A stretch of DNA of 49,110 bases from a bacterium (lineage in GTDB: Bacteria > SZUA-79 > Acidulodesulfobacterales > Acidulodesulfobacteraceae): contig DAHVNW010000006.1 of the NCBI GenBank assembly GCA_027319095.1, forward strand, positions 18,162 to 67,271. Reading direction: 5' to 3'. This document shows positions 1-49,110 of this stretch, in pieces. Every line of letters begins with the position of its first letter. Position 1 is the first letter of the stretch. The notes below the pieces were generated by a model. It was not told the DNA's origin and did not search any database. It saw only the letters and a program-made list of their open reading frames with translations. A program made the position numbers and the translations under genes.

Positions 1-85
1 TAGAAATTAACAGGATGGAAACATTAAATTCTTTATATTCTTTAGTTTTTTAAATTTTTAATTTATAATTTAATTTGGAGGAACG

Positions 86-176
86 ATGGTTAAAATCATA
101 TTCTTATGCACTGGAAATTCCACAAAAGGATGAAACTGAAATTAGAATAAAAGATTTTTTTAAAAATTTTAAATAA
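86..176 (+). pseudogene. Relic of an LMW-phosphatase/arsenate-reductase-like gene (internal deletion)
   Basis: A GGAGG site (77-82) precedes an ATG at 86. The reading frame encodes MVKIIFLCTGNS and then stops at 131-133. MVKIIFLCTGNS is the N-terminal P-loop start of thioredoxin-type arsenate reductases and low-molecular-weight phosphatases, which normally continue CTGNSCRS. From 120 another frame runs PQKDETEIRIKDFFKNFK to a stop at 174-176, which looks like a charged C-terminal helix. The simplest reading is an internal deletion that joined head and tail out of frame and removed the catalytic core. The tail assignment is inference; the head motif is clear. Confidence 0.5.
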
Positions 177-197
177 AACGCGCCAATAAGACGCCGT

Positions 198-707
198 TTA
201 TTTTATATCGAGCATTTTTACCATTATCGAATGTTTTTCGTCCTTCGATAACTGAATATCCGCCATATTGAAAAGTATATTTTCCTCTTTGTCGATGTGT
301 CCGGAAAGAAGCCGCAAGAAAGAATTCCCTATGTCGATTATAGGCTTAAAATCAATGCTTTGCGGATAACCGTTAATTTTTAATTTGAACTCTGCGGAAA
401 GCTCCCTGCTTTGTTTGTGCTCTATGAGCATAGCGTGAATAGGGCCTGTTTCTAATCCTATGTAGTTTCCCAAGACCGGAAACAAAGCTTCCTCTTCCTT
501 TCTAAAGTGTATTTCAAGGTCTTTATCGATAAAGCCGGTTATTTCATGAAGCTGGTTTATTAAATTATTCCTAAGCCCGTCCGATAAAACCGAGTTTATT
601 TTTTTTAAGTATCCGCCGAGATTATTCAAAACGGCTCTGACCGCCTCATGGTCGCTTTTTAAAGCCGCAATCGGGTCAATGCTCGTATCCATTTGCCACC
701 CGCACAT
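198..707 (-). CDS. Hemerythrin HHE cation-binding domain protein
   Basis: A 169-residue all-helical protein whose histidine and acidic residues fit the hemerythrin/HHE fold: KSDHEAVR near residue 20, EIHFRKEEEALFP near 65-78, MLIEHKQSRE near 95 and GHIDKEENILF near 136-146. These proteins bind a di-iron centre and handle O2, NO or iron, usually in the cytoplasm. No signal peptide or membrane segment is seen. A second ATG at 692, giving MDTSIDP, is an alternative start with a GGGTGG just before it; neither start has an ideal ribosome site. The gene stands alone, divergent from the H-protein gene. Family assignment is firm; the ligand is unknown. Confidence 0.85.
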   Translation of the reverse strand: MCGWQMDTSIDPIAALKSDHEAVRAVLNNLGGYLKKINSVLSDGLRNNLINQLHEITGFIDKDLEIHFRKEEEALFPVLGNYIGLETGPIHAMLIEHKQSRELSAEFKLKINGYPQSIDFKPIIDIGNSFLRLLSGHIDKEENILFNMADIQLSKDEKHSIMVKMLDIK

Positions 708-877
708 TTTAATTATTAAATTTATATAAATTAATTTTATCAGAATATTTAATTTATGTCCTTAAAATTTTTGATGGCAAAGCGACAAACATTAAAGTTA
801 TGCTATAATAATAAATAACGTATCTGAAAATATAAGAATTATACTGTTTAAAATTTTTTAGGTCAGGAGGATAAAAA

Positions 878-1327
878 ATGGCAGAGGTGCAGGGCTGCGA
901 GCTTCCGGAGGATTTGTATTACGATATAGAAAAAGACACGTGGGCAAAGCCGCTCGAAAATAATATCGTTATGCTTGGAATGACCGACGTCGCTCAGACC
1001 CAGGCAGGAAAAATTTTACACGTAACGTTTAAGAAAATCGGGAGCATTGTCCAAAAAAGAGGAAATACGGCTACAATCGAAAGCGGCAAATGGGTCGGGC
1101 CTATTCCCTCGCCCGTATCGGGAGAAATAGTCGAAGTAAACGAGGCTCTCCTAAAAGACCCTATTCTTTTAAACATATCGCCATATAAGGATGCATGGGT
1201 AAGCAAGGTTAAGGCTTCGGATATGAGCGAACTAAACAGTTTATTGATGGGAAAAGAAGCCGTCGAAAAATATAAAGAAAAAATAATAAAAGACCAGATT
1301 CAATGCATGAGGTGTTCCAGCCAGTAA
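878..1327 (+). CDS. Stand-alone glycine-cleavage-H-like lipoyl protein with C-terminal CxxC
   Basis: A 149-aa GcvH-fold protein. ESGKWVGPIPSPVSGEIVEV (residues 68-87) matches the lipoyl hairpin, with Lys71 as the probable lipoylated residue. VMLGMTDVAQTQAGKI (31-46) is the typical N-terminal part. The usual ESVKA is ESGKW here, and the protein ends QCMRCSSQ, placing a CxxC at Cys143/Cys146 that ordinary GcvH lacks. An AGGAGG site sits ahead of the ATG. No gcvT, gcvP or lipoate ligase is adjacent; the next gene, 27 nt on, is a CxxC thioredoxin-like protein. A role as a lipoyl carrier in redox or sulfur chemistry, like the LbpA proteins of sHdr systems, is inference. A plain glycine-cleavage H protein remains possible. 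Confidence 0.8.
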   Translation: MAEVQGCELPEDLYYDIEKDTWAKPLENNIVMLGMTDVAQTQAGKILHVTFKKIGSIVQKRGNTATIESGKWVGPIPSPVSGEIVEVNEALLKDPILLNISPYKDAWVSKVKASDMSELNSLLMGKEAVEKYKEKIIKDQIQCMRCSSQ

Positions 1328-1354
1328 AACATAAAATAAAATCGGAAAAAGCAA

Positions 1355-1618
1355 ATGGAAGATAAAAAACACGACGTAGTGCTTTTAGTTTCAAAATGGT
1401 GCGAAGAGTGTATTCCGGCGGACAACGCATGGAAAAGGCTTCTCGAAGAGCGCAAAGATTTTAACTACAGGTCTTTAGACGTTGCGGAACCGCAAGGCAG
1501 GAGGATGTCCATAGAATTATACATCAGGAGCGTTCCTTCAACCGTTATAGACGGAAAACTTTCGTTTGTAGGTATTCCTACCAAAGAAGAAGCCTCGGAA
1601 CTGCTTGACTTATCTTAA
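1355..1618 (+). CDS. Small thioredoxin/glutaredoxin-like protein
   Basis: An 87-aa thioredoxin-fold protein. The N-terminal strand VVLLVSKW leads into Cys16-Glu-Glu-Cys19, the redox-active CxxC position, and RSVPSTVIDGKLSFVG near residues 62-77 carries the conserved cis-proline segment. It is shorter than thioredoxin (about 105 aa) and resembles the mini-thioredoxin/glutaredoxin group. It lies 27 nt behind the lipoyl-protein gene on the same strand, so the two are probably cotranscribed. It may reduce the neighbour's CxxC or its dihydrolipoyl group; that is inference from position. Confidence 0.75.
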   Translation: MEDKKHDVVLLVSKWCEECIPADNAWKRLLEERKDFNYRSLDVAEPQGRRMSIELYIRSVPSTVIDGKLSFVGIPTKEEASELLDLS

Positions 1619-1693
1619 TAATAAATTTCATAAAATAAAGAAACGCGAATCGTTTCATTGAAAAATTTTATAATATAATGTAATTTATATCTT

Positions 1694-2161
1694 ATGGAAA
1701 CGGAAAAATCAAAGTCTAAAGAACGCTTCGTCAAATACATAGAAGAAAAGGGGTTGCGTCATACAAAACAGAGGAACGCCATAGTAGAAGCTTTTCTTTC
1801 GGCAGGCAGGCATATTACGTCGGATGAATTGTTTAATATTGTAAAAAGAAAAAATCCCGAAATAGGTACGGCAACGGTACAAAGGAATTTAAATTTATTA
1901 TGCGAAAGCGGCATAGCCGAGGAAATAAAGATCGGCAAACAGAAGACAAGATATGAGCAGAAATACGGCAGCAGCCATCACGACCATCTTATTTGCATAA
2001 AATGCGGCCGTCTTATAGAAGTAAACGACGAAAAAATAGAAAGGCTTCAGGAGAAGCTTACCAAAGCGCATGGTTTTATTCCTATAAAACACAAATTAGA
2101 AATATACGGGGTATGCAAAGATTGCTCAAAACTAAAACGTAAAACGGCAGACCGTTTATAA
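1694..2161 (+). CDS. Fur-family metalloregulator (Fur/PerR type)
   Basis: A 155-aa Fur-family repressor. A winged-helix DNA-binding half (GLRHTKQRNAIVEAF, then GTATVQRNLNLLCESG) is followed by a dimerisation and metal half with HHDHLICIKCGRLIEV and a C-terminal GVCKDC pair. The two CxxC pairs form the structural zinc site of Fur/PerR, and the HHDH cluster belongs to the regulatory metal site. Whether it senses Fe(II) or peroxide cannot be read from the sequence. It lies 76 nt after the thioredoxin-like gene. A good candidate target in this window is the Fur-box-like palindrome ahead of the Nramp gene at 9927-9959. Confidence 0.9.
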   Translation: METEKSKSKERFVKYIEEKGLRHTKQRNAIVEAFLSAGRHITSDELFNIVKRKNPEIGTATVQRNLNLLCESGIAEEIKIGKQKTRYEQKYGSSHHDHLICIKCGRLIEVNDEKIERLQEKLTKAHGFIPIKHKLEIYGVCKDCSKLKRKTADRL

Positions 2162-2349
2162 TAATTTAAAACAATAGAATAAAACAATATACTGACCAGT
2201 CTGTATTTTAATATATATAGAAAAAATTTCATCTTATCCTGTAGCCCAAAATCCAGATTTAAGATTTTAATGTCTTTATTTTGCAATTTTAATTCTCTTT
2301 CTAAAAAAATTTAGCTTTATTGCAAGAATGAATATGTATGGCTGAAAAA

Positions 2350-3213
2350 TCAATCCTTTCTTATTTTTTTTATCATACCCTTTAAAATATCTAAATCGAT
2401 TTTATGTTCTTTATCGGCACCGGGCGTTTCCACAATCATTAAAATATTTTTAAGCCTTGCATCGTTTACGATAAACCTGAAAGCGTCAAGCCCGATAAAT
2501 CCTTTCCCTATTGGAGCGTGTCTATCTACTTTAGAACCGATGGGCTTTAGCGAATCGTTGAGATGCATAACCTTTAATTTATTAAAACCGATAATATCTT
2601 CAAAGTTATTCATAAATTTATCGTATTCCGATAAAGTTCTTATATCGTAACCCGCCGCAAAAATATGGCATATATCTATACAAACACATAGCCTTTCATT
2701 ATTTCCGTTCAGTTCAATAATTTCTGCGATATGTTCTAACCTATGTCCTATTTGGCTTCCCTGACCAGCGGTAGTTTCAAGAACTAAAATTACGTCCTTA
2801 GACCCTGCCGTTTGGTTTATAATGCCATTTAAATTCACCGCTATCAGGTCTATGGTTTCTTTTTCCGTTAATAATTTATTCGACCCGGGATGAAACACTA
2901 AATATTTTATGCCCAGCAACCTGCACCTGTTGATTTCATTTACAAAGCCCAAGATAGATTTTTCTTTAATCGACTCATCCGTGCTTCCGAGATTAACCAA
3001 ATATGAAAGATGAGCCGCAACGGTTAAATTTTCGTCAACGGCGCATTTTTTAAAAGAAGATATTTCATCGGGCGTTAAATCGCTTGCCGACCATTGCAAC
3101 TGGTTTTTTGTAAATATCTGGACGGCGTTAGATCCCGTGTTTTTTGCATGCAGGCAGGCATTTGTGAATCCGCCGGCAATAGAAACATGCGCCCCTAATA
3201 ATGAAGTTTTCAT
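2350..3213 (-). CDS. nfo: Deoxyribonuclease IV (endonuclease IV)
   Basis: A 287-aa AP endonuclease of the Nfo TIM-barrel family, which cuts 5' to abasic sites in base-excision repair using a three-zinc centre. Visible landmarks are GAHVSIAGGF at residues 8-17, LVFHPGS, LVLETTAGQGSQIG, CIDICHIFAAGYDI, MHLNDS, and RHAPIGKGFIG with a late IVETPG. These supply the His, Glu and Asp zinc ligands in the usual order. Length equals the family norm. It is a single gene, convergent with fur and divergent from yjbQ. No defect seen. Confidence 0.95.
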   Translation of the reverse strand: MKTSLLGAHVSIAGGFTNACLHAKNTGSNAVQIFTKNQLQWSASDLTPDEISSFKKCAVDENLTVAAHLSYLVNLGSTDESIKEKSILGFVNEINRCRLLGIKYLVFHPGSNKLLTEKETIDLIAVNLNGIINQTAGSKDVILVLETTAGQGSQIGHRLEHIAEIIELNGNNERLCVCIDICHIFAAGYDIRTLSEYDKFMNNFEDIIGFNKLKVMHLNDSLKPIGSKVDRHAPIGKGFIGLDAFRFIVNDARLKNILMIVETPGADKEHKIDLDILKGMIKKIRKD

Positions 3214-3393
3214 AATATTACTGAATTAATTATAACCAATTTTCGAAATATTCAAAAGAATAAAAGGGGCGGGGCTAAAAAATCGCCGCATTTTCTTATT
3301 TATTTAATTATTTTTTTAAAATTATAGCATAATATGGTAAACTTCATTATGATACTAATTAAAAAATAATTAAATTTGAAAGATGCATGGATT

Positions 3394-3789
3394 ATGGAAA
3401 CGCATAAATTTTCGATAAGAACCGGTAAGAGAACCGAATTGATAGATATTACGAAAATTATCGAAGAATTTGTTTTAAAATCGTCAAATGCGGCAGGAAT
3501 ATGCCTAATTTATTCTCCTCATACGACTACCGGCATTATTATTAACGAGGCATACGATCCCGACGTCGCTTTCGATATAAATTATTTTTTAGATAATTTA
3601 GTGCCGAAAAATCTTAATTACCGCCATAGAGAAGGAAATTCGGATGCCCATATAAAATCGTCTATCATGGGGAATTCGCGAATTATAACATATTCTAACA
3701 ATAAACTAAATCTCGGAAGATGGGAAGGAATTTTCTTCTGCGAATTTGACGGCCCCAGGCAAAGAGATATAAATATAATTTTTATTTAA
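3394..3789 (+). CDS. yjbQ: YjbQ/UPF0047 family protein
   Basis: A protein of about 131 aa of the YjbQ (UPF0047) family. The hallmark segments are present: YSPHTTTGIIINEAYDPDV, the HIKSSIMGNS block, and RWEGIFFCEFDGPRQR at the C terminus. Some members complement thiamine-phosphate synthase mutants weakly; the true substrate of the family is unsettled. The ATG at 3394 is chosen because METHKFSIRT matches the usual family start; an upstream TTG at 3376 would add six residues. The gene stands alone, convergent with arsR. Confidence 0.88.
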   Translation: METHKFSIRTGKRTELIDITKIIEEFVLKSSNAAGICLIYSPHTTTGIIINEAYDPDVAFDINYFLDNLVPKNLNYRHREGNSDAHIKSSIMGNSRIITYSNNKLNLGRWEGIFFCEFDGPRQRDINIIFI

Positions 3790-3795
3790 AAAATC

Positions 3796-4128
3796 TTAAT
3801 TGGCGCAAACATTATCATCACAATCATCGATTTTGACATCTTTTAAATTTTTAATTCCAAATAAATTATAATAAATATTTTCAATTTCATTAAATGCTTT
3901 TTTATTAACCGAGTAATAGACCCATTTGCCAGATTTTTTTCCGTTAATTAAACCAGCTTTTTTTAAAGCAGATAAATGATGTGAAACTAACGTTTGGTTC
4001 AGACCAAGTTCTTTATAAATAACGCATACGCATTTTTCGCCGTTTTTTAATTGGGAAACGATTTTAAATTTATTTTCGTCGCCAAGCAGTTTGAAAAATT
4101 TTTTGAGTATTAACTCATCTTTAGTCAT
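3796..4128 (-). CDS. ArsR/SmtB-family transcriptional regulator
   Basis: A 110-aa winged-helix repressor of the ArsR/SmtB family: LLGDENKFKIVSQL at the N terminus, Cys33-Val-Cys35 in the helix-3 metal site (EKCVCVI), recognition helix NQTLVSHHLSALKKAGL, and wing KKSGKWVYYSV. Cys33/Cys35 match the ELCVC motif of arsenite- or cadmium-sensing members, and two further cysteines lie at the C terminus (Cys103, Cys108). It follows the unknown 143-aa gene by 5 nt, so the two form an operon. The inducing metal cannot be stated; the arsC-like relic at 86-176 makes arsenite plausible. Confidence 0.9.
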   Translation of the reverse strand: MTKDELILKKFFKLLGDENKFKIVSQLKNGEKCVCVIYKELGLNQTLVSHHLSALKKAGLINGKKSGKWVYYSVNKKAFNEIENIYYNLFGIKNLKDVKIDDCDDNVCAN

Positions 4129-4133
4129 ATAGT

Positions 4134-4565
4134 CTAAACAAAAAGCCTTCCTAAACCCTTCTTTTTTATTTTTATAATTGGTTTATAAGATTCCAAGTCG
4201 GCAATATCTTCCGGTTTTTCTATAGACATAATTATCCACGGGGGCGGAGTGAATAGCGAGCAGCCTCCACCAGACATTTTTGGATGATAGATTTTAATAA
4301 CGCCAGGATTTTCTTTTGTATGAACGTAAAACCATCCGCATATCTTATCCAGCTTTTTAATTTCATCCATTATTTTGCTTAAAAAAGCGGCGGCTTCGGC
4401 CGGTTCAAGATTGGTCGATTCATCGTCTTCCTGTGTATATACGTAATGCCATGGAGATTTAGAAATTTTGATTTCGTCGACTAATTTTTCCACATCTGTC
4501 CATTTTAAAAGTCCGGAAAAATATAATGAATCAATTTTATAAACCTGCTTTGGTTCTTCCGACAT
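4134..4565 (-). CDS. Conserved hypothetical protein, cotranscribed with arsR
   Basis: A 143-aa soluble protein that I do not recognise. It has an N-terminal KWTDVEKLVDEIK helix, a WHYVYTQEDDES strand, an Ala/Glu-rich helix, CGWFYVHTKENPGVIKIYHP, a SGGGCSLFTPPP turn and a basic tail. Alternating helices and strands suggest a small alpha/beta fold. There is no signal peptide or membrane segment. The ATG at 4565 is chosen because GGAGGCGAGG lies 5-7 nt before it; an ATG at 4580 would bury that site inside the gene. It probably shares a transcript with arsR and follows the interrupted 72-codon gene. Confidence 0.6.
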   Translation of the reverse strand: MSEEPKQVYKIDSLYFSGLLKWTDVEKLVDEIKISKSPWHYVYTQEDDESTNLEPAEAAAFLSKIMDEIKKLDKICGWFYVHTKENPGVIKIYHPKMSGGGCSLFTPPPWIIMSIEKPEDIADLESYKPIIKIKKKGLGRLFV

Positions 4566-4592
4566 AACCTCGCCTCCCATTCTTTAATAATT

Positions 4593-4811
4593 TTAACTTA
4601 TATTGCCGTGATTATTCAAATAATTTAACGTCTCGTCTAAATCTACATACAAATTTTCAAACCTATCTAAAATATCATCTAGTTAAATATTTTCGTAATC
4701 TACAAAATCGTTTTCAAATTTAGTTTTCATAAGTTTAGAAGCAAACAGGATGCAGTTTAATACGTATATAATCTCCTCCCTCTGATTTTTTCCCCAAAAT
4801 GATTCTTCCAT
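4593..4811 (-). pseudogene. Small acidic protein gene interrupted by an in-frame TAA
   Basis: An AGGAGA site followed by an ATG at 4811 opens a 42-codon frame (starts MEESFWGKNQ, ends FVDYENI) that ends in TAA at 4683-4685. The same frame continues for 29 more codons (starts LDDILDRFENLYVDLDETLN) to a second TAA at 4593-4595. Both halves have similar acidic, helical composition, as expected if one protein of about 72 aa was cut by a single nonsense change. The product is not recognised. It sits between the merR relic and the arsR pair, all on the minus strand, so it probably belonged to the same metal-responsive operon. Confidence 0.45.
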
Positions 4812-4828
4812 AGCGCATTCTCCTGTCT

Positions 4829-5231
4829 TTAATATTTGTCTAAGATATCCAGAGCTGGACAACTATCGCCGTTTCGTTTTTCTTCGCATAATTTTTTTAA
4901 ATCGGTTAATTTCTGCTTCAATATTTTTAACGAAGAAATTTTTTTATCTACATCTGCAATTTTAATTATGGCCAAAGCCATGACCTTGCCGCACGAATTT
5001 TTTTCGTCGGACTTTAAAGACAATAAACCTGATATCTCATTCAGCGAAAACCCGACTTCCTTGGCATGAATGATAAATCTTGCCGTTTTAACCGCTTTTT
5101 CGTCATATTGCCTGTATCCTGAATCGCTAATTAGCGGCTTGGGGGAAAAGACCTATTCTTTCATAGTACCTTACAGCTGTACTTTTTATTCCAGCCTCTC
5201 TTGCAAGCCCACCGATTTTAAGATATCGCAT
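4829..5231 (-). pseudogene. merR: MerR-type mercury-sensor-like regulator, frameshifted
   Basis: The frame opening at 5231 reads MRYLKIGGLAREAGIKSTAV, then RYYERIGLFP, a clear MerR helix-turn-helix, and stops after QAAN. Moving one base within the run of five G at about 5145-5149 restores FPKPLISDSGYRQYDEKAV and reaches the C-terminal part ending CPALDILDKY. The rebuilt protein has 133 residues, with Cys80, Cys115 and Cys124. This is the same spacing as Cys82, Cys117 and Cys126, the Hg(II) ligands of Tn501 MerR, so a mercury-type sensor is likely. No merA, merT or merP lies nearby. A one-base assembly error in the homopolymer is an alternative to real inactivation. Confidence 0.75.
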
Positions 5232-5292
5232 GCGATTATTTTTTAGTTTTTGTTTTGGTTTTGTTAAGCGTTTAATTTAGCGTTTTCCGTAT

Positions 5293-5640
5293 TCAACTTA
5301 CGGCGTTTAAATAATTTATTTTAATCACTTTTTTATTTCTTACCGTCCATTCATGTATTTTTTCTATGGTCTGAGCCAGTTCTTTTCCAGCTTTAGTGAG
5401 GCTGTATTCGACTTTAATAGGCTTTTCCGATACGAGCCTCCTGTCCACTGCGCCTATATCTTCCAAGGCCTCAAGCCTTTTCGATAATTCCCTGGCGGAT
5501 ATGCCGGCAGAATTTTTTAAGCGGTTAAATCTTAAACTACCAGATGCAAGCTCTCCTATAATAATTAGCGACCATTTGTTGGCAAGAATTTTGAAAGCTT
5601 CGTGTGCAGGGCAAAAAGCCTCTTTTTTTTCTTTTTTCAT
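5293..5640 (-). CDS. HxlR-family winged-helix transcriptional regulator
   Basis: About 115 aa from ATG 5640, starting MKKEKKEAFCPAHEAFKILA. KWSLIIIGELASGSLRFNRL, SARELSKRLEALEDIGAV and VEYSLTKAGKEL are the classic HxlR (MarR-like) DNA-binding blocks. The N-terminal Cys in FCPAHEAF is the position used for redox or electrophile sensing in several HxlR proteins. A longer frame back to 5790 would translate the promoter and AT-rich leader and is rejected. It diverges from the CDGSH gene across a symmetric promoter region (5762-5860), suggesting that it controls itself and that gene; the signal is unknown. Confidence 0.9.
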   Translation of the reverse strand: MKKEKKEAFCPAHEAFKILANKWSLIIIGELASGSLRFNRLKNSAGISARELSKRLEALEDIGAVDRRLVSEKPIKVEYSLTKAGKELAQTIEKIHEWTVRNKKVIKINYLNAVS

Positions 5641-5761
5641 TTTAAAATTTTCGTTCCTCCTTAATAAAAACATACTTAATAAAAAAAATTTAGATTTACG
5701 TAACCAAATATAGTTATTTATATATTTTATAAAATAAATCCTTAGCAATATAATATTTAAT

Positions 5762-5790
5762 ATCATAGCAAAAAAAATATATATTGTCAA
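5762..5790 (-). promoter_or_regulatory. Sigma-70-type promoter of the HxlR gene
   Basis: Read on the minus strand, TTGACA (5790-5785) is followed after exactly 17 nt by TATGAT (5767-5762). This is a near-consensus promoter pointing at the HxlR gene with a leader of about 115 nt. Its -35 box lies inside the left arm of the inverted repeat. Confidence 0.75.
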
Positions 5791-5847
5791 TCAAGTATAA
5801 ATAATATACTAACTAATAATAAAATCCCTGATTGACAATATATATTT
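5775..5847. repeat. Exact 19-bp inverted repeat spanning the divergent promoters (putative HxlR operator)
   Basis: Positions 5775-5793 and 5829-5847 are perfect reverse complements with a 35-bp spacer. Each arm contains ATTGACAAT, i.e. the -35 box of one of the two divergent promoters. The symmetry is greater than promoter similarity requires, which suggests a bound regulator; the adjacent HxlR protein is the obvious candidate (inference). Confidence 0.7.
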
Positions 5848-5860
5848 AATAATCTATCAT
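5832..5860 (+). promoter_or_regulatory. Sigma-70-type promoter of the CDGSH gene
   Basis: TTGACA (5832-5837), 17-nt spacer, TATCAT (5855-5860), with the ATG of the CDGSH gene at 5956. The -35 lies in the right arm of the inverted repeat, mirroring the minus-strand promoter. Confidence 0.75.
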
Positions 5861-5955
5861 AATTTTATAGCGGTCATTCGCTGGCGATTACGTCGATTAA
5901 TCGGCAAATCAATTGTTTCATAATATTATAAACTAATTAATTTAAAGGAGGCTTT

Positions 5956-6150
5956 ATGTCAAGAATCGTAAAACATGAAAAAAAATTACCGCATCAAATC
6001 GAAGAAAAGGATACAAAATTTCCAATCTACATATGCGCTTGCGGACTGTCTAAAAATTTTCCTTTCTGCGACGGTTCGCACAACCATGCACAAGATGAAT
6101 CCGACAACGGGGTTTATATTTACGAAGGAGAAAAAAGGGTTAAGTTATAA
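5956..6150 (+). CDS. CDGSH iron-sulfur domain protein
   Basis: A 64-aa single-domain CDGSH protein. CACGLSKNFPFCDGSH supplies the mitoNEET-type 2Fe-2S ligands Cys27, Cys29, Cys38 and His42. Bacterial members are small cytoplasmic redox proteins, sometimes linked to iron or reactive-oxygen balance. AAAGGAGG lies just ahead of the ATG. A strong terminator follows (6158-6195), so it is expressed mainly as a single gene from the divergent HxlR-linked promoter. Confidence 0.93.
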   Translation: MSRIVKHEKKLPHQIEEKDTKFPIYICACGLSKNFPFCDGSHNHAQDESDNGVYIYEGEKRVKL

Positions 6151-6157
6151 ACTTGCC

Positions 6158-6195
6158 GCATTGCCTGCCACTTTCCCGCAGGCAATGCGTTTTTT
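6158..6195 (+). terminator. Rho-independent terminator after the CDGSH gene
   Basis: GCATTGCCTGC (6158-6168) pairs perfectly with GCAGGCAATGC (6178-6188) around a 9-nt loop and is followed by GTTTTTT. It lies 8 nt after the stop codon. Confidence 0.9.
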
Positions 6196-6283
6196 CGCAA
6201 TTTCAATATTATTACTTGTCGCGTTTGGAAAGGAGCGGAAAGCAAAATAGTTATTTATTACTTTTAAAAGGAGGAAATTGGAA

Positions 6284-6697
6284 ATGAAAAAAGAATCGGC
6301 AAGCTTATTTATTTTAAGGTTCGTGCTTTTCTTAAGTTTTTTCTACCATGGAACCGGGATTTTGTTTGATTGGTTTGACGGACCGGGCATAAGCGGCTTT
6401 GCGGGTTATATGCACTTTCCCGTTATAATAGCCGCTCTCGTGGGAATCGCCGAAACTACCGGCAGTCTTGCAATGATTAGCGGCGTGCTAACCAGAATAG
6501 GGGCATTAAACATAATGATAGTAATGCTAGGCGCCATACTTATACTGCATTTGCCGAACGGCTTCGATATAATGAAAAACGGCTACGAATATGCGCTGAC
6601 GGAATTTGCGATAGCTTTAAGCATATTTATAATGGGACCCGGAGAATACACGCTGACCGGCTTAGTTAAAAAAGATGCGCCGTTTATTTTAAAGTAA
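6284..6697 (+). CDS. DoxX-family membrane protein
   Basis: About 137 aa with four hydrophobic segments (roughly residues 8-28, 42-65, 72-92 and 105-122), matching the DoxX family. FHGTG-like FYHGTG sits in the first helix and PGEYTLTG near the end, as is common in DoxX proteins. DoxX-like proteins occur in the inner membrane and are linked to thiosulfate/quinone chemistry in archaea and to redox stress in bacteria; the exact role here is unknown. ATG 6284 is chosen because AGGAGG lies 9 nt upstream; a TTG at 6278 is less likely. It follows the CDGSH gene beyond a terminator, so it may depend on read-through or its own promoter. Confidence 0.88.
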   Translation: MKKESASLFILRFVLFLSFFYHGTGILFDWFDGPGISGFAGYMHFPVIIAALVGIAETTGSLAMISGVLTRIGALNIMIVMLGAILILHLPNGFDIMKNGYEYALTEFAIALSIFIMGPGEYTLTGLVKKDAPFILK

Positions 6698-6702
6698 ATC
6701 TT

Positions 6703-6763
6703 TCCTTGCTGTGTTCCTCTTCAAATATTTTAAAGAGTGAAGCATGGCAAGGGGTTTTTATTT
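6703..6763 (+). terminator. Terminator after the DoxX gene
   Basis: CCTTGC near 6704-6709 pairs with GCAAGG near 6747-6752. Inner pairing of TTCCTCTT with AAGAGTGAA extends an imperfect stem, and GGTTTTTATTT follows. Confidence 0.65.
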
Positions 6764-6787
6764 AATAAGTATTTAAAGCTTTTCCGT

Positions 6788-7306
6788 TCATCTTTTCCAA
6801 TAAACTCTCGTCATCTTGTCTTCTTTAGAAAATGAATATTCGATTGTTCCCTTATATGCCCTTTCGATATTTTTTCCTATCCTCTGGGCAAGTTTATCAT
6901 CCGCAGTAATAATTTCGATAGTTTTATTTTCTTCATCTATGTTTATTTTTTCTATTCTCTCAAGCGGATTTATATAATTAGCTTTTTCTGCGGTATTTTT
7001 TATAAGGTTTACAATCTCATCCTTGTGTTTAAATAAGAAATCTCCCTTAAGCTCTACATCGCCTTCCATGTAACCGGTTTCTATTTTTTGACAAGCCGGA
7101 CACACGGTAAATACAACCTTGTCCGGATTTTTCATCAAATTTTTATACAGTTCTTCGTCTTTAACCCATCTTTTATTATGATACACGCTTCGGCATTTCG
7201 AGCAAATTGAAGGGTCTTTAAATTCAATAGCGCTTAAATAAGGATCTTTTAAATCTTCCTGTTGCTGTTTTTTAACCTTAGCCTTTGTGGCGTCCCATTT
7301 CTTCAT
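6788..7306 (-). CDS. BCAM0308/NMD3-like zinc-ribbon protein
   Basis: About 172 aa, with CSKC (near residue 35) and CPAC (near residue 71) forming a probable zinc ribbon. It then has an acidic alpha/beta domain (IDEENKTIEIITADDKLAQ) ending in MTRVYWKR. This layout matches the bacterial BCAM0308 family, distantly related to the NMD3 ribosome-export protein; its function is not established. ATG 7306 has a GGGGG site 5 nt upstream, so the ATG at 7318 is rejected. It lies downstream of the SHOCT gene on the same strand. Confidence 0.75.
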   Translation of the reverse strand: MKKWDATKAKVKKQQQEDLKDPYLSAIEFKDPSICSKCRSVYHNKRWVKDEELYKNLMKNPDKVVFTVCPACQKIETGYMEGDVELKGDFLFKHKDEIVNLIKNTAEKANYINPLERIEKINIDEENKTIEIITADDKLAQRIGKNIERAYKGTIEYSFSKEDKMTRVYWKR

Positions 7307-7398
7307 AATTGCCCCCAATATTATTTATGTAACACAGTAAGCCGATTGTTTTATTCCGGACGGATTTTTCAACCCGTTATGCATGCAAAAAACTGCAA

Positions 7399-7725
7399 TC
7401 AAGCGCCCTTAAGCGTATTCTTCATCTCTTCGTATTGTTCCTTCGTTATTTCACCATTTGCATATCTTTTTTTCAATATATCCATATGTTCTTCTGCTCT
7501 GCCGCCGTTATCCGGATAATAATAGCCGCCTTTACCCGGCCTGCCCCTAAATGCCAGTATTATTAAATAAACAACGGCTGAGATAATCACTACCGGGAAA
7601 AGCATCATTAAAAGCATCCATACAAGGCCTAATAAAGAACCCATCACGCCAAATCCGTAACCCATCATGGGCCACGAACCGGCAAACCCCGAGATCGAAC
7701 TGGGGGAAACCAATCCGTGCATCAT
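7399..7725 (-). CDS. SHOCT-domain membrane protein
   Basis: About 108 aa. A Gly/Met-rich start and one long membrane segment (GVMGSLLGLVWMLLMMLFPV onward) are followed by a basic GRPGKGG linker and a C-terminal SHOCT motif (ILKKRYANGEITKEQYEEMK). SHOCT is a short oligomerisation motif often found at the ends of membrane proteins. ATG 7725 is favoured because GGAGG is 7 nt before it; the ATG at 7731 is too close to that site. Function unknown. It may share a transcript with the downstream zinc-ribbon gene. Confidence 0.85.
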   Translation of the reverse strand: MMHGLVSPSSISGFAGSWPMMGYGFGVMGSLLGLVWMLLMMLFPVVIISAVVYLIILAFRGRPGKGGYYYPDNGGRAEEHMDILKKRYANGEITKEQYEEMKNTLKGA

Positions 7726-7928
7726 AGCCATTCCTCCTTAAGACAATTAAATTAATTATGGTTATAAAATTCAAGTTTCGTGCTATAATCAAAGGCTTCG
7801 ATTTGCAAACAAGCCCAAGTAAATAGCTATATAATTTAAACCATGTTTGAACAGCTGAAAATCGGCGTTTATATTTTAATGATACATCAATTATTTTATA
7901 AGTCAATTTGCCAGTTTTCTTATGCCGG

Positions 7929-7948
7929 CTTTCTTAATCTTAAGAAAG
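7929..7948. repeat. 9-bp inverted repeat upstream of the alcohol dehydrogenase gene
   Basis: CTTTCTTAA (7929-7937) and TTAAGAAAG (7940-7948) are exact reverse complements around a 2-bp centre, 107 bp before the ADH start. This is operator-like symmetry; no T-run follows. It is the only clear structure in the 7732-8054 gap. Confidence 0.4.
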
Positions 7949-8054
7949 AGTCGAACGCCTCAAATGTAGAAATTGCCGAAAAGGAATTTATCTGATAAAA
8001 TAAAAAGAATAATCATCTGACAACAATAAAGATAATTTAGTTGCGAGCGCCGTT

Positions 8055-9086
8055 ATGAAATCGATGCTGTTAAAAGAAACATCGGACTTAAAAATTAATA
8101 AATCACCTTTGTCGCTTGTAGAATCAAAAATTCCTGAAATTAATGAAAATGAGGTTCTGATAAAAATTCAAGCCTGTGCCGTATGCCATACCGAATTAGA
8201 CGAAATCGAAGGCAGGATTAAACCGATTAAATTACCTGTTATTCCGGGGCATCAAATTGTAGGAACGGCGGTTGAAATCGGAAAAGGCGTAAAAAAGCTT
8301 AAAATCGGGGACAGAATAGGCATCGGCTGGATTAACTCGGCCTGCGGGAAGTGCGAATATTGCAAAAGCGGATTGGAAAATCTATGTTCGGGGTTTGCGG
8401 CTACGGGAAAAGATGTCGACGGAGGTTATGCCGAATATACCAAAATAAACGAAAATTATGCCGCCTTAATTCCTGATTCTTTTACCGACGAAGAAGCGTC
8501 GCCGCTTTTATGCGCCGGCGCCGTAGGTTACAGGGCGTTAAAATTAGCAAATATTAAAGATGGCCTGAATTTGGGGTTACTTGGATTCGGCGCTTCAAAT
8601 CATCTGGTTTTAAAGATTGCGAAAGCGGTTTATCCTTCTTCTAAATTTTTTGTTTTCGCAAGGTCTGAAAACGAAAGAAAATTTGCAATTGAGCTCGGCG
8701 CATACTGGAGCGGGGATACTTCGGAAATTTCTCCTGAAAAATTAAATGCCGTAATAGATACTACTCCTGTTTGGAAACCGGTAGTAGAAGCATCGAAAAA
8801 TTTAAAACCGTGCGGACGATTGGTTATCAATAATATCAGAAAGGAAGATTCAGATAAGGAATATCTTGTCAATATCGATTATTCAAGGGATTTATGGATG
8901 GAAAAGGAGATAAAATCCGTAGCCAACGTGACTTTTGCCGATATCGAGGATGTCTTGGATATTGCCGCTAAACACGATATAAAGCCGGAATTTCAGGTTT
9001 TCGATTTAGAAGACGCAAATATAGCGCTTAACGAAATTAAAAATAAAAATATCTTCGGCGCCAAAGTATTAAGAGTTCGTAGCTAA
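8055..9086 (+). CDS. Zinc-dependent medium-chain alcohol dehydrogenase
   Basis: A 343-aa MDR-family dehydrogenase. The catalytic zinc site includes Cys44 and His45 (ACAVCHTEL) and PGHQIVG, where Gln replaces the more usual Glu, as in a known ADH subgroup. The structural zinc lobe is CGKCEYCKSGLENLC. The NAD(P) site is LGLLGFGASNHLVL, followed by SENERKFAIELGAYWSG. It should oxidise or reduce an alcohol/aldehyde pair in the cytoplasm; substrate unknown. It is convergent with the alpha/beta hydrolase and stands alone. Confidence 0.92.
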   Translation: MKSMLLKETSDLKINKSPLSLVESKIPEINENEVLIKIQACAVCHTELDEIEGRIKPIKLPVIPGHQIVGTAVEIGKGVKKLKIGDRIGIGWINSACGKCEYCKSGLENLCSGFAATGKDVDGGYAEYTKINENYAALIPDSFTDEEASPLLCAGAVGYRALKLANIKDGLNLGLLGFGASNHLVLKIAKAVYPSSKFFVFARSENERKFAIELGAYWSGDTSEISPEKLNAVIDTTPVWKPVVEASKNLKPCGRLVINNIRKEDSDKEYLVNIDYSRDLWMEKEIKSVANVTFADIEDVLDIAAKHDIKPEFQVFDLEDANIALNEIKNKNIFGAKVLRVRS

Positions 9087-9104
9087 ATTTTCATTATGCA
9101 AAAA

Positions 9105-9767
9105 TCATAGATGTTTTGTAAACCATGCCGCAGTTAGTCGGGAAACCTCCTCCAGCGCTCCGGGCTCTTCAAACAAATGCGTTGCCCCCCGTATTATTTC
9201 AAGTTTCTTTTCAGCCGTTATGCTTTTATAAGCGGCCTTATTTAATTCTATAACCTCAAAATCTTCGCCTCCGACAATTAACAGCGTAGGCGCTTTTAAT
9301 TTTGGCAGGCTTCGCATGGCAAGGTCTGGACGGCCACCCCTCGAAACCACTGCGTAAATAATTGCCTGCCTTTCTGCTGCCGCTGTGAGGGCGGCTGCGG
9401 CTCCGGTACTTGCACCGAAATAACCTAATTGTAAATCCTTTAATTTACGTTCATTAATAAGCCAATCCGTAACGTCAACAAGCCTTTTCGAAAGAAGGCC
9501 GATATTAAACCGGTATTCAGCGGTGTAACTATCTATTTTCTCTTCTTCTGCCGTAAGAAGGTCAAAAAGAAGGGTTCCAAGGTCATTTTTTTTTAAAAAA
9601 TCGGCTACGTATATGTTTCTTTTACTTAATCTGCCGCTGCCGCTGCCGTGTGCAAAAATAACCAAACCTTTAGCTTTGAGTGGGATTTCAAGATTTCCGT
9701 AAATATTTTTACCGTTAATACGAATTAAAACTTTTTCGTTTAAGGGAAACCTGGGGTCTATATCCAT
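9105..9767 (-). CDS. Alpha/beta hydrolase (dienelactone-hydrolase-like)
   Basis: A 220-aa alpha/beta hydrolase. The oxyanion segment is FAHGSGSGRLSKRN, the nucleophile elbow is GYFGASTGAAAAL (catalytic Ser), the acid is in LLIVGGEDFEV, and the catalytic His is in GATHLFEEPG. The GSGSGR and GASTGAAAA motifs are typical of the small hydrolases often found alone or fused to phosphoribosyltransferase domains. Substrate unknown. No signal peptide, so cytoplasmic. Confidence 0.88.
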   Translation of the reverse strand: MDIDPRFPLNEKVLIRINGKNIYGNLEIPLKAKGLVIFAHGSGSGRLSKRNIYVADFLKKNDLGTLLFDLLTAEEEKIDSYTAEYRFNIGLLSKRLVDVTDWLINERKLKDLQLGYFGASTGAAAALTAAAERQAIIYAVVSRGGRPDLAMRSLPKLKAPTLLIVGGEDFEVIELNKAAYKSITAEKKLEIIRGATHLFEEPGALEEVSRLTAAWFTKHL

Positions 9768-9901
9768 TTGCCGATAGAAAATTAATATAATTTAAATAAC
9801 AAACGTTAATTTAAGTATATACGCATTAATAATAAAATCAAATATTAAAAGCAATCTTAAGCGATTAAATTTTAAATTATAAATAAAATACAAAAATAGA
9901 C

Positions 9902-9930
9902 TTGACAGGGTGTGATTTATTTAATATTAT
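9902..9930 (+). promoter_or_regulatory. Sigma-70-type promoter of the Nramp gene
   Basis: TTGACA (9902-9907), 17-nt spacer, TATTAT (9925-9930). The -10 box overlaps the Fur-box-like palindrome that follows, so a bound repressor would block transcription. Confidence 0.65.
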
Positions 9931-9959
9931 AATGATAATGATTTTTATTATCATTATAA
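9927..9959. promoter_or_regulatory. Fur-box-like operator upstream of the Nramp gene
   Basis: Two exact 13-bp inverted arms (9927-9939 and 9947-9959) are separated by 7 bp. The ATAATGATAATGAT content closely matches the Fur consensus built from GATAAT repeats. It overlaps the -10 box and lies 61 bp before the Nramp start. Metal-dependent repression by Fur, possibly the protein at 1694-2161, is inferred. Confidence 0.8.
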
Positions 9960-10019
9960 CGGTTTCAGTTAAATTAAATATAAAAAATTAACAATAACAC
10001 GACAGGCAAGAACTAATTT

Positions 10020-11378
10020 ATGGAAAATACTCCGTTAATATCCGGAAATACTAAAGAAAAAAGAACGGCGGGAGAGAAAAAAGTGCGCGGAAAAGGCAGG
10101 AGATGTAGGAAAAGTAAATTTTTCGCATTAAATAAACGTTCTCTTTACAGAGGATTTCATTTTTTAAAAGTTTTAGGTCCGGGTTTCGTAGTTATGATTG
10201 CAGATATGGATGCTGGTTCGGTTGCCACGGCGGGGGTTTCCGGCGCGCAATGGGGCTATAAACTCATACCTCTCCAGATACTTTTAATTCCTATCCTTTA
10301 TTTAATACAGTCAATGACTTCAAGGTTGGGATGCGTTACAAGAAAAGGCCACGGGGAATTAATAAAAGAATACTACGGCAATAAATGGGCGACATTTGCG
10401 ACGGCTACGTTGTTTCTTGTTGTATTTTCCGCGCTTATTACGGAATTTTCGGGTATTGCTGCCAGCGGAGAGATATTTGGAATTCATAAGGTTTATACCG
10501 TAGGTATAAGTTTTTTAGTTCTACTTTTAGTTGTTTTTACGGGAAGCTACCGCAGGGCGGAAAATATTGCTCTCATTTTTTCTCTTACCGGATTTGTTTT
10601 TATACCTGCAGCTATTTTTGCTCATCCAAATATTCACGATATCGTTTTTAAAGGACTTTTCGGTTCACAACCGCTTAAGAACAAAGATTATATATGGCTT
10701 ATTGCGGCAAACGCCGGAGCGGTTATAATGCCCTGGATGATTTATTACCAGCAGAGCGCGACAGTAGATAAAAATTTATGTAAAAAAGACGTAAAGCTGG
10801 CTGAAACGGACACGCTTATCGGCAGTATCGCGACCCAAATTCTTATGATTGCGGTTATAATTATGACCGGAGCTACTCTTTACAAGGCGCATATACTTCC
10901 GTCGACGGCAAAGGCGATAGGGGAATCTTTAATACCCTTGGCAGGGAAATATGCAGGCGCCCTATTTGCCGCAGGTCTTTACAGCTCTAGCCTTTTAGCC
11001 GCTTTCGTCGTTTCTATGGCATTTACGTGGGCGGCCGGCGAAACTTGGGGCTACAAGCACAGTTTGAACCACCGCTTTAGCGAAGCAAAACTGTTTTATT
11101 TCATATATATTGCTTTAATTTTTATATCGGCTATGCTTGTTTTAATTCCGGGAATTCCGTTGGTAACTATTATGGTTGATGTCGAAGCCTTTAACGGATT
11201 TATTCTTCCCATAGTTCTCGGATTTTTGATTGCGCTTGCCGGAAGCAAAAGGATACTGGGGGAATACGCCTATTCTAAAAAATCCATTGCAATAGTAGGC
11301 ATTCTTGGTTTAGTAATGGTGGTTTTAGGAATTATAACGGCGCTGCCGCAAAGCTGGTTGAATTATATTAACCTATAA
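10020..11378 (+). CDS. Nramp (SLC11)-family divalent metal transporter, divergent motif variant
   Basis: A 452-aa protein with about 11 membrane helices after a Lys/Arg-rich 45-residue head. Helix 1 reads GPGFVVMIADMDAGS: the canonical DPGN metal motif is Asp64-Ala-Gly-Ser67, with an additional acidic Asp62. Helix 6 reads GAVIMPWMIYYQQS, keeping the metal-coordinating Met237 but with Trp instead of His in MPH. It is thus an Nramp relative outside the classic MntH group, possibly with altered ion choice (Mn, Fe or Mg); the substrate is inference. The Fur-box-like operator on its promoter points to iron or manganese import. Confidence 0.85.
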   Translation: MENTPLISGNTKEKRTAGEKKVRGKGRRCRKSKFFALNKRSLYRGFHFLKVLGPGFVVMIADMDAGSVATAGVSGAQWGYKLIPLQILLIPILYLIQSMTSRLGCVTRKGHGELIKEYYGNKWATFATATLFLVVFSALITEFSGIAASGEIFGIHKVYTVGISFLVLLLVVFTGSYRRAENIALIFSLTGFVFIPAAIFAHPNIHDIVFKGLFGSQPLKNKDYIWLIAANAGAVIMPWMIYYQQSATVDKNLCKKDVKLAETDTLIGSIATQILMIAVIIMTGATLYKAHILPSTAKAIGESLIPLAGKYAGALFAAGLYSSSLLAAFVVSMAFTWAAGETWGYKHSLNHRFSEAKLFYFIYIALIFISAMLVLIPGIPLVTIMVDVEAFNGFILPIVLGFLIALAGSKRILGEYAYSKKSIAIVGILGLVMVVLGIITALPQSWLNYINL

Positions 11379-11481
11379 ATATTTTTATTAATACTTATAA
11401 AAAAGAGTTTAATCGTTATTTAGGGTTCGCGGTTAAAAACTTATTAAGATGTTTTAATATGTTTATATATTATTTATTTTG

Positions 11482-11594
11482 GAATTATGCACTTGACAAA
11501 GCAGGAGCGCTTCGCTGTTATTGCGAGCGCCAGCGAAGCAATCTATTATAGGTTCTTATTAAAATACTATACCGCTTTGTCAAGTGCATAATTC
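11482..11594. mobile_element. 113-bp MITE-like element with exact 21-bp terminal inverted repeats
   Basis: Positions 11482-11502 and 11574-11594 are perfect 21-bp reverse complements. Inside, GCTTCGCTG and CAGCGAAGC (11531-11539) form a second hairpin around a TTGCGAGCGC block of the kind seen in dispersed non-coding repeats of many bacteria. It has no coding capacity. Target duplication is not obvious. It fills part of the 11379-11884 gap; the rest of that gap is AT-rich. Confidence 0.7.
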
Positions 11595-11733
11595 AGCTTA
11601 TTTTTAAATTGGAATTTGAATTTTATTTAATTTTGAAATAACGCGTATTTGCTATATAATGTATATGTGGATTATTTTGGTTATTTGCAATCTTTCCTTT
11701 ATATATAACAAGCCTTATTAATATATTCTACTG

Positions 11734-11761
11734 AAGGAGGCTGAAAGAAATGAAACTGTAG
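11734..11761 (+). other. Strong ribosome site followed by a three-codon frame
   Basis: AGGAGG (11735-11740) is followed after 9 nt by ATG AAA CTG TAG (11750-11761). The initiation signal is as good as those of real genes but the frame ends at once. It may be the start of a lost gene or a minimal leader frame. Confidence 0.3.
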
Positions 11762-11884
11762 GTTAGAAGTATTTATTCGCTAAAAAATGTATGCTGAAGT
11801 ATATGAACATTATCACATAAAACGGGATTATCATATCAATATTATATATGCTATATTAATTATTCATAAAGGGGTAAAAAGAAA

Positions 11885-12508
11885 ATGAAAACAGTTTACG
11901 ATATCGATATTTATGAGAATCTTAATGAAATAATAAATCCAGAGCACTCGTGTTTAGTCATTTGGGATGTCCAGAACGGGCTTGTTTCCCGTATTTTTAA
12001 CAAAGATGAGTTTATTAAAAATTTAAGCAATTTATTAGGCAAATTAAGAACTAAAATTCCCACGGTTTATACGCTTATAACTCCTCCGGTTAAACAGTTC
12101 AGGTCTTCATGGGCTTACTACTCTATGATGAAGCGTTTCGGCACAGACGATCCTTTAAAAATAGCGGATTTTATGGCTAAAGATACTCCCGAGAGAGAGT
12201 TGCATTCCGGGGTTAAACCGCAGAGCGGCGATATTGTCATAGAAAAGCCTACAGCAAGCATTTTCATAGGAACGTATTTCGAATATATGTTGAGAAATAG
12301 AGGGATAGAAACAATTATTTTCACCGGAATCGCAACGGAAATTGGAGTAGAATCTTCCGCGAGGGATGCTTCAAACAGAGGTTTTTATCCAATAATCGTT
12401 TCAGATTGCGTTTCCTCAATGGACAGGCAGGCGCATGAAAGGTCGTTAGAAAACATGGCTAAGATGTTTATTTGCGAAAAATCCGAAAAAATAATAGAAA
12501 ATATATAA
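11885..12508 (+). CDS. Isochorismatase-like hydrolase lacking the active-site Cys
   Basis: A 207-aa protein of the cysteine-hydrolase/isochorismatase fold. The catalytic Asp is in CLVIWDVQNG and the Lys region is IVIEKPTASIF. The segment GIATEIGVESSARDASNRGF has Gly154 where amidase members have the nucleophilic Cys. That variant occurs in EntB/PhzD isochorismatases and in YecD-like proteins, so nicotinamidase-type amide cleavage is unlikely. GGGG lies about 11 nt before the ATG. The substrate is unknown; the next gene is an SDR enzyme beyond a parS site. Confidence 0.85.
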   Translation: MKTVYDIDIYENLNEIINPEHSCLVIWDVQNGLVSRIFNKDEFIKNLSNLLGKLRTKIPTVYTLITPPVKQFRSSWAYYSMMKRFGTDDPLKIADFMAKDTPERELHSGVKPQSGDIVIEKPTASIFIGTYFEYMLRNRGIETIIFTGIATEIGVESSARDASNRGFYPIIVSDCVSSMDRQAHERSLENMAKMFICEKSEKIIENI

Positions 12509-12533
12509 AATTAAATGTTTTTAGGTACTTTTA

Positions 12534-12549
12534 TGTTTCACGTGAAACA
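12534..12549. other. parS: parS chromosome-partition site (distal copy)
   Basis: An exact TGTTTCACGTGAAACA palindrome, the standard ParB-binding parS consensus, lies between the isochorismatase-like gene and the SDR gene. A second identical site lies 10 kb away at 22530-22545, just ahead of parA. Confidence 0.93.
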
Positions 12550-12562
12550 TAACTTTTAATCG

Positions 12563-13450
12563 ATGAAAAATTTAAAAAATAAAACAATATTTATAACCGG
12601 CGCAACTGACGGAATAGGCAGACAGACGGCGATAATACTTTCTAAGGAAAATAAAGTCGTAATACATGGTAAAGACGCGTTTAAATGCGAAAATACCGCG
12701 GAAGAAATTAAAAAAATAAATAAAGGCGGCGAAGTTTATTGCGTAACAGGGGATTTAAGCGTTTTGAACGAAGTTAAAGAATTATCTTTTAAAATAAAGA
12801 ATGAGTTCCCGGCGCCAGACATACTCATAAACAATGCCGGCATATTTAACCCCAAAAAAGAGATTACGGCCGACGGTCTAGAAAAAACATTTGCAGTCAA
12901 TTACCTTTCGCATTTTTATCTTACGCTGTCGCTTTTAAATAATTACGATTTAAAATATCCCATGAATATTATGAACGTGAGTTCTATGGCTCATCAAAAT
13001 ATTACCGATAAAAATTTCCTTAAATTTATCTATTTTAAAAATTATTATGAAGGGCATGATGCTTATGCTATTTCGAAATTTTGCCAGATTTTGTTTACTT
13101 ATGAACTTGCCGGTAAACTAAGCAAAAATGGAATATTGGTTAATTGTCTGCATCCGGGCGTAATTAATACAAAACTTTTAAAAGCAGGCTGGCCTGCCGC
13201 AGGGGCGGCGTATTCTTTTGCCGTCTCGGCAGTTTCAAAAATCTTTTCAACCGCCGATAATTCTTCACCTGCAAGAGGCGCTTTAAACATTATAAATGGA
13301 ATAGAAAATTCCGAAAATAAAAGGCTGACGGGGAAATATTTTGTTTCCGGTAAAGAATCGAAATCAAACAGCCTTTCTTATAATGAAACCCTTCAGGACG
13401 AATTGTGGAAATTAAGCATTCAAATGACCGGAATAGATTTAAAGCTTTAA
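12563..13450 (+). CDS. Short-chain dehydrogenase/reductase (SDR)
   Basis: A 295-aa classical/extended SDR. ITGATDGIGRQTA is the NAD(P) glycine motif (residues 10-22), LINNAGIF the central strand, MNVSSMAHQN supplies the catalytic Ser, and DAYAISKFCQ holds the Tyr-x-x-x-Lys pair. The layout resembles the retinol-dehydrogenase/WW-oxidoreductase subgroup. Substrate unknown. It begins 13 nt after a parS site, so the gene start and ParB binding may interfere. Confidence 0.9.
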   Translation: MKNLKNKTIFITGATDGIGRQTAIILSKENKVVIHGKDAFKCENTAEEIKKINKGGEVYCVTGDLSVLNEVKELSFKIKNEFPAPDILINNAGIFNPKKEITADGLEKTFAVNYLSHFYLTLSLLNNYDLKYPMNIMNVSSMAHQNITDKNFLKFIYFKNYYEGHDAYAISKFCQILFTYELAGKLSKNGILVNCLHPGVINTKLLKAGWPAAGAAYSFAVSAVSKIFSTADNSSPARGALNIINGIENSENKRLTGKYFVSGKESKSNSLSYNETLQDELWKLSIQMTGIDLKL

Positions 13451-13646
13451 GATGCAAACATATAAACCGCGCAAATTCAAAACAGGTTAATTTTTTAATT
13501 AAAGTTAGTCCGCCCTGAATTGTAATTTTTAAAATATATGGTAATATTATTATATATCGTTTTTATAAATAATGCTTTAATATCCCAAAATCGCTGATAG
13601 AAAAGTTTAAAATAACTTTAAAGATACATAGATACTGCATAAGCGG

Positions 13647-13709
13647 CACTTAGGCCGGCATAAAGGCCACTTAAGCAGGCACAAAAGTCACTTCAGCAGG
13701 CACAAAAGT
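13647..13709. repeat. Three tandem 21-bp repeats
   Basis: Units begin at 13647, 13668 and 13689. Units 2 and 3 differ at one base; unit 1 is more diverged. The consensus is close to CACTTAAGCAGGCACAAAAG. They lie directly beside a second array with a different period, in a 557-bp stretch (13451-14007) with no convincing gene. Confidence 0.8.
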
Positions 13710-13718
13710 TTTACTTTT

Positions 13719-13790
13719 GTAAACGCCTGCTTCCGTATTTTTGTAAACGCCTGCTTCCGTATCTTTATAAACGCCAGCATGAGTATATTT
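13719..13790. repeat. Three tandem 24-bp repeats
   Basis: Units begin at 13719, 13743 and 13767. The first two differ at one base and the third is diverged. The core is AAACGCCTGCTTCCGTAT. Both arrays are multiples of three, so a minus-strand frame through them shows an octapeptide VYKNTEAG-type repeat, but this frame overlaps the start of the PqqD gene and lacks support as a gene. Confidence 0.8.
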
Positions 13791-13799
13791 ATATCCGCA

Positions 13800-13925
13800 T
13801 ACGCTGGAACAATAAGGCTTCTGCCGGTATTCCCCTTCTTTATATGGGAGAAGTAATGCTGGACAAGCATCCTTTTCCTTGTAAGGAAGGGTTAGGAGAG
13901 GGCGATGAGCGAAAAGATAATCTTC
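13800..13925 (-). repeat. Degenerate dispersed-repeat-like block
   Basis: Read on the minus strand, this stretch contains CCTAACCCTTCCTTACAAGG with an inner near-palindrome and then CTTCTCCCATATAAAGAAGG. Conceptual translation gives LLTLPYKEK and LLLPYKEGEYRQKP, peptides I associate with spurious frames in dispersed non-coding repeats. It looks like a decayed interspersed repeat; I cannot show other copies from this window. Confidence 0.4.
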
Positions 13926-14007
13926 TACCGGTAATTTTTGGTTAATATAAATACTTATGATGCCTACAATAATAAAAATCAAAAATAGTATGATTTTATA
14001 GCAAATT

Positions 14008-14283
14008 ATGAGAACATTTAAACTTTCCAATTCGGTGGACATCAGAAGCGAGGAGGGAAAATATCTTCTTTTCGATAACGTTAGCGGAAGTATTTTTAAA
14101 CTTAACGAATTATCGTATGAAATTTTATCTTTATGCGACGGCTCGCACGCCGAAGAAAAAATTTTAGATAAAATTTCGGGTATGTTCGATGCTCCGGCAG
14201 AAAATATTTATAACGATTTTAATTCTTTAATTAATATTCTTTTAGAAAAAGGGTATATTTTGATTATGCAACATAATATATAA
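14008..14283 (+). CDS. PqqD-family peptide chaperone (RiPP recognition element)
   Basis: A 91-aa stand-alone PqqD-like winged-helix protein: SNSVDIRSEEGKYLLFDNVSG beta-hairpin, then FKLNELSYEILSLCDGSHAEEKI, the family signature, and DFNSLINILLEKGYI at the end. Such domains bind the leader peptides of ribosomally made, modified peptides and hand them to a maturase. A 34-codon gene with a precursor-like leader starts 40 nt downstream on the same strand. No radical-SAM, cyclase or protease gene is adjacent; the next gene is bacterioferritin. The partner enzyme, if any, must be elsewhere. Confidence 0.85.
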   Translation: MRTFKLSNSVDIRSEEGKYLLFDNVSGSIFKLNELSYEILSLCDGSHAEEKILDKISGMFDAPAENIYNDFNSLINILLEKGYILIMQHNI

Positions 14284-14323
14284 ACTTATATATAAACTTT
14301 ATTAAAAAAGGGGGTGAAAGTTT

Positions 14324-14428
14324 ATGAAAAAAACTTATGAAGCGCCGTTATTTCAGGAAATTCCTGCCGAAGAATTTTATAGCATCATAGTTGAAGGTTA
14401 TGGAATGAAGGATTCATGCTATTCCTGA
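14324..14428 (+). CDS. Putative RiPP precursor peptide, 34 aa
   Basis: A GGGGGTGA site lies 7 nt before ATG 14324. The peptide begins MKKTYEAPLFQEIP, with a Tyr-x-x-Pro leader motif like that recognised by PqqD-type domains in lasso and related RiPPs, and has an acidic middle (AEEFYS). It ends in a short candidate core, GYGMKDSCYS, with one Cys plus Tyr, Ser and Asp residues. It directly follows the PqqD-like gene, and a hairpin (14464-14519) closes the unit. Size, leader, ribosome site and context support a real gene; class and modification are unknown. The Thr at core position -2 typical of lasso leaders is absent. Confidence 0.65.
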   Translation: MKKTYEAPLFQEIPAEEFYSIIVEGYGMKDSCYS

Positions 14429-14463
14429 AAGGAATGTAAAAAATAGCGCAGGTTGCGCTTACG

Positions 14464-14522
14464 CCCCGCCATAATTTAATATTGATGCAAAATTCTCCTA
14501 AAATATAAATATGGCGGGGTTT
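14464..14522 (+). terminator. Hairpin/terminator after the PqqD-peptide unit
   Basis: CCCCGCCATA (14464-14473) pairs exactly with TATGGCGGGG (14510-14519) around a 36-nt loop, followed by TTTCTT. A smaller GCGC/GCGC hairpin precedes it. Confidence 0.5.
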
Positions 14523-14607
14523 CTTGATAAAAATTTCAAAAACCAAGCAATAGAGAAAATAAAGGTCACAGGTAAAAAACATTTTAGATTTTAAATAAGG
14601 AGGCAAC

Positions 14608-15072
14608 ATGCAAGGTAACGAAGAGATTATCAAAAGGCTAAACGCGAGGCTATCAGAGGAACTAACCGCTATAAACCAATATATGGTTCATTCCGAGATG
14701 TGCGATAATTGGGGATACGAATTGCTTCATAAAGAAATAGAAAAACGTGCAATAGACGAAATGAAACATGCAGAGAAAATTATAGGCAGGATTTTGTTTC
14801 TGGAAGGAATCCCCGTAGTGTCAAGTTACAATAAACTTTATATAGGCTCCACGGTAGAGGCGATGCATAAAAATGATAGGATAGCCGAAGAAGGCGCTAT
14901 CAGGTCATATAACGATGACATAAAATACGCTGCCGAGGTTCAAGACAACGGAACTAAGGATTTGCTCCAGTCTATACTCGACGAGGAGGAAGCTCATATC
15001 GACAAACTGGAAGAATATCTCGACCAGATTGAACAGATGGGAATCCAAATATATCTTTCGACATATAAGTAA
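14608..15072 (+). CDS. bfr: Bacterioferritin
   Basis: A 154-aa heme-containing ferritin subunit. The di-iron ferroxidase ligands Glu18, Glu51 and His54 are present at the same numbers as in E. coli Bfr, with Glu and His near 127-130 in DEEEAHIDKLEEYL. Met52 is the expected heme ligand between subunits (DEMKHAEKI). It stores iron as a 24-mer and protects DNA from Fenton chemistry. AAGGAGG lies just before the ATG. It is a single gene after the PqqD-peptide unit; with the Nramp, VIT1-like and Fur genes it forms the iron theme of the window. Confidence 0.95.
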   Translation: MQGNEEIIKRLNARLSEELTAINQYMVHSEMCDNWGYELLHKEIEKRAIDEMKHAEKIIGRILFLEGIPVVSSYNKLYIGSTVEAMHKNDRIAEEGAIRSYNDDIKYAAEVQDNGTKDLLQSILDEEEAHIDKLEEYLDQIEQMGIQIYLSTYK

Positions 15073-15150
15073 GTAATGACCGATATTAAATCACAATTTT
15101 ACCGGTTTGTCTTACATTGGCGTCATAAAATTAATATAAATAGCAGTAAT

Positions 15151-15300
15151 CATAAGCTTATATTCAAGCCATGTTATAGGACATTTAACGTTAAAAATGG
15201 ACTCTACTGCTAAGATTCCTATCATCAGGAGATGAATCATCCTGAACCTAAAATTACTTATCAGCATCAGCCCAGAAAAAAATCTATTATTAAAAGCGGT
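15151..15300 (-). pseudogene. Decayed partial copy of the DUF2784 gene
   Basis: The stretch resembles 16743-16885 inside the intact DUF2784 gene: the shared runs include AGCTTATATTCAAGCCATGT and GATTCCTATCAT, with AGGAGATGAATCA then CCTGAAC. Substitutions and small gaps are scattered and no frame stays open. It covers only the middle of the gene. It is a degenerate relic in the 15073-15474 gap, on the same strand as the intact copy, with the aldo-keto reductase gene between them. The rest of that gap shows nothing. Confidence 0.7.
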
Positions 15301-15474
15301 AAAGAGAAAATTTAATTTACACTCTTTTCTATCAAATAAAAATACCTTAAATTAACTATACAAAATTATTATGGAAAAGGCTTAAAATCTAAAGAAATGT
15401 GCGGTTATAAAGTAAAATAATACATTATAATATTACGAATAATTTTTATTATTTAAAACTTGGGGGGTATTTGT

Positions 15475-16524
15475 ATGCTTTATGCAAGCATAGGAAATAG
15501 CGGCTTAAAGGTTTCAAGGCTTTGTTTTGGAACTATGACGTTTGGGTTTAAATTTAGGAATATAGGTGCGGTTGGACAGGATGATGCAAATATTATGATT
15601 AAAAAGGCTTACGAATCAGGAATAAATTTTTTCGATACAGCCGATATGTATTCATTCGGACAGTCGGAAGAAATACTCGGTAACTCTTTAAAAACTCTAA
15701 GCGTTCCGAGGGAAAAATTCGTTATAGCCACAAAGGTTCGTTCGCCTTTAAGCGAAGAAGCTATTAACGGTACAGGTGATTTTAACAATGCTGGTCTTTC
15801 AAGAAAACATATTATTGAAGGCTGCAATAACAGCCTAAAAAGATTAAAAACGGACTATATAGATCTATACCAGGTTCACGGCTGGGATATATCCTGCAGG
15901 TTGGAAGAAACGCTTGAAGCCCTTAACGATCTGGTAAGACAGGGGAAAGTTTTGTATCTCGGCGTTTCAAACTGGACCGCAAGGCATATTATGAAGGCTC
16001 TGTATTCAGCCAAAGCTAAAGGTTTCAGCCGTTTCGTTTCTCTTCAGGCATATTATTCGCTTGCCGCACGTGATTTGGAACACGAACTTCTTCCTTTGTG
16101 CAACGAAGAAGGGCTCGGCGTTCTTCCATGGTCGCCGTTGTCCGGCGGATTTTTAACGGGCAAATATACCCGTCAAAATCCCAAGCCTGCAGGCGCAAGA
16201 AGAAGCGAATTCAATTTTCCGCCAGTCGATGAAAGAGGATATGACGCAATCGACGTGTTGTCCGAAATATCAAAAAATAAAAATATATCTATTCCGCAGT
16301 TGTCCCTCGCGTGGCTTTTGACTCAAAAAGGAATAACTTCCGTTATTATAGGCGCAAATAAGATGTCGCAGCTCGAAGACAATCTCGAATCAGTCAAAGT
16401 AAATTTAACGCAGGATGAAATTTCTAAACTATCTGACATTACAATGCCAAAAAAATTATATCCTCAATGGATGGTCGAATGGCAAAATGCTAGGAAATCG
16501 CTTAATCCCGATGAATTTAAATAA
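15475..16524 (+). CDS. Aldo/keto reductase
   Basis: About 349 aa, an AKR TIM-barrel enzyme of the YajO/YakC-like kind. NFFDTADMYSFGQSEEILG carries the catalytic Asp and Tyr, FVIATKV the Lys, and IDLYQVHGWD the His position. LAWLLTQKGITSVIIGANKM forms the NADPH-binding end. It reduces carbonyl compounds with NADPH; substrate unknown. ATG 15475 is chosen because a GGGGGG run sits 7 nt upstream; a TTG at 15460 would place that run inside the gene. It lies between the DUF2784 relic and the intact DUF2784 gene. Confidence 0.92.
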   Translation: MLYASIGNSGLKVSRLCFGTMTFGFKFRNIGAVGQDDANIMIKKAYESGINFFDTADMYSFGQSEEILGNSLKTLSVPREKFVIATKVRSPLSEEAINGTGDFNNAGLSRKHIIEGCNNSLKRLKTDYIDLYQVHGWDISCRLEETLEALNDLVRQGKVLYLGVSNWTARHIMKALYSAKAKGFSRFVSLQAYYSLAARDLEHELLPLCNEEGLGVLPWSPLSGGFLTGKYTRQNPKPAGARRSEFNFPPVDERGYDAIDVLSEISKNKNISIPQLSLAWLLTQKGITSVIIGANKMSQLEDNLESVKVNLTQDEISKLSDITMPKKLYPQWMVEWQNARKSLNPDEFK

Positions 16525-16564
16525 AAAGATACCCTATAATCGGTATTTACATTTCCGGAATCTG

Positions 16565-16978
16565 CTATAGAAGAGATTTTTTTCTTGAAAAAACAGGCGG
16601 TATTATAAACCATGTAATAACGACGAGCAGTCCAAATGCTATATATATTGCGTTAAACAGCCAAACCGGAAAATTATAATACAAAACTTCATCGGCAATT
16701 CCAGCTATAAAAGGTACTGAGCCGTGCTTTATATGGTCTAACGACATTAGCTTATATTCAAGCCATGTTAGAGGGCATTCAAAGTTAAAAATAGATTCTG
16801 CCGCTACGATTCCTATCATTAGGAGATGAATCAGCCTGAACGTAAAATTCCTTATCCAGTTCCAGCCTGTAAAAAAACCGATTACTATAAATAAAAACCC
16901 GATTACTATAAATAAAGCATAAAGCAGGTGAATAACGTAAACCGAAGATATCGCAATATAGTAAAACTCTTTAGTCAT
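16565..16978 (-). CDS. DUF2784-family membrane protein
   Basis: A 137-aa inner-membrane protein with about four helices and the DUF2784 hallmarks: HLLYALFIVIGF in helix 1, LIHLLMIGIVAAESIFNFECPLTWLE across helix 2 and the conserved CPLT loop, and LYYNFPVWL later. Function unknown. FIVIGFLFIVIGFF near residues 23-36 comes from two nearly identical DNA units at about 16873-16916, a small local duplication within helix 1. A GGTGA site precedes the ATG. A decayed partial copy lies 1.4 kb away at 15151-15300. Confidence 0.8.
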   Translation of the reverse strand: MTKEFYYIAISSVYVIHLLYALFIVIGFLFIVIGFFTGWNWIRNFTFRLIHLLMIGIVAAESIFNFECPLTWLEYKLMSLDHIKHGSVPFIAGIADEVLYYNFPVWLFNAIYIAFGLLVVITWFIIPPVFSRKKSLL

Positions 16979-17172
16979 AATTTCACCCGTAAGTATATAA
17001 GCGCAACTGCGCTATTATAAGGTCAGACCGTATTTAAATAAAAGCATAATTTAAATATAACATATAAAAAAATAATTTAAGAAACGTTTCATTCGCCGGT
17101 TTATTTATGCTATAATAAAATTTCGCCATATATAAAATATAACATATAATATAAATAAAGGGTTTTTTACCG

Positions 17173-18126
17173 ATGATAATAGTTACGGGAGGAGCCGGAT
17201 TTATAGGCTCTAACATTATCGAAGCGCTTAATAAAAGGGGCGAGTCCAATATTTTGGCCGTGGATAATTTAACCAACGGGCGTAAAATGCATAACTTGTC
17301 CGACCTAAATATTTTAGATTATATGGATAAAGAGGATTTTATTGTAAATATTAAATCCGGATATGATTTCGGCAATATTTCAGCCGTTTTCCACGAAGGG
17401 GCTTGTTCTTCTACCGCTGAGTGGGACGGAAGATTCATAATGAGAAATAACTTCGAATATTCCAAGGAGCTGTTAAAATGGTGCCAAAATGTAGGAGCCC
17501 AATATATTTACGCTTCGTCTGCTTCCGTTTACGGGACAGGAAAAAACGGGTTCGTTGAAGACAGGGCTTGCGAATTACCCATAAATATGTATGCTTATTC
17601 AAAATTTCAATTTGACCAGTATGTCAGAAGCATAATTAAAAAATCGCGCTATCAGATTGTAGGATTTCGCTATTTTAATGTTTATGGTTCCCGCGAATCC
17701 CATAAAGGGACAATGTCCAGCGTTATATATCATTTTAATAACCAAATTACAACCAACGGAAAAGCTTTTCTCTTCGAGGGCACGGCAGGATACGGAAACG
17801 GCGGACAAAAGCGCGATTTTGTTTACGTAGAGGACTGCGCAAACGTCAATTTATGGTTTATGGACAATCCCCGTATGTCCGGAATATTTAATCTTGGGAC
17901 GGGAGAGGCAAGATCCTTCAACGACGTAGCAAACGCCGTGATAAAATATCATGGCAAAGGTAAAACCGAGTATATCCCTTTCCCTGAATATCTTAAAGGC
18001 GCTTATCAAAGCTTTACGGAGGCAAATATTTCGGAATTGCGAAACGCCGGTTACGACGCGCCTTTTCATTCGTTAGAAGAAGGGGTAAAAAAATATTTGG
18101 ACATGCTTAATCTTGACCATCCATAG
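17173..18126 (+). CDS. hldD: ADP-L-glycero-D-manno-heptose 6-epimerase
   Basis: A 317-aa extended SDR enzyme that converts ADP-D-glycero- to ADP-L-glycero-manno-heptose for the LPS inner core. VTGGAGFIGSNIIEALN is the NAD(P) motif, HEGACSSTAEWDGRFIMRNN matches the HldD substrate segment, YASSASVYG the catalytic Ser region, and MYAYSKFQFDQYV the Tyr-x-x-x-Lys. Late blocks are RYFNVYGSRE and GGQKRDFVYVEDCA. Length matches E. coli RfaD (310). Other heptose genes (hldE, gmhA, gmhB) are not in the window. It shows the cell has an LPS-bearing outer membrane. Confidence 0.95.
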   Translation: MIIVTGGAGFIGSNIIEALNKRGESNILAVDNLTNGRKMHNLSDLNILDYMDKEDFIVNIKSGYDFGNISAVFHEGACSSTAEWDGRFIMRNNFEYSKELLKWCQNVGAQYIYASSASVYGTGKNGFVEDRACELPINMYAYSKFQFDQYVRSIIKKSRYQIVGFRYFNVYGSRESHKGTMSSVIYHFNNQITTNGKAFLFEGTAGYGNGGQKRDFVYVEDCANVNLWFMDNPRMSGIFNLGTGEARSFNDVANAVIKYHGKGKTEYIPFPEYLKGAYQSFTEANISELRNAGYDAPFHSLEEGVKKYLDMLNLDHP

Positions 18127-18149
18127 TATACAGAAAATATTGAAGCATA

Positions 18150-18223
18150 TAGATATAAAACCCCATGCATCAAAGGGATGGCTAGCCGTTTTATCGGGGC
18201 TTTCCGGCAAACGCCGAAAATAA
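18150..18223. other. Hairpin-rich leader ahead of the copper-chaperone-like gene
   Basis: CCCC near 18161 can pair with GGGG near 18198, enclosing the palindrome GGCTAGCC near 18181-18188; CGGCAAACGCCG follows near 18207-18218. The stretch is more GC-rich than its surroundings. It could be a terminator for hldD or a structured leader. No known riboswitch consensus was recognised. Confidence 0.35.
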
Positions 18224-18258
18224 ATTAGATAAAAATAAGTAAAATAGGAGACATTTAA

Positions 18259-18486
18259 ATGAAAGAAATAAGGATAAAAGTTGAAGGCATGACCTGCGAA
18301 CACTGCGCTGCAAGGGTTAATAAATTCTTAAAGGAAGTTAAAGGGGTCAAGGAAATAAATACCGTGTTAAAAGAAAATATTTCTTATGTAACGGCGGACG
18401 ATGAAATTTCAATGGAAAACATGCAAAATGCCATTAGAGAAGCAGGTTATACGCCTGGCAAATTAGAATCGATAGAAAAAAAATAA
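18259..18486 (+). CDS. HMA-domain metal chaperone (CopZ-like)
   Basis: A 75-aa single heavy-metal-associated domain: GMTCEHCAARV places the metal-binding Cys13-x-x-Cys16 in the usual first loop, with a ferredoxin-like beta-alpha-beta-beta-alpha-beta pattern and the standard length. Such proteins carry Cu(I) to P-type ATPases; no such ATPase is in the window. AGGAG precedes the ATG. It lies between hldD and the convergent rsmG gene. Confidence 0.92.
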   Translation: MKEIRIKVEGMTCEHCAARVNKFLKEVKGVKEINTVLKENISYVTADDEISMENMQNAIREAGYTPGKLESIEKK

Positions 18487-18498
18487 CGGCGAACCGGC

Positions 18499-19266
18499 TT
18501 AAGCGGCGCCTGAGAGCGCATTGGAATCGGATAGCGGCCGTTTTGATTTTGAAGCGGCTATAATTTTAGCTATCAGCCTGAAACCAGTTTTTTTATTTGA
18601 ATAATCTAAATGTTCCGTTTTATAAAATAATATACGGTCTAAAAATAAAAACTTGGATTTATATTTAAAATCTATGATTTTTTTAACTTCTTTTATTTCC
18701 GATAAAAACAAATATAAATCGGTATTTCTTTGAAAATTCAATTTTTCGATTAAATTTATAAGTTCTGCCGCGTTAAAAGCGGCTCTTGTAACTATTGCGT
18801 CTATGTTTTCATTAAAGCCGAAAGAAAAAATATTTAAATTGACGCAGTTAAAATTGAATAAATTTAATATTCTTGCAATGTTTTTTTGAAATGCGCATTT
18901 TTTTGAAACGGATTCGACGGAAATTATATTTAAAGACGGATTTAACACATTAAGAACTAATCCCGGAAATCCGGCGCCCGAACCTATATCGATTATATAC
19001 CTTATCTTTTTGTCCAAAATTTTAAATAAAAATGCGCCGTCGATAATATGCTTTTTTATAAACCCGTTCTCGTCCGTTATTGCCGTTATATTTATTTTTT
19101 TATTCCATTCGACAATCTCTTTATATAAAATATAAAATTTATCCAGCCTTTCCCTGCCGTGTTCTATATATTCTGGCATTATCTCAAAGTTTTTTAAATA
19201 CCTTTCTATTTTATCGGCAAATATTTTTTTCGGATTTGATTTATTAGCATGGTTTGTTTTATTCAT
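18499..19266 (-). CDS. rsmG: 16S rRNA (guanine-527-N7)-methyltransferase
   Basis: A 255-aa RsmG/GidB protein that methylates G527 of 16S rRNA with SAM. NKKINITAITDENGFIKKHIIDG is the family N-terminal block, YIIDIGSGAGFPGLVLNVL the SAM motif, and VTRAAFNAAELINLI follows. It is longer than E. coli RsmG (207), with an N-terminal Lys-rich extension and a C-terminal Ser/Arg tail. gidB commonly sits near parAB and the replication origin; here parA begins about 3.4 kb away. Confidence 0.93.
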   Translation of the reverse strand: MNKTNHANKSNPKKIFADKIERYLKNFEIMPEYIEHGRERLDKFYILYKEIVEWNKKINITAITDENGFIKKHIIDGAFLFKILDKKIRYIIDIGSGAGFPGLVLNVLNPSLNIISVESVSKKCAFQKNIARILNLFNFNCVNLNIFSFGFNENIDAIVTRAAFNAAELINLIEKLNFQRNTDLYLFLSEIKEVKKIIDFKYKSKFLFLDRILFYKTEHLDYSNKKTGFRLIAKIIAASKSKRPLSDSNALSGAA

Positions 19267-19372
19267 TTAGGTTATATTTTATTGAATAACTGATTTTGTT
19301 TATGGTATTCTATGGTAATTATAATATTATAATTTAAATTAATCAGAAATAAAAAGCAAGCAGAACAAAAAA

Positions 19373-20860
19373 ATGGAAAAAATTTCGACTAACGCAATTA
19401 ACGCAATAAGTGTTCGCTTTGCGCCTAGCCCTACCGGCAATCTTCACATAGGCGGAATAAGAACTGCCTTGTTTAATTATCTTTTTGCATTAAAAAACGG
19501 CGGAAGGTTTGTTTTAAGAATAGACGATACGGATAGGACTAGAAGCAAAAAAGAATACGAAGAAGCTATCGTGGAAGATTTAAAATGGTTCGATTTAAAA
19601 TGGGACGAGTTTTACAGACAGTCGGAAAGAATTTCCATTTACGAAAAATATCTTGATATTTTAATAGAAAACGGTTTAGTTTATGAATGTTATTGCAAGG
19701 AAGACGAGATTCTAAAATCGAAGGAAATTGCCGTTAATTCTAAAAAGCCTTACATATATAACGGAAAATGTTTGAATATTTCGCAATCCGAAAAAGAAAA
19801 ACTTAAAGCCATCTTTAAAGAAAAAGGCATATATCCTTCCATTCGGCTAAACATAGCGGAAATTTTGAGAAGAAATTACGATTACGCAGCAGTAGAATTC
19901 GACGATGCCGTTCACGGCAGGCTTTCCTTTAATCCAAAGCTATTCGGAGATTTTATTTTAAAAACCGAAAAAAATAGGTTTACGTATAATTTTGCTTCAA
20001 TTATAGACGATTACGATTTAAACATCACGCATGTAATAAGAGGCGAGGACCATCTGAGCAACACTCCCAAACAGATTCTGATTCTTAAGGCTCTTGAAAA
20101 AAAACCGCCTGTTTTTGCCCACATTTCCCTTTTATACGGCAAAGACGGGAAAATTATGTCTAAACGCGATGCCGCATCTAATATTAAATATTATCTGGAA
20201 GAAGGGTATCTTCCAAAAGCGATATTAAATTATCTTGCTATAACCGGCAATACTTTTACCGTTTACGATACCCGGAACGGCAACCGCCATGCTTTTGAAA
20301 AAGAGATATTTCATGATGTTTATGGAATGGCGGAACTTTTAGATATTCAAAAAGCAAAAAGCTCGAGCGCGATATTCAACGAAGATAAGTTAAAATTTAT
20401 TAACGAAAAGCATCTCGCCGTTTTGTCCGCAGAGGAATTAAAAAATATTTTGACCGAAAAATTTCGAGCTGCGCAGGCAATAGAAAAGCTTGAGGCGGAA
20501 TACGGGAAAGATTTATCTCTAAAAATAATCGGGTTTTTAAAAAATGAATTTAAAACCGTCAGTGAAATTTTAAAAGAATTAGAAATATTTTTTGACGGCT
20601 TTACTATTAATTTAAACGGCATTAAATACGATGACGAATTAAGGCGGTCGCTTTTGAACAACCTTCTAAACCTTAATGATTTCGACGAAAATTCAATAAA
20701 AAACGTAATAAAGGAAACCGCTTCGCAAAATAAAAAAGCCGTCAAGGAGTGTTACGAAGCATTAAGGCTTTTTATAACCGGCAGGTTAGACGGACCTTCC
20801 ATATTAAAAATCACAGGATTTCTGGGCAAAGGAAAGATTATTAAAAGGCTTTTTTTGTAA
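19373..20860 (+). CDS. gltX: Glutamyl-tRNA synthetase
   Basis: A 495-aa class I synthetase that charges tRNA-Glu. FAPSPTGNLHIGGIRTALFN holds the HIGH motif (His25-Ile-Gly-Gly) and KIMSKRDAASN is the KMSKS loop. CYCKEDE plus YIYNGKC in the acceptor-binding insert give the Cys/Tyr/Cys zinc pattern of bacterial enzymes. The C-terminal anticodon domain is helical and Lys-rich. It diverges from rsmG. No second gltX is seen here, so tRNA-Gln specificity cannot be judged. Confidence 0.96.
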   Translation: MEKISTNAINAISVRFAPSPTGNLHIGGIRTALFNYLFALKNGGRFVLRIDDTDRTRSKKEYEEAIVEDLKWFDLKWDEFYRQSERISIYEKYLDILIENGLVYECYCKEDEILKSKEIAVNSKKPYIYNGKCLNISQSEKEKLKAIFKEKGIYPSIRLNIAEILRRNYDYAAVEFDDAVHGRLSFNPKLFGDFILKTEKNRFTYNFASIIDDYDLNITHVIRGEDHLSNTPKQILILKALEKKPPVFAHISLLYGKDGKIMSKRDAASNIKYYLEEGYLPKAILNYLAITGNTFTVYDTRNGNRHAFEKEIFHDVYGMAELLDIQKAKSSSAIFNEDKLKFINEKHLAVLSAEELKNILTEKFRAAQAIEKLEAEYGKDLSLKIIGFLKNEFKTVSEILKELEIFFDGFTINLNGIKYDDELRRSLLNNLLNLNDFDENSIKNVIKETASQNKKAVKECYEALRLFITGRLDGPSILKITGFLGKGKIIKRLFL

Positions 20861-20916
20861 TGGTTTGTTTATTAATTAATTATTAAGTTAATTTTTATTT
20901 AAGGGCGGGCAGATAT

Positions 20917-21627
20917 TTGGATCCTCTAAAAAAATTTCATAATGAAGACTGGCACACGCCGGAAGGCAGGCTTATAAGAGAGTTTGTATTCGGCATAAAC
21001 GATGGATTAGTTACTACGGTAGGTTTTATTGCAGGGGTTACCGGCGCGTTGATAAACCTAAAAATAGTTCTTATGTCTGGTATGGCTGAAATTGTTGCGG
21101 GAACGGTTTCGATGTTTTTTGGAGCATATCTCGCAACGAAATCGCAGAACGAATTTTATCGGAAAGAAATTAATAGGGAAATGAGGGAAATTAAAGAGAA
21201 TCCACGCCATGAAATAGAGGAGATTTACGAAATTTATCAGGACAAAGGTTTTGCTAAATCCGAGATAGACCCTATAGTCAAAAAACTTATGTCCGATAAA
21301 AAAATATTGCTGGATTTTATGATAAAGGACGAACTTGGAATAAGCAAGGATTATTACGAAAACCCTTTCAAAATAGCATCTTATACAGGTTTATCTTTTT
21401 TGGCGGGAGGCATTCCGCCGCTGATTCCATTTTTCTTTATACGGCATTCTTTTACCGCGGCCGGATTTTCGATAATTTTATCGATTTTGGTTCTTGTTTT
21501 TACGGGACTTGCCAAAGCCAAAGTTACTAAAACCGGCAGGATTAAAAGCGCGCTCGAAATGTTATTGATTGGCGGAGCCGCAGTGGCTACTGGATTTATC
21601 TGCGGAAGGCTTATAACGTTAATATGA
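20917..21627 (+). CDS. VIT1/CCC1-family Fe/Mn transporter
   Basis: A 236-aa membrane protein of the vacuolar iron transporter family: REFVFGINDGLVTTVGFIAG in helix 1, GMAEIVAGTVSMFFGAYLATKSQNEFYRKE in helix 2 and the start of the cytosolic metal-binding helices, an acidic linker and three C-terminal helices. Bacterial members export or sequester Fe(II) or Mn(II). Translation appears to begin at TTG 20917, just before the conserved HNEDWH segment, with GGGCGGG upstream. Together with Nramp import and bacterioferritin it suggests active iron handling. Confidence 0.9.
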   Translation: MDPLKKFHNEDWHTPEGRLIREFVFGINDGLVTTVGFIAGVTGALINLKIVLMSGMAEIVAGTVSMFFGAYLATKSQNEFYRKEINREMREIKENPRHEIEEIYEIYQDKGFAKSEIDPIVKKLMSDKKILLDFMIKDELGISKDYYENPFKIASYTGLSFLAGGIPPLIPFFFIRHSFTAAGFSIILSILVLVFTGLAKAKVTKTGRIKSALEMLLIGGAAVATGFICGRLITLI

Positions 21628-21649
21628 TATATATCAAACAATAATAAAT

Positions 21650-22501
21650 ATGATAGTTTTAACATTTTCGTGTCCCGATAAAAAAGGCATAGTGGCTTCC
21701 GTTTCGAGAATACTTTTTGAAAACGGAGCAAATATAATAGAATCGAGCCAATTTTCTACAAATTATACGAGCAATCCCCATTTTTTTATGCGGATTGTTT
21801 TCGAAACTGAAAGCAGCCGTGAATTATATAGTATAAACCAAAGATTAAAGGAATTCGCTTCAATCTTTAAAGCAGAATTTAAACTTACGGATGCTTCCGT
21901 TAAAAAAAAAGCAGCTATATTTGTTTCTAAAGAAGATCATTGCCTGTATGAACTATTGTGGCAAAAAAGCTCAGGCGATTTATTCCTGGATATCGTTTGC
22001 ATCGTGTCGAATCACAACTCGCTTTTGCACATAGCCCAATCATATGGAGTCCCTTTTATATTTGCGCCTCTTAAAGATAATCAAACCGAACAGGAAAATT
22101 TTATAAAAAAAGAGTTTAAAAGATTAAATTTAGAAATAGATTTTATAATACTTGCAAAATATATGAGAATATTGTCGGGAAATTTTATTGATTCTTTTCA
22201 AAAAAAAATAATTAATATCCATCATTCATTTTTACCATCGTTTCCTGGTGCAAAACCTTACTTTCAGGCGTATAAAAAGGGGGTAAAATTAGTAGGCGCA
22301 ACCGCACATTTCGTAAACGAGAAATTGGACGACGGACCTATCATAGAGCAGGATATAATAAGAATAAATCATGGAGACAATATAGACGAAATTAAAAGAA
22401 AGGGGAAAATAGTCGAAAAATTAGTTCTTGTCAAAGCAGTTAAACTTTTTACCGATGATAGAATATTGGAATACGATAATAAAACTATAATATTTGAATA
22501 G
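21650..22501 (+). CDS. purU: Formyltetrahydrofolate deformylase
   Basis: A 283-aa PurU enzyme that hydrolyses 10-formyl-THF to formate and THF, balancing one-carbon pools. An N-terminal ACT domain (FSCPDKKGIVASVSRILFEN, residues 6-25) is followed by the formyltransferase fold with LAKYMRILS, INIHHSFLPSFPGAKPYFQA (catalytic His) and a late LDDGPIIEQ (catalytic Asp). Length matches E. coli PurU (280). It starts 22 nt after the VIT1-like gene, so the two are probably cotranscribed. Confidence 0.95.
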   Translation: MIVLTFSCPDKKGIVASVSRILFENGANIIESSQFSTNYTSNPHFFMRIVFETESSRELYSINQRLKEFASIFKAEFKLTDASVKKKAAIFVSKEDHCLYELLWQKSSGDLFLDIVCIVSNHNSLLHIAQSYGVPFIFAPLKDNQTEQENFIKKEFKRLNLEIDFIILAKYMRILSGNFIDSFQKKIINIHHSFLPSFPGAKPYFQAYKKGVKLVGATAHFVNEKLDDGPIIEQDIIRINHGDNIDEIKRKGKIVEKLVLVKAVKLFTDDRILEYDNKTIIFE

Positions 22502-22529
22502 CTAATAAACGGACAAATTTTACGATAAA

Positions 22530-22545
22530 TGTTTCACGTGAAACA
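22530..22545. other. parS: parS chromosome-partition site (parA-proximal)
   Basis: An exact TGTTTCACGTGAAACA palindrome 85 bp before parA, identical to the copy at 12534-12549. ParB bound here could both nucleate the partition complex and regulate parAB. Confidence 0.96.
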
Positions 22546-22630
22546 AAACCGTAATAAATTTTTGATTTATAAAATTAATTATTAATGATATAATTTTTTC
22601 GTAAATTAATTTAATTAAAATTTGCTTTAA

Positions 22631-23398
22631 ATGTCTAAAATAATAAGTATTTCTAATCAAAAAGGCGGCGTGGGCAAAACTACAACCGCAGTCAATATAG
22701 CGGCGTGTCTTTCCGCTTACGAGAAAAAAGTCCTGCTGATAGATGCCGACCCGCAGGCAAATGCCACAAGCGGATTAAATATTATCGTCGAAAAACATAA
22801 TCCGTCGCTTTACGAATGTCTCACTGGCCAATCCAGCGTTTATAACGCTGTTTATGCGACGCAAATGAAAAATCTTTTTATGATACCTGCGACTTCCGAT
22901 CTTGCCGGAATAGAAGTAGAACTTGTCAATATGGATGAAAGAGAATATTTTTTTAAAAAAAAAATAATAGATGAAATTAAAAACGATTACGATTATATTT
23001 TTATAGACACCCCGCCTTCGCTTGGACTTATTACTATTAATGCGCTTACCGCTTCGGACAGCGTTTTAATTCCTATGCAATGCGAATATTATTCCTTAGA
23101 AGGCATATCGAGGCTTATGCAGACCATCAAACTCGTCAACCAGCGTCTTAACAAAACCTTGCATATAGAAGGAGTTCTGTTTACCATGTTCGACGGAAGG
23201 GTTAACCTTACAAATCAGATAGTCGGTGAGGTTAAAAAATATTTCGGACAAAAAATTTATGAAAACGTTATACCCAGAAATGTTAAGCTGCCGGAAAGTT
23301 CAAGCTTTGGAAAGCCGATAATTTTATACGATATAAATTCAAAAGGGGCAGTATATTATATAGAATTAACCAAGGAATTTTTATTAAAAGCATCATAA
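22631..23398 (+). CDS. parA: Chromosome-partitioning ATPase ParA/Soj
   Basis: A 255-aa Walker-type ATPase. ISNQKGGVGKTTTAVNIAA is the deviant Walker A motif (residues 6-24), LIDADPQANATSG the A' motif, and YIFIDTPPSLGLITINAL the Walker B region. It binds nucleoid DNA as an ATP dimer and moves ParB-parS complexes. The short N terminus without a helix-turn-helix marks the chromosomal Soj type. It lies 12 nt before parB. Confidence 0.96.
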   Translation: MSKIISISNQKGGVGKTTTAVNIAACLSAYEKKVLLIDADPQANATSGLNIIVEKHNPSLYECLTGQSSVYNAVYATQMKNLFMIPATSDLAGIEVELVNMDEREYFFKKKIIDEIKNDYDYIFIDTPPSLGLITINALTASDSVLIPMQCEYYSLEGISRLMQTIKLVNQRLNKTLHIEGVLFTMFDGRVNLTNQIVGEVKKYFGQKIYENVIPRNVKLPESSSFGKPIILYDINSKGAVYYIELTKEFLLKAS

Positions 23399-23410
23399 AA
23401 GAAGATAATT

Positions 23411-24319
23411 ATGGAAGAAAAAGAAAAACGCATTAAAAAAAATGTTTTGGGAAGAGGACTCGGGGCCCTTTTAACCGACGTTTTAAATCAAAACAATGAC
23501 CGCCCGCCTTTAGAAAAGGAATTTTCAGTGTTCGAAATAGATATAAATAAGATAAATACCGGCATTTATCAACCAAGGCAGTATTTTGACGAGGATAAGC
23601 TCGCGGAATTAAAAAGTTCTATCAAAGAAAACGGGATAATTCAGCCATTGATAGTAGCTAAATCCAAAAAAGACGGCGAATATGATTTAATAGCCGGCGA
23701 AAGAAGATACAGGGCGGCAAAAGAACTTAAGTTTCAAAAAGTTCCCGCAATCATTAAAGACGTTGCGGGAGTTATCGCCCTTGAAATTGCGCTTATAGAA
23801 AACATACAAAGGCAGGATTTAAACGTTATAGAGGAGGCAAACTGCTATCTAAGGCTTATAGAAGAATTTAAATTGACCCATGAGGAACTTTCGGTTAAGG
23901 TTGGCAAGGACAGGGCTACCATAAGCAACATGATAAGGCTCCTTGCTCTGCCGGATGAAATTAAAAAGGAACTTGTTTGCGGTAAAATTTCTCCGTCGCA
24001 TGCAAGAAACCTTGTCGGTCTTTCAGACGATGAAGCAAGCATGCTCCTTAGCGCTATTTCCGGGAAAAAGTTAAACGTCCGGGAAACGGAACGCATAGCA
24101 AAAGAATATAGATTAAAAAAGAACAAACAAAAACCGGAAAAGGATTTGTCTATTTTTTCCCAGATTAAAAGTTATGAAAATGAATTATTGGAAGCGCTTC
24201 AAACAAAAGTTGCGATTGACTACAAAAGCAAAGGTCCCGAAATAAAGGGCAAAATATGGATAGAATTTTATTCGTCGGAAGAACTTGAAAGAATAATCGA
24301 AACAATAAACAGAAAATAA
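23411..24319 (+). CDS. parB: Chromosome-partitioning protein ParB/Spo0J
   Basis: A 302-aa ParB. LGRGLGALL near residue 13 stimulates ParA, YQPRQYFDEDKLAELKSSI starts the CTPase/ParB domain, LIAGERRYRAAKEL is the arginine patch that binds CTP, and KVGKDRATISNMIRLLALPD is the parS-reading helix-turn-helix. The C-terminal part is the dimerisation domain. Two parS sites occur in the window. Confidence 0.96.
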   Translation: MEEKEKRIKKNVLGRGLGALLTDVLNQNNDRPPLEKEFSVFEIDINKINTGIYQPRQYFDEDKLAELKSSIKENGIIQPLIVAKSKKDGEYDLIAGERRYRAAKELKFQKVPAIIKDVAGVIALEIALIENIQRQDLNVIEEANCYLRLIEEFKLTHEELSVKVGKDRATISNMIRLLALPDEIKKELVCGKISPSHARNLVGLSDDEASMLLSAISGKKLNVRETERIAKEYRLKKNKQKPEKDLSIFSQIKSYENELLEALQTKVAIDYKSKGPEIKGKIWIEFYSSEELERIIETINRK

Positions 24320-24334
24320 TTATTATATGAATAT

Positions 24335-24760
24335 ATGGATGAATTAGTTATAACCTGGAACGGCCTTTTATTCGAAGCCGTATCTTTTTTGATATTTACA
24401 TATCTTTTAAACCTTTTTTTGTTCAAACCTATAAAAAAAATCTTAAAGGAGAGAAAAGACATAGAAAACTGCGGCAATGAAAACAGAAAATATTTCGAAG
24501 ACTTAACAAATAAATTATATGAGAATGCAGAGCATGAAAAAAAGAAGTTAAAAATTGAAATAAATAAAATAAAAAAAGATTACGGAAACGAAGCCTCAAA
24601 CGAGGCGCACAGGATTGTTTTATATGCAAAAAATGAAGGGATTCTGATGTCCGATAATATGATTAAAAAATTCGGTAAAGAAAAAAACGCGATTATGGAG
24701 GATTATAAATCAAGCGTAGGCGAAATGGCAAATTTGATATATAAAAAAATTTTAGACTAA
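24335..24760 (+). CDS. atpF: ATP synthase F0 subunit b (b' type)
   Basis: A 141-aa stator protein with one N-terminal membrane helix (LLFEAVSFLIFTYLLNLFLF) followed by a long charged coiled coil. It is 15 nt after parB and 18 nt before a second b-like gene. Two b-type genes in a row form a heterodimeric b/b' stalk, as in many Deltaproteobacteria and photosynthetic bacteria. The shorter protein here is called b'; which is b and which b' is not certain. Confidence 0.85.
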   Translation: MDELVITWNGLLFEAVSFLIFTYLLNLFLFKPIKKILKERKDIENCGNENRKYFEDLTNKLYENAEHEKKKLKIEINKIKKDYGNEASNEAHRIVLYAKNEGILMSDNMIKKFGKEKNAIMEDYKSSVGEMANLIYKKILD

Positions 24761-24778
24761 TATTAAATAATTAAATAT

Positions 24779-25267
24779 ATGAATCTTTTTTGGCGGATAT
24801 TCGATACGGTCTTATTAGCCGCAGGCATTGCTTTTATTTATATAAAATACGGAACGCCGTTTTTCGGAAAAAGGAAAAGCGGGATAGAAGCAGCCTTGAC
24901 TAAAGCCAAGGAATACGAAAAACAAGCTAAGGCCTTGTATGAGGAAGCGAAAAAAGATGTTGGAAAAACCAAATCGGAAATAGCGGAAATTAAAAAAGAA
25001 GCCATCAAAGAAGCTGCTTTAGAAAAAGAAAAAATATTGGAAGACGCTAAAAAGTCTGCGGAAAAGATTTTAGACGATTATATAAAACAGGCAAAATCGG
25101 AAATAGACAACCAAAAAAGGCAGTTATTCGAAGAAACTTTAAATATGTCTTTTAAAGCAGTGCATGACATTCTTGAAAAAGAAATAAATACTGAAACATT
25201 TTTAAAAATAAACGATAACATGCTTAAACTTCAAGAGGAAGCATTTGCAAAACAATCAAATAAGTAA
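24779..25267 (+). CDS. atpF: ATP synthase F0 subunit b
   Basis: A 162-aa peripheral stalk subunit: membrane helix WRIFDTVLLAAGIAFIYIKY (residues 5-24), then a continuous Ala/Glu/Lys-rich coiled coil (AKEYEKQAKALYEEAKKD and onward) and a C-terminal part that contacts delta. Its 3' end overlaps atpH by 23 bp, implying coupled translation. Confidence 0.9.
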   Translation: MNLFWRIFDTVLLAAGIAFIYIKYGTPFFGKRKSGIEAALTKAKEYEKQAKALYEEAKKDVGKTKSEIAEIKKEAIKEAALEKEKILEDAKKSAEKILDDYIKQAKSEIDNQKRQLFEETLNMSFKAVHDILEKEINTETFLKINDNMLKLQEEAFAKQSNK

Positions 25268-25805
25268 AAGATATGCTTCGGCTATTTTTGAAATTGCAAT
25301 GCAATTTGGAACAGCCGGGCAAATTTTTAAAAACCTCGAAGATCTTACCTTTTTCTGTTACGACCAACTCTGCCTCAAAGAATTTCTTTCCCAAATATAT
25401 ATAAACAAGAAAGAAAGATTTGATGTTGTAGATTTAATAGGAAAGAAGCTGTCGTTCAACAAATATTTTATAAATTTTGTCCATCTTTTAATAGAAGACG
25501 AAAGAATCGGATATTTGCCGAAAATTTTGAGCGAATATTCAATATTGATGGACCGATTTTTAAATATATTGAGAGTAAAAGTAGTTTCTGCAAAAGAATT
25601 AAAACCCGAAGAAAAAGAAACGATAAAAAATATTATACAAAAACATTTTAATAAAACAGCCAATATAAAGTCTGAGATTAACGAAAAAATAATAGCCGGC
25701 TACATAATAAATATCGATAACGTATTATATGACGCCAGCATAAAAACTATGACGGATAATCTTTATAATTATTTAAGGAAAGAGGCTTATATCTATGGCG
25801 GTTAA
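25245..25805 (+). CDS. atpH: ATP synthase F1 subunit delta
   Basis: A 186-aa delta (OSCP) subunit: [15 protein letters not shown] at the N terminus, helical N-domain, and the C-terminal [20 protein letters not shown] with [11 protein letters not shown] typical of the family. It starts at a TTG inside atpF with AAGAGGAAG 5 nt upstream, and overlaps atpA by 11 bp. It joins the b stalk to the alpha/beta head. Confidence 0.92.
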
Positions 25806-27306
25806 GGCTTCGGAAATTACGGATATAATAAAAAGTAAAATAATATCTTATACGAAAAATGTCGATATTAGCGAAACGGGAATTGTTTTATCGGTAGGCG
25901 ACAACGTCGCCAAAATTTACGGCATAAAAAATGCGATGATAGGAGAAATGCTTGAATTTTCCCCCGACGTTTACGGTTACGTTTTAAATTTGGAAGAAGA
26001 CAATGCGGGGGTTATCGTATTAGGAGAAGAATTTTTAGTAAAAGAAGGCGACACTGTAAAAAGAACCGGAAAAATTATAGAGGTTCCGGTGGGGATGGGA
26101 ATCCTGGGAAGAGTTTTAGACGGACTGGGAAGGCCGATAGACGGAAAAAACCCTATAAAAGCGGAGCAATATTACCCTATCGAAAGAAAAGCGCCAGGCA
26201 TAATACAGAGAAAAAAGGTAAACGAACCTTTATATACTGGAATTAAAGTTATAGACGCTTTAATACCTATAGGAAGAGGGCAGAGAGAACTTATAATAGG
26301 GGACAGACAGACGGGAAAAACTGCAATAGCCATAGATACCATATTAAACCAGAAAGATTCCGGGGTTTATTGTATTTATGTGGGAATAGGACAAAAACAG
26401 TCGAGTATTTCGTTTATTTACGACAGGCTTATGAGCTCAGGGGCTATGAAATATACGGCAATAATTGCGGCTAATGCGAGCGAACCGGCTGCGCTCCAAT
26501 ATTTTGCGCCTTATACCGGAGCCACTATGGCTGAATATTTTAGGGATAACGGCAAACATTGCCTTATAATATACGACGATTTATCCAAGCATGCGGTTGC
26601 ATACAGGGAACTTTCCCTGCTTCTCAGGAGGCCTCCGGGAAGGGAAGCATATCCGGGCGACGTATTTTATCTTCACTCGAGATTATTGGAAAGGGCGGCT
26701 AAACTGAACGACGCACACGGCGGTGGATCGCTTACTGCCCTGCCGATTATAGAAACGCAGGCGGGAGACGTTTCGGCATATATTCCTACCAACGTCATAT
26801 CTATTACGGACGGGCAGATATTTTTGGAAACAGACTTGTTTTATGCAGGAACAAGGCCTGCAGTTAATGCAGGACTTTCTGTTTCCAGGGTGGGGGGAGA
26901 CGCTCAAATTAAGGCTATGAAACAAGTTTCGGGCGGGCTCAGGCTTTCTTTGGCTCAATACAGGGAATTAGCAGCTTTTTCCCAATTCGGCGCGGATTTA
27001 GATAAAACTACGCGGGAAATGCTTGCGCGAGGTAGAATGATGTCAGAAATACTTAAGCAGCCGCAATACTCTCCGATGCCTGTAGAAAAGGAGACCGTCA
27101 TATTGTTTGCCGTAGACAAAGGCTATTTGCATGAATATAAACTGTCTTCCATAAAAAAATACGAGAAAGAGCTTTTGTCGTATATAGAAAATAATAACCC
27201 CGAAATTTATGAAAGCATTAGGGGGAAAAAGACAATCGACGATGAACTTAAAATTAATCTTATAGCCGCCCTCGATAAATTTAAAAATATTTTTACGGAA
27301 GACTGA
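25795..27306 (+). CDS. atpA: ATP synthase F1 subunit alpha
   Basis: A 503-aa alpha subunit. [17 protein letters not shown] holds the non-catalytic Walker A site, [20 protein letters not shown] the Walker B region, and [20 protein letters not shown] the conserved segment before the C-terminal helical domain. Standard length. It overlaps atpH and lies 2 nt before atpG. Confidence 0.98.
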
Positions 27307-27308
27307 TT

Positions 27309-29643
<2,335 letters not shown>

Positions 29644-29650
29644 ATAAAGT

Positions 29651-29896
29651 ATGCTTCTTAATTTAAGGGTAGCTAATAAAAAAAAGCTGGTTTTCGAGGG
29701 AGAGGCGGATTTTTGCGAAATTCCGACAGAGGCGGGTATAGAAGGGATTATGCCGAAGCATATAAATTTTATCGCTAATCTGGCTCCAGGGAAAATAAAA
29801 TATAAAACCGGCAAAAAAATAAACGAAATTGATACGGCAGGGGGAGGGTTCGTCGAAGTCAGTAACGACAATATAAATATTTTGCTTGATTCCTGA
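29651..29896 (+). CDS. atpC: ATP synthase F1 subunit epsilon, short form
   Basis: An 81-aa protein with only the N-terminal beta-sandwich of epsilon (LNLRVANKKKLVFEGEADFC, then TEAGIEGIMPKHINFIANLA and GGGFVEVSNDNINILLDS). The C-terminal two-helix arm, which in longer epsilons (130-140 aa) inhibits ATP hydrolysis, is missing, and no frame continues it after the stop. Short epsilons are known in some lineages, so this is probably natural. It lies 7 nt after atpD. Confidence 0.9.
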   Translation: MLLNLRVANKKKLVFEGEADFCEIPTEAGIEGIMPKHINFIANLAPGKIKYKTGKKINEIDTAGGGFVEVSNDNINILLDS

Positions 29897-29975
29897 TTGA
29901 TATTTTGATTTAAAAATATTAATATATTAACTTAATAAACTAATCGCAAAATAATATAAAATAATATCGCAAAAA

Positions 29976-31241
29976 ATGATAGATATTAAGCTTATCAGGG
30001 AACAGAGAGAATACGTTAAGAAGGAGATGGAAAAGCTTTTTGTGCCAGTCCCTATCGATGAAATTTTTGAACTAGACGAATCTAAAAGAAAACTTATATA
30101 CGATTCCGAATGTTTAAGAAATACAAGAAAAATACTTTCCAAGGAAATAGCTTCCGAAAAAGACGAAGAAATAATAGCGGCAAAAAAAAATGAAGTAAAA
30201 AAAATTAACGATTTAATTAAACTTCAGGAAGATGAATTAAGCGCTTTCGAAGAAAGACTTAATTTGTTAATGTTGAATGTTCCTAATTTACCGGCTGCAG
30301 AAGTGCCAGTCTGCAAAGACGAAAACGGGAATACCGCGATCGCATATTTCAACGAAAGGAAAAAGTTTAGTTTTGAACCTAAAACCCATTATTATATAGG
30401 ACAGAAAAGAGACCTGATAGATTTCGAAAGAGGAGTTAAAATCTCGGGAACGCGGTTTTATATTCTCAAAAAGGGTCTTGCTAAACTGCAAAGGGCGCTC
30501 ATTAATTTTATGCTTGACGTCCATATTAATTATCACGATTACGAAGAAGTTTACCCGCCGTTTATGGTTAACGAAGAATGTTTAACAGGAACGGGTCAGT
30601 TGCCAAAATTTTCGGATAATCTATATAAAGACGAAGATTCGGGGCTTTGGTTCGTTCCCACCGCCGAAGTTCCGGTAACTAATATGTATAGGAACGAAGT
30701 GCTCAGCATAGAAAAACTTCCTATAAAACATGTCGCCTATACCGCATGTTTTAGGAAGGAACAACTATCTGCCGGCAAAGACACAAAAGGAATAAAAAGA
30801 GGGCATCAGTTCGATAAGGTAGAAATAGTAAAAATTGCAACGCCGGAAACAGCTAAGGAAGAATTATCGGGGCTTATAGCCGATGCGCAGGATATACTTA
30901 ACAGACTTGACATTCCCCACAGGCTTGTCCAAATATGTACCGGAGATTTAAGCTTTACCGCAAGCGAAAAATACGACATAGAGGTTTTCGCTCCCGGAAT
31001 AAACGAATGGCTCGAAGTAAGTTCCTGTTCTAATTTCGGCTCTTTTCAAGCAAGAAGAGCAAATATAAAATTTAAAAGGGATAAAAACTCCAAAGCCGAA
31101 TTTGTCGCTACGCTTAACGGTTCAGGACTTGCCTTGCCAAGAGTTATGATTGCCGTTATAGAAAACTATCAAACGGAAGACGGTTATATAAAAATTCCGG
31201 ATGCTTTAAAAACATATTTTGGACATGACGAGTTTATTTAA
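29976..31241 (+). CDS. serS: Seryl-tRNA synthetase
   Basis: A 421-aa class II synthetase. The N-terminal coiled-coil arm spans about residues 25-100, followed by motif 2 (TACFRKEQLSAGKDTKGI) with GHQFDKVEIVKIA and motif 3 (NGSGLALPRVMIAVIENYQ). It charges tRNA-Ser and also supplies Ser-tRNA-Sec where selenocysteine is used. It lies 79 nt after atpC and 9 nt before ftsK. Confidence 0.97.
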   Translation: MIDIKLIREQREYVKKEMEKLFVPVPIDEIFELDESKRKLIYDSECLRNTRKILSKEIASEKDEEIIAAKKNEVKKINDLIKLQEDELSAFEERLNLLMLNVPNLPAAEVPVCKDENGNTAIAYFNERKKFSFEPKTHYYIGQKRDLIDFERGVKISGTRFYILKKGLAKLQRALINFMLDVHINYHDYEEVYPPFMVNEECLTGTGQLPKFSDNLYKDEDSGLWFVPTAEVPVTNMYRNEVLSIEKLPIKHVAYTACFRKEQLSAGKDTKGIKRGHQFDKVEIVKIATPETAKEELSGLIADAQDILNRLDIPHRLVQICTGDLSFTASEKYDIEVFAPGINEWLEVSSCSNFGSFQARRANIKFKRDKNSKAEFVATLNGSGLALPRVMIAVIENYQTEDGYIKIPDALKTYFGHDEFI

Positions 31242-31250
31242 GAAATAATC

Positions 31251-33458
31251 ATGGCAAACCGTAAAAAAATAATATGGGGAGTTATAATTACATTTTTTTC
31301 GGCTTACTCCATATTATCCCTTTATTCATATAATATACTTCAACAGACCTTTAATTCATATTCAATTTCTACTGTTAGCAAGAACAATTGGGGAGGATAT
31401 TTCGGCGGGGTTTTGTCTAATTACCTGCTGGCCGTTTTCGGCCTTGTTTCTTTTCCTGTAATATTTCTGCTACTAATCTCCGGTTTATTTTTAATACTTA
31501 ACAGACCGTTAATTAAAAAATTTTACTCAGGAGTTTTAATCGGCCTGCTGGCGCTTTCCATATTTTTATACAGATTATTTCCCAAGGTTTCATACCATGG
31601 ATATTTAGTATCGGGGGGGGGATTTCTAGGAAGAGAACTATACGGCTTTCTTTTTAAATTTTTCGGCGAAGCCGGAACTATAATAATAATTATATTGCTT
31701 TTCCTGTCAGCATTTTATATTTTTTTTAAGAAGTTTAACCCGGAACAAATAAAAGCTTTTTATGATTATATATTTAATTTGTCAAAGGTAGATATAAGGA
31801 AAATTAAATGGTTGGATCTTAATTCGCGATTAGTCGGGTTAAAAGCATTTTTTTCGGCTTTAAAACTTAAATTTGAAAAAAGGAAAGGGCTTAAAAAAAG
31901 AAAAAAAAGTTTTGTCATTAATAAAGAGCTGTTTGGCGGAACGAGAGAGGAACTTATTAGCGATTTGGAAACTAAAACGGAAGCTGGAACCTCAAGTTTA
32001 ACCGGCAGCGCTATAATGGAGAAAGACGTCTCATTCGACTTTATAGACGACAGGGATTCGAAAATTCCTCCGATTTCATTATTGATGAATAAAGACGGAA
32101 TGCTTAGAGATTTTCAAAAGCCCGATAAAATGTCTTTGCTCGGCAATGCGCCGTTAATCGAAAAAAAACTTATGGATTTCGGGGTCAAAGGCAAGATTGT
32201 AGGTATAAATCCTGGTCCTATCGTAACCATGTACGAATTCGAACCGGCAAGCGGCGTCAAAATCGGAAAAATTTTATCACTTTCCGAGGAACTGACTATG
32301 GCTTTAAAATCGAAACCGGTACGAATAACCGGCGTAATAGAAGGTAAATCTGCGGTAGGCATCGAGGTTCCTAACAACAGAAGGGAGACCGTTTTATTTT
32401 CGGAAATTTTAAATTCTAAAGATTTCATCGATTCTAAATCCCTGCTTACCATAGTTCTCGGTAAAAATATTATGGGGAAAAACATGGTCTTCGATATTGC
32501 CAAAGCGCCGCATCTGTTAATCGCCGGTGCTACCGGAGCAGGAAAGAGCGTATTTATAAATACTTTAGTAATGAGCCTTCTTTTTAAGGCGACTTACGAA
32601 GAACTTAACTTTTTAATGATAGACCCTAAAAGATTGGAACTGACGCCTTTCGAAAATTTGCCTCATTTAATTAGCGACGTGGTTTACGATGTAAAAAAGG
32701 CGGATATAGCGCTTAAGTGGGCTGTTTCGGAAATGGAGGATAGATACAGAATACTTCAGGCCGAAGGAGTTAAAAATATCGAACAGTTTAACGAAAAATC
32801 CAAAAAAAAAGGCTTAAAATTCATGTCTTACTTGGTTATTATAATAGACGAATTAAGCGATTTAATGCTGATGAGTCCGAAAGACGTCGAAACTTCTATA
32901 ATAAGGCTTTCCCAGATGGCCAGAGCATGCGGCATCCATCTTGTAATCGCCACCCAGCGGCCGTCAGTTAACGTAGTAACGGGCGTTATTAAAGCAAATA
33001 TGCCGTCCCGCATATCTTTTTTAGTTTCGTCGAAAGTCGATTCGAGAACAATATTGGATTCAAATGGCGCAGAAGAACTTCTCGGAAGCGGCGATATGTT
33101 ATTTATGCCTTCGGGACAAGGAAAATTAATAAGGATACACGGCTCTTATATATCGGAAGAGGAAACTAAAACCGTGTTGGATTTTATATTGAAAAAAAAT
33201 CTACCTTCCCAAAAAAACGAAAAACTAATAAATGAATTTGACAATGCGGGTAATTTTGATAGAATAATTACGGATGACCCGGACGATGAAATATACAACG
33301 AAGTATTAAATTTCGTACGTTTGGAAGAAGACGGCGAAAATATTTCCATATCCTACGTCCAGAGAAGATTTAGGATAGGTTTTAACAGGGCGGCGAGAAT
33401 TATAGAAAAATTGCAAAATGAAGGAATTTTAACAAAGAAAAGGAGAGCAGCAAAATGA
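31251..33458 (+). CDS. ftsK: DNA translocase FtsK/SpoIIIE
   Basis: A 735-aa FtsK: four N-terminal membrane helices (about residues 5-27, 50-75, 85-105 and 130-155), a Lys-rich linker and the motor domain. Walker A is LIAGATGAGKSVFINTLVM (about residue 424), Walker B is YLVIIIDELSDLM, and ATQRPSVNVVTGVIKAN is conserved. The C-terminal winged-helix gamma domain (QRRFRIGFNRAARIIEKLQN) reads the KOPS orientation sequences. It moves chromosome ends through the division septum. It overlaps lolA by 4 bp. Confidence 0.96.
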   Translation: MANRKKIIWGVIITFFSAYSILSLYSYNILQQTFNSYSISTVSKNNWGGYFGGVLSNYLLAVFGLVSFPVIFLLLISGLFLILNRPLIKKFYSGVLIGLLALSIFLYRLFPKVSYHGYLVSGGGFLGRELYGFLFKFFGEAGTIIIIILLFLSAFYIFFKKFNPEQIKAFYDYIFNLSKVDIRKIKWLDLNSRLVGLKAFFSALKLKFEKRKGLKKRKKSFVINKELFGGTREELISDLETKTEAGTSSLTGSAIMEKDVSFDFIDDRDSKIPPISLLMNKDGMLRDFQKPDKMSLLGNAPLIEKKLMDFGVKGKIVGINPGPIVTMYEFEPASGVKIGKILSLSEELTMALKSKPVRITGVIEGKSAVGIEVPNNRRETVLFSEILNSKDFIDSKSLLTIVLGKNIMGKNMVFDIAKAPHLLIAGATGAGKSVFINTLVMSLLFKATYEELNFLMIDPKRLELTPFENLPHLISDVVYDVKKADIALKWAVSEMEDRYRILQAEGVKNIEQFNEKSKKKGLKFMSYLVIIIDELSDLMLMSPKDVETSIIRLSQMARACGIHLVIATQRPSVNVVTGVIKANMPSRISFLVSSKVDSRTILDSNGAEELLGSGDMLFMPSGQGKLIRIHGSYISEEETKTVLDFILKKNLPSQKNEKLINEFDNAGNFDRIITDDPDDEIYNEVLNFVRLEEDGENISISYVQRRFRIGFNRAARIIEKLQNEGILTKKRRAAK

Positions 33459-34159
33459 AAAAAATAGCGCCGACAATCTTATCTATAAAATTTTTGATTT
33501 TAATTGCCTTTTTTCATTTAGTTTATCTGTCATATTTCGTTCCAAAAGTTTACAGTATGCCTCTTAAGTATGCCGGAACTGTCCGTAAAATAGAGGAAAA
33601 ATACAAAAACGTCCGCTCCATAAAGGCATATTTTTATCAGAAGGAAATTATTCCCGGATATTCGCAGAACATGGTTTTTAAAGGCTATTTTTATTATAGG
33701 CGCAATAATCATGAAGGCAGGACATGGGGGATGGCCTGGATTTACGAATATCCATTTCATAAGCGTCAGGTCTTAAAGAACGGCAGACTTTATATCGTAA
33801 ACGACAAGATAAAAAAAGTTACGGTAATAAACGTAGGGGAAGAAAGAGGCGGATTTCCTCCTAACGTGATCGAAGTTATAGGCGGTTTGACCAAATATTT
33901 TAAGGTGGAAAATATTTATAAGAATCCGGCTTCAAGACAAATAGTTCTTGTACTCAGACCTATAAAAATGCAAAGGGCAAAAAAGATATACGTCGGTTTC
34001 GGCGATAAAAACCTTAAAATAAAGTCATTGAAAATTCTTACGTATCAAGGACAGACAATAAAATTTAAATACAAACGTGTTAAAATTAACGCAAACATAA
34101 GCGGCAAGGTTTTTAATACCGATTTTCCTTCTTATTATAAAATAATAAAATCAAACTAA
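33455..34159 (+). CDS. lolA: LolA-like outer-membrane lipoprotein carrier
   Basis: A 234-aa exported protein. The N-terminal hydrophobic stretch (FLILIAFFHLVYLSYFV) is a signal peptide or anchor. IEEKYKNVRSIKAYFYQKEI begins the LolA half-barrel, AWIYEYPFHKRQVLKNGRLY is the conserved hydrophobic-pocket strand pair, and the rest is beta-rich. It would carry lipoproteins across the periplasm to the outer membrane. It overlaps ftsK by 4 bp (ATGA), a pairing common in Deltaproteobacteria. Confidence 0.88.
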   Translation: MKKIAPTILSIKFLILIAFFHLVYLSYFVPKVYSMPLKYAGTVRKIEEKYKNVRSIKAYFYQKEIIPGYSQNMVFKGYFYYRRNNHEGRTWGMAWIYEYPFHKRQVLKNGRLYIVNDKIKKVTVINVGEERGGFPPNVIEVIGGLTKYFKVENIYKNPASRQIVLVLRPIKMQRAKKIYVGFGDKNLKIKSLKILTYQGQTIKFKYKRVKINANISGKVFNTDFPSYYKIIKSN

Positions 34160-34188
34160 TTTTAAGTTTTAAGCCGGAGAAATTCATT

Positions 34189-34674
34189 ATGCCTTCTTTC
34201 GATATAGTATCAAAAGCCGATATGCAGGAAGTGGACAACGCTATAAATCAAGCCATGAAAGAAATCGGCGGACGATACGATTTTAAGGGTTCTAAAAGCG
34301 ACATTAAAAGGCAGGATAATATAGTTACCTTACTCGGCGACGACGACTATAAGCTAACGGCAGTCATAGATATATTCAAAGGCAAGCTGATAAAACGCGG
34401 CGTTTCCGTAAAATTTCTCAATTTTAAAAAAAAGGAAGAGGCGTCTAAAGGGATGATGCGGCAGGAAGTTGAAATTAAGGAGGGCATCGACAAAGAGTCG
34501 TCGAAAAAAATTATTCAGGAAATAAAGAAAACGGCCCCGAGAGCCGGCGTCGAAAACCTAAAAGACCATTTGAGAGTCAGTTCTAAATCTAAAGACGAGC
34601 TTCAAGGGATAATTTCCCGTTTGAAAACCTTTCCGTTGGATTTAGAGCTTTCATATATAAACTTTAGAGATTAA
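34189..34674 (+). CDS. yajQ: YajQ-family nucleotide-binding protein
   Basis: A 161-aa protein matching YajQ: MPSFDIVSKADMQEVDNAIN, then EIGGRYDFKGSKSDI and a C-terminal LKTFPLDLELSYINFRD. Two ferredoxin-like domains bind RNA or nucleotides; a Xanthomonas homologue binds cyclic di-GMP. Length matches the family norm. Its role here is unknown. It is followed by a 7-bp hairpin (34708-34726) and then by the glnB promoter region. Confidence 0.95.
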   Translation: MPSFDIVSKADMQEVDNAINQAMKEIGGRYDFKGSKSDIKRQDNIVTLLGDDDYKLTAVIDIFKGKLIKRGVSVKFLNFKKKEEASKGMMRQEVEIKEGIDKESSKKIIQEIKKTAPRAGVENLKDHLRVSSKSKDELQGIISRLKTFPLDLELSYINFRD

Positions 34675-34739
34675 TTCTTGCCCAATTTTTAAGCATTAAT
34701 TTTTTTATTGCATATTTTTTATGCAAAATATATAAATAA

Positions 34740-35165
<426 letters not shown>

Positions 35166-35222
35166 TTTTATAATAAATTATATTAAATCAATTAATTAAT
35201 TTTAAAAATTTTTGGAGGACAA

Positions 35223-36635
35223 ATGACCGAAAACGAAGTAACGCAATTTATCAAAGAAAATGAAATTAAGTTCGCAGACGTAAAATTTTGCGATTTATTG
35301 GGGACATGGCAGCATTTTACCGTGCCTGTAAGCGAAGTCTCTAAAGATATTTTTAAAGAAGGTTTTGGATTCGACGGCTCCAGCATAAGAGGATGGCAGG
35401 CGATAGACGCTTCCGATATGCTTATAATTCCCGACGCTTCTACTGCTGTTGTAGATAATTTTATAGAGGCAAAAACTTTATCCTTAATATGCAATATTAA
35501 AGACCCAATAACGGGAAAATATTATGAAAGAGATCCGCGTTTCATAGCCCAAAAAGCGGAAAAATATTTAAAGTCCACAGGCATTGCCGATACGGCTTAT
35601 TTTGGACCGGAAGCGGAATTTTTTATTTTCGACGACATTAGATACGACCAGACGGCAAATAGCGGGTATTACTACATAGATTCCGAAGAAGGGATATGGA
35701 ATACGGGAAGGGAAGAAGTGCCTAATCTCGGCCATAAACCGAGGCATAAAGAAGGTTATTTCCCGGTTTCTCCGATAGATACCCAGACCGACATTAGAAA
35801 CGAAATGGCTTTGGAACTTCAAAACGTAGGCATTAGGGTTGAAGCGGCGCACCATGAAGTCGCTACCGGCGGTCAGGCGGAAATCGATATGAGGTTTAAT
35901 TCTTTAACCTCTATGGGCGACAATTTTATGTGGTTTAAATACATAATTAAGAACGTCGCAAGAAGATACGATAAAACCGCAACTTTTATGCCGAAGCCGC
36001 TTTTCGGGGACAACGGCTCAGGCATGCATATACATCAGTCTTTATGGAAAAACGGACAGCCTCTTTTTGCGGGAAAAGAATATGCGGGTTTGTCCGAAAT
36101 GGGACTTTACTATATAGGCGGAATATTAAAGCACGCCAAAGCATTATGCGCATTTACCAATCCTACAACCAATTCTTATAAGAGATTAGTTCCCGGATTC
36201 GAAGCACCAGTAAATTTTGTTTATTCGTCGAGAAACAGAAGCGCCGCAATTAGAATACCAATGTATTCTTCTTCGCCGAAGACAAAAAGAATAGAATACC
36301 GGACGCCGGATCCTACCGCAAACGGATACCTTGCTTTTTCGGCATTGCTTATGGCAGGATTGGACGGCATTAAAAATAAAACAAAGCCCGGCAATCCCGT
36401 CGATAAAGATTTGTTCACGCTGTCTAAAAAAGAACTTAAAAATATTCCCGTTGCACCGGGTTCATTAGAAGAGGCATTAAGGGAACTCGAAAAAGACCAT
36501 AAGTTCTTGCTTGAAGGGGGAGTTTTTACGGAAGAATTAATACAGGCTTGGATTGAACGCAAAATGGAAAACGACGTCAATCCAGTCCGTATGAGGCCGG
36601 TTCCTTATGAATTTGCGTTGTATTACGACGTTTAA
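35223..36635 (+). CDS. glnA: Glutamine synthetase type I
   Basis: A 470-aa GSI enzyme making glutamine from glutamate, ammonia and [18 protein letters not shown] and [11 protein letters not shown] mark the N-terminal half, [20 protein letters not shown] and GMHIHQSLW the active site, and [20 protein letters not shown] the later ligands. At residue 398, where regulated GSI enzymes have the adenylylated Tyr (NLYDLP-type context), this protein reads [11 protein letters not shown]: Phe replaces Tyr. The rest of the loop ([15 protein letters not shown]) is conserved. AMP-based control by GlnE should thus be absent. A terminator follows. Confidence 0.97.
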
Positions 36636-36682
36636 TGCATAAAATAATAAAATAAACATAAACTTTTACAAGCATACAAAAT

Positions 36683-36738
36683 AATAAGAAGACAAAACTA
36701 ATATAATTATAATAGTTTTGTCTTCTTATTTGCTTTTT
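36683..36738 (+). terminator. Rho-independent terminator of glnBA
   Basis: An exact 18-bp stem (36683-36700 with 36713-36730), 12-nt loop, then TGCTTTTTTG. Confidence 0.9.
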
Positions 36739-36838
36739 TGAATAATATTGTTTATAATCTGCATAACAGTATTTTAAAAATTAAAAAAGTAAAAGATTAA
36801 AGGATGTCTATTTTATGTATTATGCTAACTGAATAAAC

Positions 36839-36955
36839 AGAGGGGTCAGAGCGGCCTCTCCGTAAATAAAATCCCATATTCCCATTCATACTTTGATGCT
36901 TTAGGGCGTTAAAGCATATTTCTTCATAGAGTTTAATAGATAAAAAGCTCTATGA
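36839..36955 (+). other. Hairpin-rich leader ahead of the TauE/SafE gene
   Basis: Three stems lie in the untranslated stretch: AGAGG/CCTCT (36839-36859), ATGCTTTA/TAAAGCAT (36896-36917) and TCATAGAG/CTCTATGA (36924-36955). None is followed by a T-run. It may be a structured 5' leader or simply paired spacer; no known riboswitch consensus was recognised. Confidence 0.3.
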
Positions 36956-36986
36956 GGCAATTAAATTAAAAATGGAGGGATTGTTT

Positions 36987-37868
36987 ATGCAGACGTTGGC
37001 ATACTATATCGTCGGATTTTTGTGGGCGTTGTTTACCGGCTTTGTTTTTTCTACGGTAGGAGCCGCCGGAGGCATTCTTGCAAGCTTTGGATTTATTACC
37101 ATATTGCATGTTCATGCCGCTAATTCCGTAAAAGTAATGAGCCAGATTCTTATCATAGTTTCTCCAGTTGTAGCCCTTCCGATATATTTAAGACAGGACA
37201 GGACCAAGCAGATAAAAACCATTTTATTTTATCTCGGCTTTATCATAGCGGCGGGAGCTATTTTTGGCGCTATAATCGGCTCGTGGTTTTCCAAGAATTT
37301 TCTTTTTGAATTAAAATCGTTTAAATATTTATTCGGATATTTGACATTTTTGGTCGTCGCGATGATGGCTTATAATATTTTGAAGCAAAGAAGAAAGAAA
37401 AAAACGGAACAAGATAAAAATAACGACGAGGAAAGATACAATGTCCCTTCGATAATCAAATTTTCGGCTAAAAGAATCGATTTTCGTTGCCTGCATAAAG
37501 ATTATTCGGTATCGCCTATAATACTGTTTATAGCCGGGTTTATAATTGCGGTTTTATCGTCTATTTTTGGCGTCGGCGGGGGATTTTTGATTGTTCCGAT
37601 TCTTACCGACGTAATAGGGCTTCCGGTTTTTTTGGCGGCAGGCATAAGCATTCTCGTGGTTTTTATCTCGTCTTTAACCAGCGTGACAAATTATATAAGA
37701 ATGGGGGTTCCCTTGATTATACCGGTATTATTAACGACGCTTGCTGGAGTTGTCTCAGGTTCGATAATAGGTCCAAAAATTTCCCAGCTATTAAATGAAA
37801 AAAAGTTAAAATATATTCTTATGGCGCTATTAGTTTTTATAGGCACGTTTTATTTGTTTAAACCGTAG
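36987..37868 (+). CDS. TauE/SafE-family anion exporter
   Basis: About 293 aa with eight membrane helices in two halves. Each half has the family's Gly-rich turn: STVGAAGGILASFGF near residue 24 and SSIFGVGGGFLIVPILTDV near 195. A charged cytosolic linker (about residues 135-165) separates them. Family members move sulfite, sulfoacetate, taurine-derived sulfite or related anions. ATG 36987 is preferred, because GGAGGG lies between it and the ATG at 36972. It heads a three-gene run with a small Cys protein and a DUF5714 protein. Confidence 0.88.
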   Translation: MQTLAYYIVGFLWALFTGFVFSTVGAAGGILASFGFITILHVHAANSVKVMSQILIIVSPVVALPIYLRQDRTKQIKTILFYLGFIIAAGAIFGAIIGSWFSKNFLFELKSFKYLFGYLTFLVVAMMAYNILKQRRKKKTEQDKNNDEERYNVPSIIKFSAKRIDFRCLHKDYSVSPIILFIAGFIIAVLSSIFGVGGGFLIVPILTDVIGLPVFLAAGISILVVFISSLTSVTNYIRMGVPLIIPVLLTTLAGVVSGSIIGPKISQLLNEKKLKYILMALLVFIGTFYLFKP

Positions 37869-37901
37869 ATAAAATATTAACTTATAAAAAAACGGAGGAA
37901 A

Positions 37902-38222
37902 ATGGAGCCGGTTGAAGTAAAAATTATCACAAAGTGTCCGCCGCACGGAAGATGCAAAATGTATTCGTCCGTAGTATGGCTTATTATTTCCACTTTTAAA
38001 AACGTCAAAATTTCTATAATTCCTTCTGACTTTAGAAGCGAAAGCGATCCTGACGGGCCGTGCGTTATAATAAAAGGTAATGTTATAGAGCCTTCCAACA
38101 CGATTTACGTTTCAGGCGAGGATTTTATCGGCGCCCTTAAAGAAGCCGGCGCCATCACATATGAGGGAGTTAATCCCGATGTTTCCGCATTTGACGAGGT
38201 AATAGAAAAATGCATTGGTTAA
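37902..38222 (+). CDS. Small Cys-containing hypothetical protein
   Basis: A 106-aa protein that I cannot assign to a named family. KCPPHGRCKMYSSVVWLI after the first strand places two Cys (residues 12 and 18) at the start of the first helix, as in thioredoxin-like folds, although the spacing is CxxxxxC. PDGPCVIIKGNVIEP, then YVSGEDFIGALKEAGAI and a last Cys (CIG) follow. A GGAGG site precedes the ATG. It lies 33 nt after the TauE/SafE gene and 57 nt before DUF5714, suggesting a joint redox or sulfur role (inference). Confidence 0.6.
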   Translation: MEPVEVKIITKCPPHGRCKMYSSVVWLIISTFKNVKISIIPSDFRSESDPDGPCVIIKGNVIEPSNTIYVSGEDFIGALKEAGAITYEGVNPDVSAFDEVIEKCIG

Positions 38223-38279
38223 ATAATAAAAGACAGTAAAAATTTTGCAACCGTAAAGGAAAAATGGAGACTAATCATT

Positions 38280-39182
38280 ATGTCTGATACAACATACAAT
38301 TCATGCGGACAAGAAGAGCATAAATCCAATTGTTTAATATGCGGGCAGCCGCTTGAATATTTCTCTGCCGCAGTTGAAGTAACCTGTTTTTACTGCGATA
38401 AAAAAGAAAAAGGGAGTATTGCCTGCTCTAAGGATTTAGGGCATTATGTCTGTGACGACTGCCATAATTTATCTTCGTATAATTATATAAAAGATTTTAT
38501 ATTATCCGCGGATAGTAAAAATCCTTTTGAAATCGCGTTTGATATATTGAATAATTCAAACGTGAATATTCCAATGCTGGGATGCCATCATGCCTATATT
38601 TTAACCGGAGCGGTTTTAGCATCGCTAAAAAACAGGGGATATATAAATATTCCTAAAGAAGTTATCAAAGAAGCCTTTTACAGGCTGTCGAAACAGGCCG
38701 TAGGAGGATATTGCGGCTTAAGCGGAGTTTGCGGGATTGTTCCCGCAGGAGGTATCGTATATTCTATTTTAACCGGTTCCGTCTGCGGCAAAAACGAAGA
38801 ACAAAATATTACGATGGGAGTTACGGCTCTTCTTTCCAAGGCGTTATACGATCTAACCGGACCTTCCTGCTGCAAGGCATATCTTTTTAAAGCACTGGAA
38901 ATACTGTCGGCATCTTTATACGAAGATTTTAATTTTATTTTAATCGATAGCAACGTCTGTATAAAATGTAATTTTAAAGAGTTGCATCCTCACGGGTGCA
39001 TGAGGGATAGATGCCCATATTATTTGGATTCTTATATTTTAACGGCCGAAAAATTAAAAGAAAATTTAAAAAATGCCGCTGCTACGGAAGGAATATTTAA
39101 AGTTGCCCCCGTCGAAATCAGCATTAATTTAGACAAGTCCAACCTCGAAGGCAATAATAATATATTGCCAGCGCCATGCTGA
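38280..39182 (+). CDS. Cys-rich DUF5714 protein
   Basis: A 300-aa soluble protein. An N-terminal zinc-ribbon-like part (CLICG, CFYC, CSKD, CDDC; residues 18-62) precedes the DUF5714 core: MLGCHHAYILTGAVLASLKN, then KQAVGGYCGLSGVCGIVPAG and DLTGPSCCKAYLFKALEIL. CIKC and CMRDRCPYY follow near residues 225-245. About twenty Cys suggest one or more metal or Fe-S sites. DUF5714 is otherwise often fused to methyltransferases and its function is unknown. It ends the TauE/SafE run before a stem-loop. Confidence 0.75.
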   Translation: MSDTTYNSCGQEEHKSNCLICGQPLEYFSAAVEVTCFYCDKKEKGSIACSKDLGHYVCDDCHNLSSYNYIKDFILSADSKNPFEIAFDILNNSNVNIPMLGCHHAYILTGAVLASLKNRGYINIPKEVIKEAFYRLSKQAVGGYCGLSGVCGIVPAGGIVYSILTGSVCGKNEEQNITMGVTALLSKALYDLTGPSCCKAYLFKALEILSASLYEDFNFILIDSNVCIKCNFKELHPHGCMRDRCPYYLDSYILTAEKLKENLKNAAATEGIFKVAPVEISINLDKSNLEGNNNILPAPC

Positions 39183-39217
39183 AAGTAAATATGCCTTAGT
39201 TTAAGGCATATTTACTT
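39183..39217. terminator. Bidirectional stem-loop between DUF5714 and ccdA
   Basis: An exact 16-bp stem (39183-39198 with 39202-39217) around a 3-nt loop, between two convergent genes and starting 1 nt after the DUF5714 stop. There is no long T-run outside the stem on either strand. Confidence 0.65.
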
Positions 39218-39224
39218 GAGATAT

Positions 39225-39977
39225 TTATCCGTTATAAGGTATATTGTAATGAAACGTATTTCCAAAATATAGCGATATTACCGAAAGATAGTTAAAAAAT
39301 ATTAGTATCCCTACCGCGATTAAAATAATTCCGCTGATAACCGAAATAGTCCGCACAAAAGGCTTAATTTTCTTAAACGCCGATAAAAACAGGTTTACTG
39401 ATAAAGAACTAACTAAAAACGGAACGGCAAGGCCCATAGCATAAACGAAAAGCAGTTCCGCCCCGGTAGCCGCATTGTGAAGCGTCGAGGCTATAAAAAG
39501 AATGGAAGCGAGTATAGGTCCGATGCATGGAGTCCAGGCAGCCGCGAAAAAAACGCCTACCAAAGCCGAACCTATTAATCCTAAAGGCTTTGTTTTAAGA
39601 TTAACCGCCGCGTCTCGGTTCATAAAGGATAAGAATTTAATTTTATTGAATGCGCCGAGAATGAATAAACCCATAACGATTATGAAAATACCGGCGATTC
39701 TCATAAGCCATATGGAGTGCAAAAGGCTGCCTGCCGCGCTCGAAAACACGCCTAAAAGAACGAAAACTACCGTAAATCCAACAATAAACATCAACGAATG
39801 TTTAACGGCTGTAAATTTTGCCTTAGGGTTTTCTTTTATAAGCTCGTCCATCGACAAACCGGATATATAGGAAAGATATGACGGTATCAACGGAAACACG
39901 CACGGACTTATAAAGGAAAATAGACCGGCAAGAAATGCTACGGCGAATGAAACGTTAGGCGTAAAAAAAGAATTCAT
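39225..39977 (-). CDS. ccdA: CcdA-family thiol:disulfide membrane protein
   Basis: About 250 aa with six membrane helices. FLAGLFSFISPCVFPLIPSY holds the first conserved Cys-Val-Phe-Pro, and FFAAAWTPCIGPILASILFI the second Cys in TPCIGP. CcdA passes electrons from cytosolic thioredoxin to periplasmic partners such as cytochrome c maturation proteins. ATG 39977 is preferred over a TTG at 39983. It converges on the TauE/SafE-DUF5714 run. No ccm/resB genes are nearby. Confidence 0.93.
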   Translation of the reverse strand: MNSFFTPNVSFAVAFLAGLFSFISPCVFPLIPSYLSYISGLSMDELIKENPKAKFTAVKHSLMFIVGFTVVFVLLGVFSSAAGSLLHSIWLMRIAGIFIIVMGLFILGAFNKIKFLSFMNRDAAVNLKTKPLGLIGSALVGVFFAAAWTPCIGPILASILFIASTLHNAATGAELLFVYAMGLAVPFLVSSLSVNLFLSAFKKIKPFVRTISVISGIILIAVGILIFFNYLSVISLYFGNTFHYNIPYNG

Positions 39978-40124
39978 ATGCAAAAATATCCTATATTTTT
40001 ATATTTAAAAACAATAATTCGATTTATAGATGCATGATAATACTGTTTAATTATATCAAAATTTAATTTCTTTTTAAGAATTTTCCAAAATTTTTAAGGA
40101 ATCTAAATTAATATCAGGTATGTG

Positions 40125-40616
40125 TCAAAACGGGATGTCGTCGTCCTCGCCCTGTTGGTTTGAAACGTTATTATTTGCGGATGCGGCTCCGTAAGCGTTG
40201 TTTCCATTCTGTCCGGCATAGCCGTAATCGGTAGAAACTTGACCGTAATCGGCATCGGCAGGGGGTTCTGGGCTGCCCGCTACGCCCTTAGCACCAAGAA
40301 GAACGATATTTGTCGCTACGACTTCGGATATATATTTTTTATTGCCGTCTTTGTCGTCGTAAGAACGGTTGTTAATTCTGCCTTCCACGAATACCTGTTT
40401 TCCTTTGCTTAGATAGTTTGCAAGTGTCTGTGCTATTTTCCCGAATATTACGATATTGTGCCATGTTGTCTTTTCGGATTTTTCACCCGATTGCGTTTTA
40501 AAATATTCCGATGTAGCGATAGGAAATTTTAAAATTGCCAGACCGTCCGGCGTGTAACGAAGTTCCGGGTCTTTCCCTAAATTGCCGATTAAAAGAACCT
40601 TATTAAGGCTTCCCAT
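40125..40616 (-). CDS. ssb: Single-stranded DNA-binding protein
   Basis: A 163-aa SSB: NKVLLIGNLGKDPELRYTPD at the start of the OB fold, TWHNIVIFGKIAQTLANYL, and KGKQVFVEGRINNRSYDDKD. After a Gly/Asn/Tyr-rich disordered linker it ends GEDDDIPF, the acidic tip that recruits repair and replication proteins. GGAGG precedes the ATG. It is divergent from the prepilin operon. Confidence 0.97.
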   Translation of the reverse strand: MGSLNKVLLIGNLGKDPELRYTPDGLAILKFPIATSEYFKTQSGEKSEKTTWHNIVIFGKIAQTLANYLSKGKQVFVEGRINNRSYDDKDGNKKYISEVVATNIVLLGAKGVAGSPEPPADADYGQVSTDYGYAGQNGNNAYGAASANNNVSNQQGEDDDIPF

Positions 40617-40884
40617 AATAATACCTCCAAAGTTTAAAATATTAATACTTTTTCGAATCGAAATTTTTTATTCTTGAAAATCTATGATAATTTAACTAAA
40701 TTATTTTGGCAAGTTATATTTATATTAATTTTTTGTTAAGTTTAGGTTACATTTATGTTAAATTTATGTTACAAATTTAATAAAGTCCATAATAATTAGA
40801 AATAAGAACGTGAGGGATTAATAAATTATTAATTTTTTAGGATTTTAAATTAGAATATTCGTTACCACAACATAATATTTTTGC

Positions 40885-40924
40885 TTGACATTTTGCTTGA
40901 CCTTTTTAAATAATGGGTTATAAT
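40885..40924 (+). promoter_or_regulatory. Promoter region of the prepilin operon
   Basis: TTGACC (40897-40902), 16-nt spacer, TATAAT (40919-40924). The -35 lies in the second of two adjacent 12-bp units TTTTGCTTGAC[A/C]. The start codon is about 125 bp downstream. Nothing else is seen in the 40617-41048 gap, which is AT-rich. Confidence 0.55.
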
Positions 40925-41048
40925 TAAAATCATAGAAAAAACACAGGGGTATGGCAAAAAATATCGATTTGCATTAATAAACATCGCAAATTTAACGGTT
41001 TTTTTGCCTTAATATTAAATTGCCTGACGTTTAAGGAGTGTTCGGCAT

Positions 41049-41609
41049 TTGCGTATGAATAAAAGGGGCGTTAAAGTTAAAATTAACAACAAAGGCGCTT
41101 CCTTGCTGGAGGTTCTGGTAGCCACTGCAATTTTGGCTGTTGGATTTTTGGGGGTGATAGCGCTGTCGACCTTTCTTTTTAAAACTAACGCACAGGCAAC
41201 AAACAGGAGCGTTGCGTCAGAAATAGCCGAGATGCAAATGAGCCAGTTAAACTGCCTGGGAGCATCCGCCGCAGCGACCAATTTCGGCATTCCCTCATCA
41301 TCATATTCGCTCACATATACATATACGGTGCATCCCAGCATTGTAAGTTCCGTAGCATCTTGTCCTGGTGTAAACACTAACCGACGCTCGTGCGTAACAT
41401 CTTGCATTAATCCAGTTTTAACCCAAGGAGGTCCCGCCCCATCCGGACTTCCGCCGGGCGGTTTGGATATTACTATTCCCTATACGGTAAGTGTTGCGTT
41501 CGCCCCGTATGTTGCAGGAAACCCGTCGCCTCTTAAAGCCACGGTAACGGTCAGCTGGAACGGCGGGCAAGGACAGCAAGTCGTTACGTTCTATAGTGTT
41601 ATTATATAA
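41049..41609 (+). CDS. pilV: PilV-like type IV pilus minor prepilin
   Basis: A 186-aa prepilin. After a basic leader, KG-ASLLEVLVATAILAVGF is the class III/type IVa cleavage and N-methylation site, followed by the hydrophobic spine (VIALSTFLF). EIAEMQMSQLNCLG and later Cys pairs support a PilV-like globular domain. Start codon uncertain: TTG 41049 fits the AGGAG site, ATG 41055 would trim two residues. First of three prepilins in tandem. Confidence 0.82.
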   Translation: MRMNKRGVKVKINNKGASLLEVLVATAILAVGFLGVIALSTFLFKTNAQATNRSVASEIAEMQMSQLNCLGASAAATNFGIPSSSYSLTYTYTVHPSIVSSVASCPGVNTNRRSCVTSCINPVLTQGGPAPSGLPPGGLDITIPYTVSVAFAPYVAGNPSPLKATVTVSWNGGQGQQVVTFYSVII

Positions 41610-41670
41610 TTAATACATAATCAATTATTTATTTCTAATTTTTTATTCTTTTGGAACAGGCAGGTAAAAA

Positions 41671-42813
41671 ATGATGAAAGCTATAAAGAAACTCTTTAAA
41701 TTTAAAAGGTTTTCAAGCGGCGGCTTTACGATGGTCGAGTTTATTATTGCCATTGCTATTTCGCTTATAATAGTGGGGGCGGCAAGCTATGTCTTTTTAT
41801 CTCAATCTGGCGCCGTAAGAATAAGCAAGTCTGTTTCCGTCGAACAGCAAAGGCTTAACAACGCCTTTTATACAGTAAAACAAAACTTAAGAATGGCCGG
41901 GTTCGATTACGGGGGAGACTTTTTTAGAAATTCCGATCTTTCGGGAAGCATCCTTTCTATTTTACCCGTGCAGATAATCCCGGCGGATTATAACGGCGGT
42001 ACGAATCCTTACGAAGTTCTTATAAGTTATAGTTCGATTATTAGTAGTAATTGTACTATAGCGTCGGTTGCCGCTTTAGGCAATGGTTCCGCAACGTTTG
42101 GATTGCCTGCGGCGACCGGCAGTTGTACCTCCAGCGATTTTTATAAGGGCGAAATTATTAATATTATTAATCCTACCTGGGCTCCAGACGCCTTGCCGGG
42201 ATCTCCTCCGGTAACAATGTGCGTGACCAAAATTGAAGGGGCATCCGATCAGATTCAGGCAAATCCGGGACAGGGAATTACAGTATGTCCGTCCAATGTT
42301 ACTAATGCCATACCTCCGAAGAGTGTTACTGGAGGAAGTATTTCGATAATAACCCAAGCGTTGTTTTATTGGTGGGATGTTGCCGGATATACCGCTCCTC
42401 TTACTACCGCTGGCGCTAATCCTTCTCCGTTTAATAAACAGGGGGTTTTATACGAATGTACCGTTCAGCCGCCCTTGCCGGAGTCGTCGGCGTTATCCGG
42501 CACTGCTCCGGTTTGTCAAGCCGGTACGGTCATTCAGCTTGAGGACAATGTAAATAATTTTAGCGTGGTGCCGTTTCCCGGCGCCGGGATAAATCCGATT
42601 ACGCTCCAGCCTTATGTTTACATTTTGTCTATTTCGGCAACGTCTAATGCCGCCATTACTCCTTCTTCGCCGGCATTCAGCGTTAACACTGGATATAATT
42701 CGAATTTGAGCGGCGCAAGCCCCCAGCAAAACGGCTCTGCCATTTCCGGTTATAATATTGTTAAAACGCTTAACGCAAATGTGTTTTTGAGGAACGTATA
42801 TTATGGAAGCTAA
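41671..42813 (+). CDS. pilW: PilW-like minor prepilin
   Basis: A 380-aa prepilin: basic leader, SSGG-FTMVEFIIAIAISLII cleavage/N-methylation site near residue 18 with the Glu at mature position 5, and hydrophobic helix. QQRLNNAFYTVKQNLRMAGF is typical of PilW. The large Ser/Pro/Gly-rich C-terminal domain has several Cys. Overlaps the next gene by 11 bp. Confidence 0.85.
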   Translation: MMKAIKKLFKFKRFSSGGFTMVEFIIAIAISLIIVGAASYVFLSQSGAVRISKSVSVEQQRLNNAFYTVKQNLRMAGFDYGGDFFRNSDLSGSILSILPVQIIPADYNGGTNPYEVLISYSSIISSNCTIASVAALGNGSATFGLPAATGSCTSSDFYKGEIINIINPTWAPDALPGSPPVTMCVTKIEGASDQIQANPGQGITVCPSNVTNAIPPKSVTGGSISIITQALFYWWDVAGYTAPLTTAGANPSPFNKQGVLYECTVQPPLPESSALSGTAPVCQAGTVIQLEDNVNNFSVVPFPGAGINPITLQPYVYILSISATSNAAITPSSPAFSVNTGYNSNLSGASPQQNGSAISGYNIVKTLNANVFLRNVYYGS

Positions 42814-43507
42814 TACTAATCATAACAATAAAAAGAATTTGTTTATGAAAAATAACGACGGAATTGCGCTTATTACCGTTCTTTTAGCAATAACCATTCT
42901 CGGCTTGCTCGCCGTCGCAGGCATCTATGAATTAGACTATAACGTCATTAATGCAGGAGAGCATCAAACTATGGAATATGCCCAGAATATTTCCAATGCG
43001 GGGATCAATGTCCTTTATTCCCCGCTGGTTGCTGGCGGCAATCCCGCAATTACCGGTAATACTTTCAAAACTACCACAGCATCGTTAATTATTCCATCTA
43101 TAACATCGCTGGTGCTCGGCGATTATTATTATACGGTTCCCGATACCGGCGATAATGGGGGAACGATACAACCGCCGCCTGCGTCTACTACCCAGCAGAC
43201 GACATATTATAATCTTACCGCTTCAAATCTGTTATCCCCGGCATTATCGCAGTCTATTTTGTATAACACTTTGGGGAACTCCACAAGCGGACCGCAGCTT
43301 GGGTTCGAATACAGCGTGACATGCTGGGCGTATGAATATCAAACTAGCCCTTCCCCGCTTTATTATTATTATTATACCGGCTTTATAAACGTTATATCGC
43401 AGGACAATGCAAATTCTAAACTCGTGGAAACGGGGGCGAATTTTACTTATGGACCTGCATCACAAAGCACTGGCGGGACTTGTATTCAGACTACAAACCC
43501 GATATAA
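42803..43507 (+). CDS. pilX: PilX-like minor prepilin
   Basis: A 234-aa protein with the PilX N-terminal pattern: leader ending NNDG, then IALITVLLAITILGLLAVAG as the hydrophobic helix and ELDYNVINAGEHQTMEYAQN. PilX proteins lack the canonical Glu5 of pilins, as does this one. The Tyr/Ser/Thr-rich C-terminal domain ends with one Cys pair. Its start overlaps pilW by 11 bp, so it is the third gene of the operon. PilY1 does not follow. Confidence 0.8.
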   Translation: MEANTNHNNKKNLFMKNNDGIALITVLLAITILGLLAVAGIYELDYNVINAGEHQTMEYAQNISNAGINVLYSPLVAGGNPAITGNTFKTTTASLIIPSITSLVLGDYYYTVPDTGDNGGTIQPPPASTTQQTTYYNLTASNLLSPALSQSILYNTLGNSTSGPQLGFEYSVTCWAYEYQTSPSPLYYYYYTGFINVISQDNANSKLVETGANFTYGPASQSTGGTCIQTTNPI

Positions 43508-43634
43508 TTTTTACGATATAATTTATTTGACTTTTAATAAGTATATGATATAAATAAAATTATAATGGCGTGATATAGATATATAAAATAATTTTTATTA
43601 TGAAAATCATTTTTCTTGGAGGGCTGATTTAATT

Positions 43635-44138
43635 ATGAAGCCGATTAAAGTTTTTAAATTTAATATTTTGATAATACTTGCCGTTGCTTTATGTGCCTTT
43701 TTAGCAATAGGGCATTTCGCTTTTGCGGATACTTATTCGACAAGCAATGGTTGCCAATATAGTGATGTGACCCCTTCGAGTAGTATGATTTCTCCGGCGG
43801 CATGCAGCGGTACGATTCAAGCCGGTGGGGAACCTAATATGATGGGCAATGATTCCTATTATTATAATACGGGTGTAAATAATGCGACGCAAGGTGTAAC
43901 AGACTATAATAGTTATTATGTCGCTTACGGCAACGTTATAATGATGATGCCGGATGGCACGCTTCAATGTTCCACGCTAACGCTGCCATCGCCATCTCCT
44001 TTAGTTCCGGCAGGCTCTGATGTGGCAGTATACGGTGGAATACAAACGGAAGGTCCGCAGCCGACATCGGCTGCCCCGACTTCAACAGTACCGACGACTC
44101 AATTTACTATAACTTCGTGGTATCAGATTAACCAGTGA
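43635..44138 (+). CDS. Secreted hypothetical protein linked to minor prepilins
   Basis: A 167-aa protein with a clear signal peptide (KVFKFNILIILAVALCAFLA, then cleavage near AFA-DT) and a Ser/Thr/Tyr/Asn-rich low-complexity mature part with three Cys and a PTSAAPTSTVPTT linker. No family recognised. A TTGGAGGG site precedes the ATG. It lies 127 nt after pilX in the place where pilY1 or pilE often lies, suggesting an exported partner of the pilus tip complex (inference). Confidence 0.6.
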   Translation: MKPIKVFKFNILIILAVALCAFLAIGHFAFADTYSTSNGCQYSDVTPSSSMISPAACSGTIQAGGEPNMMGNDSYYYNTGVNNATQGVTDYNSYYVAYGNVIMMMPDGTLQCSTLTLPSPSPLVPAGSDVAVYGGIQTEGPQPTSAAPTSTVPTTQFTITSWYQINQ

Positions 44139-44268
44139 TATTTATAACCGCCGATATTTTATTTGCCGGTCATTAAAGAGGGGATTGAGGTATAATAAAA
44201 TACGTGACGTTCGGCTGCCGCATGGGGACATGGGAAAATAAAGTTTTAAGGCAAGGCTTACTATTAAT

Positions 44269-44982
44269 ATGGCGGTAAATTTTTTTCTAAGTTTATATTC
44301 CTGGGCTGTTATAGCCGCGCTCACGATAATTTTTGGAACGCTTGCCGTTATAACCTCGTTTTTTAATGGAAATATTTCCCGTAAAATCGCAAAACTGTGG
44401 GGCGCCTTGATTTTAAAAGCCTGCCGCATAAAAGTCAATATCATAGGCGCTGAAAACATATCCAGCGATAAATCCTGCATCGTCACCTCCAATCACCAGA
44501 GTTATTTCGACATTTTCGTTCTGCTCGCATACTTAAATATAGATTTTAGATTTATTGCCAAAAAAAGCCTCTTTAGTATTCCGTTTCTTGGGCAGAGCAT
44601 GAAAAGGCTCGGCTATATTCCGATAGACAGGGAAAACTTAAGAAGCGCGCTTAAAAGCGTTAAAGCCGCTATGGAACTTATTAAAGATAAAACCTCGATA
44701 TTAATCTTCCCCGAAGGGACAAGGTCGCCGGACGGCAGACTTTTAAGTTTTAAAAAGGGTGGGCTTAATATGTTTTTAAAGCATGGAAACATGCCCGTTC
44801 TTCCAGTAGTTATTAAAGGCTCTATAAACATTTTAAGAAAAAACAGCCTGACTATCCGTCCCGGTAAAACGGTCGAACTTCATATTTTAAAGCCGCTGGA
44901 TGCAACTGCCGGAAAAAGCGGCAGCGTCGGCATTATAATCGAAAAAACAGAACAGGAAACCCGCATGGTTTTAGAAGGTTAA
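44269..44982 (+). CDS. plsC: 1-acyl-sn-glycerol-3-phosphate acyltransferase
   Basis: A 237-aa PlsC: N-terminal membrane helices, NHQSYFDIFVLL (the catalytic HxxxxD box), KKSLFSIPFLGQSMKRLGYI, and FPEGTRSPDGRLLSFKKGG. It makes phosphatidic acid at the inner membrane for phospholipid synthesis. No unusual features. Confidence 0.94.
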   Translation: MAVNFFLSLYSWAVIAALTIIFGTLAVITSFFNGNISRKIAKLWGALILKACRIKVNIIGAENISSDKSCIVTSNHQSYFDIFVLLAYLNIDFRFIAKKSLFSIPFLGQSMKRLGYIPIDRENLRSALKSVKAAMELIKDKTSILIFPEGTRSPDGRLLSFKKGGLNMFLKHGNMPVLPVVIKGSINILRKNSLTIRPGKTVELHILKPLDATAGKSGSVGIIIEKTEQETRMVLEG

Positions 44983-45021
44983 TATCTCTGCGAATAAAAA
45001 TTAACATAAATAAGATTAAAC

Positions 45022-45060
45022 TTGACATATATGCATAAATGATACATAATTATGCATATA
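45022..45060 (+). promoter_or_regulatory. vapBC promoter with 11-bp inverted-repeat operator
   Basis: TTGACA (45022-45027), 17-nt spacer, CATAAT (45045-45050). TATATGCATAA (45028-45038) and TTATGCATATA (45050-45060) are exact inverted repeats around an 11-bp centre, embedded in the promoter as expected for autoregulation by a VapBC complex. Confidence 0.7.
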
Positions 45061-45145
45061 TAATATATAAGTTATATAAATTAAATATTGTTAACGGCAA
45101 TATAATATATTAAAATATATTATAAAGCGTCTGTGAAATAATCTT

Positions 45146-45337
45146 ATGAGAACAACTTTAAACATAGACGACAGATTAATAGAAGAGGCCGCAAAAGTCA
45201 CCGGCACCTCCGAAAAAACAAAATTAGTCAGAATGGGACTGGAGGCCCTTATATCCAGTTACAGCGCAAAAAAACTTGCTAAATTAGGCAAAACCGAAAA
45301 ACAGTTAAAGAATATACCTCGTAGAAGATACAGTTAA
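45146..45337 (+). CDS. vapB: VapB-type antitoxin
   Basis: A 63-aa protein: MRTTLNIDDRLIEEAAKVTG is the ribbon-helix-helix start of VapB antitoxins, and a basic C-terminal tail (KTEKQLKNIPRRRYS) would wrap the toxin. It ends 6 nt before vapC, and the promoter holds a palindromic operator. Confidence 0.9.
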   Translation: MRTTLNIDDRLIEEAAKVTGTSEKTKLVRMGLEALISSYSAKKLAKLGKTEKQLKNIPRRRYS

Positions 45338-45343
45338 AACGAT

Positions 45344-45694
45344 ATGGTTATTGTCGACACTTCGGTCTGGATATCGCATTTACGGGAAGGCAATAATGAG
45401 CTTGTTTCCTTGCTTAATAACGGCAAAGTACTATGCCATCCTTTTATTATAGGAGAAATTGCCTGCGGAAACCTTAAAAATAGGACGGAAATTATACGCC
45501 TCCTTAAATCGCTTTCCGGCGCTATAGTGGCTGAAGCCGAAGAAATATTGGAATTTATAGAATATAAGGAACTTATGGAAAAAGGTTTAGGATACATAGA
45601 TATTCACTTGCTTGCCTCTGCATTACTCTCGGATGCAAGGTTGTGGACATTAGATAAAAGATTAGATAATATTGCGAGGAAAGTTTTACTATAA
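45344..45694 (+). CDS. vapC: VapC-type PIN-domain toxin ribonuclease
   Basis: A 116-aa PIN domain: VIVDTSVWISHLR holds the first catalytic Asp (Asp5), IGEIACGNL the acidic Glu, YIDIHLLASALL and LWTLDKRLDNIA the later Asp residues. These RNases cleave tRNA or rRNA when VapB is lost. It ends 7 nt before the RNase J start. Confidence 0.92.
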   Translation: MVIVDTSVWISHLREGNNELVSLLNNGKVLCHPFIIGEIACGNLKNRTEIIRLLKSLSGAIVAEAEEILEFIEYKELMEKGLGYIDIHLLASALLSDARLWTLDKRLDNIARKVLL

Positions 45695-45701
45695 TACAAC
45701 A

Positions 45702-47366
45702 ATGTATACATTAAAAGCAGTACCCCTAGGCGGACTCGGCGAAATAGGCCTCAACATGATGGTATACGAGACCGAAAACGACATTATTATCGTCGATTGC
45801 GGGCTTATGTTTCCCGAAGATTATATGCTAGGCATCGATATGGTAATTCCCGATGCCAGATATCTTTACGGTCAAGATAAGAAGAAAAAAATAAAAGGTA
45901 TCGTCCTTACTCACGGACACGAAGACCACATAGGCGCAATTCCATACATCTTAAGAGAATTTAACATTCCTATTTTCGGCACTCCTTTTACGCTCGGAAT
46001 ATTGGAAGAGAAACTTAAAGAACATGATTTGCCTTTTAAAGTGTCACTTTTTACAGTAAAAACCGGAAACACCATAACGCTTGGCGATTTCGAAATAGAA
46101 TTTATAAGAGTAGCGCATTCGATAATAGACGGTGCAAGCCTTGCCATAAAAACTCCGGTAGGAACGATTATACATACCGGCGATTTTAAACTCGACCAGA
46201 CTCTCGAAAAAAACGCCGTAACCGACATAAACCGTCTTGCCCATTACGGAGATAACGGAGTCTTAGCCCTGTTTTCCGATTCCACCAACATAGAAAAAGA
46301 AGGATTTACAATATCGGAAAACGACATAAAAAAAACGTTCCGAAACATTTTCAGGGATAACGACACGAGAATAATAGTCGCCCTTTTTGCTTCGAATATA
46401 CACAGAATTTCCGAACTTCTTTCCTTAGCCAAAGAATTTGATAAAAAAGTTATATTCAGCGGAAGAAGCCTCATGACATATACGAAAGTCGCAAGGAAAT
46501 TAGGTTACTTGAATATTCCTGAAGATATACTGATAGACGAAGAAACGATTAGCTATTATAAACCCGAAGAGCTTTTGATACTGACTACGGGAACACAAGG
46601 AGAAGCGATGTCCGCGCTTTCCAGAATTTCGGTCGACGACCATAAATACGTAAAAATTAAACCTAATGATCTTGTTTTAATGTCTTCTAAATTTATCCCT
46701 GGAAACGAAAAAGCCATATCTAAAATCATAAACAACCTCTATAAAAGGGGAGCCGAGGTTTACTATGAAAATATTTCCGAAATTCACGTGTCTGGACACG
46801 CAAGCAAAGAAGAACTTAAACTTATGATGAATATAGTTAAGCCTAAATATTTTATTCCGGTCCACGGGGAGTTGAAGCATTTATATCAGCATAAGAAACT
46901 TGCAGTAAATTCCGGTATTCCGCCGTCGGACGTTTTTGTATTGGAAAACGGCGGCAGTTTATTATTTACCAAAGGAGGAGAGTGCCGCAAAGGAGAAAAC
47001 GTTTATTCGGGAAGAATTTTTGTGGACGGCAAAGGAATCGGCGACGTCGGCGCACATACACTTAAAGAACGGGCGCATCTTTCCGAAAACGGAATGATTA
47101 TAGTCCAACTCGTCGTCGATTCTAAGACGTCTGGAATAATATCCGGTCCCGATATCGTTTCGAAGGGATTCGTGTTCGAGGATTATTTTAAGGAATTAAA
47201 CGACGTTCTTCATAAATTAGTAATGAACGTAATAGAAGAAAATCAAAAAAACGAAAACGTAGACTGGATAGAGGTTAAAGACGATATAAGAAAAGCCCTA
47301 AAGAAATATTTAAATAAAAATATAGACAGGCATCCTTTTATTTTTCCCATGATTACCGAGATTTAA
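45702..47366 (+). CDS. rnj: Ribonuclease J
   Basis: About 554 aa, a metallo-beta-lactamase/beta-CASP nuclease with 5'-exo- and endonuclease activity in mRNA decay and rRNA maturation. GGLGEIGLNMMVYE at the N terminus, THGHEDHIGAIPYI (zinc motif 2), HTGDFKLD, SDSTNIEKEGFT, and HVSGHASKEELKLM with PVHGELKHL are all present. ATG 45702 fits the family start; an upstream TTG at 45672 would overlap vapC. RNase J in a Gram-negative suggests a decay system without, or beside, RNase E. Confidence 0.96.
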   Translation: MYTLKAVPLGGLGEIGLNMMVYETENDIIIVDCGLMFPEDYMLGIDMVIPDARYLYGQDKKKKIKGIVLTHGHEDHIGAIPYILREFNIPIFGTPFTLGILEEKLKEHDLPFKVSLFTVKTGNTITLGDFEIEFIRVAHSIIDGASLAIKTPVGTIIHTGDFKLDQTLEKNAVTDINRLAHYGDNGVLALFSDSTNIEKEGFTISENDIKKTFRNIFRDNDTRIIVALFASNIHRISELLSLAKEFDKKVIFSGRSLMTYTKVARKLGYLNIPEDILIDEETISYYKPEELLILTTGTQGEAMSALSRISVDDHKYVKIKPNDLVLMSSKFIPGNEKAISKIINNLYKRGAEVYYENISEIHVSGHASKEELKLMMNIVKPKYFIPVHGELKHLYQHKKLAVNSGIPPSDVFVLENGGSLLFTKGGECRKGENVYSGRIFVDGKGIGDVGAHTLKERAHLSENGMIIVQLVVDSKTSGIISGPDIVSKGFVFEDYFKELNDVLHKLVMNVIEENQKNENVDWIEVKDDIRKALKKYLNKNIDRHPFIFPMITEI

Positions 47367-47381
47367 AAAAATAAAAAATAT

Positions 47382-47417
47382 ATAATATTAAATAAAATTA
47401 ATTTTATTTAATATTAT
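47382..47417. repeat. 36-bp perfect palindrome after rnj
   Basis: Positions 47382-47399 and 47400-47417 are exact reverse complements with no spacer, made only of A and T. It may act as a weak terminator for rnj or an operator for the small peptide gene that follows. Confidence 0.7.
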
Positions 47418-47499
47418 GGTATACTTATAATATTAATAGTTATTTGCAAATAATTATTAAAAGCCATGTGTAAATTTAAATTTAAGGGGGGTGATTTAA

Positions 47500-47562
47500 A
47501 TGGCATGCGCAACCAAAAAATCGACATCTAAAAGCAAACCGGCAAAAACCAAAAGCAAATAA
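47500..47562 (+). CDS. 20-aa Lys/Ser-rich peptide
   Basis: A strong GGGGGGTGA site lies 6 nt before ATG 47500. The frame encodes 20 residues: MACATKK followed by alternating Lys, Ser, Thr, Ala and Pro, with nine Lys and no acidic residues, ending in tandem TAA-TAA. Composition resembles basic tails of nucleic-acid-binding proteins. The ribosome site and double stop argue for translation; function unknown. It lies between a 36-bp palindrome and a 95-bp inverted repeat. Confidence 0.5.
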   Translation: MACATKKSTSKSKPAKTKSK

Positions 47563-47600
47563 TAAGCGATTTTTACTTTCAGCTTTTAGTTTAGCTCTCT

Positions 47601-47695
47601 ATCGGAAAATGCTCTTAAATTAAATAAAAATTTATTCTCCAAATAATCCATAATTAATTATTATTATGAATATATATTTAAGGGCGTTTTCCGAT
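47601..47695. repeat. 95-bp element with 20-bp imperfect inverted repeats
   Basis: Positions 47601-47620 and 47676-47695 are reverse complements with two mismatches; the 55-bp middle is AT-rich. It lies between convergent genes (the 20-aa peptide and the 87-aa protein), so it could be a shared terminator, a small mobile repeat or a structured RNA. Confidence 0.55.
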
Positions 47696-47708
47696 ATTTG
47701 CTTGTTAT

Positions 47709-47972
47709 TTACTCTTTGTCGCTATCGCTATTATTACCGCCGGATTCCCCGCCGGTAGTTTTCGAATGTCTTTCTTTAGTTCTTGCAATTCTATTGTCTA
47801 TTCTTTTAATAAAACCGTTAAATACCCCTTCTATTGCAAAAATTAATTCTTTATTTGCATTTCCTAAATGTTCAACAACTTCTGCCGGAATCCTATCGTA
47901 AATGCTATCGACTATCCTGTGCCTAAATTCAGACCTTTTTTCCCTGAAAGATTTTTCGTCTTTTAAAAGCAT
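47709..47972 (-). CDS. Small helical conserved hypothetical protein
   Basis: An 87-aa charged protein, mostly helical (SFREKRSEFRHRIVDSIYDR, then VVEHLGNANKELIFAIEGVF), with a disordered acidic tail rich in Gly, Ser, Asn and Asp. No signal peptide or membrane helix. Family not recognised. GGAGG lies 5 nt before the ATG. It is on the same strand as the IclR gene but separated from it by 251 bp of AT-rich DNA in which nothing was seen. Confidence 0.65.
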   Translation of the reverse strand: MLLKDEKSFREKRSEFRHRIVDSIYDRIPAEVVEHLGNANKELIFAIEGVFNGFIKRIDNRIARTKERHSKTTGGESGGNNSDSDKE

Positions 47973-48223
47973 TTTAACCTCCGTTACCTAATTATATTAA
48001 GATTATCTATATTATATATTAATACATTAATTAATATATCTGATATAAATTTTGACGTAGATTTAAAATTGAACTTATCAATATAAAATTTATAACTTTT
48101 TATATCTTAATTTAATTATAACGCCGATTGGATTAAAATTCAAATGCCCCTAATATAACTGTTCTGCATATAACTTATAATTTGGGAACTATTTTGATTT
48201 TAATGCTAAGCAGTAAAATATTA

Positions 48224-49048
48224 TCAGGAATAAGTTTTTCCCACCTCGTATCCTAATTTTCGGGAAATAGCATTGCTTGCTTCTATGGTTGATGGAATAA
48301 TTTCGTTTTTAAGTTTTTCAGGCGTCGTTCTAATTACCGGAGCAGAAATAGATATGCCTCCGATTATATGGGTAGTATAGTCTCTTAGGGGGGCGCCTAT
48401 ACAGATAATGCCTTCGTCAAGCTCTTCATTGTCGATAGCATACCCCTGTTTTTTGACTTTTTCCAGCTCCTTAAAAAAAACCGTTCTATCTGTTATAGTG
48501 TTTTTAGTAAAAGAAGCTAATTTTTCCGGTAAAAGTTTTTCGACAGTTTCGACGGTTTCGAAAGCAATTTGGGATTTTCCGATAGCGGTCGCATAAATCG
48601 GCAGCATATTTCCCACTCTCGAAGCGACCTTTAGAACACGGTCTGCTTCAACTATATCGAGATATATAACGTTTTTCCCGCGGATTACTCCAACGTAAGC
48701 TGATTCTTTTAATTTATCGACCAAATCTTTAAGGACGGGTTTAGCTATGCTTAAAAGCCTTAAATGGTGTATAAACGACTGTCCGAGTTCGAGGCTTTTT
48801 AATCCGAGTCGATAATTTTCGTTTGAAGGGTCCTGTTCTATATAACCCATACACTCTAACGTGGCAAGTAGCCTGAAAATCTTGTTTTTATGAAGTTTAA
48901 GGATTTTACTGAGTTCGCTTACGCCTAGTTCGGATTTCTCACCCTTAAAAGCTTCTAATAATTCAAGCGAATTCACGACGGTTTTTATAAGATAATTTGT
49001 TTTATCCTTTTTTTTCCCGACCTGCTCTTTTTTATTTTTTACCTGCAT
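48224..49048 (-). CDS. IclR-family transcriptional regulator
   Basis: About 274 aa. The N-terminal winged helix (NSLELLEAFKGEKSELGVSE, then LHKNKIFRLLATLECMGYIE) is followed by the IclR GAF-like effector domain with ATAIGKSQIAF, GYAIDNEELDEGIICIGAPL and IIGGISISAPV. IclR proteins usually control degradation of carbon compounds; the effector and targets cannot be read here. ATG 49048 is chosen because AAAGGTG lies 6 nt before it; a GTG at 49057 overlaps that site. The end of the window cuts off its upstream region. Confidence 0.93.
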   Translation of the reverse strand: MQVKNKKEQVGKKKDKTNYLIKTVVNSLELLEAFKGEKSELGVSELSKILKLHKNKIFRLLATLECMGYIEQDPSNENYRLGLKSLELGQSFIHHLRLLSIAKPVLKDLVDKLKESAYVGVIRGKNVIYLDIVEADRVLKVASRVGNMLPIYATAIGKSQIAFETVETVEKLLPEKLASFTKNTITDRTVFFKELEKVKKQGYAIDNEELDEGIICIGAPLRDYTTHIIGGISISAPVIRTTPEKLKNEIIPSTIEASNAISRKLGYEVGKTYS

Positions 49049-49110
49049 ATTTTTCACCTTTTATTTTCATTTTATTTAATTTTACATAAATAAAAATTAA
49101 AATGCAATTT

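Follow-up and report, generated by a model that had tools for sequence, protein, structure and literature searches.

The PqqD-type gene and the small frame behind it in the window (the whole 49,110-nt stretch analyzed, positions 18,162 to 67,271 of contig DAHVNW010000006.1) are best explained as a discrete recognition protein and its selenocysteine (Sec)-containing RiPP precursor, in which an in-frame UGA is recoded and the Cys/Sec core would be modified in trans by a radical-SAM (rSAM)/SPASM enzyme encoded on another contig. We assign this reading a probability of about 0.85. Translation of the peptide, Sec recoding, conservation of leader and core, the link to the rSAM enzyme and the trans arrangement are each well supported by the sequences. 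The elements on which the argument rests are the following:

14008..14283, + strand: PqqD-type protein of 91 aa, a discrete RiPP recognition element (RRE); Pfam PF05402 match, tree placement and substitution pattern
14310..14316, + strand: ribosome binding site GGGGGTG, 7 nt ahead of the ATG; read in the sequence, with a GGAGGTG-type site kept before homologs
14324..14446, + strand: predicted Sec-containing precursor peptide of 40 codons, MKKTYEAPLFQEIPAEEFYSIIVEGYGMKDSCYS-U-KECKK, then TAG; family conservation and dN/dS against relative G003
14324..14380, + strand: leader part MKKTYEAPLFQEIPAEEFY with YxxP and AEEFY motifs, its boundary to the core approximate; invariant Y5, P8 and A15-Y19
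14426..14428, + strand: in-frame TGA, codon 35, very probably read as Sec; codon usage at this site in 34 copies
14429..14446, + strand: codons K E C K K after the UGA, then TAG; K-x-C-K kept with third-position changes and a varying terminal stop
14445..14459, + strand: SECIS-like hairpin AGCGCA-GGU-UGCGCU, loop 14451-14453, 22 nt past the UGA; occurrence in TGA copies, compensatory changes and model fit

The original prediction described a complete PqqD-type domain gene followed 40 nt later, behind a ribosome site, by a precursor frame, and both points stand. The 14008-14283 ORF matches the Pfam PqqD model with an E value of 3.5e-12 and 46.9 bits (cutoff, 23.4), the spacing is exactly 40 nt with GGGGGTG ahead of the start, and a PqqD-type RRE is encoded together with the precursor. 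It is the sole PqqD found by searching the source genome. Among 146 genomes searched, 21 others of the same family carry pqqD homologs, and the short YxxP frame that was proposed as a search target lies just downstream in most of these, with the pattern MKKxYxxPxxxEIxAEEFYxxxxExYGxKDSCYS. The window PqqD is the sister of G003 PqqD (support 99/97), from which it differs by a pS of 0.47 and a pN of 0.136. These comparisons indicate that the gene is genuine and strongly conserved across the whole taxonomic family of the bacterium. Directly behind the peptide, at window positions 14608-15072, is a gene for bacterioferritin (TIGR00754, 157.4 bits).

Up to its first TGA, the ATG frame (14324-14428) encodes MKKTYEAPLFQEIPAEEFYSIIVEGYGMKDSCYS. 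Twelve columns are invariant in 15 aligned ortholog sequences, namely M1, K2, Y5, P8, A15-E-E-F-Y19 and S31-C-Y33, two of which (Y5 and P8) form the Tyr-x-x-Pro leader motif that had been predicted. Compared with its nearest relative in G003, the window peptide shows 11 synonymous and 4 non-synonymous differences (pS 0.58, pN 0.05), for a dN/dS of about 0.04. Because of these conserved columns and mainly synonymous changes, we conclude from the sequences that the frame is translated; both outcomes that would have spoken against the original prediction, absence of the peptide from relatives and a non-coding substitution pattern, are contradicted by these values. Its 34-codon frame is thus right in its start and its reality and wrong in its end, since the TGA codon is followed by a coding pattern up to the TAG at 14444-14446. 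With the TGA very probably standing for Sec, the core becomes C-x-x-U-x-x-C in place of the short Cys/Tyr/Ser tail that the original prediction described. Among family models, none matched the window peptide and no NCBIfam cutoff was reached.

In 21 of 22 pqqD loci of relatives, a protein of about 338 aa is encoded immediately upstream of pqqD; scored on the copy from contig C88 of the source genome, its domains are Radical_SAM (87.5 bits) and SPASM (27.6 bits). This linkage bears on whether the peptide is instead a small selenoprotein that works unmodified in CxxU thiol/selenol redox chemistry while PqqD and the rSAM serve another purpose, a reading that we consider improbable. CxxU redox motifs are common in selenoproteins (PMC13188914), and such proteins resemble the window peptide in the motif, in Cys/Sec exchange between homologs and in a SECIS directly 3' of the UGA (PMC13188914). 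The peptide also occurs on its own, and the G019 case is a point against our main reading: G019 (97% complete) has an intact TGA form with SECIS (L096 8450), G012 (L097) and G002 (L098) have Cys forms, and in none of the three was a pqqD or a close rSAM detected. However, the leader, including YxxP, is as strongly conserved as the core, an rSAM-pqqD-peptide operon is present in most relatives, and a second lineage also pairs its peptide with rSAM genes. The CxxU redox selenoproteins have a folded thioredoxin-like domain, whereas the window peptide is 40 aa with a RiPP-type leader and a maturase.

The second lineage, which also speaks for the main reading, was found by inspecting distant rSAM relatives. 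In G278 (L153 3324-3440) and G141 (L155 3124-3240), a peptide ending GKVCRK-TGA-AAG-AGC-TGA-TAG, that is, CxxU-K-S-(U or stop), lies between two tandem rSAM/SPASM genes, and two more genomes of the same order encode the same peptide (L168 and L169). A hairpin with a GUU loop about 30 nt past the first TGA overlaps the start of the second rSAM gene, SelA is present in both G278 and G141, and the peptide possibly contains two Sec residues. Its leader is unlike that of the window family, and no PqqD was seen beside the peptide or rSAM genes. Cys-only sister systems with the order rSAM-pqqD-peptide occur in G030 (L105 4345-4490; core CRQCSGCHGCR) and G021 (L106 near 6000, - strand; core CRQCSSCHACR).

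The case for Sec begins with the codon at the UGA site, which is TGA in 25 of 34 copies, TGC or TGT (Cys) in 9 and TAA or TAG in none, counts that overstate independence because the copies share kinship. Stops of long ORFs in the same loci are TAA in 221 cases, TGA in 61 and TAG in 38. Homologs from G002, G011, G012, G014, G017 and G020 have Cys at the exact UGA position (e.g., SCYSCKSCK). Past the site, K-x-C-K is kept while its third positions vary (AAA/AAG, TGC/TGT), and the true stop of homologs follows 4-5 codons later as TAA, TAG or TGA. Read through in this way, the window product would be 40 aa, ending ...KDSCYS-U-KECKK.

Just 3' of the UGA is the hairpin. The bacterial SECIS model (PMC13188914) calls for a loop of 3-9 nt, a stem of 4-16 bp, a G in the first two loop positions, a spacing of 16-37 and an MFE of -7.5 or lower. 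With its GGU loop, 6-bp stem and spacing of 22, the window hairpin agrees with the model on these three counts; the region, at an MFE of -9.6, is within the limit, which the isolated hairpin, at -7.0, narrowly misses. Of 25 TGA copies, 24 have the hairpin and only a decayed one on C88 lacks it, whereas 1 of 9 Cys copies has it (Fisher p 4e-6, indicative only, as the copies are related). For the four core pairs of its stem, all 72 cells hold a standard pair, and two of the four show compensatory changes. Of the TGA trinucleotides in the window, about 0.4% come with a comparable hairpin. The single-sequence folding energy of the region is unremarkable (z about -0.4, with L035, one of four references, left out for its wrong coordinates). 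We therefore set stability alone aside as evidence and base the case for a SECIS element on where the hairpin lies, on its being conserved and covarying, and on its absence from Cys forms. We rejected a Rho-independent terminator, as no U-run follows the hairpin.

The source genome encodes tRNA-Sec (68.2 bits), SelB (265.5 bits), SelA (563 bits) and SelD (351 bits), so that selA, selB, selC and selD are all present, each above its cutoff; for tRNA-Sec, only matches above the gathering score were counted and many sub-threshold tRNA matches were set aside. Judged by these genes, the organism can make selenoproteins. SelD (G000:C77:15200-16123) has an in-frame TGA of its own followed by a GAUAGGUCC-GGA-GGACCUAUC hairpin, which marks it as a selenoprotein and provides an internal control for the same TGA-hairpin design. 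Tying the Sec form of the peptide to the Sec machinery across genomes was uninformative; relatives with only Cys forms also carry SelA and SelB.

Because Sec and Cys exchange at one codon, TAA and TAG are absent there though TAA is the commonest stop, coding continues beyond the UGA, and a covarying hairpin is bound to the TGA state in a genome with tRNA-Sec, SelB, SelA and SelD, the TGA at 14426-14428 very probably encodes selenocysteine, giving a conserved Cys-x-x-Sec-x-x-Cys tail. It is very unlikely that the TGA is a true stop, which would leave an ordinary 34-aa RiPP precursor ending ...DSCYS, make the downstream similarity and the hairpin accidental or the latter a terminator, and reduce the point of interest to the trans maturase. 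Such is the default reading of the frame, and the energy of the hairpin is not exceptional, but an accident would have to account for nine homologs with Cys at the same codon and K-x-C-K after it, for synonymous changes beyond a codon that is never TAA or TAG, and for a hairpin that has disappeared from the decayed copy and from Cys forms and does not resemble a terminator.

The original prediction placed no maturase, cyclase, protease or transporter at the site and suggested either a maturase acting in trans or an unusual pathway. Among the genes neighboring the window pqqD and peptide, we likewise recognized no maturase, cyclase, protease or exporter. The intergenic region upstream of pqqD (window 13640-13800), where relatives have the rSAM gene, contains repeated units such as TTTGTAAACGCCTGCTTCCGTAT. 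The only close rSAM homolog in the source genome is on C88 (10345-11358); it is intact, 80% identical to that of G003 (pS 0.76, pN 0.11) and its sister in the tree (support 99/97), matching the PqqD tree. This places the C88 gene as the ortholog of the gene beside pqqD in relatives, so that a cognate rSAM/SPASM gene, linked in those relatives, is present on another contig here. Behind it are a decayed pqqD cut off after 33 codons (L094 11399-11501) and a peptide pseudogene with an ATA start, an internal TAA and no SECIS (L094 12057-12158). Because the rSAM gene is intact on another contig beside decayed copies of pqqD and the peptide, its product probably modifies the window peptide in trans; the source genome is a 168-contig draft with 1.5% contamination, which leaves a small chance that C88 is misplaced. 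Since the sisters of the C88 rSAM gene and of the window pqqD stand side by side in G003, the simplest history would be duplication of the operon and reciprocal loss, with C88 keeping the enzyme and the window keeping PqqD and the peptide. In G019, G020, G021, G023 and G024, the peptide is likewise separated from pqqD genes and occupies the place that the complete operon has in other relatives. By this phylogenetic evidence, the minimal pqqD-peptide pair arose secondarily, when a normal rSAM-pqqD-peptide operon was split, and is not an ancestral architecture. The original interpretation therefore holds for the RRE/precursor pair, the YxxP leader and the trans maturase, and falls short in missing the very probable recoding of the TGA, which takes the peptide past 34 aa.

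There is a slim chance that the operon was broken up in the source genome into decaying relics, neither copy being functional. The pseudogenes on C88 and the missing rSAM gene in the window are what such decay would leave, but the window peptide, its PqqD and the C88 rSAM are intact with mainly synonymous changes relative to G003, and the SECIS is intact. That the peptide is a lasso precursor with a PqqD (B1) protein, as its Tyr-x-x-Pro leader, discrete PqqD protein and weak lasso PqqD match might suggest, is hardly conceivable, and we rejected it: the partner gene in relatives encodes a radical-SAM/SPASM enzyme, the lasso PqqD model scores 22.6 bits against a cutoff of 70, no Asn-synthetase-like cyclase or B2 protease was recognized beside pqqD in relatives, and the core is too short and lacks the Gly1...Asp/Glu7-9 ring pattern of lasso cores.

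The Sec-containing RiPP precursor that we favor most resembles SbtA, from which SbtM makes a thio(seleno)oxazole RiPP (Lewis et al. 2021, as reviewed in PMC11002830 and PMC13188914). The two systems would share a short precursor, a Sec-TGA followed directly by a SECIS, and modification by an rSAM/SPASM enzyme. The only RiPP-type family in a 2026 catalogue of prokaryotic selenoproteins is the "selenobacteriocin" TIGR04081, which has SGUG motifs (PMC13188914). The window peptide gave no match to TIGR04081 (SbtA) up to E 10; its core is CxxUxxC whereas that of SbtA is SGUG, its PqqD is a separate protein, while in the SbtM model some 200 residues precede the rSAM part, and its genes, unlike those of SbtA/SbtM, are split in the source genome. 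The best NCBIfam match of the C88 rSAM is ACGX (TIGR04340; 142.7 bits, cutoff 400), followed by SbtM (TIGR04082; 133.8 bits, cutoff 350) and the GeoRSP rSAM (TIGR04303; 126.3 bits, cutoff 400). GeoRSP also has a separate PqqD (TIGR04302), against which the window PqqD scores 29.2 bits (cutoff 100). The Cys-only cousins of G030 and G021:C33, which end CxxCxxCxxCR, may be set beside ACGX and GeoRSP, whose NCBIfam names and descriptions, in contrast to the window family, include no Sec. PQQ and mycofactocin share with the window system a small precursor, a separate PqqD-type protein, an rSAM/SPASM enzyme and a conserved core suggesting a cofactor, but the rSAM scores 64.5 bits against PqqE (cutoff 381) and 108.9 against mycofactocin (cutoff 265), no PqqA or MftA model matches the peptide, and Sec in the core sets it apart. 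In searches of solved structures, PqqD had no match and the rSAM had general radical-SAM matches only. Membership in SbtA/SbtM, ACGX, GeoRSP, SynChlorMet, PQQ and mycofactocin was rejected, as all scores fall below curated cutoffs. Because there is no TIGR04081 match and the enzyme scores well short of the SbtM cutoff, we file the window peptide as a second precursor family of Sec RiPPs beside SbtA (PMC11002830, PMC13188914); NCBIfam of June 2026 has no model matching peptide or enzyme, and there is a small chance that Lewis 2021 or the Haft 2023/2025 papers already describe the family.

Under the proposed mechanism, the hairpin just past UGA codon 35 would direct SelB and tRNA-Sec to read that codon as Sec. 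PqqE is served by PqqD as an RRE in trans (PMC8326336), and by analogy with this class we infer that the window PqqD binds the MKKxYxxP...AEEFY leader and would present the C-terminal S-C-Y-S-U-K-x-C-K core to the C88 maturase. The enzyme would then modify the Cys/Sec core, for which a thio(seleno)oxazole or a thio/selenoether link appears likeliest because SbtM, its second-best match, makes a thio(seleno)oxazole. We favor as the product a Se/S-modified peptide that would be redox active or bind metal. The near-invariant core and the lack of a recognized exporter or immunity gene beside the pqqD-peptide pair would fit a peptide that acts like a cofactor or binds metal better than an antibiotic of variable sequence. 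Extra Cys-type peptide copies in G014 (L108) and G011 (L109) lie beside DsrE-family and small exported proteins, and an HMA-domain flavin reductase is near the C88 rSAM (L094). These neighbors hint at a metal or sulfur context in one genus; being near several copies in that genus, they are too narrowly conserved for a function to be assigned from them.

More tentatively, the product could be a PqqD/rSAM-made selenium peptide cofactor or metallophore in the core physiology of the whole family, a selenium counterpart of PQQ and mycofactocin that also exists in the distant CxxU-K-S lineage. Standard gene calling takes the Sec codon for a stop and so truncates or misses the precursor. With the split operon, the family offers a natural example of a RiPP maturase that probably acts in trans. 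Its natural exchange of Sec for Cys, together with a SECIS that is lost when Cys is used and a control in the source genome's own decayed copy, would allow the Sec-dependent chemistry of such peptides to be tested cleanly.
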